Below are positions 1-64,000 of a stretch of 64,000 nucleotides of DNA, piece after piece. The DNA is from an uncultured Alphaproteobacteria bacterium (lineage in GTDB: Bacteria > Pseudomonadota > Alphaproteobacteria > RF32 > CAG-239). The number at the start of each line of letters is the position of its first letter. Within the stretch, counting starts at the first letter, position 1. Position numbers and translations under genes: made by a program. The notes beneath the pieces were generated by a model that was not told the DNA's origin, ran no database searches, and worked only from the letters and a program-made list of their open reading frames with translations. The DNA lies in contig CASFQO010000011.1 of NCBI GenBank assembly GCA_949297145.1, forward strand, positions 88,703 to 152,702, written 5' to 3'.

Positions 1-1474
1 AATTAACCACATCCATATACTCTTGCAATTTACCAATAAGACATTTCGCCTGATCGGCATAAGCTTTTCTTTTCTCGTCAATTCCTCCATTTTGAATAGA
101 ATTATCTTTTAATGCAACCCATTCTTTACGCGGCTTCAAATTGCAAAATTCATCATACATATAAATATCTGACGGCAAATCCACATAAATAACATAAATC
201 TGCCCTCCTTTATCATGCGCATAATCGTCTGCCGCCTCATCCACCAAATGAGGAGATCCTTCCAAAGAAACCCTTCTGTTTTCTGCGGAAACTTTAATTC
301 CTTTAAGCGGAGACATATTAGCAAACATTTTAGCCACAGACTTTAAATTTTGATCTTTAAAGCTTAAAATCCATTCAGCCAACAAAGCATAAATATTTTG
401 CTCCAATGATTTTGTTTTATCATAAAGAGAAACCGTCTTATAATTTTTAATAACACACCTATCCGTATCCATAGCCCCCGCCTTGATACACGTATTAAAC
501 CCAGGCATAGCATACGTACTAATGGCATAACCATTTTCTCTTAAATAATCATATAATCGATTCTCTTCCAAACTAAAGTAATCTAAGCCACCATGAATAA
601 AATCCCAATTATTGATAAATTCCGAATAAGCTCTATTACCGCTGGCCGAGCTTGTATAATCAACCTGATTAAAAATATCAATCATATTACTAACGGTATC
701 ATCTTTTTTAATAAAGGCATTCGGATAAATTTCAAAATTATTAACAGCATAAAATCCAACCATTAAATCTCGCAACTCTCTAAAATTATGGTCATTTACA
801 TTACTTAACAACTGATAAGACGGCAATTTAGGCAACATAAAATAAACTAGATTTCCATTTCTTTCTGCCCCACTTTTATTACCCAATGCTTTAACTTCAC
901 TATATTCATTTTTTGCAACTGATAAAAATTCATTTTTCTGCACACCGATAACCCCAGCAAAGAGAAGTACACATACAACAAACAACATCGCAAACGTTGA
1001 GCGAAATGCAAAAAAGATAACTACGCCAATAAGAAGTCCCAGTAACCATGAAGACGGAATAATACAAATAAAAGTAAGCCAACTTGCCTTTGTTTTCAAC
1101 CAATCTTCAATAAACGTATCCACGTTAAACAAAGCAAACTGATTAAAAAAGACAACCACAAACAGCATGGTCATCAAGGCGCACACAACATTTTGAACAT
1201 CTTTAGAAAAAGAGAGCAAAAGCATCAAAACAAAAGCAACAGCAAATACCCCGCCAAACAAAGCCAACACAGCCTGATTAAATTGTCCACCTTCAATCAA
1301 CTTTGCATTGATAGAATAAACAAACATTACCATATCAATGGCAAACAATAAAAAGATATAAAATGCACGCAAGAATTTATCATAAAAGTGATTAGCATCT
1401 CCGCCCCAACTGGCAAAACGGCTGGATCTGCTTTTTTTTCTTAACACCAATGGTTGATTAACGCCTTCGGTCAT
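1..1474 (-). CDS. Sulfatase-like (alkaline phosphatase superfamily) membrane protein, 3' end cut off
   Basis: Open reading frame running off the left edge, about 491 codons visible with no stop. The N-terminal ~150 residues contain several hydrophobic segments, followed by a soluble part. Late in the visible part, the segment reading GQIYVIYVDLPSDIYMYDEF and a later Ala-Asp-Gln-Ala-Lys-Cys-Leu-Ile stretch resemble the region before the C-terminal half of sulfatase-like hydrolases and transferases that act on envelope polymers. The catalytic metal-binding residues are not securely identified and part of the domain lies outside the window. Two adjacent ATG codons exist (1477 and 1474). I chose the second because the AGAGGG motif then sits at a better distance. 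The family call is an inference from fold-like features. Confidence 0.55.
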   Translation of the reverse strand, partial: MTEGVNQPLVLRKKSRSSRFASWGGDANHFYDKFLRAFYIFLLFAIDMVMFVYSINAKLIEGGQFNQAVLALFGGVFAVAFVLMLLLSFSKDVQNVVCALMTMLFVVVFFNQFALFNVDTFIEDWLKTKASWLTFICIIPSSWLLGLLIGVVIFFAFRSTFAMLFVVCVLLFAGVIGVQKNEFLSVAKNEYSEVKALGNKSGAERNGNLVYFMLPKLPSYQLLSNVNDHNFRELRDLMVGFYAVNNFEIYPNAFIKKDDTVSNMIDIFNQVDYTSSASGNRAYSEFINNWDFIHGGLDYFSLEENRLYDYLRENGYAISTYAMPGFNTCIKAGAMDTDRCVIKNYKTVSLYDKTKSLEQNIYALLAEWILSFKDQNLKSVAKMFANMSPLKGIKVSAENRRVSLEGSPHLVDEAADDYAHDKGGQIYVIYVDLPSDIYMYDEFCNLKPRKEWVALKDNSIQNGGIDEKRKAYADQAKCLIGKLQEYMDVVN

Positions 1475-1623
1475 CATTCCCTCTTCAAAATTAATTTTTT
1501 CTATAAAATAAACCCGCATTACTAAACAAAAACTTAACCAACCAACAAAAGAAACATTTTTTCAAAAATAAAAAAGTAATACGCGATAAAACTTGAATTT
1601 AAAAAAAATAAACACTATACTAA

Positions 1624-1940
1624 ACGAAGTTTATGGCTCGCCATAAACTATGATACGAAAAGCCGTATGAAATAGATATATTGGACCCGGGGGCGGTACC
1701 CGGCACCTCCACCAAAAATATTTAAGAGGGGGTGAAACAGGTTAGACAGTGTATAGTAAAGATATAGAGCTGTATTCGGCGAGACACCACCGTTATCGGT
1801 TCAAAATAAATAAACGCAAATGATAATTTTGCACCAGTTGCTGTAGCTGCATAAGGCAAAGCAACAAATTAAATTCTTCTGACTATGGTTAGTCGGAAGT
1901 GGGGAAGGAGCCGCCTAGCAACAGAACGGCTCATTTTGTG
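1624..1940 (+). ncRNA. ssrA: Circularly permuted (two-piece) tmRNA
   Basis: The acceptor piece comes first: a T-arm-like segment at 1683-1703 and a 3' half CACCTCC at 1704-1710, followed by discriminator A and CCA ending at 1714. After a short intervening loop the coding piece starts at 1728 with GGGGGTG, which pairs with CACCTCC over seven base pairs (one G-U). The tag reading frame begins at a GCA resume codon (1816) and reads ANDNFAPVAVAA with stop TAA at 1852-1854, ending in the Ala-Ala needed for ClpXP and SspB recognition. AGCCGT (1661-1666) can pair with ACGGCT (1926-1931), joining the two pieces. The permuted order is the known alphaproteobacterial arrangement. Outer ends are approximate. 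Confidence 0.93.
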
Positions 1941-1967
1941 TAATAAAGGATATAGAAAGCGCTGAGG

Positions 1968-2432
1968 ATGACTGAATTTGTAGATGAAATCAACTATGAT
2001 AAACTAATTGAAAAAGCCCTAAAACAAGTAGTGGTAGAAGCTCTAAAAATAGCAGAATTTCAAGGTTTACCCGGTGAAAATCACTTTTATATTACGTTCA
2101 AGACATCCTTTCCGGGAACAGTTGTCCCGCGTGATTTAAAAATTCAATATCCGGATAGTATGACGATAGTTCTCCAACATCAATATTCAAACCTAAAAGT
2201 AGATGAAACAAGCTTTTCCGTAGACCTAAGTTTCGGAGGTCATCTGGAAACATTGGTTATCCCTTTCGATTCGATAACTTATTTTGCAGATCCATATGCC
2301 AAATTCGGCTTAAGCTTTTCTTTCTATGAAAACGGAGATGTTCATTCTTTGGAAGATTTGGAACCGGAGAAAAAAGTTTCCGGTGAAAGTGCCCAAATCA
2401 TTTCTTTTGACAGTTTCAGAAAGAAAAAATAA
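1968..2432 (+). CDS. sspB: SspB-family ClpXP adaptor protein
   Basis: A 154-residue protein matching the alphaproteobacterial SspB family: an N-terminal NYDKLIEKALKQVVVEAL helix, a central beta-rich SspB fold with the GENHFYITFKT strand and the SMTIVLQHQYSNL strand, and a C-terminal tail ending in a short basic segment. In this family the core binds the tmRNA-encoded tag and the tail docks on ClpX, so tagged proteins are handed to ClpXP. It begins just downstream of the tmRNA gene, and its stop overlaps the start of the next gene by one base, so both are probably co-transcribed. No well-spaced Shine-Dalgarno sequence is visible; GAGG directly abuts the ATG. Confidence 0.9.
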   Translation: MTEFVDEINYDKLIEKALKQVVVEALKIAEFQGLPGENHFYITFKTSFPGTVVPRDLKIQYPDSMTIVLQHQYSNLKVDETSFSVDLSFGGHLETLVIPFDSITYFADPYAKFGLSFSFYENGDVHSLEDLEPEKKVSGESAQIISFDSFRKKK

Positions 2433-2650
2433 TGAAAAAATTTTCAGTTGTCATTGCCCATCGCCATGCAACCAGCATTTCTTTGGAAGAAGAATTCTAT
2501 ACTGAGTTATGCAAATTGGCAACCGAACAAAACACCACGGTAAAGCAGCTGATAACAGACATTGATAAAACACGCACGACACCTAATCTGTCATCTGCTC
2601 TGCGCCTTTACGTCCTCAATAAGCTTCTTGAAAAATTACAGCAAAAGTAA
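2432..2650 (+). CDS. Ribbon-helix-helix domain protein
   Basis: A 72-residue protein with a short beta strand containing RHATSISLEEEFYTELCKLA followed by two helices, the layout of the single-domain ribbon-helix-helix family (PF13467-like) common in Alphaproteobacteria. The ATG overlaps the sspB stop codon (TAATG), which points to translational coupling. Such proteins usually bind DNA as dimers through the N-terminal strand. No target can be read from the sequence. It is also possible that it acts with SspB rather than as a repressor; that is speculation from position only. Confidence 0.7.
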   Translation: MKKFSVVIAHRHATSISLEEEFYTELCKLATEQNTTVKQLITDIDKTRTTPNLSSALRLYVLNKLLEKLQQK

Positions 2651-3484
2651 CTAAAACAGATTTAAATCTTCAAAAGCATCATCTGAAAACACATCTTCTT
2701 CCAACGTTTTAGAAGAACCATTTTGTGGCATCTGTTGCTTTTCATTTTCACCGGATGATGATAGTTGCGGAATAGCTTTCTCCTGAATATCTACCGAAAC
2801 TTCTGATGATGGAGCAACCCCCGATGATGCAGAAGAAGTTTCCTCAGTTTTTTCCTCAACTTTCACATCCTGCGCACTTTCCTGAGCTTCCTCAACAACC
2901 TTAGCGTCAGATGCCTTACCTAAAATATCTGCCAAACCACCTGCAGCCCCCATATCGGCATCAAGTGTTCTCTGTACATTCCTGGCAGGAGGCGTAATAC
3001 TTTCGGCATTTTGCTCAGCAACATTCTCGTCATCAGCCCCTTTCTTCTTAAAACCGCGACGACGTTGTTTCAAATCTTGCTTAACTTCTTCAACCTTAGT
3101 ATCTCTGCTGATATTTTCATTATAATTTTCACTTTTTGGACGTGCCGCCTCAAGCTTTTCTTCTTCCATTTTTTGTTTTGTCTTTATAACTTCATCCACA
3201 ATAGCTTGCGGGATAAAATCAGTTTTACCACTTTCCACCGCTTGTGTCACCACATCATACTTCAATTTTTTATATTTATCTTGGTACCACTGTAGTATCT
3301 CTTCAGATTTAACACCTTGGCTCATCGGATAATAAACAGCCCCACCGGCCCCCAAACACAGCAAAAATAAAATCCACAGAGGATGTCTCAAAACAAACAA
3401 TATCGCAAAAATCGGAAATGTAATAACACTAAGCACGATATAAAGAAATTTAAATAATCCGCTTCTTTGTTTACCTTCTGCCAT
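2651..3484 (-). CDS. Membrane-anchored low-complexity protein of unknown function
   Basis: 277 residues. The N-terminus has a basic start and two hydrophobic segments (about residues 11-30 and 32-52), so it is probably anchored in the inner membrane. The rest is predicted to be soluble, rich in Glu, Lys, Ser and Ala, with a basic patch (QRRRGFKKKG) near residue 140 and a long acidic, probably disordered C-terminal region ending in DDAFEDLNLF. No enzymatic motif is visible. The stop codon abuts the stop of the convergent ribbon-helix-helix gene without a gap. I do not recognise the family. Confidence 0.6.
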   Translation of the reverse strand: MAEGKQRSGLFKFLYIVLSVITFPIFAILFVLRHPLWILFLLCLGAGGAVYYPMSQGVKSEEILQWYQDKYKKLKYDVVTQAVESGKTDFIPQAIVDEVIKTKQKMEEEKLEAARPKSENYNENISRDTKVEEVKQDLKQRRRGFKKKGADDENVAEQNAESITPPARNVQRTLDADMGAAGGLADILGKASDAKVVEEAQESAQDVKVEEKTEETSSASSGVAPSSEVSVDIQEKAIPQLSSSGENEKQQMPQNGSSKTLEEDVFSDDAFEDLNLF

Positions 3485-3587
3485 ACTTCCTCCGTAATTT
3501 TATCATATGCACAAACTTTTCTAATAGAATAATACAAGTTTATATTTAAAACAAGCTTAATACATAAGCAATCAAACATTTCTCTGT

Positions 3588-5120
3588 TTAATTTTGAAAT
3601 TTCCATTGTCCGGTCAGCGGATCATGCACACATTTACGTTTATCAAACTCAGGCTTCAGCTGATAAACAGAAGCAAATCTGGTCGGATTATAAAAAGCAT
3701 TAATGATATCTTTGTCCACATAATGAACAATTTCCATCTTACCACTTTCATCTGCAAATTTATTAAAATAGCTTTTACCAAAAACAAATTTCGGTTTAAG
3801 TCGCAAAATGAGCTCATTGATATTAGGCTTGGGAGCAATGCCCGTCTGTTCCCCAATAACATCCAATTGCCCGATAAGTTGCCAATAATAAGCCGGATCT
3901 TTTCCAAACAGATTATACATCATTCCATCACCGTTAAAAACATAATCACACGGGCTGATATTTCTGGAAATATAATCCGGTAAATATTTGCGCTCCGATT
4001 GTGCTTTAATAACCTCTATTTGAAAAACAAAAGCCTTGTAAAACACGAAATAAAGCCCAATGACTGCCCCCCATAGCCAAAGTGTATTTTTAACGGCAAT
4101 TTTGCTCAAGACAGGTACCCCGCATAAAACCGCAAAATAAGACAACAACCAATAGTAATATGAATAAGGTGAAAAATAAAACTTACGCTGCACAAATTCG
4201 GTTACAAACAAAACCATAATCACCATCCAATACTTGTTTTTAGAAACAAGAGCAGCCAACGCACCCACAAAGCCAAGCCAAACAAGGACCGCCATAAACG
4301 GCGGAAAATCCACAATCTTATGCATTTCAAACCCATTAACCAAATTAAGGTTAAACGTAAAGTTAGATGCATAATAGAGTTCTATCATATCATAGTGCAA
4401 AAGATACGCCATAAACGCCGCCCCACCCAAAACAGGTAAGATAAGAGCCTTGAGCATATCGGTTGTCTTGATATCTTTCACATACCAAAAATAAAGTCCC
4501 GTACACCCTAAGACAAAGAGAGGGAAAACTGCTTTTTGCGCAAACATAAACGACACAAAAAACCACACAAAAGCAATCACAAGTTGAGAAGTCTTATGCT
4601 CTTTCAAATAAGAAAAATAATAATAAATTCCCCCCATTAAAGCAAACACCATATAATTGTCAGGTCTAAAATCCACCGCATATAATTTATACCCCGGTGC
4701 CAAAACCGCAGCCGCCATCACTAACGCCCACCTTTTGTCACACAAAAATTCCGCACCGATTTTATAAACATAAACTCCCGATTTTAAGCACACTAATAAA
4801 GAGATTAAGCAAACAATTTCGGTAATCGTGGCATTATAGGCAAACAAATTAACAATCGGCGCAAACAAATACCACATCAAAGGGTTATGGTGTTGAAAAA
4901 AATCACGATAAGGCACCAATCCTTGAGCAACTAAAAAGCTGGAGTGAATATGCTCAATATTATCCCCGTTTTGCGTTGGAACATGTGCGGTCATAAAGGC
5001 ATACAAAATAGCCACCGCTGCTAAATCAATTCCCAGCGCGATAATGGGCAATTTCTCCGCCCAAAATTTCCCTATTCTGTTCCAATCAAAATTCTGCCAT
5101 AACCGCATTATCTTTTCCAT
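3588..5120 (-). CDS. Multi-pass membrane glycosyltransferase-like protein (GT39/ArnT-like)
   Basis: About 510 residues with roughly ten hydrophobic segments. An acidic first periplasmic loop reads NGDNIEHIHSSFLVAQGLVP and continues into PYRDFFQHHNPLMWYLF, the pattern seen in polyprenyl-phosphate-sugar dependent transferases of the GT39/ArnT/PMT group. A soluble C-terminal domain of about 130 residues follows. Such enzymes move a sugar from a lipid carrier onto a lipid or protein on the outer face of the inner membrane. Acceptor and sugar cannot be inferred. The start is uncertain: ATG at 5120 is used, but TTG at 5132 or ATG at 5108 are alternatives and none has a clear ribosome binding site. 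Confidence 0.65.
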   Translation of the reverse strand: MEKIMRLWQNFDWNRIGKFWAEKLPIIALGIDLAAVAILYAFMTAHVPTQNGDNIEHIHSSFLVAQGLVPYRDFFQHHNPLMWYLFAPIVNLFAYNATITEIVCLISLLVCLKSGVYVYKIGAEFLCDKRWALVMAAAVLAPGYKLYAVDFRPDNYMVFALMGGIYYYFSYLKEHKTSQLVIAFVWFFVSFMFAQKAVFPLFVLGCTGLYFWYVKDIKTTDMLKALILPVLGGAAFMAYLLHYDMIELYYASNFTFNLNLVNGFEMHKIVDFPPFMAVLVWLGFVGALAALVSKNKYWMVIMVLFVTEFVQRKFYFSPYSYYYWLLSYFAVLCGVPVLSKIAVKNTLWLWGAVIGLYFVFYKAFVFQIEVIKAQSERKYLPDYISRNISPCDYVFNGDGMMYNLFGKDPAYYWQLIGQLDVIGEQTGIAPKPNINELILRLKPKFVFGKSYFNKFADESGKMEIVHYVDKDIINAFYNPTRFASVYQLKPEFDKRKCVHDPLTGQWKFQN

Positions 5121-5142
5121 TTTTAAACCCAATAAACCAAAT

Positions 5143-5172
5143 ATCAGGCAGAAGTATCCTCCTCTGCCTGAT
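5143..5172 (-). terminator. Ten-base-pair hairpin between malQ and the glycosyltransferase-like gene
   Basis: ATCAGGCAGA (5143-5152) pairs perfectly with TCTGCCTGAT (5163-5172) around a 10-base loop. It lies between the leftward malQ stop and the next leftward start. The downstream U-tract is weak, so it may be an imperfect terminator or a regulatory leader hairpin for the glycosyltransferase-like gene. Confidence 0.5.
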
Positions 5173-5205
5173 ACCTATTATCAAACAAAATTCTTACTAA
5201 TACGT

Positions 5206-7347
5206 TTATAAAGCACGCCATTTTTTAACAACGTCAATATTCCGGTGATAAGCCTCACTATCCTTCATATCTTCTACATCAACAGGAAGTTTTGTACGCC
5301 AGTTTGGATATTTATCGATGTCTGTCCCCGGAAGATTTTGAATTTGCATAGATTGAAAAATATCTTCAGGCTGCAGCATAAAGACAATACTGTTCGTTTT
5401 AGCCATATATCCATGAACAGCCTCTTCAAGTCCTTCCGGATATCCTTCACCAAAAAGATAATCACCCTGTCTTCTTTTATCCTCCGGCCAAACGCCCTCC
5501 TTATCCATGGCATTAAGTAAAAGCCAACGTTCATGTTCGCGGCATTTATAAGCATTTGTAGCCTCTTCTGGTGTAAACAATTGCAACTCTTTCATCAATC
5601 CGATTTCAGCCCCAAACCACCAAGCCTTAAGCGGCGGCATATCATGCGTTCCGACAGAAGCAAAATATAAAGTTTCATATTCATTAGGCGCTTTAAATGA
5701 AAAGCCGTCATTTCCGCGTTCATTCCATAAAACACCCAAAGAATAAATATTACGTTCCGCCAGCATTTCTTTGAAGCCATCTGCAACATTACCGATGCAC
5801 TCGCCCACCACAATACATTTATTCAAATAACTTTCCAACGCCAAAATATTAAACATATCCTGCACATTATAAGCCAAATACGTTCCATCTTTACCTTTAT
5901 CAGGGATCATATAAAGTCTGGACAATCCCATCACATGATCAACACGCAACGCACCGGCATAACGCATATTCGCCCTTAAAATCCGAATAAACGGCTTATA
6001 ACAACGTTCTTTAAGCTCAAATGGATTAAATGCGCCCAATCCCCATTTTTGGCCTGTCGGAAAACAATTGTCCGGCGGCGCTCCGGCACCACTCTCCTGC
6101 ATATAAAGATATCTGTCGCTCCAAACTTCGGCACTATCCTTTGAAACACCGACCGGCAAATCACGATATAAACCGATAACCAGATTTCTCTGCTTAATTT
6201 TATCCTCAACCAAACGCAGCTGTCTATCAGCCTCAAACTGCAAAAACTTAAAGAAATCAATTTCTGCCGCATGTTTGTGAGCAAATTTCTCTACCTCACT
6301 CCCAATAGATGAATGCAACAATTCATCTATTTGTTTCACTTCTTTCTTATCGGCAATTTTTTTAGCGTGACATAGCGCCTGAAAAACCGCCAACCGGTTT
6401 AAGTCACCGCTGTCATTTTTCTTAAAATCATGAAACTCTTTGGCATAATCGGAATGAGCATTTTCCTTCACACGTTCATAAATATTTTGGAGCGCTTTTA
6501 TTTTAGCATTATAAACTGCCGTATAATCAATATGTTCCTGACCGCGCGCTTCTAAGACGGCTTGTTCATCTTTGTCACCCGCCTCATAAAACGGCACTTT
6601 TTCAACATCAATATAAATAGGATTTAAGAACAACCTGCTGATAGAAGCATAAGGGCTCGCCGCTTCCGGATAATCATGTAACAACACGCTAAGCGGATTA
6701 AGCCCGATAACATCCCCGCCGCTATCTGCTAACAGATCAATCATATTCTCTAAATCCGTAAAATCCCCGACACCCCAATTTCTTCTGCTTTTCAGCGAAT
6801 AAAGCTGTATGGAAAAACCATATAATTTCTTTTTACCCTTTGTATCAAGCTGATAACACTGTTGAGGAGCTAGCGCCAATAAAGTTTTATATTCGCCCTT
6901 AGCCGTTTTAACTTTAATATCATAATAGCCAAAATCCAACTGCTCACAAATACGCAACTGCTTTTTAACATACGAAACTCGTCCCTCTTGCCGCGTTTCC
7001 AAATCAATCATTTCAACATTAAGTTTATGAAAATCATTTTCTCCTTCCGGCGCAAAATAAACTTCCACCCCGCTCTCAACCTCTTTTTGAGGCAAAACAA
7101 TATCCATCACTGGCGCTGCATTTGTAACCACATAAACAGCTTCCAACGCACGTTGCCATCTTTTCTTTTCCAAGCGCTCCAGAGAACGTGTCATCTCTGC
7201 ATCGTTTTTAGCATCATAACCTAAGCTCTCAATAAAAAAGCGGAGCAATTCATCGCTTGCGACACTCGTTTTAATCGTTCCACCGCCATAAGTAAAACTT
7301 GTGCTGATACCTAATTTGTTCGCTAATTGATACAAAAGCTCACTCAT
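5206..7347 (-). CDS. malQ: 4-alpha-glucanotransferase (amylomaltase)
   Basis: 713 residues, the length of proteobacterial MalQ with an N-terminal extension domain (residues 1-150) before the GH77 barrel. Visible hallmarks are SRRNWGVGDFTDLENMIDL, the conserved SPYASISRLFLNPIYID segment, the LRVDHVMGL strand with the nucleophile Asp near residue 467, and GECIG with the acid/base Glu near residue 513. It transfers segments of alpha-1,4-glucan between chains, recycling short maltodextrins released by debranching. It has GAGGGG six bases before the ATG and follows glgX by 26 bases, so it is the third gene of a glgB-glgX-malQ operon. Confidence 0.95.
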   Translation of the reverse strand: MSELLYQLANKLGISTSFTYGGGTIKTSVASDELLRFFIESLGYDAKNDAEMTRSLERLEKKRWQRALEAVYVVTNAAPVMDIVLPQKEVESGVEVYFAPEGENDFHKLNVEMIDLETRQEGRVSYVKKQLRICEQLDFGYYDIKVKTAKGEYKTLLALAPQQCYQLDTKGKKKLYGFSIQLYSLKSRRNWGVGDFTDLENMIDLLADSGGDVIGLNPLSVLLHDYPEAASPYASISRLFLNPIYIDVEKVPFYEAGDKDEQAVLEARGQEHIDYTAVYNAKIKALQNIYERVKENAHSDYAKEFHDFKKNDSGDLNRLAVFQALCHAKKIADKKEVKQIDELLHSSIGSEVEKFAHKHAAEIDFFKFLQFEADRQLRLVEDKIKQRNLVIGLYRDLPVGVSKDSAEVWSDRYLYMQESGAGAPPDNCFPTGQKWGLGAFNPFELKERCYKPFIRILRANMRYAGALRVDHVMGLSRLYMIPDKGKDGTYLAYNVQDMFNILALESYLNKCIVVGECIGNVADGFKEMLAERNIYSLGVLWNERGNDGFSFKAPNEYETLYFASVGTHDMPPLKAWWFGAEIGLMKELQLFTPEEATNAYKCREHERWLLLNAMDKEGVWPEDKRRQGDYLFGEGYPEGLEEAVHGYMAKTNSIVFMLQPEDIFQSMQIQNLPGTDIDKYPNWRTKLPVDVEDMKDSEAYHRNIDVVKKWRAL

Positions 7348-7373
7348 AACAAACCCCTCTTTTTTATCTTAAA

Positions 7374-9449
7374 CTACTTTTTAATTTCAAAACAAAGAAC
7401 CGACCACGCCGGTACCCAAATCTCAGCTCCGCAAGCAATTTTATCTGCTTCAAATTTAGCTGAGCTATCTAACAGCAAATTCCACTTAAACGACTTTTTA
7501 ATATTCGGCAGCTTCCACTTTTGATGACTGCCTTGCGCATTAAGAATAACCATAAACAACTTCTCCCGCGCACTGACAATATAAGATAAAGATTTTCGGT
7601 TAGTTTGGTACCAATCAGCATTAGTAAACTCTGTACCTTTTTCTGTATACCAAGCCAAATCTTTAATCCCAAGCTTAGCATCCACAACCTGCCCCGTAAA
7701 GAAGTTCCTTCGATTAAAGATACCCATTTTTCGCCGCAACCGAATAAGATTTTTCACAAAACGGATATTAGCAATTTCCTCGTTGCCGATAGCATCCCAA
7801 ACCAAATAAGAAATAATATTATCCTGGCAATAAGCATTATTGTTGCCAAACTGCGTATTAAAAAACTCATCACCGGCGCGAATAATCGGCGTTCCGAAAG
7901 AAAGCAACAATGTACTCATCATGGCTCTTTGGCGAAGCTTTCGATTTTCCAAAATTTCCTTATTATCGCTTTCCCCTTCATAGCCTGAATTGTAGCTCCA
8001 GTTTGCATCACTTCCGTCGCGATTATCTTCTCCGTTCGCATAATTATGCTTATGATTATAAGAAACCAAATCAGCAAGCGTCATTCCGTCATGCACAGTC
8101 AGATAATTAACCGAGCTCCAAATAGTTCTTTTACTTGGTCCAAAAACATCACTGGAACCGGAAATTCGGCTAGCCAGTTCACCAACCTGCCGATCATCGC
8201 CGCGCCAAAAACGTCTGGTTACATCGCGATATCTATCATTCCACTCCATTTGTCCGGGAGGAAAGGCGCCCAACTGATAACCGCCAATTCCCACATCCCA
8301 AGGTTCTGCCGTCATTTTAACAAGTTGCAACACCTCATCCTGACGCAAGGCCATCAAGAACCCACTGCTTTGGCTAAATTCTTGCCGAACACGCGCTAAA
8401 GACGCTGCCAAGTCTAGTCTGAAGCCATCGACATGCATTTCCTCCACCATATAGCGCATAGAGTCCATCACCAACGTCAAGACATATGGATTTTGCAAAT
8501 TAAACGACGCCCCGCAACCTGTGCTATCGTAATAATAGCGCTTATTGGTTCCGTCTAGCGTATAATAGCTTTCGTTATCAATTCCTCTGTAACAGAGTGT
8601 CGGCCCCATATGATTACCTTCAAGCGTATGGTTATACACCATATCCAAAATAACTTCCAAACCGCACTCGTGAAATCGCTTGACCATACGTTTGAAATTA
8701 TTGATATCGGCATTAACCATATAGCTCGGTTCCAGAGCAAAAAAATTCAGTGTTTCATAGCCCCAAAAATTATCTTTCATACCGGTATTTCTTTCTGCCA
8801 TAAAAGCATTCACCGGCATGAGTTCAACAGATGTAACACCAAGCCATTTCAAATAACCGCAAACACTTCTGCTCGCCAAACCGGAAAAAGTTCCCCGCTT
8901 GGCATCCTGCACTTTGGGGTGCAATTTTGTATATCCCTTAACGTGTAACTCATAAAAAACCGTTTTCGCAGCATCAACTTGCGGCGGCACATCACCGCTC
9001 CAATCAAAATCAGAATTATCAACCACCACCGATTTCGGCACATACGGAGCGCTGTCTAACGTAGAAAAAGACAAATCTTTATCCGGACTATCCGTATCAT
9101 ATCCAAAAATAGCTTTATGCCAAATCAGTCTGCCGATAATTTTCTTCGCGTATGGGTCTAAGAGTAATTTATTAGGATTAAACCGTTTTCCCTTTGCCGG
9201 TTCATATGGTCCATAAACACGATAACCATAAACCTGCCCCGGCGTAACACCTTCAAGATAAATATGCCAGATATTATTTTCATGAACAGGAAGTTCATAA
9301 CGTGCAAACTCTTTAACACCGCTTTTATCAAACAAGCACAATTCAACTTTTGTGGCACCGGCGGAGAACAAAGCAAAATTAACTCCCCATTCATCTGCCG
9401 TCGCCCCCAAAGGATAAGCACGACCTTCCCAAACTCTAATATCTGGCAT
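7374..9449 (-). CDS. glgX: Glycogen debranching enzyme GlgX
   Basis: 691 residues, GH13 isoamylase-type family. An N-terminal CBM48-like domain (GATADEWGVNFALFSAGATK) precedes the TIM barrel. The barrel shows DMVYNHTLEGN, the nucleophile Asp in DGFRLDLA (near residue 343), the acid Glu in TAEPWDVG (near residue 380) and the third acidic residue in NYLTVHDGMTL. It hydrolyses alpha-1,6 branch points in glycogen limit dextrins. AGAGGG lies just before the ATG. It sits 28 bases behind glgB and 26 before malQ. Glycogen synthase, phosphorylase and ADP-glucose pyrophosphorylase are not in the window. Confidence 0.95.
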   Translation of the reverse strand: MPDIRVWEGRAYPLGATADEWGVNFALFSAGATKVELCLFDKSGVKEFARYELPVHENNIWHIYLEGVTPGQVYGYRVYGPYEPAKGKRFNPNKLLLDPYAKKIIGRLIWHKAIFGYDTDSPDKDLSFSTLDSAPYVPKSVVVDNSDFDWSGDVPPQVDAAKTVFYELHVKGYTKLHPKVQDAKRGTFSGLASRSVCGYLKWLGVTSVELMPVNAFMAERNTGMKDNFWGYETLNFFALEPSYMVNADINNFKRMVKRFHECGLEVILDMVYNHTLEGNHMGPTLCYRGIDNESYYTLDGTNKRYYYDSTGCGASFNLQNPYVLTLVMDSMRYMVEEMHVDGFRLDLAASLARVRQEFSQSSGFLMALRQDEVLQLVKMTAEPWDVGIGGYQLGAFPPGQMEWNDRYRDVTRRFWRGDDRQVGELASRISGSSDVFGPSKRTIWSSVNYLTVHDGMTLADLVSYNHKHNYANGEDNRDGSDANWSYNSGYEGESDNKEILENRKLRQRAMMSTLLLSFGTPIIRAGDEFFNTQFGNNNAYCQDNIISYLVWDAIGNEEIANIRFVKNLIRLRRKMGIFNRRNFFTGQVVDAKLGIKDLAWYTEKGTEFTNADWYQTNRKSLSYIVSAREKLFMVILNAQGSHQKWKLPNIKKSFKWNLLLDSSAKFEADKIACGAEIWVPAWSVLCFEIKK

Positions 9450-9477
9450 ATACCCTCTCTACAAAAATAAGACGCAA

Positions 9478-11778
9478 TTAATATCTGATATGTTTCAGAA
9501 CAATCGTCGACAACGGCGGCAAAACAAGCTCAATAGAGTGCGGACGACCATTGATACTCTCGTCAGAAGCAATCATTTCACCTTCGTTCTTAACACCGCT
9601 TCCCCAGTAATTTTTGTCATCACTGTTAAAGATTTCCTGATAAGCCCCGCTATCCGGAACACCAATCTTAAAGCCATGACGAACCACCGGCGTAAAGTTG
9701 CATACAACAATCATATAGTTATTGTAGTCATGTCCGCGACGAATATAAGAAATGACACTGTCGTTTGCATTAGCATGGTCAATCCATTCAAAGCCTTTGC
9801 TATCAAAATCCTCTTCATAAAAAGCAGAGTTTCCTTTATACATCAAGTTCAAATCGCGCACACAATTTTGCATTCCTTTATACATCGGATATTGCAACAA
9901 GTGCCATCTCAAACTTTCATTAGAGTTCCACTCCCAATCTTGTCCGAATTCGCATCCCATAAAGAGTAATTTTTTACCAGGGTGTGTCCACATAAATCCG
10001 TAATATGCACGAAGGTTTGCAAACTTTTGCCATTCATCTCCCGGCATTTTACCGAGCATAGAGCCTTTACCGTGAACAACTTCATCATGGGAGATTGGCA
10101 AGATAAAGTTTTCATTAAAGGCATAGAGCAAACCGAATGTCAATTTACCATGTTCATATTTACGATAAACTGGATCTTTGCTGATATAGGTAAGGGTATC
10201 ATTCATCCATCCCATATTCCATTTATAACCAAATCCAAGTCCGCCCATAGATGTCGGACGAGAAACCATCGGCCATGCGGTAGATTCTTCCGCACAAGTC
10301 ATAACTCCCGGACAAGTTCCATAGCACAATTCGTTCATCTTACGAATAAAGGCGATAGCTTCAAGGTTTTCATTTCCGCCATAGATATTCGGGATCCACT
10401 CACCTGGTTTACGAGAATAATCCAAATACAACATAGAAGCAACGGCATCCACGCGCAACCCATCAATATGATATTCTTTCAACCAATAAAGCGCACTGGA
10501 GCAAAGAACATTGCTAACTTCTGTTCTGCCGTAGTTATAAATCTTTGTCCCCCAATCTTTGTGTTCACCTTTACGCGGATCGGCATGTTCATAAAGATGC
10601 GTACCGTCAAATTCAACCAAGCCGTGAGCATCTTTCGGGAAGTGAGCCGGAACCCAATCCATAATCACGCCGATATTAGCTTGGTGAAATTTATCAATCA
10701 TATATCTAAAGTCATCCGGATTACCAAAACGCGATGTCGGGGCAAACAATCCGGTAACCTGATATCCCCACGAAGCATCTAACGGGTGTTCACATACCGG
10801 CAAGAATTCAACATGCGTAAAGCCCATATTCATAACATATGGAACAAGACTGTCTGCCAATTCACGATATGTCAAAAACTCAGAACCGTTTTCGCCTTTT
10901 CTGCGCCAAGAACCGAGATGCACCTCATAAATAGACATCGGTCTGTCAAAACTGTTATAAGAAGCACGATACTTCATCCATTCATTATCATTCCAGTTAT
11001 AGTGATTAAGATCAAAAACAATAGATGCCGTATTCGGTCTGACTTCAGAATAAAACGCCATCGGATCACTCTTGGTTAAGATATAACCTTCATGAGTTTT
11101 GATTTCATATTTATAATATTCACCTTCTGTAATATTTGGAATAAAGATATCCCACACACCGCAGTTATAGTGTTTGCGCATCACATTAACGCGCCCATCC
11201 CAATTATTGAATGCGCCGATAACGGAAACACGTTTTGCATTTGGCGCCCATACAGAAAAGCCAACACCTTTAACCCCATTAATTTCCATAATATGAGCAC
11301 CAAGTTTTTTATACAATTCCAAGTGATTACCCTCAGCAAAGAGATACTCATCAATATCACCTAAAATAGATGGGAAAGAATAAACATCCTCTTCCTCATA
11401 AGTTTCACCTTTATCATTAGTTATTCTAAACTTATAGGAAAAGTTATCTGTGTTCATCACGCCGAGATTAATTTGATAAAAACCACGTTTATCCAACATC
11501 GTCATCAAGCCGAGTGAATTACCGTTTTTATCTAATAGTTCAATAGATTTTGTTTTTGGTTTATATGCACGAATAAAGACTTCTTTAGAACCTTTATCCC
11601 GATGAATGCCCAACACCGCCATCACGTTTTCATAATCGCCGTTAATAATGCAGTCCATCTCATTTTTTGACAGTAAATTTTTCATCTCTCCCCCATTGCA
11701 GGAACTCAAAACCGCAAAGTCATGCGGCGTATTATTATTCTCTGATTTTACAGTTTGATTTTTAACTGTGTTGGCCAT
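9478..11778 (-). CDS. glgB: 1,4-alpha-glucan branching enzyme GlgB
   Basis: 766 residues, GH13 branching enzyme. There is an N-terminal carbohydrate-binding region, then a CBM48 domain (GVKGVGFSVWAPNAKRVSV), then the barrel with YEVHLGSW, EFLPVCEHPLDASWGYQVTG, the nucleophile Asp in DGLRVDAVAS (near residue 441), acid Glu in CAEEST (near 494) and the HDEV motif, ending with an all-beta domain. It makes the alpha-1,6 branches of glycogen. GGAG stands eight bases before the ATG, which supports the long start; this adds about 30 polar residues relative to an internal Met. First gene of the cluster. Confidence 0.96.
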   Translation of the reverse strand: MANTVKNQTVKSENNNTPHDFAVLSSCNGGEMKNLLSKNEMDCIINGDYENVMAVLGIHRDKGSKEVFIRAYKPKTKSIELLDKNGNSLGLMTMLDKRGFYQINLGVMNTDNFSYKFRITNDKGETYEEEDVYSFPSILGDIDEYLFAEGNHLELYKKLGAHIMEINGVKGVGFSVWAPNAKRVSVIGAFNNWDGRVNVMRKHYNCGVWDIFIPNITEGEYYKYEIKTHEGYILTKSDPMAFYSEVRPNTASIVFDLNHYNWNDNEWMKYRASYNSFDRPMSIYEVHLGSWRRKGENGSEFLTYRELADSLVPYVMNMGFTHVEFLPVCEHPLDASWGYQVTGLFAPTSRFGNPDDFRYMIDKFHQANIGVIMDWVPAHFPKDAHGLVEFDGTHLYEHADPRKGEHKDWGTKIYNYGRTEVSNVLCSSALYWLKEYHIDGLRVDAVASMLYLDYSRKPGEWIPNIYGGNENLEAIAFIRKMNELCYGTCPGVMTCAEESTAWPMVSRPTSMGGLGFGYKWNMGWMNDTLTYISKDPVYRKYEHGKLTFGLLYAFNENFILPISHDEVVHGKGSMLGKMPGDEWQKFANLRAYYGFMWTHPGKKLLFMGCEFGQDWEWNSNESLRWHLLQYPMYKGMQNCVRDLNLMYKGNSAFYEEDFDSKGFEWIDHANANDSVISYIRRGHDYNNYMIVVCNFTPVVRHGFKIGVPDSGAYQEIFNSDDKNYWGSGVKNEGEMIASDESINGRPHSIELVLPPLSTIVLKHIRY

Positions 11779-12455
11779 AACTATAACTCCAAAATATAAA
11801 CAAAAAATAGGTTACAAAATATGTATAAAAACAATTCAAAAAAATTGCAAGAATTTTATTAAATTTTTTCACCACGACAAACTTCATTTTCCTTTTAAAA
11901 ACAACCGGATTGCGCTTTAAAAGCCTTGCACAAATTTTCCATTCAAGAGCACTCAGATTCCATGCATTTTATCACCACTATTATCTACTCATTTTTAGCG
12001 TCAAAAACAACGATAAAAATAGATATATTTTTTGTATTTTTTTATAACACATACGCTCTTTTTTGGATATTATCTCTTATATAAATCTTATTATTTGTAT
12101 TTTCGACTTTTTTTTTGCACAAGAAACAAAAAAAAATTTTTTTATTTTTTACATTCATTTTTTTTAAAATTTTCAGCCCCCAAAAATCTCATTTTTTTAT
12201 CTTTTTAAAAATTCAAAAAAACAAATTAGAATCAAATAATTAAAGACAATAATTTTATACTTTTTCACCCCTAAAAAAATCCCCTTTTTGAGCTTCAAAA
12301 ATTTTTTTATTTTCCCCTCTTTTTTTAATCATTTTTTAATCTATTTATGTATATACAATAACTAACAAGCAAAGCGAAGAAAATTTCGTATTTACAAAAT
12401 AAAAATTATATTTATACTTAACCTTGTTTTATAACAAATTATTTGGAGAATTGAA
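11779..12455. other. Long AT-rich intergenic region upstream of glgB and of the DUF2934 gene
   Basis: About 680 bases between two divergent genes. It is extremely A+T-rich with many T and A runs, especially at 12030-12330. It must hold the promoters of the leftward glycogen operon and of the rightward small gene. I could not single out a confident sigma-70 site because TATAAT-like strings are frequent by composition. No open frame, RNA gene or ordered repeat was seen. Confidence 0.6.
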
Positions 12456-12671
12456 ATGACATTCAATGAAAATTTAATTAGAGAAGCTGCTTACTACAAT
12501 TGGCAGAATGCTGGTTGCCCGTTTGGTCAGGATGAAAAGTTCTGGAACATGGCAATTGAACAAATCTATGGTTCAAAAGCTACCAAGTCTTGCTGCAGCA
12601 CATCTTCTTCTTCTAAGAAGACAGCTTCTTCAAGCAAAAAAACTTCTTCTAAATCAAAATCTAAGAAGTAA
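12456..12671 (+). CDS. Small DUF2934-type protein with Ser/Lys-rich tail
   Basis: 71 residues. The N-terminal 40 residues (IREAAYYNWQNAGCPFGQDE followed by FWNMAIEQI) match the short DUF2934 motif: Ile-Arg-x-x-Ala-Tyr, a Gly-x-Pro-x-Gly turn and a Trp before an acidic helix. The last 26 residues are almost only Ser, Lys and Thr with a Cys-Cys pair, giving a strongly basic, probably disordered tail that could bind nucleic acid. GGAG stands seven bases before the ATG. It stands alone between the AT-rich region and a strong terminator, so it is a single-gene transcript. Function of the domain is unknown. Confidence 0.75.
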   Translation: MTFNENLIREAAYYNWQNAGCPFGQDEKFWNMAIEQIYGSKATKSCCSTSSSSKKTASSSKKTSSKSKSKK

Positions 12672-12691
12672 GATTTTTTATTAAGAGCTTA

Positions 12692-12726
12692 AAAAAAGAC
12701 CACCTGTAATTAGGGTGGTTTTTTTA
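12692..12726 (+). terminator. Rho-independent terminator after the DUF2934 gene
   Basis: ACCACC and GGTGGT form a stem with a short AT-rich loop, preceded by seven A and followed by seven T, typical of intrinsic termination and possibly usable in both directions. Confidence 0.85.
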
Positions 12727-12840
12727 TATCTAAAATTCGCTTAACAACGCAAATAAATTTATCATATTTACTGAAAATTAAGCTCTGAAATTCTAAACTA
12801 TCTGCACCATAAAAACAATTCTAAAAAAGCGATAAAAAAG

Positions 12841-14067
12841 ATGAAAACCCTAAACCCGTTAAACCGACTAGACATTGCCTGTTTTTTACGTTCACAGCTA
12901 TATTTGGCGCCGGTTCTTTTGCTCTTTTATCAGCAAAACGGTTTAACCATCGCAGACTTTGTTTTATTCCAAGGAATTTTTCAATTAACCGGAATTGTTT
13001 TTGAAATACCATGCGGTTACATAGCCGATGTCATATCAAAGAAAAAAGTTCTGATTTTAGCTTTCACATGTTTCTTTTTAAGAGCCGTTTTGTGGCTAAG
13101 TTTTTCAGGGATATACATCGTCCTTTTAGGTGAACTTTTCAATGCCTTATCGCGTGCATTTTTATCCGGCGTTTATGACAGCTATATATACGATTACCTC
13201 AAAAATGAAAACAAGACAAAGCGTATGCTGAAAGAATGCGGACGCACCAATTTTGCCATGTCATCGGGTGCTATGTTTGCGGCCATTTTCAGTGCAACAT
13301 TATATGCCCATTATGGCACAACCGTTCTTCTCGGATTAGAATTCTGTTTAACACTCATCAGTATTCTCTTATTAACCTCTCTGCCAAATCCCCCTTCAGC
13401 TCGCCCGCATGCTAAAACGATTAAAGAGAAATTTATAGAAATAAAAGATACAACCGTTACCACCATAAAAAACAAAAACATCAACGTTTATATTTTATAT
13501 TCAGCCCTTTTGTTTTCGACCACATCACTCTTCTGCTGGTGTTTCCAACCCTTGCTAAAAATGTCATCTGCACCGGTCATCATGTTCAGTTCCATTTATG
13601 TGATAAATCATGCGTTGCGGGCGACTTTTTCATACTACGTCAACAAGCTTAAAAAATTCTTTGGATTTAATCGTTTGCTGGTTGTAACAACATTTCTGTG
13701 CTTATATTCTTTTGCTTGCATGATTTTGAGTTTTTATTTCAAACAACCGAATGTTGCATTCGTATGCTTAATATTCGTTTGTATCGGAATTGGGTTTCAA
13801 CTAGCCTTTGCAATCGCCAACATCAATCACATCCACGACTATGCTCTTGAAGAGACCAGAGCCACCATCTCCTCGGTAAACAATATGCTTCAGCAAACGA
13901 TTTCCGGACTTTCTTTAATTTGCTTTAAGTTCGTAATTGCCCCGGACAACGAAACGAGTGGCCTAAGCTTTGCCTCTGCTTTCTCGTTATTTGGTGTATT
14001 TTACATGAGTTTATTTATTTTCTTGCTATACATCATATACCAACGCTCCCGCGAACCGGTCAAATAG
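12841..14067 (+). CDS. Major facilitator superfamily transporter
   Basis: 408 residues with about twelve hydrophobic segments. Between the second and third segments, GYIADVISKKKVLILAFTCF is the classic MFS loop motif (Gly-x-x-x-Asp-x-x-x-Arg/Lys-Lys). A cytoplasmic basic loop near residues 180-210 divides two six-helix halves. The substrate cannot be inferred; the closest general types are drug or metabolite exporters. Only a weak AAAAAG precedes the ATG. It stands between a terminator and the NfeD gene, 110 bases upstream of the latter. Confidence 0.8.
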   Translation: MKTLNPLNRLDIACFLRSQLYLAPVLLLFYQQNGLTIADFVLFQGIFQLTGIVFEIPCGYIADVISKKKVLILAFTCFFLRAVLWLSFSGIYIVLLGELFNALSRAFLSGVYDSYIYDYLKNENKTKRMLKECGRTNFAMSSGAMFAAIFSATLYAHYGTTVLLGLEFCLTLISILLLTSLPNPPSARPHAKTIKEKFIEIKDTTVTTIKNKNINVYILYSALLFSTTSLFCWCFQPLLKMSSAPVIMFSSIYVINHALRATFSYYVNKLKKFFGFNRLLVVTTFLCLYSFACMILSFYFKQPNVAFVCLIFVCIGIGFQLAFAIANINHIHDYALEETRATISSVNNMLQQTISGLSLICFKFVIAPDNETSGLSFASAFSLFGVFYMSLFIFLLYIIYQRSREPVK

Positions 14068-14177
14068 AGAACAGTATAGATAAATCATTTAAAAAACATA
14101 CTTTTTCTTTAACGAAAAATAAAGTAATCATCCTTAAAATAAAGCCAATTATTGTTCAACCGTAAGAGGATAATCAG

Positions 14178-14615
14178 ATGTCTGCATGGATTGTTTTTTT
14201 AATTATATCACTAATTTGTTTCATTGCTGAAATATACACCCCCACAATGTTTTTCTTGAATTTTGCCATAGCCGGAATTGTCTGCACCGTTTTGGCATTA
14301 GTAACTGACAATTACAATATTCTCGTCCCGATATTTACGATTTTATCTATTCTATTCATTCTGTTTTTGCGTCCTTTACTAAACATCAATCCCAAAAAGG
14401 AAAAAGAACACACATTTGAATCCCAATACATCGGCAAAATAGCAACCGCCATCACTGATATAAACGCCTTTTCTGGACGCTTAAAAATCTATGATGAAAA
14501 CTGGGAAGCTCGTACCACAGATGAATCTGTTCCGGAAATTAAAAAAGGTTCAAAGGTAACCATTCTTCGCCATGATGATCTAACCATGTTTGTAGAAAAG
14601 AAAGGAAAAAAGTAA
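14178..14615 (+). CDS. NfeD-like membrane protein
   Basis: 145 residues: two or three hydrophobic segments in the first 75 residues, then a small beta-barrel (OB-fold) domain with YIGKIATAITDINAFSGRLK and a final VTILRHDDLTMFVEKK strand. This is the short NfeD form that partners SPFH-domain proteins in membrane microdomain complexes. The stop codon overlaps the start of the SPFH gene by one base, which is the expected operon partner. AGAGGA lies seven bases upstream of the ATG. Confidence 0.88.
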   Translation: MSAWIVFLIISLICFIAEIYTPTMFFLNFAIAGIVCTVLALVTDNYNILVPIFTILSILFILFLRPLLNINPKKEKEHTFESQYIGKIATAITDINAFSGRLKIYDENWEARTTDESVPEIKKGSKVTILRHDDLTMFVEKKGKK

Positions 14616-15595
14616 TGGAAACCGTATTAGTCTTATTGATTATTGCCGCTTTTGCGATTGCGATAAAAGGTTGTATCATTGTAGAACAACAGGAAGTTGT
14701 GATTGTTCAGAGGCTAGGAAAATATAAAGAAACACTGACTGCCGGACTAAATTTCATTGTTCCTTTCATTGATGCACCCAAGAGCGTATATAAAAAAGTC
14801 AGCACCACCTATCCTGATGGCCGCACCTATTCTTATATGCAAAAGAGCACTCGTTTAGATTTAAGAGAAACGGTATACGATTTTCCCCGTCAAAACGTTA
14901 TCACCAAAGACAACGTATCAATTGCCATCAATGCCGTTTTGTATTTTCAAATCATCAATCCGGAAAAAGCCGTTTATGGGGTAGAAAATTTATCTGAAGC
15001 GATTGAAAAATTAACCCAAACAACTCTACGCCAACTCATTGGTAAAATGGAGTTGCAAGAGACCCTGGTTTCACGTGATAAAATCAACGAAGAATTGAGA
15101 GGAATTTTAGACACCGCCTCTGACAAATGGGGCGTCAAAGTCAACCGCATCGAGCTGCAAGACATTATGCCTCCGGCAGACATTCAAGCCGCCATGGATA
15201 AGCAGATGAAGGCCGAACGCGAAAAACGCGCGATGATATATGAAGCCGAAGGCGAAAAAGAATCATCCATCCGCATCGCAGAAGGACAAAAGGAAGCCGC
15301 CATCCGCAAAGCCGAAGGTGAAAAGGAAGCCTCCATCTTAAAAGCCGAGGGTATTGCGCAAGCACGCATGGTGGAAGCCGAAGCCGAAAAAGAAGCAATT
15401 AAAAGAATAATTGAAGCTCTTTCTTCCAAAGGCCAAGCCGACAAATATCTGATTGCGATGAAGTATCTGGAAACCATGAAAGAAATGACCTCAGGCCAAG
15501 ACAACAAGATTGTTTATATGCCCTATGAAGCCAGTGCCGTATTAAGCTCTGTTGATGGCATCCGTGAAATGCTTTCAACCAAAAAAGGCGCATAA
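14615..15595 (+). CDS. SPFH/band-7 family membrane protein (QmcA-like)
   Basis: 326 residues. One N-terminal membrane segment is followed by the SPFH domain (VEQQEVVIVQRLGKYKETL, then VITKDNVSIAINAVLYFQI), and then a long helical region rich in Ala, Glu and Lys repeats (residues 200-265, repeated EGEKEAS-type units) that forms a coiled coil for oligomerisation. Length and layout match the QmcA/stomatin branch. Such proteins scaffold inner-membrane microdomains and modulate FtsH-type proteolysis. Translationally coupled to the NfeD gene. Confidence 0.9.
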   Translation: METVLVLLIIAAFAIAIKGCIIVEQQEVVIVQRLGKYKETLTAGLNFIVPFIDAPKSVYKKVSTTYPDGRTYSYMQKSTRLDLRETVYDFPRQNVITKDNVSIAINAVLYFQIINPEKAVYGVENLSEAIEKLTQTTLRQLIGKMELQETLVSRDKINEELRGILDTASDKWGVKVNRIELQDIMPPADIQAAMDKQMKAEREKRAMIYEAEGEKESSIRIAEGQKEAAIRKAEGEKEASILKAEGIAQARMVEAEAEKEAIKRIIEALSSKGQADKYLIAMKYLETMKEMTSGQDNKIVYMPYEASAVLSSVDGIREMLSTKKGA

Positions 15596-15624
15596 CTAAA
15601 ACCTTAAAAATATAAGGACGAAAA

Positions 15625-15990
15625 ATGTTTATACTACTCACCATCGGAATTGTCATCTTAAAATTTTTAGCGCTGGCTGTCGTCGGCCTATTCTTCGCTG
15701 AAGATTTGGAGCTGACACGTTCCGTCGGAGGTGCTGTTTATTCAGCTTATTTCACCATAGGATTATGTACTTTTTTTGCATTATTTTTCTTCGTTTTGGG
15801 GAAAAGGCTTTTCTGGCTGATTATAGCAGGCGTACTAGGGTTCTTTTACTTAGGAATGTATAATGGCGCCCCAGGCATAAAAGATGTACACGCCAGCAAT
15901 GATTTAAAAAGCCGATATTTTAAGGATACAGACACTTTCATCGCGCGTATGCATGATGTGGTCAAAATTATTCAAAAAGATAAGCAGTGA
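15625..15990 (+). CDS. Small membrane protein of unknown function
   Basis: 121 residues with three hydrophobic segments: residues 1-24, about 39-57 and about 63-76. A short soluble C-terminus includes HASNDLKSRYFKDTDTFIAR. AAGGAC precedes the ATG at a good distance, and the gene starts 29 bases after the SPFH gene and ends at a terminator, so it is the third gene of the NfeD-SPFH operon. I do not recognise the family. Confidence 0.65.
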   Translation: MFILLTIGIVILKFLALAVVGLFFAEDLELTRSVGGAVYSAYFTIGLCTFFALFFFVLGKRLFWLIIAGVLGFFYLGMYNGAPGIKDVHASNDLKSRYFKDTDTFIARMHDVVKIIQKDKQ

Positions 15991-15995
15991 CAAAA

Positions 15996-16028
15996 AAATC
16001 CTCGTTTTAACATCAAAACGAGGATTTT
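15996..16028. terminator. Bidirectional terminator between the SPFH operon and ppa
   Basis: A 13-base-pair perfect stem, AAATCCTCGTTTT against AAAACGAGGATTT, with a six-base loop. It lies between convergent genes and carries A and T runs on its flanks, so it can serve both. Confidence 0.85.
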
Positions 16029-16047
16029 CAATAACAACACCGTTTAG

Positions 16048-16584
16048 TTAGAATTGACCACCAAACTTTTCTTCATAAGCATCACGAGCTTCTTCAATCA
16101 ATTTTTTCGCCTCACTTGGCCCCAAAAATTTTTCAATAGTAACTTGCTTTTTTTCCAAAACTTTATAATCTTCAAAAAAGCGTTGCAACATTTTCAAAAT
16201 ATGCGGCGGTAATTGAGATATATCCGTAAACACATTATACTCCGGATCGTCCTCATGGATAGCAATAATTTTATCATCAGCTTCACCGCAATCAATCATT
16301 TTCATCACCCCGATAGGTCTTGCACGCATAATAGAAAGCGGCACAATCGGTTCTTGACCTAAAACAAGAATATCAAGCGGATCATTGTCTTCACAATACG
16401 TTTGCGGAATAAAGCCGTAGTTTGCCGGATAATGCACGGAAGAATAAAGAATACGATCCACTTTTAACAATCCGCTTTCTTTATCCAATTCATATTTAAC
16501 TTGAGACCCTTTCGGCACTTCAATAATCGCCGGAATGATATTCGGAAACTGTGAATAATGTTTTACTTGATGCCACGGATGCAT
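16048..16584 (-). CDS. ppa: Inorganic pyrophosphatase
   Basis: 178 residues, the normal length of a family I soluble pyrophosphatase. Key signature: [20 protein letters not shown] with the metal-binding Asp residues in Asp-Asn-Asp-Pro-Leu-Asp, preceded by the active-site Glu/Lys segment [19 protein letters not shown] and followed by [16 protein letters not shown]. It hydrolyses pyrophosphate, pulling biosynthetic reactions forward, in the cytosol. A sigma-70 type promoter lies 33 bases upstream, and the gene is monocistronic, ending at a bidirectional terminator. Confidence 0.97.
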
Positions 16585-16616
16585 AACAACTCTCCTAAAA
16601 AACTCAAAACAGCAAG

Positions 16617-16645
16617 AAAATAATCTTTGTCATATTTTTTGTCAA
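16617..16645 (-). promoter_or_regulatory. Sigma-70-type promoter of ppa
   Basis: Read leftward: a perfect -35 TTGACA (16645-16640), 17-base spacer, and -10 TATTTT (16622-16617), placing the transcript start a few bases before the ppa ribosome binding site. Confidence 0.7.
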
Positions 16646-16731
16646 GAGAAACTTTTTCAGAAAAAGACATTGCTATCTAAAGAAAAGCGTGTTAGAGTGT
16701 AAGGATTAGTAATATACTCTGGAGAATAAAA

Positions 16732-18267
16732 ATGAAAACATATACCCTAGACCAATTAATTAATTTGGATTCTGGCGGAATAGACATCGTACAAAAAAAT
16801 AACGACGACGATGCCCAAAATTTTTTGGAAGAAAAAAAGGAAGAACTTTCATTTTTAAGTCCCCGAGAGTATGAGCAACTCAAAGAATACTATACAGACA
16901 CGATGGAAAAATATCGCCTGATATATGAGGCCATCGTTTCAGGTTTTTCCACTTCGAACAACCCTGGTTTTCCGGAATATATTTATAACATCAATCTCAA
17001 AGACGGTAGCATAGAAAGAGACAAAAACGGCCGTTTAATTAGCTATTCAACAGAAGTTTTAGCGCCCTGCTCAACTTCAATGCTGCACTACATCAACCAT
17101 GAATGTAATGATGTCTTTGTTATCATCCCGCCGATTAAAAGCGAGCAGCGTACTGCTGAAAAGATGATTTCGGAGTGTCTTCGCGAATATGATGCGGAAA
17201 AAGAAAACAATCTGAATAAATTTACAACAGACCCAACTTTTAATCCGGAAGATGAGCCGGAATTGCCTTTCCCAACAACAAATGATAAAAAGCAAACTTC
17301 ATCTTGCCAAACAGCCTTGCGGCTCAACGATTTATTTGATGAAGAAAAGACCTCCGACGCTCTCATCAACATCGCTAAGAAAGATATTATTCCGCACGAT
17401 ATTTACCGCTTATCCATCACCTCCAAATACCCAAATGATTTGGAAGAGCTGATAAAAGAATTGGAAGCCAAATTTCCACCGTACATTTCTTTTGAAAAAG
17501 GCGAGCGAAACCTTTATAAAAAGAATTTGAGTGAAAATACGCGTAACTATTTTGATATCAAAAAGACCGCTCGAATTACCATTCCCGAAACCGGAAAAAC
17601 ATTTTTCATTGAATTTCAATTCAAACAAACATTAATGTTTTTCGCCCACCTTCGTTCGCACGCTGCATATGAAGAGTATCGGATATTAGAAGCCAAATAT
17701 CAGGCCTTAAAAGATGCAGAACAAAAAAATAAAAACAAGAACGTCACCACACGCCAAAAATTACAGCAACTCAAAAAACAGCGTGATGAAAAAAAAGAAT
17801 TATGTTTACAAATCCACCGCAACGCCGTCCATCAAAGCAATTTATACTTGATGCATAAAATTCAGTGGCTGGATGACAATGCCAGAGGCCTTCATCGCGT
17901 GCCGGACTATACGGATGACAAATACAAACATTCGGTAGATACCATTAAGAAGAACTATATCGTAGAAAGCTATGAACCTTTTGACGGAGCCACCGCTTTT
18001 ACAACAACGCCGGATGAATATCTGAATAAATCTTTTTATTTAAAGATGATAGGCATTCTTCCGGAAAGTTTTGATGAACTAGGCAAAAATGCAAAAGACC
18101 ATGTCATGAAAGCATGGAACACCTTAACACCGGCCGATTTAAAAGATTTTACGCGTATTAGCAAAACAGCCGTCAAATACCAAGACGTCATCAAAGACAT
18201 TCAAAAAAAGCGCAAGATGATGGATTCCGTGACACTCTTAAACACTTTTGCCCAAAACGAACGATAA
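16732..18267 (+). CDS. Unknown 511-residue protein with a possible divergent RelA/SpoT-like domain
   Basis: No signal peptide or membrane segment. Residues 1-190 are mixed and hydrophilic with a Pro/Asp/Glu-rich linker near 165-190. Residues about 200-330 show a pattern reminiscent of the RelA/SpoT nucleotidyltransferase fold: HDIYRLSITSKYPNDLEELI (222 onward), NYFDIK (272-277), FIEFQFKQ (292-299) and HAAYEEYR (310-317). That order of Asp-x-x-x-Arg, Asp-x-Lys, Glu-x-Gln-Phe and His-x-x-Tyr-Glu is what suggests the family; true synthetases have extra conserved residues I cannot place. A Lys/Gln-rich coiled segment (320-365) follows, then an unknown C-terminal part. GGAG lies eight bases before the ATG and TTGCTA/TAGAGT may be its promoter. 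Function not established. Confidence 0.55.
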   Translation: MKTYTLDQLINLDSGGIDIVQKNNDDDAQNFLEEKKEELSFLSPREYEQLKEYYTDTMEKYRLIYEAIVSGFSTSNNPGFPEYIYNINLKDGSIERDKNGRLISYSTEVLAPCSTSMLHYINHECNDVFVIIPPIKSEQRTAEKMISECLREYDAEKENNLNKFTTDPTFNPEDEPELPFPTTNDKKQTSSCQTALRLNDLFDEEKTSDALINIAKKDIIPHDIYRLSITSKYPNDLEELIKELEAKFPPYISFEKGERNLYKKNLSENTRNYFDIKKTARITIPETGKTFFIEFQFKQTLMFFAHLRSHAAYEEYRILEAKYQALKDAEQKNKNKNVTTRQKLQQLKKQRDEKKELCLQIHRNAVHQSNLYLMHKIQWLDDNARGLHRVPDYTDDKYKHSVDTIKKNYIVESYEPFDGATAFTTTPDEYLNKSFYLKMIGILPESFDELGKNAKDHVMKAWNTLTPADLKDFTRISKTAVKYQDVIKDIQKKRKMMDSVTLLNTFAQNER

Positions 18268-18378
18268 CAAGCCATAAAAGTTCCCATAAAATAGTCATCT
18301 TTTCTATTGACTAAAATCCAAAAAAAACATATCAAAGGAAAGTAATACTTATTTTTATGAACTCTAAAATGAACTATT

Positions 18379-18816
18379 ATGGAACAAAAAAAGACAACTG
18401 AGCCGCATTTTCCATTAAAAATTTTGGTAAGAACCGCTAAAGAAAACTTCGTGCAAAAAGACGCACCTTCCGCAGAAGACATCAAACTAGGCATATGTGT
18501 TGAACAAAATGCCTGGTTGCTGGTCAAAATTCCAACAGATCGTTGCTCGCCGGAAAGTTTCTTAAAAACCGTTGCCAATCTGACAGGATTACCGGTTCAC
18601 TATCCGAAAGCAGAAGATTTTGCTAAATTAAAAGAAGTTTTTCCCATGGTAACAGAAATCTGTGCAACCCTAAAAAAGGATGAGCGAACAAACCGTGGAT
18701 TAAGCTATTCTCACATAGACAATTTTAATGAAGAAGAAGAGCGAGTTTTGCAAAATTTTCTAACCAATCATCGACCGAGTTATATTCGTCTTGTGATTAA
18801 CTTAGATGAGCTATAA
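18379..18816 (+). CDS. Unknown soluble protein
   Basis: 145 residues, no signal peptide, no membrane segment, mixed alpha/beta composition. Recognisable only as a compact domain with ICVEQNAWLLVKIPTDRCSP near the middle and a charged helix (FNEEEERVLQNFLTNHR) near the end. It follows the 511-residue gene by 111 bases on the same strand and ends near a terminator, so it may be co-transcribed. No function can be offered. Confidence 0.5.
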   Translation: MEQKKTTEPHFPLKILVRTAKENFVQKDAPSAEDIKLGICVEQNAWLLVKIPTDRCSPESFLKTVANLTGLPVHYPKAEDFAKLKEVFPMVTEICATLKKDERTNRGLSYSHIDNFNEEEERVLQNFLTNHRPSYIRLVINLDEL

Positions 18817-18872
18817 ACGGAAAACAAGCCTTAATGCCACCCAAGAAAAAGGGCCGCATTTTATGTAAAAAC

Positions 18873-18908
18873 AAAGGAGCCTCTATAAAAAGAAGCTCCT
18901 TTTATTTT
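18873..18908 (+). terminator. Rho-independent terminator
   Basis: AAAGGAGC pairs with GCTCCTTT around an AT-rich loop, followed by a T-rich tract. It closes the two-gene stretch on the left. Confidence 0.75.
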
Positions 18909-18988
18909 AGCAAACGACATTTTTCAACCGTAAAATTTTTCATAAAAAAGATTGAAAAAAATGATTTTTTTTGTAAAATAACTTCATT

Positions 18989-19303
18989 ATGAGAAAGTTT
19001 ATTGCCATATTGATGATAATCACGTTTACGACATCCATTTTTGATATCTTGGACGCCAATGAACTGTGCTTTGATAACGGCAAACAAATTTTCTCCACCG
19101 ACAATCCAAACGCCGATAACGAATATGACGGCTTGAACGATAACGGCTTCCAATATACCACTGTAGAAAATTTCTTTTTACCCTATTTTCCGCAAGTCTA
19201 CAAAGAAAAGCGTGTTTTGCAGCATAAGATTTCAGCTCTAAACACGACCTTATTTTTTTATAACTACATCCCCGCAAATAACGAACAACCTCCGAGAGTT
19301 TAG
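18989..19303 (+). CDS. Small exported protein of unknown function
   Basis: 104 residues. A basic start (MRKF) and a hydrophobic core to residue 18 form a likely signal peptide, with a probable cleavage near DILDANELC. The mature part is acidic and Asn/Asp-rich, then aromatic (ENFFLPYFPQVYKEKR). The ATG lacks a strong ribosome binding site. Comparable small periplasmic proteins are often lineage-specific. It could also be a poorly conserved frame; coding potential rests on length, signal peptide and codon pattern. Confidence 0.45.
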   Translation: MRKFIAILMIITFTTSIFDILDANELCFDNGKQIFSTDNPNADNEYDGLNDNGFQYTTVENFFLPYFPQVYKEKRVLQHKISALNTTLFFYNYIPANNEQPPRV

Positions 19304-19368
19304 TCTTATTTTTCCCATAAATATCGGGATACAAATTTTTGGTAAAGACTAAACAAACGAGGACGACC

Positions 19369-19890
19369 ATGCAACAAGAATTGCATCTTTTTATCATATG
19401 GAGCAAAGGACTCTATTTGCAAGAACCTATTATTGATGATATAAAAAAGCACTTTGAAATCAAACAAATATTTAACTGCAACTGGGAAAAGCAAAGTTTT
19501 GCCTCACACTTATCGCGTTTTTACGGCAAAAAGCTCTTCCAGTGTTATAAAAAAGAAAAACGCTGCGGCAACGACAACTTTTTAGCCATTGTTGTGATAG
19601 ACAAACACCCTCACTACAAAGATGGGTTAAACACCAACACGGCAGAGCTAAAATATAAATACAGAAGCTGGTATGGAGGTGGATTTTTAATACACGCCAG
19701 CGATACGGCAGAAGAAGGCGCAGAGAATCTCAAAACCTTAACAGGTTTAAGCGTACCGGAATTTTTGGCGCGTTATCCCAAAGATTGGGATGGAAACCAT
19801 ATTTCTCAATTAGAAGAAAAGCCGCTTGCCTTAGCACCAAAAGAAAATTTTTATCTCAAATTGCTCCATAGCTTCAGTATCTTTTTTTAA
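19369..19890 (+). CDS. Unknown protein, 173 residues
   Basis: I take ATG at 19369 because GAGGA stands five bases upstream; a longer frame from 19339 exists. The protein is soluble, mixed alpha/beta, rich in aromatic residues: LHLFIIWSKGLYLQEPIIDD at the start, a central block NDNFLAIVVIDKHPHYKDGL, and an unusual YRSWYGGGFLIHASDTAEEG segment followed by an LxxLTGL helix. The Gly-Gly-Gly-Phe-Leu-Ile-His-Ala-Ser-Asp string looks like a conserved functional core, but I cannot assign a family. Neighbours on either side give no clear hint. Confidence 0.55.
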   Translation: MQQELHLFIIWSKGLYLQEPIIDDIKKHFEIKQIFNCNWEKQSFASHLSRFYGKKLFQCYKKEKRCGNDNFLAIVVIDKHPHYKDGLNTNTAELKYKYRSWYGGGFLIHASDTAEEGAENLKTLTGLSVPEFLARYPKDWDGNHISQLEEKPLALAPKENFYLKLLHSFSIFF

Positions 19891-19950
19891 TAGACTTTTA
19901 TAAAACCGACTTTTATACTTACTAAAAGAAAACGATAAAAGGATACACCG

Positions 19951-20586
19951 ATGAATAACTTGCCCGATACCCAAGTACCCACCATACAATATGCCATCTT
20001 TGATGTCGGACAAGTTATTTATCCATTTTCACTAAATCCCCTAAAAGAACTGTTGGAAAAGCTAACCACTTCTCCATCTTTATATGAAAACAACGCCAAC
20101 CCGCTACATTACAATTATAACCCCTATATGAAAGGGGAAATGAACAAAGAAGAATTTGCAAAAGACCTCTGCACCTTTTGCCATGTTCCATACACCAAGC
20201 CTCTTGCTAAAGACATTCAAAAAGCCTTGCATGAAGGATGCGGCCCCCGATACGAAGAAACAACAAACGCCATAAAGTACCTAAAACAAAGAGGCCTTAC
20301 CATTTGCATCCTCTCTAATGCTTTACCAACCCTCAAAGATACCGTCTCCGGAATAACCACTCCGCAATACATTTTTGCCTCTTATCAGCTGGGTTTATTA
20401 AAGCCGGATACGCACATTTACGAACGCGTCAGAAGCGCTCTGGATGTACCATATAGCCACCTTCTGTTCATAGATGATAAAGCAAAAAACATAGAAGCCG
20501 CCCAAAAACTCGGTATACACGGGATTATCTATAATCGCAACACCATTTTAGATGACATAAAATCAGCCCTGTCGGCGGAAGAGTAA
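19951..20586 (+). CDS. HAD-superfamily hydrolase
   Basis: 211 residues with the four HAD motifs: nucleophile in YAIFDVGQVIYPF, motif II CILSNAL, motif III Lys in the LGLLKPDTHIY segment, motif IV acidic pair LLFIDDKAKNIEAA. A helical cap lies between motifs I and II, as in the subfamily I phosphatases. Substrate unknown; a sugar or nucleotide phosphatase is most likely. AAGGAT precedes the ATG. Its 3' end overlaps the convergent MFS gene by 24 bases. Confidence 0.85.
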   Translation: MNNLPDTQVPTIQYAIFDVGQVIYPFSLNPLKELLEKLTTSPSLYENNANPLHYNYNPYMKGEMNKEEFAKDLCTFCHVPYTKPLAKDIQKALHEGCGPRYEETTNAIKYLKQRGLTICILSNALPTLKDTVSGITTPQYIFASYQLGLLKPDTHIYERVRSALDVPYSHLLFIDDKAKNIEAAQKLGIHGIIYNRNTILDDIKSALSAEE

Positions 20587-21774
20587 TCGCCACATAATAA
20601 ACACACAGAGCAAACAAGCCACCCCATTGATAGCAAAAATCCGCCCCACGCCATAAAGATTAGCAAACTGACTAAAAAAGATAATTCCGAGCGGAAGTGC
20701 AGCCGCAGTCACAAACTGCAAAAAGCCAAAAATCCGCCCCTGAAACGGCACCATTACTTTTTCTTGAATAAGTGTCGTAACCGGAGTGTTATAACAAGGC
20801 ACCGTAACTCCGGCCATCAGATTAATCCAAAGATATAAGACAAAGGTATCGGCACGCCCCAGCCCAATCATAAACAAGCCATAAAGCGCAGCCGCCGCCA
20901 ACATAATCTGCAACTTGTATTTTGTTTTGTTTAACCCTATCACGACAACACCGCCAATCACCATTCCCAAACTATAAACAGCTTCGGCATAACTCAACAA
21001 ATCAATATCTTTTCCGAAAGTCTGACTAACAAGCAACGGATTCAAAAATGCCGACGGACTAATTAAAAACAAAATCACAAATTGAAAAAAGAGTACTCTG
21101 AAAATCAAACTATTTTCTCTTAAATAAAGCCATCCCTGCCGAACCGATAAATATGTATTTTTCAACCACTGTCCGGTACTCAAAGCCATTTTATCATCCG
21201 GCTTAAACGGCGCCACTTTAAGCCACATCAGCAGAGAAACTCCCACAATCGCCGTTATAATATCTGAAAAGAGCAACGCCGTAAACGGCAAATAATTTAA
21301 GAGCACGCCTCCCAACAATGGTGCAATTAACATCATCCCGGAATTAAGCGCACTGTTAATACCGTTTATTCGCATCAAATTTTCTTTACCAACAATCTGC
21401 GGAATAAGCGCATTAACAGCCGGCATCTGCACCCCGGTTGCCAACGCCCGCACCACCAAAACCAGAAAAATAACCGCCATTGTCTCTTTATGAAAATAAA
21501 ACAAAACCGCCAATCCGGTTGTCACTAGCGCCGTTAAGACATCCGCGGCAATAATCACCTTTTTGCGATTATATTTATCAATCCACACCCCAGCAAACAT
21601 AGAAACAGCCAGTTGCGGCAAAAAGCCGGAAATAGCCGATACCGCTAACATAGTTGCCGATTCGGTCACAATAGTCACATACCATACAATGGCAAACTGT
21701 ACCACCAGCGATCCCCAAAGCGAAATCGTTTGCGCGCCCAAAAATAATCCAATAGCCGCCGATGACTTCATCAA
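20563..21774 (-). CDS. Major facilitator superfamily transporter
   Basis: 403 residues with about twelve hydrophobic segments and the loop motif GVWIDKYNRKKVIIAADVLT between segments 2 and 3. The N-terminus LGAQTISLWGSLVVQFAIVW is typical of the MFS_3/enterobactin-exporter-like branch. A drug or siderophore exporter is possible; the substrate cannot be read. Overlaps the convergent HAD gene at its 3' end and follows the GDYXXLXY gene by 20 bases, so it could be the last gene of that leftward operon. Confidence 0.82.
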   Translation of the reverse strand: MMKSSAAIGLFLGAQTISLWGSLVVQFAIVWYVTIVTESATMLAVSAISGFLPQLAVSMFAGVWIDKYNRKKVIIAADVLTALVTTGLAVLFYFHKETMAVIFLVLVVRALATGVQMPAVNALIPQIVGKENLMRINGINSALNSGMMLIAPLLGGVLLNYLPFTALLFSDIITAIVGVSLLMWLKVAPFKPDDKMALSTGQWLKNTYLSVRQGWLYLRENSLIFRVLFFQFVILFLISPSAFLNPLLVSQTFGKDIDLLSYAEAVYSLGMVIGGVVVIGLNKTKYKLQIMLAAAALYGLFMIGLGRADTFVLYLWINLMAGVTVPCYNTPVTTLIQEKVMVPFQGRIFGFLQFVTAAALPLGIIFFSQFANLYGVGRIFAINGVACLLCVFIMWRLLFRRQG

Positions 21775-21794
21775 TAATTGACCTCAAAAAGCTT

Positions 21795-22199
21795 CTAATT
21801 TTGTTTCTCATCAAGAAAGGTTTTCCCATTAATCAACAATTTCAAAGCCAAGGGGTGTCTTCCTTTTTGATACGCAAAAACAATCTCCGCCTGGTTTTGA
21901 GTATTTTGAATTTCCTTTTCTAAATCTTGTGCCAATTCTTGAGGAACATAAAAAGTATAACTTTGCTCAAACTCTTTTTGCGGACATATTTTATCAGGAA
22001 ATTGTGCACAATCGGTCTTGCTCCAATCAATAGAATAGCGGATATAATGCCCCGCCAACAAATCCCGCGGATCATACCCTTGAATGCGGACTTTAACCTC
22101 TACTCCCATCGCAATCTGCATCAAGAAATACCCGCAAATCCCAACAAAAAATATCACCGGCACGAGAGCAGCAACATAGTTTTGTATTTTCTTAAGCAT
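21795..22199 (-). CDS. GDYXXLXY-family protein
   Basis: 134 residues: one N-terminal membrane segment, then a periplasmic-like beta domain carrying YDPRDLLAGHYIRYSIDW, the variant of the family's Gly-Asp-Tyr-x-x-Leu-x-Tyr signature. Family members are almost always encoded next to a DUF2157 membrane protein, as here, where the two frames overlap by eight bases. Function of the pair is unknown; an envelope role is assumed from topology. The catalytic nature of the signature has not been established to my knowledge. Confidence 0.82.
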   Translation of the reverse strand: MLKKIQNYVAALVPVIFFVGICGYFLMQIAMGVEVKVRIQGYDPRDLLAGHYIRYSIDWSKTDCAQFPDKICPQKEFEQSYTFYVPQELAQDLEKEIQNTQNQAEIVFAYQKGRHPLALKLLINGKTFLDEKQN

Positions 22200-23142
22200 G
22201 ATTTTTCTCCTCTAAAACACGGCGTATAAATTTAGGTATAAAGACAAGCGCCGCAATAAGCAGAGCTCCGCTGATAACCAACCCGATACCTGTTTCAAAC
22301 AGCCCGAAACGTTCCCCAAAATTGACATAGAGCATCAGAATGGCCAAGCCCTCTAATTTAAGAAATGAGCGCACGATTTTATGATATTTAACCCGCGCAA
22401 ATACACCCGCCAAAATACCGACATATAAAAACGACTTAAAGAGCATAATCAAACCATCACCAGAGTCAAATCCGGCAGTAATGATATAAAAAGCCAATAA
22501 CAAATACAAACAAACCAACGCTTCCCGAAACAACACAACGCCCACCGAAATTTTAGGCTTCCACCAATCAAACACTTTTCCAGCTCCCACAAGAACTGCA
22601 AAGAAAAGCAAAACATAATCAAGTGTTGCAAAAAAGTTCCACCACCTATCACACAAAAAGAGCACCGCCCAAGTTAAAAAAAGCGGCATCCAAAAATAAG
22701 AAACCAACCTTTGTTCTGGCAAAAACAACAAAGAAGCCGTCATCAGCGCCCAAACGCCTAAAGGAGAATAGATTTCTCCGCCGCTGAGCTGAAATATCTG
22801 AATAACAAGGCCAACTGCCGCACCGGAAAAAAGAAACTCACTCAGCGCCCATTTTTCAGCCGTTTTCCATTTATTTTGTCGTCCGTAATATAACACACCA
22901 CCCGCAGACAAAAGCAACAGTACAAACATCCCGATAAGTTTAGCCCACTTTCCGATATCATACCAATTTGCCGCCACAATAGAAATCACGCCCACACCAA
23001 GCGTAAAAATCCCCAATGTCATAAGCGCGCGATAAAGCCAAGTCCGCCCATTGTCACTATCAAAATCCAAAATCTGCAACTTCTGCGTTGGCGTAATAAT
23101 CCCTGCGGCCACCAATCTATCCAGTTGTCTCGGCTTAAACAT
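22192..23142 (-). CDS. DUF2157-family multi-pass membrane protein
   Basis: 316 residues. A cytoplasmic N-terminal helix pair (RQLDRLVAAGIITPTQKLQI) is followed by eight to ten hydrophobic segments. The first part with GRTWLYRALMTLGIFTLGVG and WYDIGKWAKLIG matches DUF2157. Its stop overlaps the GDYXXLXY gene's start, its constant partner in other bacteria. Upstream lies a terminator, so this gene starts its own transcript. Confidence 0.85.
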   Translation of the reverse strand: MFKPRQLDRLVAAGIITPTQKLQILDFDSDNGRTWLYRALMTLGIFTLGVGVISIVAANWYDIGKWAKLIGMFVLLLLSAGGVLYYGRQNKWKTAEKWALSEFLFSGAAVGLVIQIFQLSGGEIYSPLGVWALMTASLLFLPEQRLVSYFWMPLFLTWAVLFLCDRWWNFFATLDYVLLFFAVLVGAGKVFDWWKPKISVGVVLFREALVCLYLLLAFYIITAGFDSGDGLIMLFKSFLYVGILAGVFARVKYHKIVRSFLKLEGLAILMLYVNFGERFGLFETGIGLVISGALLIAALVFIPKFIRRVLEEKNHA

Positions 23143-23244
23143 ATCCTCACCTCTCTAAAACTTTTAAGAATAGGCCAATCCTATCGTAAAAAGATAAATA
23201 AAGCGTAAAATAAAAATCCACTTCCACACATCCGCCAACACAAA

Positions 23245-23272
23245 AAAGCGACAGTTTTTAACTGCCGCTTTA
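23245..23272 (-). terminator. Terminator behind a decayed leftward gene
   Basis: AAAGCG-x-CAGTT pairs with AACTG-x-CGCTTT with one internal mismatch; read leftward it is followed by a run of six T. It closes the remnant described at 23294-23444. Confidence 0.75.
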
Positions 23273-23293
23273 AGTTTAGAGAGGTGAAACGAA

Positions 23294-23444
23294 TTATGCA
23301 AATTTCTTCACATACTCGCAACTTTTCAATACATCTTCAATCGTTGCATTTTCTGCAAAGAGTTTAACCAAGACGTCAGCACATACCTTTCACATCAAAA
23401 GAAACAAAATCCCCAATACGACAAAACGTAATTTTTTGCTTTAA
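23294..23444 (-). pseudogene. Remnant of a decayed gene
   Basis: Reading leftward, one frame gives TFCRIGDFVSFDVKGMC and stops at TGA; shifting frame at that point continues sensibly as ADVLVKLFAENATIEDVLKS followed by CEYVKKFA and TAA at 23294. A well-formed terminator follows. No start codon survives upstream. The pattern is that of a gene broken by a frameshift and 5' truncation. I do not recognise the parent protein. It lies in the same phase as the 149-residue gene just upstream, beyond that gene's stop, so a read-through origin of both is possible. Confidence 0.4.
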
Positions 23445-23894
23445 CTAAAGAAATGGTTCTGATGGCTCATACATACGAGAATCAAAGAAACCATATTCTT
23501 GCCGATCTAGAGAAATGTAATACTCTTTATAAACAAGACATTGCCCTAAACGATTATGAACCGAACAATTAGTTCCTAAAAATTTTTCTTTCAACCAAAT
23601 CTCAGAAACATCTTCCCTCGAAACAGGAATTTGAAGTAATTCCTCAAAAAATTTCGCCGCATCATATTCTGACCAAAAAACTATGTCATAATGTCCCATA
23701 ACAGTATGAGCACAAGGAGGAGATGGTAGCCACGGATCATTAGATTTAGATTTTTTCTCCAAAAATTCATCGACAAGTCGACGAACATTGGCGATTTTAT
23801 CTTCCTCATTTCGAGGAAGTTTCTCTTTAACCTCCATAGCCGCAGACAGCTTATGTCCCAACTGCGCAAAATAAGTAATAATTTTTTTAATCAT
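23445..23894 (-). CDS. Unknown protein, 149 residues
   Basis: A hydrophilic protein without signal peptide. The first 50 residues are basic and helical; the centre has a Pro-rich turn (DPWLPSPPCAHTVMGHYDIV) with possible metal ligands (Cys, two His), and the end is aromatic. It stands between an IS200 element and a gene remnant, in a region that has clearly been disturbed. No homolog recognised. Confidence 0.45.
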   Translation of the reverse strand: MIKKIITYFAQLGHKLSAAMEVKEKLPRNEEDKIANVRRLVDEFLEKKSKSNDPWLPSPPCAHTVMGHYDIVFWSEYDAAKFFEELLQIPVSREDVSEIWLKEKFLGTNCSVHNRLGQCLVYKEYYISLDRQEYGFFDSRMYEPSEPFL

Positions 23895-24116
23895 AATATC
23901 ATAAGTTTTAAATTACGGCATCTTTATACCATTTTTTCACTTTTTGTCAACTTTCAATTTTTCAACCGCTAAGACCTTTCCTTAAACACCGAAATTTCGC
24001 CGTAAAACAAACTATTATTTCGTTCAGTAAAAGATGAAATATTTTTTAATAATCTCCAATCACTAACATTCCATTTTTTGCTTTAACGACACCCAATTAA
24101 ACCAAGCACAAAAAAG

Positions 24117-24572
24117 CTACCCACCCGTAAACGGGTCATTCAAATCCATTGTCAGTTGTTCTGCTAACTGATCTTGCTTAAGTTGCTCTTTAATATATTC
24201 CTTAATTTTTTCTGTGTTTTTACCAGTTGTATCAACATAATATCCTTTACACCAAAATTCTCGGTTGCGATATTGATACTTTATATTACTCCATCTCTCA
24301 TATATCATTAAACTACTCTTTCCTTTGAGAAATCCCATAAATCCTGATATACTGATTTTCGGTGGTATCTTCACTAAAATATGGATATGGTCTGGACATG
24401 CCTTTCCTTCAAGAATTTCCACTTCTTTCCATCTACATAATTCTTTAAGTATTTTAACTATTTCTAGTCTTTTACTTCCGTAAAAGACTTTTCTCCTATA
24501 CTTTGGCGCAAATACTATATGATATTTGCAATTCCACGTTGTATGTGCTAATCTTTCTATGTCAGTTTTCAT
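24117..24572 (-). CDS. tnpA: IS200/IS605-family transposase TnpA (HUH Y1)
   Basis: 151 residues, the full usual length. The HUH metal-binding motif is PDHIHILV (near residue 82), the catalytic tyrosine lies in the GYYVDTTGKN segment (near 128), and the N-terminal CKYHIVFAPKYRRKVFYG is the family hallmark. It catalyses single-stranded cut-and-paste through a 5'-phosphotyrosine link. The GGAGGA ribosome binding site sits inside one arm of a long hairpin (24580-24635), so translation is probably kept low. It seems intact and may still be active. Confidence 0.93.
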   Translation of the reverse strand: MKTDIERLAHTTWNCKYHIVFAPKYRRKVFYGSKRLEIVKILKELCRWKEVEILEGKACPDHIHILVKIPPKISISGFMGFLKGKSSLMIYERWSNIKYQYRNREFWCKGYYVDTTGKNTEKIKEYIKEQLKQDQLAEQLTMDLNDPFTGG

Positions 24573-24579
24573 TACTGTC

Positions 24580-24635
24580 CTCCAAATAGGTTGTTTTGCG
24601 TTCTGGCAGACTGCAAAACTCTAACCTATTTGGAG
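24580..24635 (-). promoter_or_regulatory. Leader hairpin that hides the tnpA ribosome binding site
   Basis: CTCCAAATAGGTT (24580-24592) and AACCTATTTGGAG (24623-24635) are perfectly complementary over 13 bases, with a second inner stem GTTTTGC/GCAAAAC. Read leftward, the GGAGGA before tnpA overlaps the outer stem. In IS200 a comparable leader hairpin blocks ribosome access and external read-through. Confidence 0.8.
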
Positions 24636-24701
24636 CGTTTTGTCATCCTCACCGCTATAAGCTTTACTGAACCACGCGTCTAACGCGTGGTTTTCAGAAT
24701 A

Positions 24702-24730
24702 CAAAAAAGAGCCGGAAGTTATCCGGCTCT
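24702..24730 (-). terminator. Terminator of the rpsM-rpsK-rpoA transcript
   Basis: AGAGCCGG pairs perfectly with CCGGCTCT across a seven-base loop; read leftward it is followed by T6. It lies between rpoA and the IS200 end. Confidence 0.88.
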
Positions 24731-24753
24731 CTCACACAATATTTTAGATTCTC

Positions 24754-25764
24754 TTAAAAATGTTCATCACATTTTTTAATTAACTCTTCAATATTCTCAG
24801 GCGGCCAACCTGGAGTTTCCATACCCAAGTGAATACCCATCTTTGCTAAAACTTCTTTAATTTCATTCAAAGATTTTCTACCAAAGTTCGGTGTTCTGAG
24901 CATTTCGGCTTCAGTCTTTTGAACCAAATCACCGATATAAACAATATTGTCATTCTTCAAGCAGTTAGCCGAACGAACAGACAATTCAAGTTCATCAACT
25001 TTACGCAACAAGTTTCTGTCAAACGGAAGTTCTTCTTTAACATCTTCAACTTCGTTTTCAGGCTCATCAAAGTTAATAAACGGCTTCAATTGGTCTTGTA
25101 AGATTCTGGCAGAAAGAGCAACGGCATCTTCAGGAGAAACAACACCATTTGTTTCAACAACCATTGTCAACTTATCATAATCTGTATTTTGACCAACACG
25201 AGTTTTTTCAACTTTGTAAGAAACTTTTCTAACCGGAGAATAAATTGCATCAACAGCAATCACACCGATTGGCGCATCAGCAACTTTATTTTGAACAGCC
25301 GGAACATAGCCTTTACCTGTACCAACTGTCAATTCCATAGAAATTTTAGCACCGGCATCCAAAGTACAAATAACGTGCTCTGGGTTCATAATTTCAACAT
25401 CATGACCTGTTTCAATCATACCAGCGGTAACAACCATCGGACCTTCGGCCTTCAAGCGCATTGTTTTCTGTCCTTCAGAATGAACAGCAACAGCGAGTCC
25501 TTTGATATTCAGGATAACATCGGTAACATCTTCACGAACGCCTTCGATAACCGAAAATTCATGTAAAACGCCGTCAATTTTTACTGCGGTAACAGCACCA
25601 CCCTGTAAAGAAGACAACAAAACTCTTCTTAATGCGTTACCGAGAGTTAAACCAAAACCTCTTTCTAAAGGTTCAACAACTATCTTAGCAACATTCCTGC
25701 CTTCGCCTGGAACAACCTCTAGATTAGTTGGTTTTATAAGTTCTTGCCAATTTTTCTGAATCAC
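24754..25764 (-). CDS. rpoA: RNA polymerase alpha subunit
   Basis: 336 residues, normal for the family. The N-terminal assembly domain shows [20 protein letters not shown] and the C-terminal DNA-binding domain shows [20 protein letters not shown] and [17 protein letters not shown]. It nucleates assembly of core RNA polymerase and contacts upstream promoter DNA and activators. Third gene of the rpsM-rpsK-rpoA unit. rplQ, which normally follows, is absent; a terminator and an IS200 copy follow instead. Confidence 0.97.
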
Positions 25765-25806
25765 CGGAATACCCTCTTAATAGATTTATACGCAACTAAA
25801 AAACAA

Positions 25807-25833
25807 GCAGAAGGAAGGTAAACCTTCCTCTGC
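25807..25833 (-). terminator. Hairpin between rpsK and rpoA, possible attenuator
   Basis: A GC-containing stem (GCAGAAGGAAGG against CCTTCCTCTGC with one bulge and a four-base loop) followed, reading leftward, by TTGTTTTTT. It looks like a partial terminator placed inside the operon and may lower rpoA expression relative to the ribosomal protein genes, or stabilise the upstream message. Confidence 0.55.
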
Positions 25834-25842
25834 AATAAAAAA

Positions 25843-26226
25843 TTAAACTCTGCGGCGTTTTCTTAAACGACAGCCGTTATGTGGAATTGGAGTCACATCA
25901 CGGATAGAAGTAATGGTAAAGCCGATAACCTGCAAAGCTCTGATTGCGGATTCGCGTCCAGAACCTGGACCTTTAACTTCAACTTCAAGAGTTTTCATAC
26001 CATTTTCTTGAGCTTTTTTACCAGCTTCTTCAGCAGCAACCTGAGCAGCATAAGGTGTAGACTTTCTAGAGCCTTTAAAGCCTTGAGCACCGGCAGTAGA
26101 CCAAGAAACTGTATTACCTTGAGCATCCGTAATTGTTACTCGTGTATTGTTAAAAGTAGAATTTACATGAGCGACACCGGATGTGATGTTCTTTTTTTCT
26201 TTTCTTTTAATAACTGTTTTTGCCAT
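25843..26226 (-). CDS. rpsK: 30S ribosomal protein S11
   Basis: 127 residues. Typical motifs: [20 protein letters not shown] near the start and the C-terminal [18 protein letters not shown]. It is part of the platform of the small subunit, near the mRNA exit. The ATG at 26226 is chosen because GAGG lies five bases upstream; a GTG just before is possible but unlikely. It lies 11 bases after rpsM. Confidence 0.97.
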
Positions 26227-26237
26227 CACTACCTCAC

Positions 26238-26606
26238 TTATTTCTTCTTGTTAGCCACAGTCTTGCGTTTACCTTTACGGGTTCTCGCATTTTGTTTAGT
26301 ACTCTGACCACGAACAGGCAAACCTTTACGATGGCGAAGGCCGCGGTAGCAACCCAAATCCATCAAGCGCTTAATGTTTACAGCAACTTCACGACGAAGT
26401 TCACCTTCAACGAGGTAGTCCTTATCAATTACATCACGAACTTTTGCAATATCTTCGTCAGACAATTCCTGCACACGACGATCACCAGCAACGCCCGCTT
26501 TTGCACAGATAACCTGTGCTGTTTCTCTTCCGATACCATAGATAGAGGTCAATGCGATCTCCAATTTCTTGGCAGAAGGAATATTTACACCAGCTATACG
26601 AGCCAA
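26238..26606 (-). CDS. rpsM: 30S ribosomal protein S13
   Basis: 122 residues when started at the TTG codon at 26606, which is exactly the normal S13 length, with ARIAGVNIP after the initiator. GGAG stands seven bases before this TTG. The longer frame from 26666 would add 20 unlikely residues. Motifs include [17 protein letters not shown] and the basic tail ending in [10 protein letters not shown]. It contacts the P-site tRNA in the head of the small subunit. A strong promoter lies about 70 bases upstream. Confidence 0.95.
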
Positions 26607-26677
26607 ATTAACTCTCCATTTATTTAAACAATTAAACCATTCAAAAAGTTGATCACCACTCTTCAAAATTAATGCGG

Positions 26678-26705
26678 ATTATAGGGCATAATTTCTTAGA
26701 GTCAA
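26678..26705 (-). promoter_or_regulatory. Strong sigma-70-type promoter for rpsM-rpsK-rpoA
   Basis: Read leftward: -35 TTGACT (26705-26700), 16-base spacer, perfect -10 TATAAT (26683-26678). This gives the S13-S11-alpha genes their own transcript, separate from secY-adk. Confidence 0.8.
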
Positions 26706-26776
26706 CACTTCTTTTAAAAAAAATACAAAAAAAATACACATTTTTAATAAATTATTAATTTAAAGAAGCCGAATCG

Positions 26777-27448
26777 CTAAGCTTCGGCAATCCCTAAAAC
26801 TTTTTCTATTTTGGCAGCAACGGCCTCAATCGTACCCGTCCCGTCAACACATCTAAGCAGCCCCTCTTTTTCAAAAAAAGGAATTGTCGGATAGGTATAA
26901 GCTCTAAAATTAACCAAACGATTATGAACAGTCGTCCGATTATCATCTTGCCGACGTGAAAATTCAACTCCGCCGCATTCATCACATACGCCATAAACCC
27001 TTGGTTTTAAGAACTTATCATGATAGCCGCGTCCACATTTCATGCAAGCGTAGCGCCCCAAAATACGTTCCATAATAATTTCATCAGGAACTTGAATCTC
27101 AATAACGGCATCTAATTTCTGCTTTTTTGCTTTGAGCATTTCTTCCAAAATTTCAGCCTGCACCAAAGTTCTTGGGAAACCATCCAGAAGGAAACCATTT
27201 TTACAATCTTCTTGTCCGATTCTATCCTCAACCATGCGGATAATCAAATCATCAGATGCAAACCCACCATTATCCAGAGCTTCTTTAAGTTCCAACCCCA
27301 GTGGAGTTTCTTTTTTAATCTCAGCCCGAAGCATTTCTCCTGTAGACAAATGGCAAATCCCCGTTTTCTCACACAAAATGCGAGCCTGGGTGCCTTTTCC
27401 GCACCCGGGCGCGCCGGTAAAAACAACAAACAAATGTTTATTCGTCAT
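26777..27448 (-). CDS. adk: Adenylate kinase
   Basis: 223 residues, long type. P-loop GAPGCGKGTQ at 12-21, NMP-binding segment HLSTGEMLRAEI, LLDGFPRTLVQAE, and a LID carrying a Cys4 zinc site (CMKC near residue 136 and CDEC about 18 residues on), a form found in some bacteria. It interconverts ATP and AMP with two ADP. Only three bases separate it from secY, so the two are co-transcribed, the conserved secY-adk pairing. Confidence 0.97.
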   Translation of the reverse strand: MTNKHLFVVFTGAPGCGKGTQARILCEKTGICHLSTGEMLRAEIKKETPLGLELKEALDNGGFASDDLIIRMVEDRIGQEDCKNGFLLDGFPRTLVQAEILEEMLKAKKQKLDAVIEIQVPDEIIMERILGRYACMKCGRGYHDKFLKPRVYGVCDECGGVEFSRRQDDNRTTVHNRLVNFRAYTYPTIPFFEKEGLLRCVDGTGTIEAVAAKIEKVLGIAEA

Positions 27449-27451
27449 TTT

Positions 27452-28801
27452 CTATTTTTTCCTTTTGCTAATCAGTGAAGCCTTTTTCAAAAGACCTTCA
27501 TACTGATAAGCAATCAAGTGAGATTGAACTTGTGTAATAAAGTCCAACGTAACTTGAACCACGATAAGCAAGGTTGTACCGCCCAAGACAAACGGGACAG
27601 ACAACTTTGTAATCAAGATTTCCGGTAAGATACATAAAGCTGCCAAGTAAAAAGCACCCAAAACAGTCAATCTTGTCACAACGTAGTCAAGATATTCAGC
27701 CGTATTTTTACCCGGACGAATACCGGCAATAAAACCACCGTGTTTTTTCAAATTTTCAGCTGTTTCTTCCGGATTAACCACAACCGCGGTATAGAAAAAG
27801 GCAAAGAACACTATCAAGAAGGCATACAAAGCCAAATACAACGGTTGCCCGTGGTTAAGATATCTGCTCAAGGTTTGAACCCATTCCGGCCCATTATTAG
27901 ACCAGATATTTGCAATTGTAATCGGCAACAACAGCAAAGCACTGGCAAAAATCGGCGGAATAACACCTGTCGGGTTAACCTTCAACGGCAAGTGAGAGCT
28001 TTCAGCAGAAGTCATACGCAGACCAACTTGACGCTTTGGATATTGTACCAAAATTTTTCTTTGCGCCATTTCCACTTTAAGGATGATAAATACCAACGCA
28101 ATGCTCATCACAAACAAGCCCAAAATAACGAGCGGAGACATAGAACCGATACGTCCCAATTCCAAAGTTTGAGCAATTGCAGAAGGAATATTGGCAATAA
28201 TACCGACCGTAATAATCAAAGACGAACCGTTACCAACACCGCGAGAAGTAATTTGCTCTCCCAACCATACAATAAACATTGTACCGCCGGTTAAAGAAAC
28301 GATTGTAGAAAAGATAAATGTATACGGTGCAATCACCACAGCGCTGGATCCATCAGCATTAGCCAAGCTCATCAAGCCAACAGCAATACCATAGCCTTGA
28401 ATAATTGTAATCAACACTGTCAAAAGTTTGGTATAGTGCATCATTTTGCGGTGACCGGCCTCTCCTTCTTTTTTAAGAGCAGCCAAAGACGGTACGATAG
28501 ACTGTCCGAGTTGCAAGATAATGGAAGCTGAAATGTACGGCATAATGTTGAGAGCAAAAATCGTCATACGCTCCAAAGCACCACCGGAAAACATATTAAA
28601 CATACCCAAAATACCATTGGAATGTCTGGCAAAAATTTCAGCCAACACGCGTGAATCAATTCCCGGAAGAGGAATAAACGTTCCCAAACGAAAAACAATT
28701 AAAGCCAATACCGTAAACAACAGACGCTTTTTCAAATCCGTAGCTTTACTAAAGACGGATGCATCCATATTGGCGGCCATTTTCTCTGCTAATGATACCA
28801 T
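27452..28801 (-). CDS. secY: Preprotein translocase subunit SecY
   Basis: 449 residues with ten hydrophobic segments. The plug/early segment GTFIPLPGIDSRVLAEIF, the FSGGALERMTIFALNIMPYI stretch and the tip loop IRPGKNTAEYLDYVV are diagnostic. It forms the protein-conducting channel with SecE and SecG. AAGGA precedes the ATG. It stands head-to-head with an unrelated gene; rplO, normally upstream, is not there. Confidence 0.97.
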   Translation of the reverse strand: MVSLAEKMAANMDASVFSKATDLKKRLLFTVLALIVFRLGTFIPLPGIDSRVLAEIFARHSNGILGMFNMFSGGALERMTIFALNIMPYISASIILQLGQSIVPSLAALKKEGEAGHRKMMHYTKLLTVLITIIQGYGIAVGLMSLANADGSSAVVIAPYTFIFSTIVSLTGGTMFIVWLGEQITSRGVGNGSSLIITVGIIANIPSAIAQTLELGRIGSMSPLVILGLFVMSIALVFIILKVEMAQRKILVQYPKRQVGLRMTSAESSHLPLKVNPTGVIPPIFASALLLLPITIANIWSNNGPEWVQTLSRYLNHGQPLYLALYAFLIVFFAFFYTAVVVNPEETAENLKKHGGFIAGIRPGKNTAEYLDYVVTRLTVLGAFYLAALCILPEILITKLSVPFVLGGTTLLIVVQVTLDFITQVQSHLIAYQYEGLLKKASLISKRKK

Positions 28802-28986
28802 TTTTATTTCCTTAAAATTATTACTTATAAGTCATTAAAAGAAGTAAAACTTCTCCAAGTCTTACAGAGACTAATACATAAAATTTAATTTTACCTTTAA
28901 AAAGTGATATTTTTCCACCGTCTTTTAAAATAAAAAGAAACCACATAAAAAACATTCGTAACCGTACAATAATTTTGTTTCCCCTC

Positions 28987-29015
28987 TGGACAAACGAAAA
29001 TTTATATGCTATATT
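28987..29015 (+). promoter_or_regulatory. Putative promoter of the secreted 485-residue protein
   Basis: TGGACA (28987-28992), 17-base spacer, TATATT (29010-29015), about 55 bases before the ATG. Fits a moderate sigma-70 site. Confidence 0.5.
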
Positions 29016-29071
29016 AAAAAATGAGTATAAGTGGAATAAATATTTATATCTAAAGAGGAAAATATAAAAAG

Positions 29072-30529
29072 ATGTCAAAAGCAAAATACATAGCCGGCGC
29101 AGGAATTGTCGCCGCCGGAGCTGCACTTTCAAGCCTTCCGCCGCAAGGACAAGTTCAAGCAGAACCATTGGATTCAACAAGACATGAAATAATTATATCC
29201 GATGCCCCATCGCATGAACAAATAGCAGCTTTAAACGCACAAAAAAAAATAACGCCTAGAACAGCGCAAAAAGTATATCATCGTTTTGAAGAAATCCCTG
29301 CCATTTCTGATGCAGAAGCCAGTGCATATAATCGTAATGACTACACTTATATTGTTAACGCCGAAGAATACCAAAAAACTGGAAAAATAGAATTAAAGCG
29401 CGTTCTCAAAGATGAAGTAACCAAAGCTAATGCTCTAAGCTTAGTATACCGTAGCGAATGTCAAACATATAATCCAAAACCAACCGAAGACCAATTGGCA
29501 AAATACGTCATCGATTTACGCATTATGAGCAAAACCGGTATAACCAAAGGCCCGTCACAAATGGACGATAACGCCATAAGCTCTTTTATAAAATATATGG
29601 CCGCCAATCCACAAACAAGGCAATATGTCCTCCCTTTACTAAAAGCAACAAAAGGTAGTGTAGCGGAAGCTGCTCAAAAACTTGAACATAAATTTTTCGA
29701 TGAAAATGGCGACCTACGTCCTATGGACGAACGTGATGCCATCTTGCATGGAGATGCCTATAAAAGCCTCTACCTCAACGATAATGCATGGAAAACCGTC
29801 GCATCAGCAAAGCTAAAGAAATTTATCTCTGCCACAGAAGCAGAAAAAACCAAAAAAGTTGGCAGACCGGTTCATTTGAGCAATACCACAAAAAATTATC
29901 TCTGCCTGACAGAGCTTTTCCCGTCTGAAGAATTATTGATACAACAAATTGAAGATTACAATTTAGCGTTCTATCAATTAGGACGTCCGGGAAAAACCAA
30001 ACATGTAACAGCAGCCTTAGCTCGTAGTATGAATCTAAAAGATAAGGATGGGAATTTAGATGCAACTCGTCTACCACCTTTTGCCGTTGCGGCAGCCATC
30101 AGCAGCATCAACTGGAAAGGTAATGGGAAACAAGCTCTTAGAACAGCACAAACCTTAAGAAGTGAATTAGCTCACAGTTCCAACCCCAACAAGACACTTC
30201 GTGAAAGTGTCAAGACATGGGTAACAGGCAAGAGCAAAAGATACGGTGTAGATGAAATGTACGAGTTAAACATCCTCACCCCGGATATTATTCGCCAATA
30301 TACCGAGCTAGAGTTATCCGGTTCAAAAAATTTAGCCCACAACTACCAAACAGCCGTTGAAATAGCTGAAAGCAAAGCACGAATTGCCCACCACAAACAA
30401 ACGAGACAAGCAACCCCGCACACTGCTCAGCAATCAACACAAAACAACGAGCAAGAAAATCTTTTGCAAAAAGGCAAAACCTTACTGCTCACGGCTGCGG
30501 ATTTTATACGAGGCAAAAGCCGAGACTAA
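29072..30529 (+). CDS. Exported protein of unknown function, 485 residues
   Basis: A signal peptide is likely: SKAKYIAGAGIVAAGAALSS, with cleavage near VQA-EP. The mature protein is mostly alpha-helical and basic. A short region (YRSECQTYNPKP, then GITKGPSQMDDNAISSFIKY about 40 residues later) vaguely recalls the Glu plus Gly-x-x-Gln layout of lysozyme-like transglycosylases, but the match is weak. The C-terminus is Gln/His/Thr-rich and low in complexity. A ribosome binding site AGAGGA precedes the ATG and a strong terminator follows, so it is a single-gene unit. Confidence 0.6.
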   Translation: MSKAKYIAGAGIVAAGAALSSLPPQGQVQAEPLDSTRHEIIISDAPSHEQIAALNAQKKITPRTAQKVYHRFEEIPAISDAEASAYNRNDYTYIVNAEEYQKTGKIELKRVLKDEVTKANALSLVYRSECQTYNPKPTEDQLAKYVIDLRIMSKTGITKGPSQMDDNAISSFIKYMAANPQTRQYVLPLLKATKGSVAEAAQKLEHKFFDENGDLRPMDERDAILHGDAYKSLYLNDNAWKTVASAKLKKFISATEAEKTKKVGRPVHLSNTTKNYLCLTELFPSEELLIQQIEDYNLAFYQLGRPGKTKHVTAALARSMNLKDKDGNLDATRLPPFAVAAAISSINWKGNGKQALRTAQTLRSELAHSSNPNKTLRESVKTWVTGKSKRYGVDEMYELNILTPDIIRQYTELELSGSKNLAHNYQTAVEIAESKARIAHHKQTRQATPHTAQQSTQNNEQENLLQKGKTLLLTAADFIRGKSRD

Positions 30530-30544
30530 AAATATAAGCCACAA

Positions 30545-30575
30545 AAAAGGTTCGGTGTTAAACACCGAACCTTTT
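30545..30575. terminator. Strong bidirectional terminator
   Basis: AAAAGGTTCGGTGTT pairs perfectly with AACACCGAACCTTTT around a short loop. It separates the convergent secreted-protein gene and trmB. Confidence 0.88.
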
Positions 30576-30593
30576 ATTTTTATAAGCTTAATA

Positions 30594-31331
30594 TTACAAT
30601 TTTTTATAATCAAAAAAGACCGGACGCCGCCCTTCACGAATAGCCTTTTGCTGGTATTTTGTTCTAACCCAATCAACCGGTTCTTTTCGCCAATCATCAC
30701 CACATTTTGCCGTCCAAACAAAATCAGCATTTTGATGCATTGTTCTTAAAACATGCCTTTTATAAACCGGATGGTCAGTTGCAATTCTAAAAATACCACC
30801 GGACTTTAAAATGCGTTTAATCTCCTTCAGATTATCCGGATTAACAAAACGTCTTCCTGCGTGTTTTTTCTTTGGCCAAGGATCCGGAAACAACAAATAG
30901 ATTTTATCAAAAAAATCATCCGGCAGTGCCTTAAAGAGCAATCGCACATCATCATCAAAAACTCTGATATTTTGGACAGCATAATCATGAACATCCACGT
31001 TTTCCGGCAAATTATCACCTTCTTTTAAGCCGCTGATAAGGGTTAAAAGATTAGCCACCCCATTTTGAAAAACTTCAACACCGACATAGCCGTTTTGTGG
31101 ATTCTTAAGAGCTTGCCCATACAAATGCTGCCCGTCCCCAAAACCAATTTCTAAGCAGATTTCTTGTTTTGCCTCACCAAACAGGCGCTCCGCATCAAAC
31201 ACCGTTTCAGGTGTAACGCGCATTTGCAGCAACATATTATCCAATAAAAATTGCTTGGCTTTTCGCACAACCCGTCCTTTTCTGCGACCAAAAAATTTAG
31301 GAACATCGGGAATTTGATTAAGATTAAACAT
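30594..31331 (-). CDS. trmB: tRNA (guanine-N7-)-methyltransferase
   Basis: 245 residues with an SAM-binding Rossmann start (ICLEIGFGDGQHLYGQALKN) and the family motif IYLLFPDPWPKKKHAGRRFV, followed by ATDHPVYKRHVLRTM. It methylates G46 of the tRNA variable loop. The start codon lies inside the 3' end of the upstream XRE regulator gene by eight bases, so the two are translationally coupled. Last gene of the leftward run lnt ... trmB. Confidence 0.95.
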   Translation of the reverse strand: MFNLNQIPDVPKFFGRRKGRVVRKAKQFLLDNMLLQMRVTPETVFDAERLFGEAKQEICLEIGFGDGQHLYGQALKNPQNGYVGVEVFQNGVANLLTLISGLKEGDNLPENVDVHDYAVQNIRVFDDDVRLLFKALPDDFFDKIYLLFPDPWPKKKHAGRRFVNPDNLKEIKRILKSGGIFRIATDHPVYKRHVLRTMHQNADFVWTAKCGDDWRKEPVDWVRTKYQQKAIREGRRPVFFDYKKL

Positions 31332-31965
31332 CGCTATCCATATCTTCCTTATCTTTAAGACTTGTCAACATTACGAGCAACGCACTGCGTGCCTTTGGCG
31401 GAAGAGAATAAAAAGCCTTTAAAAGCATAACAGCTTCAGCCCCTTGCATCGGGTCTGATTTATAGTCACTATCATCTTCTTGCAAATAGCCTGTACCTCT
31501 TTTGGACGTAATACCATCGTAATCAGCACAACCATTAATTTTATCGGGCGTCAACCCACTAAAGAAGTAGTCAATATCTACCCCCAAAATATTGGCAATT
31601 GTATAAAGTCTACCGGCGCCGATACGATTAACACCTTTTTCGTATTTTTGAATTTGTTGAAAAGTGATACCTAATTTTTCAGCCATCTGCTTCTGGCTAA
31701 GCTGCAACAATTTACGACGCGAGCAAATACGAGCCCCAACAAACACATCAACCGGCCCAATACTTGTATCATTAGCACCATCGTTTCCGGCATCATTTCC
31801 GCCATCATCACCGCCGTTATTATTTCCACCGCTACCACTAGCTTTTTTTACAGTATCGTCCACTTCCTCGTTTTCGTTACCATCATCAAAAGGCTTTTTT
31901 TCCATATCGTTATTAATCGTATTATTTCCTTGATTTTTTGATTTCTTTTTACGTCCACGTGGCAT
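31324..31965 (-). CDS. XRE-family transcriptional regulator with low-complexity N-terminus
   Basis: 213 residues. A basic start (PRGRKKKSK) and a Gly/Asn/Asp-rich stretch (residues 15-70) precede a helix-turn-helix domain: SQKQMAEKLGITFQQIQKYE followed by GVNRIGAGRLYTIANILGVD. The C-terminal helix region LPPKARSALLVMLTSLKDKE is typical of alphaproteobacterial regulators of this type. In relatives a regulator of this kind stands near lnt and metK; metK is missing here. The Gly/Asn/Asp tract is a likely disordered linker. Confidence 0.85.
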   Translation of the reverse strand: MPRGRKKKSKNQGNNTINNDMEKKPFDDGNENEEVDDTVKKASGSGGNNNGGDDGGNDAGNDGANDTSIGPVDVFVGARICSRRKLLQLSQKQMAEKLGITFQQIQKYEKGVNRIGAGRLYTIANILGVDIDYFFSGLTPDKINGCADYDGITSKRGTGYLQEDDSDYKSDPMQGAEAVMLLKAFYSLPPKARSALLVMLTSLKDKEDMDSDV

Positions 31966-32070
31966 TGCTTATCTCCTGAGTTATTAGTGAAACCGATACC
32001 AATGTCATACACTATTACTTTATAAGTTGCAATAACATTTTAAATCACCTTATAGTAAACTTTTTATCGC

Positions 32071-33630
32071 TTATTTAGCGGATGAATGTTTTGAAATAGC
32101 AACACCCCACAAGATACAAAAAACAACCATAAACAATGGCAATAAATTACCATATCGATTATAAAGGGTAAAATGAGAAAGTTTTTTAGGCAATTCCACA
32201 TCAGAAATACCAACTTTATTCAGTTCAATACGCCCATACACCTCACCATTTGGCGCAATAACAGCACTAATGCCCGTGTTTGCACTGCGTACAACGGTAA
32301 TTCCCTCTTCCACGGCTCTCATCTGTGCGGCCGCTAAATGCTGATATGGTCCGGCACTGATGCCGTACCATCCGTCATTTGCCACAACAATTAAGAGTTC
32401 CGGTTTTTGCAGGGGGTTAACAACACCTTTCGGGAAAATAACTTCATAGCAAACAGCGCCCCCCATAAGCGGTAATTCCGCGACTTGAATATTTTTAAAT
32501 TTTTCACCTCTTCCCAAATCACCCACGACATTGGCAACCGGTTCCATAAAACGCGGCAAATAATCTCTTAACGGCAAATATTCACCAAACGGAACCAAAT
32601 GAGATTTATCGTAATAATCCCGTATATACCCCTGTTTATCAATCACAAACATAGAGTTAAACGGAACAATCTGCCCATTTTCCATCCCAACACGCAAGAG
32701 CCCCGTGATTAAAAAACCATTTTCAGGAATAGCCTCAGTAATCTCACGCAAATGAGCCGCATCTCTATCCAAATAAAAAGGACTTGCCGTTTCACCCCAT
32801 ACCACCAAACGAACATTATCAAGCGGCTTGCTTTTACTTAAATTGATATATTGATGGAAATTATCTTCCGCCATCTGCTTATTCCACTTAAAAGTCTGCG
32901 GAATACTGGGCTGAACCAAGCGCACACGAAAATCACCTTTTTGTAAAGGTTGATAGCCTAAAGCAAAGCCGCCTAATACCAACAGCGGAACAAAAATAAA
33001 AATCAGAGCCTTGCTATCAAACCGACAAGAAAAAATCTGCCTCACCCATATCGCCGCACCGGAAAGCATCAATAGGAGCAATAAAGATAATCCATACGTT
33101 CCGACATAAGCCGTCCCTTGAATAAGCCGCGCATCAAAGCTCAACGCCGTACCGAGTAAATTCCATGGGAAACCGGTAAAAATAAAACTTCTTATCCATT
33201 CAAACACCACAAACACGCAGCAAAAGAAGAGCGCCTTTGCATAAATATTTTTCCCCCAGCTCAAAGCAAGCGCCGGTAGCGCCCAAAACAGCGCAAAAAA
33301 CGCCCCTATGGCAAGAAACACCGCCGGAACAAAAGCCAAAAACTTCTGCCCATCTATCAGCAAGGCATTACATATCCACGCAAAGCTAACCCCATAAAAA
33401 GAAAAGCCAAACGCATACGCCAACCAAAACAAACTCTTCTTACTTCGATTCGGCTCAAACAAAATGGCCAAAAAGAAAATCAGTGCCACATAACCGAAAA
33501 CACTTGAAACAAAGGGCGGAAAGATAAAGGCAGCCACGCCGCCGCACAAAAAGGCAAAACTTCCTTTTGCAACCTTTCCGCGCCACAACATCTGTTTCAC
33601 AGATATATTGCTTATCCCTTGACCAAACAT
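32071..33630 (-). CDS. lnt: Apolipoprotein N-acyltransferase
   Basis: 519 residues. Six to seven N-terminal membrane segments are followed by a nitrilase-like periplasmic domain with the Glu-Lys-Cys triad: Glu in VVWGETASPF (near 275), Lys in SHLVPFGEYLPL context (near 340) and Cys in GAVCYEVIFP (near 389). It adds the third acyl chain to lipoproteins at the outer face of the inner membrane. Separated from ybeY by three bases, so in one operon with miaB, phoH and ybeY. corC, common between ybeY and lnt, is absent. Confidence 0.96.
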   Translation of the reverse strand: MFGQGISNISVKQMLWRGKVAKGSFAFLCGGVAAFIFPPFVSSVFGYVALIFFLAILFEPNRSKKSLFWLAYAFGFSFYGVSFAWICNALLIDGQKFLAFVPAVFLAIGAFFALFWALPALALSWGKNIYAKALFFCCVFVVFEWIRSFIFTGFPWNLLGTALSFDARLIQGTAYVGTYGLSLLLLLMLSGAAIWVRQIFSCRFDSKALIFIFVPLLVLGGFALGYQPLQKGDFRVRLVQPSIPQTFKWNKQMAEDNFHQYINLSKSKPLDNVRLVVWGETASPFYLDRDAAHLREITEAIPENGFLITGLLRVGMENGQIVPFNSMFVIDKQGYIRDYYDKSHLVPFGEYLPLRDYLPRFMEPVANVVGDLGRGEKFKNIQVAELPLMGGAVCYEVIFPKGVVNPLQKPELLIVVANDGWYGISAGPYQHLAAAQMRAVEEGITVVRSANTGISAVIAPNGEVYGRIELNKVGISDVELPKKLSHFTLYNRYGNLLPLFMVVFCILWGVAISKHSSAK

Positions 33631-33633
33631 GAA

Positions 33634-34170
33634 CTATTCATCCGCATCATCGGCATACGGATTCGCCACGGAGAATTGCTCCAAGATTTCCACCTCCAGC
33701 CCTTCCATTTCATCCGCTTCTTCATCTGTCTGATGATCAAATCCGAGAATATGCAAAAAACCATGAACCAACAAATGGCAATAATGCGCATAAACCGTGA
33801 TATTCTTTTCATCTGCCTCGCGTTGCAGCGTTTCAAACGCAAGAATAATATCACCCAAGTCCAAGCGCTCGGATTTATCTAACATATCCCAGAATTCATC
33901 ATCATCAATATTAGCAAACGAAAGCACATTAGTGGGCTTATCCATACCGCGAAATTCTTTATTTAAGCGATGTACTTCATCATCATCACTCAGCGATACA
34001 TTAACATCAAAAGTTTTGCTCAAATCCAAGAAGTCTATATCGGCCACTTCGCTGACATAGTTAAAAGCCAAATCTTTCAGCTCTTCCGCAACTTTAACCG
34101 CATCAAAATCCACTGCTTCCGTCCAGAGCGGATTATCCACCGAAACGTTCAGAACAATATTACTTTTCAT
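33634..34170 (-). CDS. ybeY: Endoribonuclease YbeY
   Basis: 178 residues from the ATG at 34170, chosen because AAGGA lies five to six bases before it; the adjacent ATG at 34173 is also possible. The metal-binding motif LLVHGFLHILGFDHQTDEEA contains the three His of the UPF0054 family, and FRGMDKPTNVLSFAN is the other conserved segment. It takes part in 16S rRNA 3' maturation and ribosome quality control. Start overlaps the phoH stop. Confidence 0.95.
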   Translation of the reverse strand: MKSNIVLNVSVDNPLWTEAVDFDAVKVAEELKDLAFNYVSEVADIDFLDLSKTFDVNVSLSDDDEVHRLNKEFRGMDKPTNVLSFANIDDDEFWDMLDKSERLDLGDIILAFETLQREADEKNITVYAHYCHLLVHGFLHILGFDHQTDEEADEMEGLEVEILEQFSVANPYADDADE

Positions 34171-35125
34171 CATGTTCCTTTCTGCTCTTTTCCTCATATG
34201 CTTTAACAATTTTAGCCACTAACCCGTGACGAACAACATCATTGGCCGAAAAACTTACTGAGCTGATGTTGCTGACACCTTTTAAGGTTTCCAAAGCATC
34301 GCGCAAACCGGAAACAACACCGCGCGGCAAATCCACCTGACTAAGGTCGCCGTTAACCACCATGCGTGAATTTTCACCCAACCTGGTCAAAAACATTTTC
34401 ATCTGCATTGGCGTTGTGTTTTGCGCTTCATCCAAAATCACAAAAGCATTAGAGAGTGTACGCCCGCGCATAAAAGCCAGAGGTGCAATTTCGATTTCAC
34501 CTAAAGCAATTTTTTTATCCACCTGCTCAGCCGGCAGCATCTCATAAAGAGCATCATAAAGCGGACGCAGATACGGATCAACTTTCTCTTTCAAGTCACC
34601 CGGTAAAAAGCCCAAATTTTCACCGGCTTCAACGGCCGGACGAGATAAAATAATTTTATCAACGGCCCCTTCAATCATCATAGAAACAGCCAGAGCCACC
34701 GCCAAATATGTTTTACCCGTACCGGCAGGCCCTAAGCCAAAGACTAATTCATTTTTCATCATTTCGGTGATGTATTTAGCTTGTGTTGCCGAACGCGGAT
34801 AGATATAACGTTTTTTCGTTTTCAAAACAATTTCGCTCAAAGATTGTTTTTCATCATGAGTTTCCGCTCCGCCGCAAATACGAACGGCAGCTTTAACTTC
34901 TTGTTCACCGATAACATGACCTTTGCTGGCTTTTTCATACAAGATATCAATAGCGGTTTTGGCATTATCCACATCATTAGCCGCCCCTTTAATGGTAATC
35001 TGATTACCGAAGCTCAAGATTTCAACATCCAACATCCGTTCAATCAAACGAATATTTTCGTCATTAACTCCCACAACCACTTTAAGCAACTGATTATTAA
35101 AGAGTTCAAAACTTAGTTCAGCCAT
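34160..35125 (-). CDS. PhoH-like ATPase
   Basis: 321 residues with an N-terminal KH-like domain (residues 1-85) and an ATPase core: Walker A GPAGTGKTYLAVALAVSMM at about 130 and Walker B FVILDEAQNTTPMQMKMFLT. This PhoH/YbeZ type is consistently encoded with ybeY, as here. It is thought to assist RNA processing; exact reaction is not settled. It starts one base after the miaB stop and overlaps ybeY. Confidence 0.95.
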   Translation of the reverse strand: MAELSFELFNNQLLKVVVGVNDENIRLIERMLDVEILSFGNQITIKGAANDVDNAKTAIDILYEKASKGHVIGEQEVKAAVRICGGAETHDEKQSLSEIVLKTKKRYIYPRSATQAKYITEMMKNELVFGLGPAGTGKTYLAVALAVSMMIEGAVDKIILSRPAVEAGENLGFLPGDLKEKVDPYLRPLYDALYEMLPAEQVDKKIALGEIEIAPLAFMRGRTLSNAFVILDEAQNTTPMQMKMFLTRLGENSRMVVNGDLSQVDLPRGVVSGLRDALETLKGVSNISSVSFSANDVVRHGLVAKIVKAYEEKSRKEHDEK

Positions 35126-35126
35126 A

Positions 35127-36458
35127 TTAAAGTACCTCCCCGCTTAATGAATTTGTTGAAGCATCCGTAACCCGAACGTCAACAATTTTGTTGAGTAATG
35201 AATTATCGGCAGCTGCGTGCAAATTTTGCATATAAGGTGTACGCCCGACCAACTGCCCTTTGTGTCTGCCTTTATTTTCAAACAACACCGGCATAACCTT
35301 TCCGATACTGTCCTTATTAAATTTCGTCTGATAAGAAAACAGTAAATCTTGCAAAATCTGTAATCTTTCTTTTTTAACTTTCTCTTCAATCTGTCCATCC
35401 ATAACCGCGGCAGGTGTCCCCGGACGACGACTATATTTGAAAGAGAAAGCTTGAATATATTTAACGCGATTAACCACATCCAGCGTCATCTGAAAATCTT
35501 CATCAGTTTCCCCCGGAAAGCCGACAATAAAGTCTGAAGACATGCCGATTTTTGGATTCGCCTCTTTGAGTTTATCCACCACGCGCAAATAGTCATCCCT
35601 GGTATGGCGTCTATTCATCTTTTTCAAGATAGCATCCGAACCGGATTGGATAGGCAAATGCAAATAAGGCATCAACTTAGATATTTCCTTATGGCAACGA
35701 ATTAAATCATCATCCACATCTGCCGGATAAGACGTTGTATAGCGAATACGTTGCAAACCGTCTATTTCCGCAATTTTATTTAAAAGATAAGCCAAATTAC
35801 GCTCATGCCCCAGAGCATCTTCTCCGTGGTAAGAATTAACATTTTGCCCCAAGAGGTTAATTTCCAAGCTCCCCGTTTGTACCAAACGTCTGGCCTCTTT
35901 TAACACATCTTCCACCGGACGAGAAACTTCCACACCGCGGGTATACGGAACAACGCAATAAGTACAAAAGTTATTACATCCCTCTTGAATAGCCAAATAA
36001 GAACATCCGCTTTCAGATTTATTCTCCGGCAAGAAATCAAACTTAGACACCGCTGAAAATTCCGTATCCAAAAGTTGCTGCTGTCTTTGATGAAAAATAG
36101 CATCAACCACTTCTTTCAAGCGAAAATATCTGAGTGGCCCCAACGCAAAATCAACATAAGGCGCCCGCTTTAGAATTTCTTTATCTTCAGCCTGCACCAC
36201 GCAACCGGTCACACCGATAACGGTGTCCAGTCCTTGAGCTTCACGTTCTTGTTTAATCAGATAGGCACGCCCCAAATCCGAAAAGACCTTTTCGGCCGCT
36301 TTTTCACGAATATGACAGGTATTAAAAATCACGACATCTGCGTCATGTTGATTTTGAGTTTTTTTCAACCCCATTTCTTCCAGCATCACCGCCATACGAT
36401 TAGAATCATAGACGTTCATCTGGCATCCGAAAGTTTTAATATAATATTTCTTGACCAT
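35127..36458 (-). CDS. miaB: tRNA-2-methylthio-N6-dimethylallyladenosine synthase
   Basis: 443 residues in three domains: N-terminal UPF0004 with three Cys (IKTFGCQMNVYDS, then FNTCHIREKA, then TGCVVQAED), the radical-SAM core with EGCNNFCTYCVVPYTRG (near residue 157), and a C-terminal TRAM domain. It adds a methylthio group to i6A37 of tRNA. First gene of the miaB-phoH-ybeY-lnt operon. Confidence 0.96.
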   Translation of the reverse strand: MVKKYYIKTFGCQMNVYDSNRMAVMLEEMGLKKTQNQHDADVVIFNTCHIREKAAEKVFSDLGRAYLIKQEREAQGLDTVIGVTGCVVQAEDKEILKRAPYVDFALGPLRYFRLKEVVDAIFHQRQQQLLDTEFSAVSKFDFLPENKSESGCSYLAIQEGCNNFCTYCVVPYTRGVEVSRPVEDVLKEARRLVQTGSLEINLLGQNVNSYHGEDALGHERNLAYLLNKIAEIDGLQRIRYTTSYPADVDDDLIRCHKEISKLMPYLHLPIQSGSDAILKKMNRRHTRDDYLRVVDKLKEANPKIGMSSDFIVGFPGETDEDFQMTLDVVNRVKYIQAFSFKYSRRPGTPAAVMDGQIEEKVKKERLQILQDLLFSYQTKFNKDSIGKVMPVLFENKGRHKGQLVGRTPYMQNLHAAADNSLLNKIVDVRVTDASTNSLSGEVL

Positions 36459-36628
36459 ATTTTTTATACATAATCCTAAAGCTAATTATTATTGGCAACA
36501 AGTATACCAGCAAACTTTAATTTTTTCAAACAAAATCTACACTCCCCCGATGATTTTAGCAATAAATGTTTTTTCTGTTGCAAGATAAGAGTTTTTCTGG
36601 CAAAATAGCTATAAAGGAGTAGAAAGAA

Positions 36629-37075
36629 ATGTCAAAACGCAAAACAATCAACAATCACCTCCAAATTGCCAGTCCGGAAGAAAAAGAAATATTCTTATCT
36701 ACCCTCTGCACGCTAGCTCAAATTGACGGCAAAATAAAACCGGAAGAGATGGATTTTATTGAATCTCTCGGAAAGACCATGCATCTGGAATTAAAGCCGC
36801 AATTTTTCACCTGCTCACCTAAAAATTGCCTATCTAAAATAGGCTGCATCAAAGACCGCCGCCTAAGTTTGGAGCTCATCAAAGATATGCTGACCATAGC
36901 CTACACAGATAATGACTTTTCCGATTCGGAGGGACATTTTATCTGCGACGTCGGGGATGCATTGAAAATAGAGCCGCAAAAAATCGGAGAAATCAGCTCT
37001 TGGATTATAGACCACATCATCTGGTTAGAGCAAGAAGCCTTAATTTTTGAAGAAACAGACCGCAAAGGAGAATAG
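36629..37075 (+). CDS. TerB-like domain protein
   Basis: 148 residues, all-helical, with the TerB-like pair of acidic motifs: LCTLAQIDGKIKPEEMDFIE and LTIAYTDNDFSDSEGHFI. Both hold Asp-Gly/Asn-x-(hydrophobic)-x-x-x-Glu, suited to metal binding. TerB-like domains occur in tellurite-resistance-type stress systems. It is followed after two bases by a 308-residue unknown gene, so both form an operon. The TerY-type triad at 42.5-45.4 kb may be a related system, but no link is shown by sequence. Confidence 0.72.
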   Translation: MSKRKTINNHLQIASPEEKEIFLSTLCTLAQIDGKIKPEEMDFIESLGKTMHLELKPQFFTCSPKNCLSKIGCIKDRRLSLELIKDMLTIAYTDNDFSDSEGHFICDVGDALKIEPQKIGEISSWIIDHIIWLEQEALIFEETDRKGE

Positions 37076-37077
37076 AG

Positions 37078-38004
37078 ATGCCTTCAGAATATTCATCATC
37101 AACAAATACAAATTCATCCAACGACATAAATTACTATCTTGTTATCCAAAAATACTTAAAAAAACAATATCCGGATATATCCAAACAAGAAGCTAATACT
37201 TTGTCGCGAGAAATTGTTTTTGCACCAGAAAACTATACCTCAAAAATTAATTCTGCTCCCAAACCGGTTAAAGCACTGCGTGAAAATTTAGCCGATTTCA
37301 TAGAACGCGATAAATCAAACAAAGATTTCATCCCTTATTCATTAGATGCCGAAATTGCCGATTTGATAGAAAAGAACAATTGCGAAACATCCTCCATGAA
37401 TGAATACTATCGCTGGATATCTGCCACTGCTGACATTTTGCGTCACATGTCAGACGGAGAAATAACACATAGCGACGTAAGCGAGCGCAATGAATTTATA
37501 AATATGAGCTACGACCGCGAAGCAGAAATTTTGCTTTGTTTATCGTTGTACGAAGGTGCCGGAAAAGCCGCCAACAAAGCCAAAATAGATACCTTAAGAT
37601 TTAAGTTGGCACGTTTAAGAGAAATGCGGAGTATTGTTCGTAACACCTCAACTCTGGTTAATTCAAAATCCAAAGAAGACCGCACCAAAATACAAGAATA
37701 TTATGACTATTGCACAAATTTATTGGCACAAAAAGAAAATTATATTCCAAATTTTAACTTGATATTAAATTTAAATATCAATCATAGTAATGACGAAGAT
37801 TTGGAAGAAGACTATTCGTACATAAATTATTTGCGTCAGGCCGTATTAGAAATGATGCGAAGAATAGAAGAAGCTTCGGAAGAAAATCAACGCCCACAGC
37901 AACTGGAAAACGTAAACACATACGAAAACGAAACTGACGCAACTGAGCGTAATCAGGAAGTAGAACAACTTCTAAACAACGTTCAAGAACGAGAAGGAAG
38001 ATAA
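37078..38004 (+). CDS. Unknown, mostly helical protein
   Basis: 308 residues, soluble, with a high share of Asn, Glu, Ser and Lys and likely coiled-coil stretches (for example NEFINMSYDREAEILLCLSL and the last 50 residues rich in Glu, Asn and Gln). No catalytic motif. Co-transcribed with the TerB-like gene, which starts two bases before its ribosome binding region, so it may act with it. No family recognised. Confidence 0.55.
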   Translation: MPSEYSSSTNTNSSNDINYYLVIQKYLKKQYPDISKQEANTLSREIVFAPENYTSKINSAPKPVKALRENLADFIERDKSNKDFIPYSLDAEIADLIEKNNCETSSMNEYYRWISATADILRHMSDGEITHSDVSERNEFINMSYDREAEILLCLSLYEGAGKAANKAKIDTLRFKLARLREMRSIVRNTSTLVNSKSKEDRTKIQEYYDYCTNLLAQKENYIPNFNLILNLNINHSNDEDLEEDYSYINYLRQAVLEMMRRIEEASEENQRPQQLENVNTYENETDATERNQEVEQLLNNVQEREGR

Positions 38005-38030
38005 ATTATACATATTAAGGAGATAAACAT

Positions 38031-38345
38031 ATGGAAATTATGCTGGAAACCATACTCTGGTGCATAGAAGGCGTATTAGAATTATACTTCATACTGGCTG
38101 TCGTTAATGTAGCCCTATATTGGTGCATGCACTTCAAAATTATCGGCCAAGGCGGCGCTGCTTTCAAAAAATTCTTAGCATTTTTGCATCAAATAACCGA
38201 ACCTGTCTATGCCAAATTGCGTGAAAAGATAAAACCGGTATCCGGCTTTGACATTTCACCGTACGTACTGATTGTGGCTCTTTTATTTGTACTGCATATA
38301 TTAGAAAAGACACGTATGGTTTTAACCCCTGTGAGCGGGTCATAA
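38031..38345 (+). CDS. YggT-family membrane protein
   Basis: 104 residues, two hydrophobic segments (about 12-32 and 78-94) connected by a basic, aromatic loop with LHQITEPVYAKLREKIKPVS, the YggT family hallmark (Pro-containing loop). It sits at the start of the set yggT, DUF167, folD, an order seen in many Alphaproteobacteria. Function is unclear; family members are tied to osmotic stress and envelope assembly. AAGGAG stands before the ATG at a good distance. Confidence 0.82.
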   Translation: MEIMLETILWCIEGVLELYFILAVVNVALYWCMHFKIIGQGGAAFKKFLAFLHQITEPVYAKLREKIKPVSGFDISPYVLIVALLFVLHILEKTRMVLTPVSGS

Positions 38346-38354
38346 CAAGACGCA

Positions 38355-38675
38355 ATGTATTACGAAAAAACACTTTCAGGTTATATAATAAGAGTTCGGG
38401 TAACACCGAACTCTTCTAAAAATATGATATCGGGAGTTTTCACCGACAGCAACAACCAAGATTTTCTAAAAATCAATCTGCGCGCCGTCCCGGAAAAAGG
38501 CAAAGCCAACCAAGAGCTGATACTTTTTTTAAGTAAGCTCTTGCATCTAAGCAAAAGTAGTTTTACGATATTAAGCGGCGAAACGGACCGCTACAAGAAG
38601 CTTCAAATCAGCGCAGAAATAAAAGACGCGACATCATTTGAAGCCTTGCTAAAAACTTTAGGACAAAATCAATGA
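38355..38675 (+). CDS. DUF167 (YggU) family protein
   Basis: 106 residues with the family pattern RVRVTPNSSKNMISG and LRAVPEKGKANQELILFLSK, a small alpha/beta domain. Function unknown. It starts nine bases after yggT and its end overlaps the folD start by four bases. Confidence 0.85.
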   Translation: MYYEKTLSGYIIRVRVTPNSSKNMISGVFTDSNNQDFLKINLRAVPEKGKANQELILFLSKLLHLSKSSFTILSGETDRYKKLQISAEIKDATSFEALLKTLGQNQ

Positions 38676-39517
38676 CGGCACAAATCTTAAACGGAAAACA
38701 ATTGGCACAACAAATTCGCACCGAATTAAAACAAAAAATAAGCCTCACGCAAGCCTCTCCGTCATTATCTGTCATCATAGTCGGAAACGACCCTGCAAGT
38801 GAGATATATGTTCGTTCCAAAGAAAAAGCCTGCAACGAAGTCGGCATAAAGGTTCACACCTATAAATTAGCCGCAGACATCTCAGCAGCCGAGTTAAACG
38901 AACTCATTGACTTATTAAATAACAGCCGCGATGTCAATGGCATCTTGGTTCAGCTTCCCCTCCCGATGCATTTATCTCCTCAAGAAATTTTAACAAGGAT
39001 TAAACCGGAAAAAGACGTAGATGGCTTTCATCCGCTTAACACCGGTTTAGTACTCCAAAAGCAACCTTCAGCTTTTATTCCCTGCACCCCAAAAGGGATT
39101 CTCCGCCTCATACATAGCGTCAAAGGAGATTTAAGCGGTTTGAACGCCGTTGTCATCGGACGTTCTCACATAGTCGGCTTACCGGTTTCACATCTGCTGC
39201 TAAATGAGAATTGCACCGTAACCATAGCACACTCCAAAACCAAAAATCTACCAGATATATGTAAAAAAGCAGATATTCTGATTGCCTCCGTCGGCAAGCC
39301 GGAATTTATCACCAAAGATTACATCAAACCCGGCGCCATTATCATAGACGTTGGCATTAACCGCACACAAGAAGGCCTTAAAGGTGACGTCAAATATAAT
39401 GAGGCAATAGAAAAAACCTCATATATAACGCCGGTTCCGGGCGGTGTTGGCCCCATGACCATAGCCATGTTGCTAGAAAACACATACGAAGCATTTTTAA
39501 AACAAAATCGCTCTTAA
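38672..39517 (+). CDS. folD: Bifunctional methylenetetrahydrofolate dehydrogenase/cyclohydrolase
   Basis: 281 residues. Conserved segments are VIIVGNDPASEIYVRSKEKA, VQLPLPMHLSPQEIL, EKDVDGFHPLNTG, CTPKGI and VIGRSHIVGLPVSHLLL, ending with TPVPGGVGPMTIAMLL. The catalytic Lys is in the Tyr-Val-Arg-Ser-Lys-x-Lys segment. It interconverts 5,10-methylene- and 10-formyl-tetrahydrofolate. Start overlaps the DUF167 gene, so it is in the same operon. Confidence 0.96.
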   Translation: MTAQILNGKQLAQQIRTELKQKISLTQASPSLSVIIVGNDPASEIYVRSKEKACNEVGIKVHTYKLAADISAAELNELIDLLNNSRDVNGILVQLPLPMHLSPQEILTRIKPEKDVDGFHPLNTGLVLQKQPSAFIPCTPKGILRLIHSVKGDLSGLNAVVIGRSHIVGLPVSHLLLNENCTVTIAHSKTKNLPDICKKADILIASVGKPEFITKDYIKPGAIIIDVGINRTQEGLKGDVKYNEAIEKTSYITPVPGGVGPMTIAMLLENTYEAFLKQNRS

Positions 39518-39575
39518 AAAAGCCTCCTATCTGCATTATATTGAATCAATCATAACCACAACGAGGAGAAGTTTA

Positions 39576-40196
39576 ATGCGGAATCTGGGCAACATTTTTT
39601 TATACAACAACAATACGATTAACAAAGCCATCTATCATCAAAAATTAGAAAAGATGGGATACTTTTTGTTTGACACCGATAATCTACACAAATTCACCCT
39701 CTACAACAAAGAGATTATACCCAACGTCATCTTGTTTGACTTTGCCTTCCATACACCATTAGAATATATAACATCTCTCGAAAATAAGTTTGAACGCTCA
39801 TCCATTCCCATCATCGTCGTTAGCGAAGCTCCCCGCGCTTTAATTTATCATCCCAGTGTCAGTCATTACTTAAGCCATGAAGAAGCCCGAAAAAATCTGG
39901 AAGACATACTGGAAACCTATTGTGTCGGCAATAAAAGACACCATATTTTATACATCAATTTAAAGCCCTACGAGCGTTCAGACTTTGCCAAATCTGTGCA
40001 GGCTAGTGAATATTCCATCTTTGAAGTAAATACAATCAATGCCGCACAACTTTATATGAAGAAAAACACACCCAATATAATTTGTATCAACTTTTTGCCG
40101 GCCCTCAGCAAATCACAAAAACTATTTTCTTTCCCCAAAACATTTTATGTGGACAACACACAAAATATTAAGGAAGTGGAACAATTTTTACATTAA
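39576..40196 (+). CDS. Protein with two degenerate receiver-like domains
   Basis: 206 residues, soluble. Two successive halves (about 1-115 and 120-206) each show the alternating alpha/beta pattern of response-regulator receivers: an N-terminal strand with following helix (NIFLYNNNTINKAIYHQKLE; then ILYINLKPYERSDFAKSVQA), then a strand with an acidic or polar centre (PNVILFDFAF; PNIICINFLP). The phosphorylation pocket is not conserved in either, so signalling by aspartyl phosphate is unlikely. It could be a scaffold. GAGGAG stands before the ATG. Stands alone between folD and the DedA-family gene. Confidence 0.5.
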   Translation: MRNLGNIFLYNNNTINKAIYHQKLEKMGYFLFDTDNLHKFTLYNKEIIPNVILFDFAFHTPLEYITSLENKFERSSIPIIVVSEAPRALIYHPSVSHYLSHEEARKNLEDILETYCVGNKRHHILYINLKPYERSDFAKSVQASEYSIFEVNTINAAQLYMKKNTPNIICINFLPALSKSQKLFSFPKTFYVDNTQNIKEVEQFLH

Positions 40197-40237
40197 GAAT
40201 AAAAGCCGTAGTATAATTTCACAAAGAGAGAAAAGAC

Positions 40238-40831
40238 ATGGCTTTTAAAGATTTAACTCGTTCTATATATGACTATACTTTGAACTTAGCGGCCAAACAA
40301 AATGCGTTAACCTGGCTATTTATCATTTCTTTTATCGAAAGTTCATTCTTTCCGATTCCACCGGATATCATGATTATACCGATGGTATTAGCCACCCCAA
40401 AAGAAGCATACAAAATTGCCGGTGTTGCAACCATAGCCAGTGTATTGGGCGGTTATTTCGGCTACTTTATCGGCGTATATGGATTTGAGTTAATAGCGCG
40501 TCCTTTACTAGAATTTTATGGCTACATGGCACAATTTGCAAAATTTGAAAACTACTATCACGAATATGGCGCATGGATTGTTTTCGGTGCCGGCATCACG
40601 CCTTTCCCATACAAAATAATCACCATTGCCAGTGGCGTTGTACAATTAGATTTAGTAGTGTTCACAATAGCTTCTGTCATTGCCCGCGGCATGAGATTTT
40701 ATCTTATTGCATGGTTATTAAAACGCTTTGGCGACCCAATGAAAGTATTTATTGAAAAGAACTTGAATTTACTTTCCGTCATCTTTTTATTGCTCTTAAT
40801 TGGTGGATTTGCCGCCGTAAAATTCCTCTAA
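40238..40831 (+). CDS. DedA/SNARE-associated family membrane protein (YqaA-like)
   Basis: 197 residues with about five hydrophobic stretches. The family signature FIESSFFPIPPDIMIIPMVL and the central GYFGYFIGVYGFELIARPLL, then GAGITPFPYKIITIASGVVQ match the YqaA type of SNARE-associated proteins. These support membrane homeostasis and lipid-carrier flipping in other bacteria. GAGAG precedes the ATG, and a terminator follows. Confidence 0.88.
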   Translation: MAFKDLTRSIYDYTLNLAAKQNALTWLFIISFIESSFFPIPPDIMIIPMVLATPKEAYKIAGVATIASVLGGYFGYFIGVYGFELIARPLLEFYGYMAQFAKFENYYHEYGAWIVFGAGITPFPYKIITIASGVVQLDLVVFTIASVIARGMRFYLIAWLLKRFGDPMKVFIEKNLNLLSVIFLLLLIGGFAAVKFL

Positions 40832-40853
40832 AGCAAGAGAAAGTACAAATTCT

Positions 40854-40880
40854 AAATCCTGCATAAAAGCAGGATTTTTT
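40854..40880 (+). terminator. Rho-independent terminator after the DedA-family gene
   Basis: AAATCCTGC pairs with GCAGGATTT around a short loop and is followed by a run of T. Confidence 0.85.
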
Positions 40881-40979
40881 TATAGCCCCTTAAACAAGCT
40901 TGATAAAATATTCACCCTTATTTATATCAAAAAAAGAGGAGCTTAAGCCCCTCTCTTTTCAATCACATTTCCACGCGTT

Positions 40980-42371
40980 TTAACGACCGGCTTTAATTGC
41001 CTCAATCAACTCATGCGTTGTCGGAATATGCCCGTTAGCATAAAGCGGATCTTGTCCAAAACGATAAACTTGATGCCCTGCAAAAAGCAAATTATCATCT
41101 GTTTTACCGTTATGACTAATATCAAACAATGTCTTGTGAATGCAATATGTACGAGGGTCGCATATCTTACCGGTTGTTCCTTTTGTTCCAGACCAAGCAG
41201 AAAACTGGCATTGAGACAAGCAGCCCAAACATTTAGCTCTATCTTCTTTCATTGTCGCCCATTCTTGTGGTGTTAAAAAGACGACAGTTGAATCCGGCGT
41301 TTCCTGAATAACCGTAAATCCGGCTTTAATTTGATTATCAGCCTTTGCCAAATCAGATGCTTTAATAAACACCTCTTTAACATTACTCAAAGACAAAGGC
41401 GTATCAAATTCATCATCAGCCTCAAGCTTATAAGCAATTTCCCCATCCTTACGTTCCATCAAACGAGTAAGGAACTTATTTTTAATTGCTGAAGAATAAA
41501 ATCCCGTCGGACTGAAACGTTGCAAAACCACATCCCCAGGTTTTGTATGCAGCATAACTTTTTTCCACGCATCGCTGATAGGACTTTCTGTCGTGATCAT
41601 CGGTCTTGTACCGAATTGAAAAGCAACTTTACCGATTTCCGGATTATCCAAATAATCCGTCCAATCGCTTAAAGACCAAACTCCTCCAGCAATAACAATC
41701 GGTGTTTCGCTTAAACCTAATTTATTAAGTGTATCACGCAATTCTTTAATACGGTTATAAGGATTTTGCGGCTCATTTGGATTTTCAGCATTAGATAAGC
41801 CATTGTGTCCACCGGCAAGCCACGGATCTTCATAAACAACGCCGCCCAAAAATTCGCTATAATTAGAATAAGAGCGTTTCCACAAAATCTGAAAAGCACG
41901 CGCGGATGAAACAATCGGATAGTAATAAACACCTTGCGCTGAAGCAATCTCGCCTAATTTATAAGGAAGCCCTGCCCCGCAAGTTACGCCGTGAATAAGC
42001 CCTTTTGCACCTTTTAAAACCTCAGTAATAACGGTTTCAGAATCAGCCAATTCCCACAATTCATTAACATGAATACGTCCGTTATCACCAGCAATTTCAT
42101 GAGCAATTTGAGCCTGAGTAATGCCACCTTTAATAGCACCTTTGATTAAATCTTCATGGCGTTCTTGCCTTTTCAGACGATGAGAGCGCTCCAAAACCGG
42201 TTTCCCGTTTTCATCATAGTAATCAGCACTAACCAACGAAATGGTACCAACGCAACCTTCTTTTGCAAAAGCTCCGCTGCTGCGCCCATCCGTACCGTTA
42301 ATACCTTTACCTCCTTCAATAATAGGGCAAACCTCTTTACCCGAGATAACAATATTCTTTAAATTTATCAC
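40980..42371 (-). CDS. NAD(P)H-dependent flavin oxidoreductase (nitronate monooxygenase family)
   Basis: 463 residues, longer than the usual ~350 of the family. Barrel landmarks are IIEGGKGINGTDGRSSGAFA, LIHGVTCGAGLPYKLGEIA, YYYPIVSSARAFQILW, PIVIAGGVW and KVAFQFGTRPMI, which bind FMN. The C-terminal extension carries a Cys-rich cluster (CLGCLSQC then CDPRTYC), possibly a metal or iron-sulfur site. The substrate cannot be fixed; a nitronate or enoyl substrate is possible. No partner genes adjoin it; a T-rich leader lies upstream. Confidence 0.82.
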   Translation of the reverse strand: MINLKNIVISGKEVCPIIEGGKGINGTDGRSSGAFAKEGCVGTISLVSADYYDENGKPVLERSHRLKRQERHEDLIKGAIKGGITQAQIAHEIAGDNGRIHVNELWELADSETVITEVLKGAKGLIHGVTCGAGLPYKLGEIASAQGVYYYPIVSSARAFQILWKRSYSNYSEFLGGVVYEDPWLAGGHNGLSNAENPNEPQNPYNRIKELRDTLNKLGLSETPIVIAGGVWSLSDWTDYLDNPEIGKVAFQFGTRPMITTESPISDAWKKVMLHTKPGDVVLQRFSPTGFYSSAIKNKFLTRLMERKDGEIAYKLEADDEFDTPLSLSNVKEVFIKASDLAKADNQIKAGFTVIQETPDSTVVFLTPQEWATMKEDRAKCLGCLSQCQFSAWSGTKGTTGKICDPRTYCIHKTLFDISHNGKTDDNLLFAGHQVYRFGQDPLYANGHIPTTHELIEAIKAGR

Positions 42372-42481
42372 AAATTTTTCCTTAAAATATCAAAAAACCA
42401 ATACTTAATTTATAACAATAATTTTTAAAATGAAAAGTAGGCACTTCGAGGGTTGTTAGTATCCTCAAAGAAACTAACAGA

Positions 42482-43972
42482 TTAAAACGCCTTAAACAAC
42501 TTCGCCCAATCAATATCGTTTCCGACCACAAGAGCAATAGCAACACAACAGTAAGTATATGTAATTAAAGCATTTACAGTCGTTCCACCAATACGTCTAA
42601 CCAAAAAGCGTCGCCATTTTTTAACCATCCAGTGCAACAAATTAAAGCCAATGATGCAATAAACAAGCTGCAAAGATATCCCCAATTCGGCCAATGTCTC
42701 CTTATATCCAACGGCAAATCTCGGAAGAGATGTCACCAACAAACTATATAACATCACCAAAAAATAGGTTAAAAGCATAGCTCTTTTTTCGCTCTGCATC
42801 CGCACCAATTTGTCATGTTCCATACTTTCTTGAGACAATTTTTTGATTTCAAAACCGCGAATTTTGCGAGGCTCAGTTTTTTTCTCCTGAATAACTTTAA
42901 GATTAGCTTTTAATCTATCTTCAGCCACACATAAACCACACCCTTTATTTGTAAAATAAGCATGATTAGGATTCTTTTTGCAATGCTTCAAGTTTTTAAG
43001 CAGATAATCCAACTCCATCTGCCACTCAACGGCAGTCGGTCTCTTTTGCCCCTTAACAAAAGCTCTGTCAAAAAGTTTCATTGTACTCTGCGGCAAAAAT
43101 TCATGAATACTGTACGGATGCGGCGCCTGATAAGTATCCCCCCACATTCCGTAAGCATAGTGATATTGCTCAATTCTCTCCTGAATAGATAAAGCACTGT
43201 CGGCATTTTTCTTCACCACACCAGAAAACGGATGAATACCATTATTGAGCAACTTAAAAATAATCACCGCCAACGCAAACTTATCTTGTTCCTCTCCCAT
43301 TTCTTCACAAGATTGCGTCATTCCTTCCGGATAGATATACTCTTCGCTGACAAACTCCGCCGGAAACCGTGCCTGCTCTCCTTGAATAGAAAAGCCATCA
43401 CAGTCAAACATAGCCACCGTCATCGTCTTTTTATAAATAGATACGTTAGCCGGTTTCAAATCAATAATATAGTGTCCATATTTATGCAAAGACGCCACCA
43501 TCAACGCCACATTATATGCCGCCATCACACGATATTCATACTTATCGCTCAAGCCAAGCTTAGCCCGTACTGCTCCCTGCATCAAATGGTCCAAAGAAAC
43601 GGCCGCCGACGTATCAATAAACGGCATCATATAGCCGACGCAATACCCCTCATCATCCTCCAAAATAGCTTCCGGCCATGCAATCTGCACATATTCCACA
43701 CCTCCGGCAGTTACGCTTGGGATATTCGGGTTATTCATCACCATCGCTTCCAATTTCAAGCGATTCGTATTACTCTTCTGCCGTTCATGAAAAATTTTAG
43801 CAACCTTTTTAGGTTTACCGATAATTTCATAAATCTTACCGGCCGCCCCGCCTTTATTGAGGAGTTTACCAAGAGTAAGCCGCTCAAAATGTCTATCCGC
43901 AAAAATCGCATTAAACTGCAATTGCGGTTCTGTAGATGGTGTCGTTGCTAAAGAAATAGCGTCTGTACTCAT
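42482..43972 (-). CDS. Protein kinase of the vWA/PP2C/kinase triad (TerY-P type)
   Basis: 496 residues from ATG at 43972, overlapping the phosphatase stop (ATGA). Kinase landmarks: glycine loop KGGAAGKIYE (about 40), Lys59 in VAKIF, catalytic IIDLKPANVSIY with Asp171 and Asn176, and metal-binding DCDGF (about 190-194) in place of Asp-Phe-Gly. Behind the kinase lies a small Cys/His cluster (HCKKNPNHAYFTNKGCGLC), a likely zinc ribbon as in COG4248 kinases, then three hydrophobic segments that anchor it in the membrane. It is thought to phosphorylate targets opposed by the neighbouring phosphatase. Ser/Thr specificity is inferred. Confidence 0.85.
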   Translation of the reverse strand: MSTDAISLATTPSTEPQLQFNAIFADRHFERLTLGKLLNKGGAAGKIYEIIGKPKKVAKIFHERQKSNTNRLKLEAMVMNNPNIPSVTAGGVEYVQIAWPEAILEDDEGYCVGYMMPFIDTSAAVSLDHLMQGAVRAKLGLSDKYEYRVMAAYNVALMVASLHKYGHYIIDLKPANVSIYKKTMTVAMFDCDGFSIQGEQARFPAEFVSEEYIYPEGMTQSCEEMGEEQDKFALAVIIFKLLNNGIHPFSGVVKKNADSALSIQERIEQYHYAYGMWGDTYQAPHPYSIHEFLPQSTMKLFDRAFVKGQKRPTAVEWQMELDYLLKNLKHCKKNPNHAYFTNKGCGLCVAEDRLKANLKVIQEKKTEPRKIRGFEIKKLSQESMEHDKLVRMQSEKRAMLLTYFLVMLYSLLVTSLPRFAVGYKETLAELGISLQLVYCIIGFNLLHWMVKKWRRFLVRRIGGTTVNALITYTYCCVAIALVVGNDIDWAKLFKAF

Positions 43973-44751
43973 AGCCCTGCCCACAAAAAAGTTTTATCAT
44001 CGGAATTTAATTTTTGCGCCTGCTTGGTGTTAAGCGTATTATTCAAAGCCTTAAGAGCCTTCGTTTTGTTTTGTTCATTTTTAAGATAACGATTAATCGG
44101 CTCAATAAAACCATTTTTAAGTTCGCACATATCATCAGAAAGTGCAAAATTAGTCACTCCGTCGGTCATCAAAAAAAGCGCTTCTGCTTTTTCAATCGGC
44201 GTAAAGCGAAGACAATCCGCCCAATTTTTCATAGTATAAAAATACGTTTCACAAGAAAACGAACCATTTGCCGGCCGTGAAAGCGTATATTTAATTTTTT
44301 GAGCAGATAAGTCAGAAACGGCTCTGTCCCCTTTGACCGTATGCATGGCTATACCGGCGCCATCCCCGATATGGAAAAAGATGCCTCTGTTTTTATGATA
44401 AACAACTCCAACCAGAGTAGCCGAAAAATTCAAAATTTCTCTCTCTGATTTAGACTTATTAAGCCGATGAATAACCAATCTGGAGCGCGCCATATTAATC
44501 GCCTTAATCACTGCTTCTTTTGTGTCTTTAAGCGGCGTATTGATTAACACATTGACCAACGTTTCGCAAATAATTTTAGCGCCGATTTTTCCATAAACGG
44601 CAGAGCCCGCCCCGTCAGAAACAACTGCAACCAATTTATTGCCGGAGCAAGCATATTGATAAAAATCCTGACAAGGCTTTTGTTTAGCCAGATGCAACCC
44701 GCCTGTAATTTTAGTAGCAATAACCCGAATTGACCTAGGCGTTTTCTTCAT
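43969..44751 (-). CDS. PP2C-family protein phosphatase of the triad
   Basis: 260 residues. ATG at 44751 is chosen because GAGG lies six bases before it; a longer frame begins at 44817. PP2C motifs: HLAKQKPCQDFYQY with Asp29, AVVSDGAGSAVYGKIGAKI with Asp46/Gly47, FHIGDGAG and LFLMTDGVTNFAL. These bind the two metal ions used to remove phosphate from Ser/Thr. It overlaps the vWA gene by 17 bases and the kinase gene by four, a tight, translationally coupled cassette. Confidence 0.88.
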   Translation of the reverse strand: MKKTPRSIRVIATKITGGLHLAKQKPCQDFYQYACSGNKLVAVVSDGAGSAVYGKIGAKIICETLVNVLINTPLKDTKEAVIKAINMARSRLVIHRLNKSKSEREILNFSATLVGVVYHKNRGIFFHIGDGAGIAMHTVKGDRAVSDLSAQKIKYTLSRPANGSFSCETYFYTMKNWADCLRFTPIEKAEALFLMTDGVTNFALSDDMCELKNGFIEPINRYLKNEQNKTKALKALNNTLNTKQAQKLNSDDKTFLWAGL

Positions 44752-45427
44752 GCCAAGCCTCAATATCATCCAAAATATCAGGCATATTCGGCGCAGCTCT
44801 GGAAACACAAGACACACTGCGAGAAAGCCACAAGAAGAACTCTGTAAATTTCAATCCGCTCAAGCGTTTTGGCGGCAAAAGTGAAAATTTAGCCAATTTC
44901 TCCAAATTAGCCCCTTGCGTACCCACCGCATGAATAACAACCTTTTTATTTTGTTGTGCTTCACGACATTTTGCTGCAGCCAATTCCCAACCATAGTCTG
45001 TCGGTTCACCATCGCTGATAAGAAAAATCCATGGTCTTTTAGACGTAATACCGCAACTGTCATACAAACATTTCTGTTCTTCAATTTTATGCAAAGCCAA
45101 TTCCATAGCTTTGCCAATAGGCGATAAGCCGGATGCTTCCATAACCGGTGCGGTAAAGTTCATCGCATCCACCCAATCGGCCGAAATTTCAGCATCATCT
45201 TTACCATAAGCTTTAATCACCAACAACTGCACTCTTGAGCTAGCATCAATATCTTCTTTAAGTTCTCTCTCCAGCGCCTGCAAACCGGAATTAAGTTGTT
45301 TAATCGGCTCACCACGCATAGAACCTGAACAATCCAGCACCAAAATACACGGTGTTCTTTCATTAGCATTTTCAGCAAATTCCACATAAGGAATCATAAC
45401 ATCGGAAAAATCTTCTTTACTTTCCAT
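44735..45427 (-). CDS. von Willebrand factor A domain protein (TerY-like)
   Basis: 230 residues. The metal-ion-dependent adhesion site is intact: CILVLDCSGSMRGEPI (Asp32, Ser34, Ser36), Ser/Thr at ASGLSPIGKAMELAL and Asp in FLISDGEPTDYGWE. Together with the downstream phosphatase and kinase this is the TerY-P triad described in tellurite-type stress systems. The vWA protein probably recruits or presents substrates. First gene of the operon. No signal peptide, so cytoplasmic. Confidence 0.88.
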   Translation of the reverse strand: MESKEDFSDVMIPYVEFAENANERTPCILVLDCSGSMRGEPIKQLNSGLQALERELKEDIDASSRVQLLVIKAYGKDDAEISADWVDAMNFTAPVMEASGLSPIGKAMELALHKIEEQKCLYDSCGITSKRPWIFLISDGEPTDYGWELAAAKCREAQQNKKVVIHAVGTQGANLEKLAKFSLLPPKRLSGLKFTEFFLWLSRSVSCVSRAAPNMPDILDDIEAWHEENA

Positions 45428-45450
45428 AACATCCCCTCAAAAAACGAAGA

Positions 45451-45588
45451 CTAATAGTGTCTCGGATAAGAATGCGGATACCCGCTACCTTTAATAGGCT
45501 GGTTTGCAGAAATTCTTCCGCAAGCACTTACATATAAGATGGAAACAAATACTGAAAAAATTATTAAAAATTTAACTAAATATTTCAT
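45451..45588 (-). CDS. Tiny lipoprotein, LptM-like
   Basis: 45 residues, not detected by long-frame search. MKYLVKFLIIFSVFVSILYV is the signal peptide, followed by the lipobox SAC with Cys23, then GRISANQPIKGSGYPHSYP and a final Arg-His-Tyr. The Cys-Gly-Arg start and Tyr-Pro-(x)-Tyr-Pro-Arg-x-Tyr end resemble the small alphaproteobacterial lipoproteins of the LptM group, which support outer-membrane LPS-transporter maturation and often lie next to a TlpA-like gene and argH/lysA. Here it is divergent from the thioredoxin-like gene. AGG stands seven bases before the ATG. Confidence 0.6.
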   Translation of the reverse strand: MKYLVKFLIIFSVFVSILYVSACGRISANQPIKGSGYPHSYPRHY

Positions 45589-45685
45589 TTTTTAACCTAC
45601 ACATTGAATAACACCTAAAATCAGTTTATATGAACGAAGCATAAAGTACAAAGTTGAAATAAAGTAATTAACAGGAAAAAGCCCA

Positions 45686-46279
45686 ATGAAATCTTTAATT
45701 TACGCCATCGCACTAACTTTTATAATCACCCTCACCGCCCATGCATACAGTGGCCCCAAAGGTTTATACGTATTGGAATACCCCGTTAATATGCCGGATG
45801 TTTCTCTGCAATCAGAAACCAATGAAAGCATTCGTTTACTAGATTCTAATGCAGACCTAACCATATTGATATTTTGGTCACAAAGCTGTTTTCCATGCTT
45901 AAGAGAGATGAAACGATTAGAAAAATTTTATCCTCAAGCATTAGAAGACAACATCAAAGTCATGCTCGTATCACCGGCTTCGGAATGGCGTAACAATAGT
46001 GAAGAGCGCAAATTTTTAACCAAATATGGCGCCCCGACACTTCCGTTTTTTAACGACTCAAATAACAAACTCTCATTAAGCTTAGGCATCGGTTCCACCC
46101 CTTACACGGTAATAATGAACAAAGAGGGCAAAAAAGTCGCCACCATCCAAGGTGAAGCCGATTGGAGCTCAAGTAAACTCTACAAACAAATCAAACAACT
46201 GATAAAACCAAACACAATTCCTGAACCAATTATGGCTCCCGCTGAATATTCTAATCACCCGAACGCTCAAGTTGATTAA
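45686..46279 (+). CDS. TlpA-like periplasmic thioredoxin-fold protein
   Basis: 197 residues. A signal peptide (MKSLIYAIALTFIITLTAHA) with cleavage after Ala20 is followed by a thioredoxin domain with the redox motif WSQSCFPCLREMKRLEKFYP (Cys-x-x-Cys) and the cis-Pro strand GIGSTPYTVIMNKEGKKV. It is a periplasmic thiol:disulfide reductase or oxidoreductase, TlpA/ResA branch. Its 3' end overlaps a convergent gene by 29 bases. AGGAA precedes the ATG. Confidence 0.85.
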   Translation: MKSLIYAIALTFIITLTAHAYSGPKGLYVLEYPVNMPDVSLQSETNESIRLLDSNADLTILIFWSQSCFPCLREMKRLEKFYPQALEDNIKVMLVSPASEWRNNSEERKFLTKYGAPTLPFFNDSNNKLSLSLGIGSTPYTVIMNKEGKKVATIQGEADWSSSKLYKQIKQLIKPNTIPEPIMAPAEYSNHPNAQVD

Positions 46280-46781
46280 TCATCAAAGCAATATGTGGAC
46301 AAGATGCATACTTTTGGCGTGCATAAAAACGTTGCCGTGCTTCTATGATTTTTTGACGTTTAGCATAGCGTTTTTGCGCTTCTAACATCTGTTCTTCTTT
46401 TGCACTTTTCGGATAAACTTCCTCTAACGTAAACACCTCATACGCATCATTCAAAGAGGCATTAATAGTTTTATTCACGCCTCTTTTTTTCATCTCAGCA
46501 AACAACCGCATAATCAGCGGATCCACTCTTTCGCGAACAAGAGCCTGTTGGCGCTGTATCATTTTATCATAATGTTTGATATACTTAAGTCGAATATTCC
46601 CCTGCCCCAAATCATCCAAATAAACGCCTCCCGTAATATCATAAACATCAGGAGTAATTTTCAAACGCATTCTATAAAGAAGTTCATGAGTAATATGGTC
46701 TGCGGGATAAATATCAATAAATAATTTTCCGGGATATTTTTCCGGATTCTCGCAACAAATAACCCTAAATTTATCATACAT
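46251..46781 (-). CDS. Unknown protein, 176 residues
   Basis: Soluble, mixed alpha/beta start with a conserved-looking FRVICCENPEKYPGKLFIDI and a GVYLDDLGQGNIRLKYIKHY strand, then a strongly basic helical C-terminus (EAQKRYAKRQKIIEARQRFY). The end overlaps the convergent thioredoxin-like gene by 29 bases. No motif indicates function. The basic helix could bind nucleic acid or ribosomes, a guess only. Confidence 0.5.
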   Translation of the reverse strand: MYDKFRVICCENPEKYPGKLFIDIYPADHITHELLYRMRLKITPDVYDITGGVYLDDLGQGNIRLKYIKHYDKMIQRQQALVRERVDPLIMRLFAEMKKRGVNKTINASLNDAYEVFTLEEVYPKSAKEEQMLEAQKRYAKRQKIIEARQRFYARQKYASCPHIALMINQLERSGD

Positions 46782-46895
46782 CGGCTTCTGTCCTTACTAC
46801 ATAATTTCTCCCTCCCGATGTAAGATGAAAATTTAGCAAAAATAAAATTTAAAGTAAAGAAATTTCCCTACACCAATAAACTATTCAATTTCATC

Positions 46896-46920
46896 ACAAA
46901 AAGGGCGCCAATCTGACGCC
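46896..46920 (-). terminator. Terminator of the hydrogenase gene
   Basis: Reading leftward, GGCGTCA pairs with TGGCGCC (one wobble) around a three-base loop and is followed by CTTTTT. Confidence 0.75.
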
Positions 46921-46944
46921 TTCAACAAACAAATAACCCAAGAA

Positions 46945-48399
46945 CTAGTGAATTTCACAATCCTTTTGATTTTTACCTTCCGCCGCATATTTTTCCAACA
47001 CAACTGCAGCTTTTTTCGGCATGGATAAACACCCAGGACCGCCGATACAACCACCTTCACAACACATAACTTCCAGCATATTGCAGCCGTTATCCAAACC
47101 TTTTGCCGCATAACGCTTCAAGTTTTTAACTTCTTCCTTAGTCAAGCCGTTAATTTTCATCGGACGATAGTCAGCCCGTCCGTCAATTAAGTTTTCAACG
47201 GCTGCAGCCACTGCCCCGGTAATAGCATAACGACGAGATTGCAAAGAAGCCTCATCGGAAAAAGTAGAAGCTTCCAAAGAATTGATATCAATTCCTTTAG
47301 CATCAAACATAGCCTGCACATCGCCAAACACCAGCACATAATCAACGTTAGGGTTGTTTTCGGCTTCAATGCGCTTAGCCAAGCATGGTCCAACAAACAC
47401 GGAAACCGCGTCCGGATAACGTTTTTTCAAAACTTCAGCCGCATAATACATAGGACTTCCGGTATTAGAAACAAATTTTGCAATTTCCGGAACATGAACT
47501 TTTGCCGTTTTCACATAAGCCGGACAGCAAGATGTCGTCATAAACGGCGCCCCTTCTTCCATTCTTTCCACAAATTCAGCCGATTCGTTTTTAGAAGTAA
47601 AGTCAGCCCCATAAGCCACTTCAATAACATCATCAAAGCCCAATGCTTTATAAGCTGCAATCACTTTACCCAAATCATTGCCAAACTGCCCCAAAATCGC
47701 CGGAGCCACCATAGCTACAACCTTTTTATTCGGATTTTGAAGGGCATTCAAAACATCAATCATCTGAGAATTATAAACGATTGCGCCAAACGGACAAGAC
47801 TGCAAACATTTACCGCAAGAAATACATTTTTCGATATCAATTTCCTCACGACCGTCAGCATCTTTTTTAATTGCATCCACCGGACAAGGTTCTTCGCAAG
47901 GTACTACAGATTTATGAATAGCACCATACGGACAATAAAGAGCACACAAGCCGCATTTAATACATTTATCTTGTTCAATAAACGCCTTATCAGTAACAGT
48001 AATTGCTTTCTTTGCGCAATTGAGCTCACATGGACGAGCCACACATCCCTGACACATCGGAGTAACTTCAAACGTTTTAGAGCGACAAGCATTACAAGCC
48101 CCTTTAATAACCGACAAACCGGCGCGAGCAGCTTGTGTACGAGCCAAAGCCTCTTGAGCAAATTCCTTCAAACTCCGATTCGCATCAACTTCTTGTGGCA
48201 AAAAGCCCATAGCTGCCAAAATTTGTCCTTTAAGAGCGGCCTTTTCAGCCTCCGGATTATGGCGAAAATTCTTATCGGCAACTAATTCATTTAGAGCCTC
48301 TTCAATATCATCAAGCCCAGTTTCCACAAAGGATTTAGCCACTCTTTGCATCACTTCGGCACGAATATACGCTACATTATTTTTTGCAGTCAGCATCAA
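46945..48399 (-). CDS. Monomeric [FeFe] hydrogenase (group B type)
   Basis: 484 residues. The N-terminus has several Cys clusters for iron-sulfur centres, including two ferredoxin-type sets (CIKCGLCALYCPYGAI and CISCGKCLQSCPFGAI). The H-cluster domain shows three motifs: TTSCCPAYV (about 288-296), FVGPCLAKRIE (about 335) and EVMCCEGGCIGGPGCLS (about 441). The Cys-Pro-Ala-Tyr and Cys-x-x-Gly-Cys spacing fits the B1/B3 group found in anaerobes rather than the classic group A bidirectional enzymes. It would make or use H2 with ferredoxin in fermentation. Maturation genes hydE, hydF and hydG are not in the window. Confidence 0.93.
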   Translation of the reverse strand: MMLTAKNNVAYIRAEVMQRVAKSFVETGLDDIEEALNELVADKNFRHNPEAEKAALKGQILAAMGFLPQEVDANRSLKEFAQEALARTQAARAGLSVIKGACNACRSKTFEVTPMCQGCVARPCELNCAKKAITVTDKAFIEQDKCIKCGLCALYCPYGAIHKSVVPCEEPCPVDAIKKDADGREEIDIEKCISCGKCLQSCPFGAIVYNSQMIDVLNALQNPNKKVVAMVAPAILGQFGNDLGKVIAAYKALGFDDVIEVAYGADFTSKNESAEFVERMEEGAPFMTTSCCPAYVKTAKVHVPEIAKFVSNTGSPMYYAAEVLKKRYPDAVSVFVGPCLAKRIEAENNPNVDYVLVFGDVQAMFDAKGIDINSLEASTFSDEASLQSRRYAITGAVAAAVENLIDGRADYRPMKINGLTKEEVKNLKRYAAKGLDNGCNMLEVMCCEGGCIGGPGCLSMPKKAAVVLEKYAAEGKNQKDCEIH

Positions 48400-48520
48400 A
48401 TACCTCTTTACTGATAGATTACGAATAAAATTATTATACCGCGAAATGTATAAGATTTCATAAAAAAAGCAAGCAAAAAGCGTCTATTGGCATATTTTTA
48501 ATTCCAAATACACTTTTAGC

Positions 48521-48549
48521 TTGACGGATAGACAAAAAAGCGCTAAAAC
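48521..48549 (+). promoter_or_regulatory. Putative promoter upstream of the 218-residue protein
   Basis: TTGACG (48521-48526), 17-base spacer, TAAAAC (48544-48549). The leader of about 40 bases before the ATG is T-rich and lacks a clear ribosome binding site. Confidence 0.4.
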
Positions 48550-48595
48550 AGGAGCATCAAAATAATCTTATGTTTAATTTTTTTATTTATTTATT

Positions 48596-49252
48596 ATGGG
48601 TAGTTTTAATTATGGCGACCAAAGTTTTGATGTACTGGATTACGGTGTTGAAACCAGCACCCCTCGCCGCAAATACACAGAAGGACCAAAAACTTTTTCA
48701 AACCGTGCAGAATCTGAAATGAAAGAATTAACTGCAGATGATTTACGACACCCTTTCATTACGGTGTACTCTGATAGCGGTTATGCTTTTCACACAGGCG
48801 AGACCAAAACGCTTATTCGCTTAAGTCTTGCTGGACAAGATTATATCTGTGCAACCAACATTAAGCGAATGATATTCTGTATTACGTCCGCCGTTTATCA
48901 TCAAGTAAACGGCTGCTACAAGCTAATGTGGAAACAAGAACGTTTCAAATCAGACGGTCTACCGATGTTCTTAAACCGACCTCTACTTGAAAAGGCTTTT
49001 CGCAGCCTCTATAAAGAAGTAGAAATCAAACTGGGAACACTGGCAGAAAAAAGTTTAACCAGTATTGCCTGGAAAATCAGCACTGAAAAAGGGACTTTCT
49101 ACGTTCTGTGGCACAATGGCTGCATCGTTGAAAATTCGCCAGAACTGACATTTACCGAAAAAGAATTTTCGGAGATGAAACGTACTTACAAAGTGTTACG
49201 CTTTGGGCGTTGTCCGTGCACAGATGAGGTATACCGCATTGTTTGCGCCTAA
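48596..49252 (+). CDS. Unknown soluble protein, 218 residues
   Basis: No signal peptide or membrane segment. Composition is mixed, with a Cys-rich feel (GQDYICATNIKRMIFCITSA; a final RFGRCPCTDEVYRIVCA containing Cys-x-Cys and a terminal Cys), which could mean metal binding. A GSFNYGDQSFDVLDYG start is Gly/Asp/Tyr-rich. No Shine-Dalgarno is evident before the ATG; an internal ATG may be the real start. A strong terminator follows. No family recognised. Confidence 0.5.
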   Translation: MGSFNYGDQSFDVLDYGVETSTPRRKYTEGPKTFSNRAESEMKELTADDLRHPFITVYSDSGYAFHTGETKTLIRLSLAGQDYICATNIKRMIFCITSAVYHQVNGCYKLMWKQERFKSDGLPMFLNRPLLEKAFRSLYKEVEIKLGTLAEKSLTSIAWKISTEKGTFYVLWHNGCIVENSPELTFTEKEFSEMKRTYKVLRFGRCPCTDEVYRIVCA

Positions 49253-49267
49253 ACCATTTGCACAATA

Positions 49268-49307
49268 AAAAACACCCGAGAGATTAAATTCTCTCCGGTG
49301 TTTTTTT
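49268..49307 (+). terminator. Strong bidirectional terminator
   Basis: AACACC-C-GAGAGA with TCTCTC-C-GGTGTT forms a long stem with one C-C mismatch and a short AT loop, with A and T runs on its flanks, between convergent genes. Confidence 0.85.
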
Positions 49308-49326
49308 ATACTCATTTTTTAGTCAA

Positions 49327-52300
49327 CTAGAAATTACTTTGCATACCGACAATACCGATATAATCCGTAACTCCTTTTTCACCATCTGCATTAAACCGAG
49401 CCTGAACTTTACCCATTAAGCTCAAATCTTCTTTAGGTTCGCCTTGATAATACAAACCTAAATCATACTCTTTTGCCTCTGGTGTTAAGGATGTGGTCAG
49501 CTTATTCATATAGATTGTATCAGAATGATTATCTCGTCCGCCGGCATACATCAGTGATGCTCTTCCTTTAACAACCGAAAGCGGTGATGAAAAACTCAAA
49601 CCAACTTTATCCTTAGCATTCAGTTTATACTCTCCGGCAACCATAAAACTTTCTGTCTGCAAATCAGAAATAGCCAACATTGGCGTATCAGCTCCCTGCG
49701 TATAGCCGCGATAATATGCCGCAATTAACGAAAGATTTGGTGTCAAATTTAATGCCGCTCTAAGTCCCATATAGTAGGTAGAACTGTCTTTAATTCCAAA
49801 ACCGCCCGTACCGTTCATACCAAGCAGTGCATCATTTTCCATCAACATACCGCCCATCGTTGCCAATTCAAGATAGTCCGTCATATTAAACGAATATTCA
49901 CCCGAAAAAGCATAAGAGCGTTCCGTAAAGGAATGATTATCCTGCTCATAATCCCGTTCGTACAGACCGTTTTCACCGGTTTGCAACGCCAACTTAAATT
50001 TAGAAGTATCGCTTAACTTCATTGTGTTTTCGGCACCATAGGCTTCGTTCATCGCCAAATACGGATTATTAGACGGTGTTAAAACACTATCCGGTGTATC
50101 ATATTTGCTGTTTTGAGCATAATAAAAGCGTGTTTCTCCCGCATCGGTTTCACTCACCACTTCCATAGAAGCCAAATTTGCTTGCCCGCCGTTATTCAAA
50201 CTTTCGCTGGATGTAAAAGCAAATCCCGTCTTTTCATCTTTAACAGTCTTCTTTGCTCCTCCCATAGCCATTCTGGAAACAGCGTTACGGAAATTAGCAT
50301 TAGAAGCGTGTGTTTCATTAACTAAATTTTTCGTATCATATTCAAACGGACGATTAAGCGCATCAAACGCCGTAACGGTTTTTGGCAGCGCTTTCAAAAT
50401 TTTATTCTGCATAGAAGAAGAGAGCGATAACTTAGAAACCCCAACCGGCGTTAAAGAATCAAACGATGAAGAAGAGGCCAAACGCAATCCATCAATCGGC
50501 GTTGTGACTGCTGCTTCCAAATCAAGCGCACCTTGCCCATATTTTTGGTCATTAGCATATTCGCCTTTATCATTAGCCGTTTCAAGCAAGATATATGCCA
50601 CATTTTGCGCCGAAAGCCATGGATAATACCCCATAAGCAACGCAATACTTCCGGAAACAACCGGCGTAGCCATAGACGTTCCCGTATCCGGAAAGACGCC
50701 ATCCTGAACAGCGCCTGTTGAGATATCCATTGTCCCCGGAGCCGCCAAACAATATCCGGAAGCTGAACCGCACCAGTTAGCGTATGATGTATCCAAATAT
50801 CCTGAAGGCGCATTAGCATCTCTCGTGGAGTAATCCAAGGCTGTCACCGCCAAAAATGGCACTTCATATTTTCCAGGTCCATCGTAGCCATATAAAGACA
50901 AATCTAACCCACCAATACCAGCATATTTACCAGGTTCAGTCTGACCTTCATTTCCAGCAGCCTGAACCCAAACGCCCCTATTATTAGCAACATGAGCATA
51001 AGCCCTCATGGTATCCATATCTTGATAAAGCAATTGTTTAGCATCAGTAGCATTGTCGTCAGATGTAGATGCAGAGCCCCAACTATTGCTAAAAACTCTA
51101 ACACCGTCTTCATCAACCATTTTTTTAACTGTATCAGCCAAACCTGAACTTAAGTCCCAACTGACGGCAACAATTTCACCATTTTCAAAGGCAACACCAT
51201 GACTTCCTTCATCATTTTTATTAGCTGCAATCAACCCCGCCACATGCGTACCATGGTTTAAATCAGCAACAGCATTCCACAAAGAATATATATCATTAAT
51301 GTCTATTGCATTGGCATAATCAGACCCCGGTGTAGATCCACCGCTTCCGTTCATCACCGTAAACTGATCCAAACTCAATCCATATGCTTTCAAAGCATCG
51401 TCTAGCTCTTCATATGTATGAGAAAGAATAGTTCTATTATCTGTCGCATATTCCCGCGATATACCCCAAGCACCCTCATCTGTCATATATTGAGCACCAA
51501 CAATATAGTATTTATCTCCCTGCTGGAAAATATAAAAATGCTGTGTCGGACTAGCCATATAGCCACGAATATTTCCCATATTGTTATATGGGTTAAGGTC
51601 ATAACCACCCACAATTTTTCCATCTAAATCTTTATTGGTATAAACACCGGTATCAATAACCCCAACTTTAACTTTTTCAAGCGGATCATCTGAGTTAGCC
51701 TGATGACTTATCAGCTCACCGTTTTCACCTTGAGTATACATATAGCTATAGGCGCCAGCGGCTTTAATTCCCTCTAAATAATTACTGTTATTGTACTCTT
51801 CCGTTCTAAAAACATCTGCAGAAATAGTAGGCGCTGTACTTGGATCAGAAGGTAAATTTCCGCTATCATCTCCGCCACTGCTATCGCCACCGCCGGTATC
51901 GCCGCCACCGCTACCCTCTTCGGTACCACCACCGGTATTGCCTCCGCTTGTGTTACCATCACTGTGGCTTCCGCCGCCACCGCCGCCGCCACTAGCTAGA
52001 GCAGCCACACCTCCACCAACGGCAAGAGCACCCAGCCCCCACCATAAATAATTATTTCCCGAATCATTTTCAAAAGAAGAATTAGCGGTTCTTCGTCTTT
52101 GATTAGCCTGAGCTTCACGCCGTGCATATTGTTCTTTTTCTTCATTAATTTGTTTCACGCAAGGATGATGAGCATCAGCCCCATAATTTAACAACAATTC
52201 CTGTGCAGCCGCATCATCATAACGCATCGCGACACAATAAGCCGTATCGCCAAAGCGGTTTTGCATATTAACAGCACCGTTATAGCGAGCAAGACGCTGA

Positions 52301-52440
52301 AAAAAGCTATAATTTCCCTGTCGTGCTTGACGATAAATTTCATTTGCGGTAATGGTATAGGCCTCAACCGTATTAGAATAAAAAGCAACGCCGCCCAATA
52401 ACGAAACAGCAAACAGCAAAGATTTATTTTTAATGGCCAT
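49327..52440 (-). CDS. Secreted S8 subtilisin-like peptidase with an ankyrin-like N-terminus and a C-terminal autotransporter-type barrel
   Basis: 1037 residues from ATG at 52440 (GGAG seven bases before). A signal peptide (AIKNKSLLFAVSLLGGVAFY...EA) is followed by one ankyrin-like repeat (NRFGDTAYCVAMRYDDAAAQ...LLLNYGADAHHP, about 61-91). Then comes a hydrophobic Gly-rich segment (YLWWGLGALAVGGGVAALAS at about 131-150) and an almost pure Gly/Ser/Asp linker (151-200). The S8 catalytic domain has Asp263 in VGVIDTGV, His396 in LNHGTHVAGL, Asn497 in QAAGNEG and Ser589 in DTGTSMATP. The last 300 residues have the beta-strand pattern and terminal Phe of an autotransporter barrel. It would be displayed on the outer membrane. 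Confidence 0.85.
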   Translation of the reverse strand: MAIKNKSLLFAVSLLGGVAFYSNTVEAYTITANEIYRQARQGNYSFFQRLARYNGAVNMQNRFGDTAYCVAMRYDDAAAQELLLNYGADAHHPCVKQINEEKEQYARREAQANQRRRTANSSFENDSGNNYLWWGLGALAVGGGVAALASGGGGGGGSHSDGNTSGGNTGGGTEEGSGGGDTGGGDSSGGDDSGNLPSDPSTAPTISADVFRTEEYNNSNYLEGIKAAGAYSYMYTQGENGELISHQANSDDPLEKVKVGVIDTGVYTNKDLDGKIVGGYDLNPYNNMGNIRGYMASPTQHFYIFQQGDKYYIVGAQYMTDEGAWGISREYATDNRTILSHTYEELDDALKAYGLSLDQFTVMNGSGGSTPGSDYANAIDINDIYSLWNAVADLNHGTHVAGLIAANKNDEGSHGVAFENGEIVAVSWDLSSGLADTVKKMVDEDGVRVFSNSWGSASTSDDNATDAKQLLYQDMDTMRAYAHVANNRGVWVQAAGNEGQTEPGKYAGIGGLDLSLYGYDGPGKYEVPFLAVTALDYSTRDANAPSGYLDTSYANWCGSASGYCLAAPGTMDISTGAVQDGVFPDTGTSMATPVVSGSIALLMGYYPWLSAQNVAYILLETANDKGEYANDQKYGQGALDLEAAVTTPIDGLRLASSSSFDSLTPVGVSKLSLSSSMQNKILKALPKTVTAFDALNRPFEYDTKNLVNETHASNANFRNAVSRMAMGGAKKTVKDEKTGFAFTSSESLNNGGQANLASMEVVSETDAGETRFYYAQNSKYDTPDSVLTPSNNPYLAMNEAYGAENTMKLSDTSKFKLALQTGENGLYERDYEQDNHSFTERSYAFSGEYSFNMTDYLELATMGGMLMENDALLGMNGTGGFGIKDSSTYYMGLRAALNLTPNLSLIAAYYRGYTQGADTPMLAISDLQTESFMVAGEYKLNAKDKVGLSFSSPLSVVKGRASLMYAGGRDNHSDTIYMNKLTTSLTPEAKEYDLGLYYQGEPKEDLSLMGKVQARFNADGEKGVTDYIGIVGMQSNF

Positions 52441-52537
52441 ACAAAGTCTCCGGGCACAATATATAAATAACATGTTATACACCGACTCTACCCGAAAAAA
52501 ACTAAAAAACCTTTAATAAGAACAATTTGTACCCAAA

Positions 52538-52921
52538 TTATCTTTGCAAAAGTGCAATAATATCCACATCAGCCGGCGGAAATTGAAACAAAGACAGCTC
52601 CTGCGGTGTAACCCACAAAAGTTTTTGATGCACCAACGCCTTAAGATTTTGCGGATCCAAGAGCTTTGCTTTATAGACCATAAGTTTAAACTCGCCATGT
52701 GGATAAGATTTGGTAACCGATAGCAAATAATCGCCAACAGAACATTTCACATCCAGTTCTTCTTTGATTTCGCGCACGATACACTGTTCAACCGTTTCGC
52801 CACTTTCTTGTTTTCCACCGGGAAACTCCCACAATCCGGCCAAATCTTTGCCTTCCGGACGTTGCCCGATAAGAATTTTCCCTTCATCATTGGTAATAAT
52901 CGCCGTACCTACGATTTTCAT
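52538..52921 (-). CDS. mutT: 8-oxo-dGTP diphosphatase MutT
   Basis: 127 residues. The Nudix box reads GGKQESGETVEQCIVREIKE followed by EL, matching Gly-x5-Glu-x7-Arg-Glu-x-x-Glu-Glu. The N-terminal GTAIITNDEGKILIGQRPEG and the FEFPGGK-type segment LWEFPGGK are typical. It hydrolyses oxidised dGTP and prevents mutations. The start codon lies 76 bases from the divergent aminopeptidase gene, so the two have separate promoters. Confidence 0.94.
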   Translation of the reverse strand: MKIVGTAIITNDEGKILIGQRPEGKDLAGLWEFPGGKQESGETVEQCIVREIKEELDVKCSVGDYLLSVTKSYPHGEFKLMVYKAKLLDPQNLKALVHQKLLWVTPQELSLFQFPPADVDIIALLQR

Positions 52922-52997
52922 AATTTATCCCCAAATTTAAATAAATATTAAACATTTACCCCGAAGACTACAGGAAACAGAGCGAAAAGGAAAAAGA

Positions 52998-53903
52998 ATG
53001 TTCGGATTTTTCAACAATAAAGTTTTTGACAAAGGCTATCTTCCGGAATATGAAGGGCACGAAATCTATTACCAACAAATGGGAAATCCTCAAGGTGAAC
53101 CCGTCATTTTTTTCCATGGCGGCCCCGGTGGACAGTGCAAAAAAAGCCACGGCCGTTATTTTAATCTAAAAACGCAGCGTGTCATTATGTTTGACCAACG
53201 CGGTGCAGGACTTTCCAAAGCCGAAGACATCATTTCCCTAAACGATACCAAACGCCTGGTAAAAGACGCCAAACGTTTATTAGAATATTTGAATGTCACA
53301 GAACCGGTAATAGCAGCCGGTGGCTCATGGGGTTCCACCGTAGCTCTGCTTTTTGCAGAAAAATATCCGGAATGCGTCAAAAGGATTTGTATCTACGCCG
53401 TCTTTTTAGCACGCCGTGAAGATATGGAATGGATGTTACGAGACAGCGGTCTGTTTTATCCGGATTTATTGGAAGAAATTCGTCACCAAAGCGAAGGTGA
53501 AAATCCCTACACGCACTATGCAAAACTGATATTTTCAGATGACCTCGGTTCAATTCAAACCGCCGTCAAATATATGGTGCATTATGAATATCAACTAGGT
53601 AAGTTAGACGCCGGATTTAAAGAAGTTGCCCTAGACAACAACATCATCAACGCCGCTCGCATTAGCTTATATTATGCAGCCAACCGCTACTTTTTAACCG
53701 ACAATGAAATCCTCAAGAACATAGATAAGATAAAAGAAATCCCCACCACCATAATTCACAATCGCCTAGATATGTGCTGTCCACTCAAAGGTGCATGGGA
53801 TTTGTACCGCTCTTTAGATAATGCCCACATAGAGATTATTGCCGATTTGGGTCACGTTGGGGATAAACTAAGAAAAGCCTACCGCAAACAATTTGATAAA
53901 TAA
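52998..53903 (+). CDS. Proline iminopeptidase-like alpha/beta hydrolase
   Basis: 301 residues, S33 family. Signatures: VIFFHGGPGGQCKKSHGRYF (oxyanion region), VIMFDQRGAGLSKAED, and the nucleophile Ser in AAGGSWGSTVALLFAEKYPE. An Asp and a His near the end (NRLDMCCPLKG and DLGHVGDK) complete the triad. It probably removes N-terminal Pro or other residues in the cytosol. AGGAA lies a few bases upstream. Substrate preference is inferred. Confidence 0.88.
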   Translation: MFGFFNNKVFDKGYLPEYEGHEIYYQQMGNPQGEPVIFFHGGPGGQCKKSHGRYFNLKTQRVIMFDQRGAGLSKAEDIISLNDTKRLVKDAKRLLEYLNVTEPVIAAGGSWGSTVALLFAEKYPECVKRICIYAVFLARREDMEWMLRDSGLFYPDLLEEIRHQSEGENPYTHYAKLIFSDDLGSIQTAVKYMVHYEYQLGKLDAGFKEVALDNNIINAARISLYYAANRYFLTDNEILKNIDKIKEIPTTIIHNRLDMCCPLKGAWDLYRSLDNAHIEIIADLGHVGDKLRKAYRKQFDK

Positions 53904-53987
53904 AAAGAGGGCTAAACGCCCCCATAAACAAGATATATAAAAGTCTCTCCGCATAAGCAGAGCATATTACACACTAAAACGCACACC

Positions 53988-54365
53988 TTACGCGCTACGT
54001 TCCAAAAAATTCATAACCGAAACCTTTGCAGCCTCAGGCTCTGCCAGAAAAAACGCACAAGCCCCATATCTCTCCTGTTCTTCTTTAGAGTATTGGCGCT
54101 CAATACGCAATCTAATTTCCTCACGACTGCTATAGCCAATCATCTCTGGCGGCAACATATCAATGAGCGTTTTAAAATCCTGAAAAAGAGCAATACCTTT
54201 AACTTCACGCAACAAACAGCTTTTAGTTTCCGCATTAACATACTCAATCGTATCACCCACATGAATATTATGAAATCTTTTGAGATAAAGGCGCAAATCA
54301 ATTTTACGCTGACCACCCAAAATTTTGTGATATGCAAAAGGATATACTTCTATCAAATGTTTCAT
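53988..54365 (-). CDS. ASCH-domain protein
   Basis: 125 residues of the ASCH fold: beta strands with GGQRKIDLRLYLKRFHNIHV and GDTIEYVN, and the late FFLAEPE. ASCH domains bind RNA or modified nucleosides in several systems. The helix SSREEIRLRIERQYSKEEQE is charged. No operon partner. A small convergent gene is not involved; the function stays open. Confidence 0.75.
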   Translation of the reverse strand: MKHLIEVYPFAYHKILGGQRKIDLRLYLKRFHNIHVGDTIEYVNAETKSCLLREVKGIALFQDFKTLIDMLPPEMIGYSSREEIRLRIERQYSKEEQERYGACAFFLAEPEAAKVSVMNFLERSA

Positions 54366-54491
54366 GACACATACCCCTTCTATTCAAACAACACACCTCT
54401 ATTGACACTTAATATATATCCTGAAAAAATTTAAAGCGCAAGTTTTTTATACATCTGGGTATGTATAATTATTTTCCTTAAAATTTTTTAT

Positions 54492-54520
54492 TTGACGATT
54501 CCCTCAAAATGTGGTATGGT
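54492..54520 (+). promoter_or_regulatory. Sigma-70-type promoter with long leader
   Basis: TTGACG (54492-54497), 17-base spacer, TATGGT (54515-54520). The transcript would have a leader of about 145 bases (54527-54671) before the small membrane protein gene. That leader holds no open frame and no clear riboswitch. The 306 bases between 54366 and 54671 hold nothing else. Confidence 0.55.
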
Positions 54521-54671
54521 AATAATGTTTTATTATAGATATTTCTATTATTGGGGTTTGTTTTCATAGTTATTTTGTGCTGTGATTTTCCCGATTAGTA
54601 TCTGTAGTTTAACCCTACCCATTTATCTTCGGTAGTTATTAAAGCAAAAAAATCATTTAAATAAAATATAT

Positions 54672-54941
54672 ATGAAAACAACAATTTCTGCGCTTTTAGG
54701 CGTATTCTTCGCCATCTGCGCATTCAGTATTAACAATCTATTCTCTGCTCCTGGGGCAGATGAATGGAAAGTTTTTTTCCAAGGTTGTATCTACGCCCTG
54801 GAGAGTGGTATTGCAATATTCGGTGTCACCTATGTAGCGCTGTATATTTGGGAGAACTTTGCTCCCCGCCACTACGAAAAATTTATGAAAAAACTTTCAT
54901 CAAAAGTAGAAGACATATCAAACTCCATTTTTGATGAATGA
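54672..54941 (+). CDS. Small membrane protein of unknown function
   Basis: 89 residues, two hydrophobic segments (about 3-24 and 38-58), with a charged C-terminus containing PRHYEKFMKKLSSKVEDISN. The first segment could also be a signal anchor. No Shine-Dalgarno precedes the ATG, so translation may be weak or controlled through the long leader. A strong terminator follows, so it is a single-gene transcript. I cannot name the family. Confidence 0.5.
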   Translation: MKTTISALLGVFFAICAFSINNLFSAPGADEWKVFFQGCIYALESGIAIFGVTYVALYIWENFAPRHYEKFMKKLSSKVEDISNSIFDE

Positions 54942-54946
54942 TTTTT

Positions 54947-54997
54947 AACACCTTGATTTCCCGCTTTTAAGCATTTCGGATTTCAAGGTGTTTTTTT
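54947..54997 (+). terminator. Rho-independent terminator
   Basis: AACACCTTGA pairs with TCAAGGTGTT around a loop of 26 bases, followed by seven T. Confidence 0.8.
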
Positions 54998-55099
54998 ATG
55001 TGAAATTCTCTATCCGCCTCCTGCAGGGCTTAATGATAATCCCCTGCTCCTTTCCTGCTCAAATAAGCTAAATCTCTACGCGCATATAACACCCCACAA

Positions 55100-55131
55100 A
55101 AAAAGAGATGCCACCAAACATGACATCTCTT
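55100..55131 (-). terminator. Terminator of trcR
   Basis: AAGAGATG and CATCTCTT form an 8-base-pair stem; read leftward, a run of seven T follows. Confidence 0.8.
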
Positions 55132-55159
55132 ACTCATAAAAATCCTTCAACAAAGAAAC

Positions 55160-55897
55160 TTATTCAGCTTTTTTAGCAGCCTTTGCCTTAGGAGCCTTTT
55201 TTGCTTTAGTCGCTTTCTTTGCTGCCTTAGCTTTAGATTCCTTTTTAGCCTTAGAGCTCTTCTTCTCTTTTTCAGCAGTTTCCTTTTTCGGACGACCACG
55301 TTTTTTCGCTACATCATCACCTTTAGAAGCTGCTCTTTTCTTAGATTTCTTTTTGCTCTTATTTTCTTTGAGTTCTGCTTGTTGTTGAGAAATTAACATA
55401 GCCTTTTCCAATTCTTTTTCAGAGCAAAGACCAACAGCCATCGGGTTAATCGGACGCAAGTTAGCCATATTACTGTGAGAGCCTTCACGAATAGAGGCAA
55501 TTGTAGGTTTAGTTGTACCAATAAGTTTACAAATTTGAGAATCAATAACTTCCGGACAGTTTTTCAAAATCCACAAAATTGCATTTGGTTTTTCAGCACG
55601 TTGAGTTGGAGAAAGAACTTTTTTAGCCTTAGCATTTCTTTCTTTAACATTTTTCTCCAACGGAGTAGCCACCAAACGAGCTTTTTCATCAGCCTCACAA
55701 CGTTGAATTTCTTCCAAAGTCAACTGACCGTTTGTAATAGGACTAACCCCCATAATATTATAAGCGATATCGCCATCAGCAATAGCCTGAATTTCCAATT
55801 CATGCAATTCACAAAAATCCGCAATTTGTTGGAAAGTCAGGGTTGTATTTTCCACCAACCAAACTGCAGTAGCCTTAGGCATTAAAGGTGCTGTCAT
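55160..55897 (-). CDS. trcR: TrcR-like cell-cycle regulator (DUF1013) with a basic tail
   Basis: 245 residues. Residues 1-160 match the alphaproteobacterial DUF1013 family: MPKATAVWLVENTTLTFQQI, ADFCELHELEIQAIADGDIA, and later PNAILWILKNCPEVIDSQIC plus LIGTTKPTIASIREGSHSN, which reads like a helix-turn-helix. A C-terminal extension (about 175-245) is Lys/Ala-rich and has an AT-hook-like RGRPKK at 200-205 and AK/KA repeats as in histone H1. Family members act as transcriptional regulators associated with RNA polymerase. The long tail is unusual, and it could help DNA binding. Confidence 0.88.
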   Translation of the reverse strand: MTAPLMPKATAVWLVENTTLTFQQIADFCELHELEIQAIADGDIAYNIMGVSPITNGQLTLEEIQRCEADEKARLVATPLEKNVKERNAKAKKVLSPTQRAEKPNAILWILKNCPEVIDSQICKLIGTTKPTIASIREGSHSNMANLRPINPMAVGLCSEKELEKAMLISQQQAELKENKSKKKSKKRAASKGDDVAKKRGRPKKETAEKEKKSSKAKKESKAKAAKKATKAKKAPKAKAAKKAE

Positions 55898-56057
55898 TTC
55901 ATCATCCTTTCTATCTAAAAATAAACCCCAAATTTGTTTATAGCGTAAACTGTTTTTATAGGATTACAAGCGATTTTAAGTGTTTTCTACACAAACTTTA
56001 TAGCCTGCTGCCTTCAGAACATCCTAAAACCTTACCGCTACATTTTCCGAATAAAAG

Positions 56058-56082
56058 AAAAGCCTGTAAAATACAGGCCTTT
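56058..56082 (-). terminator. Terminator of rpmE
   Basis: AGCCTGTA (56061-56068) pairs with TACAGGCT-like sequence (56072-56079) around a short AT loop. Read leftward it is followed by T-rich sequence. Confidence 0.65.
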
Positions 56083-56110
56083 AACTTGTCGAAAGTTCAT
56101 AAATAACAAA

Positions 56111-56344
56111 TTAATTAGCAGCTTTTTTAGCAACGAACTTAGCAAATTTGTTATTAAACTTACCAACTTGACCGCCAGAATCGACAACACGTTGAACACC
56201 TGTCCAAGCCGGATGAGACTTCGGATCAATTTCAAGAGTCATTGTTGCGCCTTCTTTGCCCCAAGTTGACTTAACTTTCTTCTCTGTACCATCTGTCATT
56301 ACATAAGTAATTTCATGATAATCAGGGTGAATACCTTTTTTCAT
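56111..56344 (-). CDS. rpmE: 50S ribosomal protein L31
   Basis: 77 residues from ATG at 56344 (GGAG six bases before; a longer frame from 56356 is unlikely). Motif [20 protein letters not shown] at the start and [20 protein letters not shown] near the end. There is no Cys motif, so it is the zinc-free form of L31. A ribosome bridging protein between subunits. Single-gene transcript with its own terminator. Confidence 0.94.
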
Positions 56345-56438
56345 TATTATCTCCAAAATTTAACTTCACTAAAAAATTTACGGTTCTTATACACTACACT
56401 TTTATAGATTGCAAGTACATTTTTGTAAATTTTTAAAC

Positions 56439-57239
56439 TTATTTTAAAATTTTAGCAATTTTTTGGCTTAGATTAAAACTTGCGGCCATCAGATTACCGG
56501 AATTCAAAACCATCGGCAAATCTTCCGTACGTGTATCATCTTGCTCCATATCCAAAACAAGACCACCCGCTTCTTTAACGAGCAAAATCCCTGCGGCAAT
56601 GCTTGCAAGCATAGAAGACGGCGCAATAACACCATCCAATTTACCTGCCGCCACATAAGCCAAATCCATAGCAACCGCCCCGCTGATACGAACATCTTTG
56701 CAAAGCATCAAAGAATTATTGATAATCTTTGCTGACAATTCCTCATCATTAGCATTTGGCTTAACTGCAACCAGCGCACCTTCCAACTCTTGCCGAGCGG
56801 CAACACGCAGGCGTTCGTGGCTTCTAAATCCTTCCTTAAAAGCGCCCTTTCCTTTTTCAGCAAAGAACAACTCATCACGAGCCGGATTATACACAACGGC
56901 ATCCAAAATAGTCTGTCCGTCAATCAACGCCACCGAAATTGCAAATTCCGGATTACCGTGGGCAAAGTTAGCCAAGCCTTCAATACCCGACACAGCGAAG
57001 TACATACCTTCTTGTGGTGCTTTTTGTCCACCAAACACAACCGGTACGATAGGCATAATTCTGCCGATTTCGTTTTTAAGTCCTTTTTGGATTTTATCAA
57101 AAGCGATTTTCGTAAAATCCATACTTCCCTTAACGGAATTTTGTAAACGCTCAATTTCGCTAAAATCGCGATTAAGGTTGATAGAAGCCTTTTTAACCGC
57201 ATTAACGATATTAGTGAGCATTGGTGAGATATAAGCCAT
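56439..57239 (-). CDS. suhB: Inositol monophosphatase-family protein
   Basis: 266 residues. Family features include the N-terminal MLTNIVNAVKKASINLNRDF, FAVSGIEGLANFAHGNPEFA, and later SGAVAMDLAYVAAGKLDGVI, which is the conserved Gly-(Ser)-(Ala)-Ala-x-Asp-x-Ala-x-Val-Ala-x-Gly sequence. The usual DPIDGT metal site is altered: the stretch reads VSGIEGLANF, so catalysis may differ or be lost. Its start overlaps the efp stop by one base (TAATG). The symbol is by similarity; SuhB-like proteins also take part in rRNA transcription antitermination. Confidence 0.8.
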   Translation of the reverse strand: MAYISPMLTNIVNAVKKASINLNRDFSEIERLQNSVKGSMDFTKIAFDKIQKGLKNEIGRIMPIVPVVFGGQKAPQEGMYFAVSGIEGLANFAHGNPEFAISVALIDGQTILDAVVYNPARDELFFAEKGKGAFKEGFRSHERLRVAARQELEGALVAVKPNANDEELSAKIINNSLMLCKDVRISGAVAMDLAYVAAGKLDGVIAPSSMLASIAAGILLVKEAGGLVLDMEQDDTRTEDLPMVLNSGNLMAASFNLSQKIAKILK

Positions 57240-57802
57240 TATTTTGCTCTTTCAACATAGTTAGCTTCTTCGGTTCCAACAACAATTTTTTCGCCTGCAG
57301 CAATAAACGGCGGCACGTTGATACGCATACCATTATCCAAAACAGCAGGTTTATAAGAAGAAGTAACGGTTTGTCCTTTAATAACCGGTTCAGTTTCAAC
57401 AACGGTGCAAATAACCTGTTGCGGCAATTGAACAGAAATCGGTCTGTCGTTAATATGAGAAATACGAACAACCATCCCTTCTTTCAAGAAAGGTCTAGAG
57501 TCGCCCAAGATATCTGCTGGCATGGAGAACTGTTCAAAAGTTTCGTTTTCCATAAAGTTCAAGCCGGTACCGTCTTCAAATAAGAACTGACAATCTTTAT
57601 CTTCAACCATCATTTTTTCAACGGTATCTTCAGTTCTGTAACGTTCATTTGTTTTCGTTCCATCTTCAACAGACTTCATTTCAACCTGCATAAAAGCGCC
57701 GCCTTTACCCGGTTTAATGTGTTGAGCTTTAGTAATGGTCCAAGGTTTTCCTTTATATTCAATAACCCAGCCAATTCTGATTGATCCGGCTAACTGTTTC
57801 AT
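57239..57802 (-). CDS. efp: Translation elongation factor P
   Basis: 187 residues, three domains. The tip loop has KPGKGGAFMQVEMKSV with the modified-type Lys (Lys34 equivalent), and the C-terminal OB domain has PVIKGQTVTSSYKPAVLDNG and MRINVPPFIAAGEKIVVGTE. It rescues ribosomes stalled at consecutive Pro. It is co-transcribed with the suhB-like gene. No epm genes are visible here to modify the Lys. Confidence 0.95.
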   Translation of the reverse strand: MKQLAGSIRIGWVIEYKGKPWTITKAQHIKPGKGGAFMQVEMKSVEDGTKTNERYRTEDTVEKMMVEDKDCQFLFEDGTGLNFMENETFEQFSMPADILGDSRPFLKEGMVVRISHINDRPISVQLPQQVICTVVETEPVIKGQTVTSSYKPAVLDNGMRINVPPFIAAGEKIVVGTEEANYVERAK

Positions 57803-57990
57803 TTATTTGTTCTCCATATTTACAATGTTAATATTCAACAACGATTTTCGTACAAGCCCTCAAAGAAAAAATCTGAGAACTCCACCTGAGCGACAAGATA
57901 GACCAAAAATTTTATTTTGCAACAAAAATCGTAATTAGACAAAATTTTCCTCTTGCACGAATACGAAATATATGCAACACTAACCAACAA

Positions 57991-58027
57991 AAAAACGGCC
58001 GTTCCACACAGGAACCGCCGTTTTTTT
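57991..58027. terminator. Bidirectional terminator with a C-C mismatch
   Basis: AACGGC-C-GTTCC pairs with GGAAC-C-GCCGTT, with a run of A before and a run of T after. It ends the ThiE-like gene's leftward transcript. The same architecture recurs at 63671-63707. Confidence 0.82.
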
Positions 58028-58059
58028 GTTTGCTCAAATTTAGCAGCAAAACTTCACTT

Positions 58060-58554
58060 TCATTTTATCACAAAATCCGTCCGCAAATTTTCCGCCGGAA
58101 CACCATCTTCCATAATCCACGCCGCTGATTGGATAAGGAAAAAATCATTATACCAATCCGTCAGTTCCTTAATGTTTTCAAAACCGTCTTTCCAAACTTT
58201 GAAAATAATAAAATCCGGCTCCGCCTCAGAAACAATCATACTTTCGTGCCGACGATTGCGTGTAAACAAGCCCACAAATTTACGTTTACCGAGTTGTTTA
58301 CGCACATCGGCCATTTTTTCCTTCAATTTTTCGGCGCCCAAATCCAAAATCACGCCATCAGCGTCATATTGCTTAGCTTTTTCAATAGCCTTATCGCCAT
58401 AAAACAAAACCACCCGATTTTCAGCAACAGCCTTTTCCACAAACTTCCGACAATATTCCGCATCAAGAGTTGTCGCTAAAACAAAACACTCCTCATCCAT
58501 TTTATCCAAAATCTGCGGATTTTCACTATCCACGCGTATAATAAACTTTTGCAT
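58060..58554 (-). CDS. ThiE-like (thiamine phosphate synthase-fold) protein, degenerate
   Basis: 164 residues from ATG at 58554; a TTG start at 58581 gives 173. The visible barrel strands are CFVLATTLDAEYCRKF, VLFYGDKAIEKAKQYDADGV and ILDLGAEKLKEKM, then FVGLFTRNRRHESMIVSEAE, then PDFIIFKVWKDGF. This order recalls thiamine-phosphate synthase, but the usual Arg, Asp and the phosphate-binding Gly-rich loops are largely missing, so catalytic activity is doubtful. In related species a ThiE homolog lies next to efp, and here it is just upstream of efp. Confidence 0.55.
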   Translation of the reverse strand: MQKFIIRVDSENPQILDKMDEECFVLATTLDAEYCRKFVEKAVAENRVVLFYGDKAIEKAKQYDADGVILDLGAEKLKEKMADVRKQLGKRKFVGLFTRNRRHESMIVSEAEPDFIIFKVWKDGFENIKELTDWYNDFFLIQSAAWIMEDGVPAENLRTDFVIK

Positions 58555-58640
58555 AAGTCTTTTTACCTCTTGTAAATCCAATGTTTAAGCCTTAATAATA
58601 TAAAGAACTATCACATTATTTTTAGAAACGGAAGTCAAAA

Positions 58641-58850
58641 ATGGAATCAAATACAAAATATTTTCCACAAACCCGCGCAGCTCTGCAGTCTTTGAAAGAA
58701 ACCGCCGCATTGCTGGATGAAGCGGCGGATAAGAACGTTTCTAAAAATACGGAATTAAATGAAAAGCTGACAACTTTGCGCCAACAAATCAATGAAAAAG
58801 TTTCGCGTATCGATTCTGTAATAGAAACCTTAAGCAAGGCGGTGAAATAA
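58641..58850 (+). CDS. Small coiled-coil protein upstream of zapA
   Basis: 69 residues, almost entirely helical with heptad spacing of hydrophobic residues (AALQSLKETAALLDEAADKN and TLRQQINEKVSRIDSVIETL). It overlaps zapA by one base (TAATG), a coupling often seen for small DUF4164-type coiled-coil genes next to zapA. It may help in division protein assembly; not proven. Confidence 0.75.
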   Translation: MESNTKYFPQTRAALQSLKETAALLDEAADKNVSKNTELNEKLTTLRQQINEKVSRIDSVIETLSKAVK

Positions 58851-59209
58851 TGACACAAGTAATCATCACCATCAACTACCGCGAATATGCGATATCCTGC
58901 GACAACGGGCAAGAAATCCAGATTATGAAACTTGGTCGTATGCTGGATGAAAAAGCAAAATCGCTGATTTCTGCTTTAGGACATATTAACGAAAATCAAC
59001 TTCTGGCGATGGTCGGATTATTGTTGGCCGATGAACTAAGCGAACTCAAAAAAGCATCTTCTGCGCAACCGGCAGTTACAGCCCCCACCCCAACGGCTCC
59101 TGCAATATCTGAAGCAGATTTAGCCCAACTTGACAGTGAAATCGCTCAAAGCATAAATTATTTAAATGAAGCAATAAAATCTGTTGCAACCAAGTTAAAA
59201 TCCGTATAA
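58850..59209 (+). CDS. zapA: Cell division protein ZapA
   Basis: 119 residues. The N-terminal globular part IITINYREYAISCDNGQEIQ with the following LGRMLDEKAKSL motif is the ZapA fold, then ENQLLAMVGLLLADELSELK, a Pro/Thr/Ala-rich linker (SSAQPAVTAPTPTAPAISEA) and a C-terminal coil. It bundles FtsZ protofilaments. Immediately followed by 6S RNA, the conserved order zapA-ssrS. Confidence 0.9.
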   Translation: MTQVIITINYREYAISCDNGQEIQIMKLGRMLDEKAKSLISALGHINENQLLAMVGLLLADELSELKKASSAQPAVTAPTPTAPAISEADLAQLDSEIAQSINYLNEAIKSVATKLKSV

Positions 59210-59227
59210 TATGACATATATAAATAT

Positions 59228-59390
59228 GGGACTGCCCCTCGCGTAGAAATCCGCATGTCTTCCGGGCCAACACTATTCATTAGGGAACTGTCTCTGACAA
59301 GATCGTGGTCTTGTTATATGGTGCCCACCTTATCTTGCGGGTATCGGATAGAATGAACTGATTTACGGTGCGGGCGGTCCGCCTTTTTTA
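59228..59390 (+). ncRNA. ssrS: 6S RNA
   Basis: Placed just behind zapA, its conserved location. A closing stem of GGACTGCCC (59229-59237) with GGGCGGTCC (59372-59380) encloses an extended rod with internal bulges (for example the ATATGGTGCCCACC and ATCGGATAGAATGAA regions). A T run follows directly (59384-59389). 6S RNA mimics an open promoter and sequesters sigma-70 holoenzyme in stationary phase. Exact mature ends were not fixed. Confidence 0.85.
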
Positions 59391-59408
59391 TAAACACACA
59401 ACAAGGAT

Positions 59409-60215
59409 ATGGAACTGTTGAAAATATTATACTGCGGCGACATAATCGGACGAGCCGGCCGAAACGTTATCATCAAACACATTAAAGAAATAAAAGAAAA
59501 ATACGCCATAGACGGCGTCATTGTTAACGGCGAAAACGCCGCCCATGGTTTTGGCTTAACCCCATCAATTGCCAACGATTTATTAAACGCCGGTGTAGAC
59601 GGTATCACCACCGGTAACCACATCTGGCAACAACGAGAAATTTACCCTTATTTAGACCAAAACAAACAAATCATTCGCCCTTTGAATTATCCGGAAACCC
59701 TCCCTGGCAAAGGCTGGCAAATCTTAAACATCAACGGCAAAAAGTTACTGATTGCACAAGTTTTAGGGCGTTTATTTATGCCACCGATAAACAGCATTAC
59801 CGAACCTTTGGATAATTTATTAAAGCTCTACACCTTAGGCAAAAACATAGATGCGATTTTGGTGGACATACACGGCGAAGCCACTTCTGAAAAAATCGCT
59901 CTGGGCTATTATTTAGACGGACGAGTAAGTGTGGTCGCCGGCACGCACACCCATGTTCCGACCGCTGACGCGCGCATTTTACCGCAAGGCACGGGATACA
60001 TAACCGATGTCGGCATGTGCGGAGATTTTGAATCTGTTTTGGGGTTTGAACCAACCGCCCCGATGGAAAGATTAGCCGAAAAGCTAACCGTTCAAAATCG
60101 CTTAACTCCGGCCAACGGCAAAGAATTAACCTTATGGGGCGTGTTGGCAGAAATTAACAATAACGGACAGTGCGTCAATATCACCCAAGTCAAAGAGACC
60201 TTTGTCAACGACTAG
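59409..60215 (+). CDS. YmdB-family metallophosphoesterase
   Basis: 268 residues, matching the TIGR00282/YmdB phosphoesterase: KILYCGDIIGRAGRNVIIKH, IVNGENAAHGFGLTPSIAND, ITTGNHIWQQREIYPYL, VDIHGEATSEKIALGYYLDG, and VVAGTHTHVPTADARILPQG. These give the Asp, Asn, His ligands of the two-metal site. Relatives hydrolyse cyclic nucleotides. The ATG is one base after an AAGGAT motif; TTG four codons on might be the real start. In relatives a 5-formyltetrahydrofolate cyclo-ligase gene lies between 6S RNA and this gene; it is absent here. Confidence 0.88.
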   Translation: MELLKILYCGDIIGRAGRNVIIKHIKEIKEKYAIDGVIVNGENAAHGFGLTPSIANDLLNAGVDGITTGNHIWQQREIYPYLDQNKQIIRPLNYPETLPGKGWQILNINGKKLLIAQVLGRLFMPPINSITEPLDNLLKLYTLGKNIDAILVDIHGEATSEKIALGYYLDGRVSVVAGTHTHVPTADARILPQGTGYITDVGMCGDFESVLGFEPTAPMERLAEKLTVQNRLTPANGKELTLWGVLAEINNNGQCVNITQVKETFVND

Positions 60216-60237
60216 TCACGAGCTAATATGACCAACA

Positions 60238-60272
60238 AAAAAGCATCTCACCCAAATGGTAAGATGCTTTTT
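60238..60272. terminator. Bidirectional terminator
   Basis: AAAAAGCATCT (60238-60248) pairs with AGATGCTTTTT (60262-60272) around a 13-base loop, between convergent genes. Confidence 0.85.
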
Positions 60273-60307
60273 AATCTCAATTTTCAGAAATTCAATTAGA
60301 AGCAAAA

Positions 60308-62110
60308 CTACTCTTTCAAATAGTAATAAAGGCAATCGTACGCATCACCAACCGTTTGAATCTTGCTAGCCACCTCATCCGAAATAGAAAAATTAAAAGT
60401 CTTTTCACATTCCATAACAAGTTCAACTTTATCCAAACTATCTGCTTCCAAATCATCTTTCAAGTGACTCTCTCGAGTAATCATACCCTGTTCAATGCCC
60501 AATTTATCTATTAACGTCTGATTAACCGTATCCACTATTTTGCGGATCTTTGGAGAGGAATCACTGGGATCAACTTTGTAATCGCCCCAAAGCTTTTTAA
60601 CGCCATAAACTTCTTGCTTATCTATTTTGCCAGAAATTTGCTGTTCATCACTTTTTTGCTTGAGACAATAAAGAACGGAATCATAAATATCACCCAATGT
60701 TTCCCAAAAAGAATAAACAGATTTACCAAACCTGATACTAAACATTCCTTCAATATTCCTACCAAAAGATTCTCTTTTTGACGAATTAGAGGCAAAAGCA
60801 TGTTCTACCTTCATATCACGTGAATATTGTTTCTTGTCCAAATCCCCTTTATAGTAACAAGCGAACGTCACATTTACTTTCCGAATAATTTCAGGATCAT
60901 GACATTCTTCTGTCCACGGTTTACCGGAATTTTTATGGGTTGCCGCCTTATCCGCTTTTTGAACAGTTTCATCTGCAGCCTGAGGAACTTTGGTTTCAAC
61001 TACCTGTTCTTGCTTATCCTCTTTCTGCTTAAGGTAATAAAATACGGAATCATAAATATCACCCAATGTTTTCCAGAAAGAGTAAATAGATTTACCAAGC
61101 TTTATATCAAAAAGTTCTTCAATCTCTTTACGAAACAAATCTCTGGATTGACGATTCAAACCATAAATATTCCAAGCATCCATATCTCGTGAATAATCTT
61201 CCCTGTCATCATCTTCTCCTTTTTCATAATAACGAGCGATTACCCCATTTACATTATTGATAATTTCAGGATCACGACATTCTTCCGTCCACGGTTTACC
61301 GGAATTTTTATTAGTTACCACCTTATCCGCTTTTTGAACAGTTTCATCAGCAACTTGAGATGCATTGGTTTCAGTTTCTAGTTCTTGGATATCCTCTTTC
61401 TCCTTGAGGCAATAAAGAACAGAATCATAAATATCACCCAATGTTTTCCAACGAAGATATATAGAAGCGTCTAACTTTATCCCCCAAAACCTTTCAAAAT
61501 CCTTACAAAGAAGTTCTTTTCTCAACGAATTAGGATCAAAAATATTCCATATATACATATCCCGAGAATACTGTTCCTTGTCAAAATCTTCTGCATAGTA
61601 TTGAGCAAACGTTTCATTTACTTTCCGAATAATTTCAGGATCATGACATTCTTCCGTCCATGGTCTACCTGGCTTTTTATGGGTTGCCACCTTATCCGCT
61701 TCTTGAACAGTTTCATCTGCAACTTGAGGAGCATTGGTTTCAGCTTCAGACTTTTCCTCTGAATGAATTTCCGACTTATCCGAAGATACATCTTTAGGTT
61801 TAATTTCCGTAGGATTATCTTCAAACGAAACACCAGCCTCCGCCAACAAAATCTCTAACAAATTAGATTTTGTCTGTTCTCTGAAAGTCATTCCCAAATC
61901 GTTCTGCAATTCAGTAAACATTTGTTCAGTCGCATCAATAAGCCCTTGTTTCTTTTGAGCTAGCAAAACATCGAATGCTTCTTGAGACAACCTATTAGTA
62001 AGCCTATTTTGCACATCTTCTGAAACTTGGACATCAAGATTTTGAGACAACGTCAAAAACAAGCTATCGACATGTTTTTGTACTTTTTCTTTTAATTGAG
62101 TTTTTTCCAT
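60308..62110 (-). CDS. Multi-domain protein with three degenerate carrier-like repeats and a C-terminal acyl carrier domain
   Basis: 600 residues. Residues 1-100 are a helical N-terminal region. Three tandem repeats of about 123 residues follow (124-246, 247-371, 372-494), each with ETxxPQ/SQVADETVQ, a GKPWTEECxDPEII segment, a YSRDM motif and an ending KTLGDIYDSVxYxLK. The repeat ends resemble the second half of an acyl carrier protein but lack the Ser-containing Asp-Ser-Leu. The C-terminal 80 residues (521-600) are a canonical carrier with HLKDDLEADSLDKVELVMEC, Ser558 being the likely 4'-phosphopantetheine attachment site, and the typical SISDEVASKIQTVGDAYDCL. It has no adjacent synthase or ligase genes. 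AT-rich upstream. Role unknown. Confidence 0.7.
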   Translation of the reverse strand: MEKTQLKEKVQKHVDSLFLTLSQNLDVQVSEDVQNRLTNRLSQEAFDVLLAQKKQGLIDATEQMFTELQNDLGMTFREQTKSNLLEILLAEAGVSFEDNPTEIKPKDVSSDKSEIHSEEKSEAETNAPQVADETVQEADKVATHKKPGRPWTEECHDPEIIRKVNETFAQYYAEDFDKEQYSRDMYIWNIFDPNSLRKELLCKDFERFWGIKLDASIYLRWKTLGDIYDSVLYCLKEKEDIQELETETNASQVADETVQKADKVVTNKNSGKPWTEECRDPEIINNVNGVIARYYEKGEDDDREDYSRDMDAWNIYGLNRQSRDLFRKEIEELFDIKLGKSIYSFWKTLGDIYDSVFYYLKQKEDKQEQVVETKVPQAADETVQKADKAATHKNSGKPWTEECHDPEIIRKVNVTFACYYKGDLDKKQYSRDMKVEHAFASNSSKRESFGRNIEGMFSIRFGKSVYSFWETLGDIYDSVLYCLKQKSDEQQISGKIDKQEVYGVKKLWGDYKVDPSDSSPKIRKIVDTVNQTLIDKLGIEQGMITRESHLKDDLEADSLDKVELVMECEKTFNFSISDEVASKIQTVGDAYDCLYYYLKE

Positions 62111-62229
62111 AAATAATATTGTTTAAAATGATACATTGATAGAATAATAAATTTTCTGACAAAAAAATAGCATTTACCAGAAATATGTCAAGAAAAAACT
62201 CCGACACGTCAAAAAACATTTTTCATACT

Positions 62230-62256
62230 AAAAACAGCCCGCATCAAGCGAGCTGT
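62230..62256 (-). terminator. Terminator behind the small membrane protein gene
   Basis: Reading leftward ACAGCTCGC pairs with GCGGGCTGT (one G-U) and is followed by T4. Confidence 0.75.
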
Positions 62257-62278
62257 CTATCAAGATAAACCCCGCACC

Positions 62279-62719
62279 TTATCGGCCAATAGGTTCGCAG
62301 GCCATCAACAAATCTTCTTTTTTGTAAAATACTTTATACGCTGCATACAAAAGAGAGATAACAATAGCTGCCATATAAACATCATACAAAGGCATATAGT
62401 TATTCAAAAACACTGTAACACTATCCGAGCCGGAAACCATATAGTCCACACCGGCAGAAAACAGCGCATACAAAACCGTAAAATAAGGTATCCACCCAAT
62501 GGACGCCATAAACACAGACATCCGCGGAAACCGGTCATTCATCTGAAAGACAAATCTCGGAACCCAATTAAAAGCAATAGCAAGCACGGCCAACCAAAAA
62601 ACAATATACAAAAATCCGTTAATGGCGTATGCAATTTCAGACGTAAACAAAGATATTATCAGCGCTATAATTTGGTACATACCGCCAAACAGTAACAACT
62701 CATCTTTACACAACTTCAT
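62279..62719 (-). CDS. Membrane protein of unknown function, 146 residues
   Basis: ATG at 62719 chosen because GAGGAG lies four to six bases upstream; a longer frame reaches 62815. Four hydrophobic segments at about 8-28, 32-52, 70-90 and 110-132. The C-terminus is basic and short. A GWIPYFTVLYALFSAGVDYM loop is the only distinctive sequence. No family recognised. Confidence 0.6.
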   Translation of the reverse strand: MKLCKDELLLFGGMYQIIALIISLFTSEIAYAINGFLYIVFWLAVLAIAFNWVPRFVFQMNDRFPRMSVFMASIGWIPYFTVLYALFSAGVDYMVSGSDSVTVFLNNYMPLYDVYMAAIVISLLYAAYKVFYKKEDLLMACEPIGR

Positions 62720-62926
62720 AGCTCTCTCCTCAAAACCAATTAGAAACGAAATCACTATCAAAATAATCTTGTATTTTTCATATCCAATCTGAACTTTAGA
62801 TATAAAAAGCCTCACTTTATAACCTCAAAAAATAGACAAAATTTGCTCTTGAAATATTCATAAACATCTGCTACCTTCCAATCATAAAAAATAAAAATAT
62901 GTCAAACTTATTAAAAATAAATCATT

Positions 62927-63655
62927 ATGAGGAAATCTAAACTCACTCAGAAAACGTTTACTTTACCTAATGCCTATGAAATAATCCAAAATTACATTGC
63001 AAAAGGTCAAAGACTTCCGGAATGGGCACAAGTAAAAATCTTTGAACTACCGCAAATCAAAGAAATTCTAACCTCCTATTTAGCACAAAAACAAGAACTC
63101 TGCAAAGAAGCTCAACTTAAAATATTGGAGCAATCAAATGCTTCGGAAATTTTTCTTCTCTACGCTCAAAGCGGAAACTTTCTTGAAGAAGATGTGTTAA
63201 TAAAAATTACAGACTTACCCAATGCCGAAAAAATTCTGTTGGAATACGTCAGAAGCAAAAACTTCCTTACCAGAAAGTGTCAAGCCTTGGTAATTGATAA
63301 AATACCGAATGCTGAAGAAATTCTTCTTGAATTAGTAAATAACCGCTGGTGCGTTTTCAAAGAAAATCAAATCAAAATTTTTGATTTTCCGCAAGTGGAA
63401 AAGATTTTACTAAAACACACTCAAAATGGATGGCGCCTCTGTCACGAAGCCCAGATAAAACTCTGTGATTATCCTTTTGCTCCTCCCATTTTATTGGAAC
63501 ACATCAATCATAATTTTGAATTATGTTACAAAGCTCAAATAAAAATTATGGAGCAACCTTATGCCAAAAGCGTTATGAAAGCATACATTGAACATAACGG
63601 AGAACTTTATGATGACATCGCAAAAAAAATTCATCAACTTGGTTGGATAAAGTAA
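62927..63655 (+). CDS. Protein made of eight tandem ~28-residue helical repeats
   Basis: 242 residues. After a short basic start, the protein is built of eight consecutive repeats of 27-29 residues with the consensus (L/F)-P-x-A-x-x-I-L-L-x-(Y/H)-x-x-x-x-x-x-L-x-x-x-A-Q-I-K-I-x-(D/E). Examples are LPNAEKILLEYVRSKNFL and YPFAPPILLEHINHNFEL. Two helices per repeat, so an alpha-solenoid is likely, typical of protein-protein binding. The ATG lacks a clear ribosome binding site. A terminator follows. No family named. Confidence 0.65.
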   Translation: MRKSKLTQKTFTLPNAYEIIQNYIAKGQRLPEWAQVKIFELPQIKEILTSYLAQKQELCKEAQLKILEQSNASEIFLLYAQSGNFLEEDVLIKITDLPNAEKILLEYVRSKNFLTRKCQALVIDKIPNAEEILLELVNNRWCVFKENQIKIFDFPQVEKILLKHTQNGWRLCHEAQIKLCDYPFAPPILLEHINHNFELCYKAQIKIMEQPYAKSVMKAYIEHNGELYDDIAKKIHQLGWIK

Positions 63656-63670
63656 AACAGTTTTAAACCT

Positions 63671-63707
63671 AAAACGGCCGTTCTAAAAAGAACCGCCGTT
63701 TTTTTTA
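63671..63707. terminator. Terminator with a C-C mismatch, like that at 57991-58027
   Basis: AAAACGGC-C-GTTCT pairs with AGAAC-C-GCCGTTTT, with A before and T after. The shared internal C-C mismatch makes it nearly identical in shape to the terminator beside the ThiE-like gene. Confidence 0.82.
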
Positions 63708-63723
63708 CATCATTTCAAACACA

Positions 63724-63752
63724 AAAAAGGCCGGCACTTTAACCGACCTTTT
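63724..63752 (-). terminator. Terminator of tuf
   Basis: Reading leftward AAAAAGGTCGG pairs with CCGGCCTTTTT (one G-U) around an eight-base loop. Confidence 0.8.
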
Positions 63753-63777
63753 TATTCTTTTGTGTTATCTAAAAAGA

Positions 63778-64000
63778 TTATTCAAGAATCTTTGTTACAA
63801 CGCCGGCACCAACAGTGTGACCACCTTCACGGATAGCGAAACGAAGTCCTTCGTTCATTGCAATCGGGTGAATCAAGGTTGCTGTCATAGTGATGTTATC
63901 ACCAGGCATTACCATTTCGGTACCTTCTTTTAATTGAATTGAACCGGTTACGTCTGTTGTTCTGAAATAGAATTGCGGACGATAGTTATTGAAGAACGGA
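63778..64000 (-). CDS. tuf: Elongation factor Tu, 3' end only
   Basis: The last 73 codons are visible, running off the right edge: [37 protein letters not shown], and the C-terminus [20 protein letters not shown] then Glu and TAA (63778-63780). This is the domain 3 end of EF-Tu, which delivers aminoacyl-tRNA to the ribosome. The end is followed by its own terminator. Confidence 0.97.

Follow-up and report, generated by a model that had tools for sequence, protein, structure and literature searches.

The window, a stretch of 64,000 nucleotides from an uncultured alphaproteobacterium, contains a gene for a 600-residue protein in which an acyl carrier domain stands behind three upstream repeats. 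Acyl carrier domains are the part of the cell that holds fatty acyl chains; the proteins that bear them show high conservation, and their attachment serine is usually regarded as what defines them. The locus raises the question of what the repeats are and what a protein of this layout might do. The reading favoured here, to which we give an even chance, is that of an accessory acyl carrier outside core fatty acid synthesis, duplicated from a single-carrier ancestor, in which the last carrier is live and the upstream copies serve unloaded as binding or spacing beads. The features of the locus are collected in Table 1.

Table 1. Features of the carrier gene and its surroundings, in positions of the window
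Feature	Position	Strand	Description
TIGR00282 metallophosphoesterase ("YmdB-like") gene	59409..60215	+	Convergent; one border of the variable slot
Whole carrier gene	60308..62110	-	600 aa; from open frame and relatives; N-terminal domain, linker, three degenerate carriers with linkers, terminal carrier
Terminal carrier with arm	60311..60598	-	Residues 505-600; Asp-Ser-Leu intact; Pfam and NCBIfam matches
Ser558 codon	60437..60439	-	Predicted phosphopantetheine attachment residue; from alignment
Degenerate carrier 3	60656..60922	-	Residues 397-485; Asn-Ser-Ser at attachment position (Ser443)
Degenerate carrier 2	61025..61297	-	Residues 272-362; Asn-Arg-Gln at attachment position (Arg320)
Degenerate carrier 1	61400..61666	-	Residues 149-237; Asn-Ser-Leu at attachment position (Ser195)
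N-terminal domain	61799..62110	-	Residues 1-104
Promoter-like site	62164..62191	-	TTGACA-16-TATTTT, TG before second hexamer; consensus match only
Terminator-like hairpin	62237..62249	-	Between upstream gene and carrier gene; consensus match only
Membrane-protein-like gene	62279..62719	-	By eye; 146 aa from ATG; other slot border; present also without carrier gene

Layout of the gene and its terminal carrier

The 600-residue frame was uninterrupted on the reverse strand at 60308-62110, and the forward strand read from 60308 contained many stops. The first residues of the repeats are 149, 272 and 397, a spacing of 123 and 125 residues, and the three copies were also seen at the DNA level with a spacing of 369 and 375 nt. 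No synthase domain was matched inside the 600 residues by the Pfam and NCBIfam models. The full-length AlphaFold model gave a pLDDT of 45.8 and was too poor for use outside the terminal carrier.

The terminal domain belongs to the acyl carrier family. Pfam PP-binding (PF00550) matched residues 529-593 with 34.2 bits (cut-off 20.8) and NCBIfam NF002148 matched residues 524-594 with 79.9 bits (cut-off 71), while the 11 other NCBIfam ACP models among those listed, which are narrower or of another kind, all stayed under their own cut-offs. Helix 2 opens with the attachment motif, residues D557-S558-L559, and this motif was kept in all eight terminal carriers compared. Phage carrier families of PHROGs also matched the domain (best E 1.8e-16). 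The first-pass annotation had described a canonical C-terminal carrier with Asp-Ser-Leu at Ser558, preceded by three repeats of about 123 residues each, and both descriptions hold.

A canonical AcpP, nearly invariant across the genus, is encoded separately in the window genome (1.41 Mb in 16 contigs, 87% complete), and a Pfam PP-binding search of this genome found only two places, AcpP and the 600-residue gene. The latter is not the housekeeping AcpP of fatty acid synthesis: its terminal domain is like AcpP (PF00550; NF002148) in length, in the Asp-Ser-Leu site and in passing the cut-offs, but unlike AcpP it is one part of a 600-residue protein that also comprises an N-terminal domain, degenerate copies and an arm. 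A gene of the AcpS family was found in the same genome. PP-binding matches were present in 145 of 153 genomes of the family, with 1 to 7 matches each, so a second carrier is in itself not unusual. Near acpP in two g6 genomes (G040 and G059), an 85-residue carrier is accompanied by ACP-like genes of 90-123 aa without the serine (L083:3133-4295, L084:5313-5979); these ACP-like genes scored 6.4-12.3 bits, the best of 1500 shuffles reaching 10.5.

Relatives, genomic slot and rates of change

The carrier gene or a piece of it was found in 8 of the 19 genomes of the genus. A search of the orthologs for repeat number gave one to three repeats: G016 and G018 have one, G011 has two, the window genome shares three with G017, and G012 has at least two, its gene being cut by the contig start. 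The G015 piece, located where a contig ends, consists of nothing but the terminal carrier. The open part of the G014 copy (L036) is limited to the terminal carrier and the last portion of one repeat, and a broken frame disrupts the N-terminal region in G011 (L034), assembly error being possible in both; this remnant and broken frame make the gene look dispensable in some lineages. Six loci in other genera of the family (G077, G026, G024, G025, G023 and G086) lie directly before rpsJ, a gene named by eye, and that of G087 lies elsewhere. Either one carrier gene or two different ones side by side occupy this place in front of rpsJ, and several of them have the N-terminal domain (L078:5446-7386, L079:6512-7451, L080:5860-6827, L081:6894-7343). 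An origin of the window gene from this place was considered and rejected, as no carrier-like gene was seen by eye in 8 g1 loci (of 10; rpsJ was found in 18 of 19 genomes).

The N-terminal domain, common to relatives in sister genera, has four helices in a low-confidence model. It matched no known family, with no Pfam stretch and an unconvincing best PDB sequence match of E 0.028. Matches were found in 13 of 154 genomes and 5 of 17 genera of the order, all in one family, to which almost every genome sampled belongs, and in 1 of 385 genomes of a class-wide sample that includes at least five genomes of the family, the single match being the window genome itself.

Within the genus the carrier gene adjoins the TIGR00282 gene, save in G012 where a 480-aa gene stands between, and the membrane-protein-like gene lies on the other side wherever the contig reaches far enough. 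The slot so bordered (window 60215-62279) is empty in G010 and G001, where the same borders are adjacent, and is filled elsewhere by genes of 219 aa (G008; HAD-like by eye), 365 aa (G007; HRDC, with a transglutaminase-like match below cut-off), 284 aa (G009; transglutaminase-like) or 178 aa (G004). The membrane-protein-like gene is reversed in G004 and G009 and is not adjacent to the TIGR00282 gene in G002, G003 and G006; G005 and G013 gave no TIGR00282 phosphoesterase match. From these comparisons (L110, L112, L113, L114, L115, L119) we take the place of the carrier gene to be an accessory slot whose content varies within the genus. The membrane-protein-like gene was rejected as a candidate partner of the carrier, since in G001 and G010, which lack the carrier gene, it lies directly next to the YmdB-like gene.

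Shuffling predicted 10.1 promoter-like sites and 1.3 terminator-like hairpins in the region and 7 and 1 were found; as both counts are within chance expectation, a separate transcript of the carrier gene is only suggested. The earlier statement that no synthase, ligase or transferase partner lies nearby agreed with the family searches, in which no ligase, ketosynthase or acyltransferase family was above cut-off among the 14 genes at 49.3-63.7 kb, the carrier gene included, small open frames (e.g. 56111-56356) and the remaining window being outside the scan. Three neighbours have features of their own. The 242-aa protein at 62927-63652 contains repeats of about 30 residues (by eye) with no Pfam family, and its relatives in G012, G016, G017 and G018 are longer (495-499 aa) and at another place. 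The protein at 55160-55897 has a long lysine/alanine-rich tail and relatives of varying length (220-268 aa), and a subtilisin-like protease of 1051 aa at 49327-52482 has an autotransporter-like layout by weak family matches below cut-offs.

Rates of change were estimated as Nei-Gojobori dN/dS, the values resting on few synonymous differences. Five genomes entered the comparison of N-terminal domain and repeats, G011 contributing no N-terminal domain, and seven of the eight entered that of the terminal carrier, G012 being left out. The N-terminal domain gave 0.10-0.12 in three of six pairs, the other three having 1-2 non-synonymous and no synonymous differences. Repeats gave 0.14 in one type-1 pair and 0.4-1 in the other pairs, except for 2.3 in one with two synonymous differences, and the terminal carrier gave 0.26-1.2 over 21 pairs that are not independent. 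For seven flanking genes and a prolyl-aminopeptidase-like gene the values did not exceed about 0.16, the exception being one EF-P pair that had just one synonymous difference, and the AcpP protein was identical in the three genomes compared. The excess of non-synonymous change in the carrier over the YmdB-like gene reached p<0.05 in 20 of the 21 pairs (0.11 in the remaining one). The live carrier is thus changing fast at the protein level, and its pN/pS rises from 0.34 in the arm and helix 1 to 0.66 in loop 1 and 0.96 in helices 2-3, with 0.49 in helix 4.

Relaxed constraint can be the source of part of this whole rate pattern. That the gene is on its way out, its repeats being roleless leftovers of duplication, is unlikely: the G014 remnant, the G011 broken frame, the varying repeat number and dN/dS values near 0.4-1 for the majority of repeat and carrier pairs speak for it, but the low values of the N-terminal domain in the pairs where they are defined and of the type-1 repeat pair, the invariance of the arm and helix-4 residues among 8 repeats aligned from 4 genomes, and the unbroken retention of Asp-Ser-Leu in the terminal carriers argue against it.

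The same rates could come from a gene exchanged and evolving quickly in conflict with a phage, rival or host, with the carrier as the variable part behind a conserved N-terminal domain. This is consistent with the peak in helices 2-3 and with the settings of the N-terminal domain, which occurs alone in G087, with different carriers in G023, G025 and G086, and by a weak match (E 1.5e-4) before non-carrier sequence in G100. The G015 carrier is close to the others (dS 0.09-0.17) though the YmdB-like gene is far (dS 1.9 to saturated, all six G015 pairs being saturated or nearly so), which hints at exchange. However, AcpP dS between G000 and G015 is only 0.15, so that low dS alone is no proof of exchange, and the G015 piece borders on the end of its contig. 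The flanking genes themselves vary widely in dS (between G000 and G018, YmdB-like 0.16, SuhB-like 1.03 and prolyl-aminopeptidase-like 2.6), so any exchange would be regional. With no toxin or immunity family found, and no relative in the phage (residues 1-507 searched), viral contig (close relatives only) or plasmid (residues 149-485 searched) collections, an origin in conflict is improbable.

The repeats and their attachment positions

Searched against the genome translated in six frames, a profile built solely from the repeats recovered the terminal carrier of the same protein (E 2.6e-5), and among 177,635 PDB sequences it gave only two matches under E 0.4, both to the acyl carrier AntF (E 1e-4 and 2.8e-4); the targets of both searches were untrimmed. 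All eight terminal carriers scored 26.0-38.3 bits against the repeat profile and the best of 1008 shuffles 9.0, the profiles of this control resting on the hhalign alignment inputs, which were trimmed by motif patterns at both ends so that similarity is favoured there. An AlphaFold model of the repeats alone, compared with solved structures, predicted the four-helix carrier fold. Single-carrier relatives in sister genera combine the arm of the repeats with an intact Asp-Ser-Leu/Ile site in one protein, and the repeats are 33-39% identical to the carrier of G077 and 22-30% to the terminal carrier.

By profile comparison and predicted fold the three repeats are divergent carrier domains, which lie outside the curated family model, as Pfam PP-binding marked residues 529-593 as its sole stretch and none of the repeats. 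The first-pass proposal that carriers were duplicated and diverged beside one with an intact site is upheld by the profile searches, fold model, shuffle control and intermediates, and the structure prediction it had named beforehand as a check returned the carrier fold. Its account of repeats aligning only to the second half of a carrier needs correction, as the alignment spans the whole carrier. The domain tree unites the 12 repeats (support 0.98), places the single carrier of G077 next to them (0.92) and sets the eight terminal carriers apart as a group of their own (0.95). Same-type repeats of different species cluster (0.93-0.999), so the repeat types seem older than the species, with copies lost or gained since. 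Support is weak (0.19) at the node that would rank the single carriers, the repeats and the terminal carriers, which makes any order of events drawn from the tree tentative. The Pro-Trp arm of repeat 1 (residues 149-184, about 61559-61666, reverse strand) also had weak matches to phrog_35913 (E 1.3e-4) and phrog_30537 (E 6.5e-4), which are of unknown function, no single stretch passing.

The attachment positions in Table 1 come from the multiple alignment, and hhalign on a type-1 repeat gave the same register. Across genomes the position is serine in both type-1, arginine in all five type-2 and serine in all three type-3 repeats; two G012 repeats differ, one having serine beside a gap and the other Ser-Lys-Ser with lysine at the site. 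Serine is therefore clear in 5 of the 12 repeats, with one more beside the gap, and neither the preceding aspartate nor the Asp-Ser-Leu/Ile motif is present in any. The repeats had been said to lack the serine, which stands for repeat 2 and fails for repeats 1 and 3; as these two keep it, the non-modified state of the repeats is something we infer.

AcpS binds the acidic helix-2 face of carriers. The net charge of helix 2 is -5 in AcpP, -2 to -4 in the terminal carriers and -2 to +1 in the repeats, the ranges touching at -2. That some or all repeats are still loaded, as a tandem live array raising flux in the manner of polyunsaturated fatty acid (PUFA) synthases, gains from a serine that sits where helix 2 begins in the model of repeat 1 and fills the corresponding alignment column in types 1 and 3; it is rather improbable in view of the missing aspartate, the arginine of type 2, the lysine in G012, a helix 2 that is on the whole less acidic, and the lack of a PP-binding stretch on any repeat. 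That the repeats are generic helical repeats resembling carriers by chance is very improbable, since the low identity to canonical AcpP (11-19%), the failure of hhalign to match the repeats directly to AcpP alone (probability 0.7%) and the absence of a Foldseek match reaching E 0.001 are set against the fold, profile searches, shuffle control and intermediates.

Proposed function and comparison with known carriers

In the favoured reading of an accessory carrier with unloaded beads, the ancestor would have consisted of the N-terminal domain, a linker and one carrier, the carrier then being repeatedly duplicated. The last carrier, keeping Asp-Ser-Leu, would most likely be loaded with phosphopantetheine at Ser558 by the AcpS-type transferase of the genome. 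The upstream copies would have kept the carrier fold, Pro-Trp arm and helix 4 and lost the Asp-Ser-Leu motif and part of the helix-2 acidity, and may act beside the live carrier as non-loaded beads for binding or spacing. The partner would probably not be core fatty acid synthesis but rather a specific, lineage-variable protein met through helices 2-3.

Three known systems share parts of this layout. The tandem carriers of the PUFA synthase PfaA are likewise several carrier beads joined by linkers (PMC3585217), but the 600-residue protein is without synthase domains, has only one unit with an intact motif and carries a Pro-Trp arm on each bead, and it is not an array of several loadable carriers inside a synthase polypeptide. 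That study reports no structural synergy between the tandem carriers, which counts against the bead reading. Addition of one inactive carrier to a PUFA synthase subunit gave a yield above that of the shorter array, in favour of such beads, but only about 30% of that of the all-active one, which counts against them (PMC5067506). The Ppant-free mitochondrial ACP of Plasmodium is likewise a carrier homologue retained though its attachment site is lost, and this Ser-less carrier is essential; it is a single domain in a eukaryotic organelle with the known partner Isd11-Nfs1, in contrast to the bacterial tandem copies beside a live carrier (PMC8547962). IacP, a dedicated carrier outside fatty acid synthesis, is similarly additional to the housekeeping one but has 82 residues, is encoded with its partner genes and has no degenerate copies (PMC5279801). 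Loss of its serine abolished binding to all three partners, a result that weighs against a binding role for beads that are not loaded.

In line with the first-pass remark that no described family is known to have this layout, no such stand-alone protein was found among the listed matches in the open-access literature, most subscription journals being outside its scope, and among those matches only PMC8547962 describes a Ser-less ACP as a natural protein. The parts are known and, within that scope, the combination is new. New as well are the variation of repeat number among relatives, the variable slot, the fast change of the live carrier, greatest around helices 2-3, and the slow N-terminal domain. 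A protein class in which motif-less carrier domains are dedicated binding modules in tandem with a live carrier, whose partner-facing helices diversify quickly between species, is a tentative and somewhat doubtful extension of these results; if true, carriers would be adaptable interaction parts and not only acyl shuttles. Repeated natural losses of the motif next to a live carrier, together with the intermediates in sister genera, give a series for asking what the fold does without its prosthetic group and what inactive carriers add to tandem arrays.
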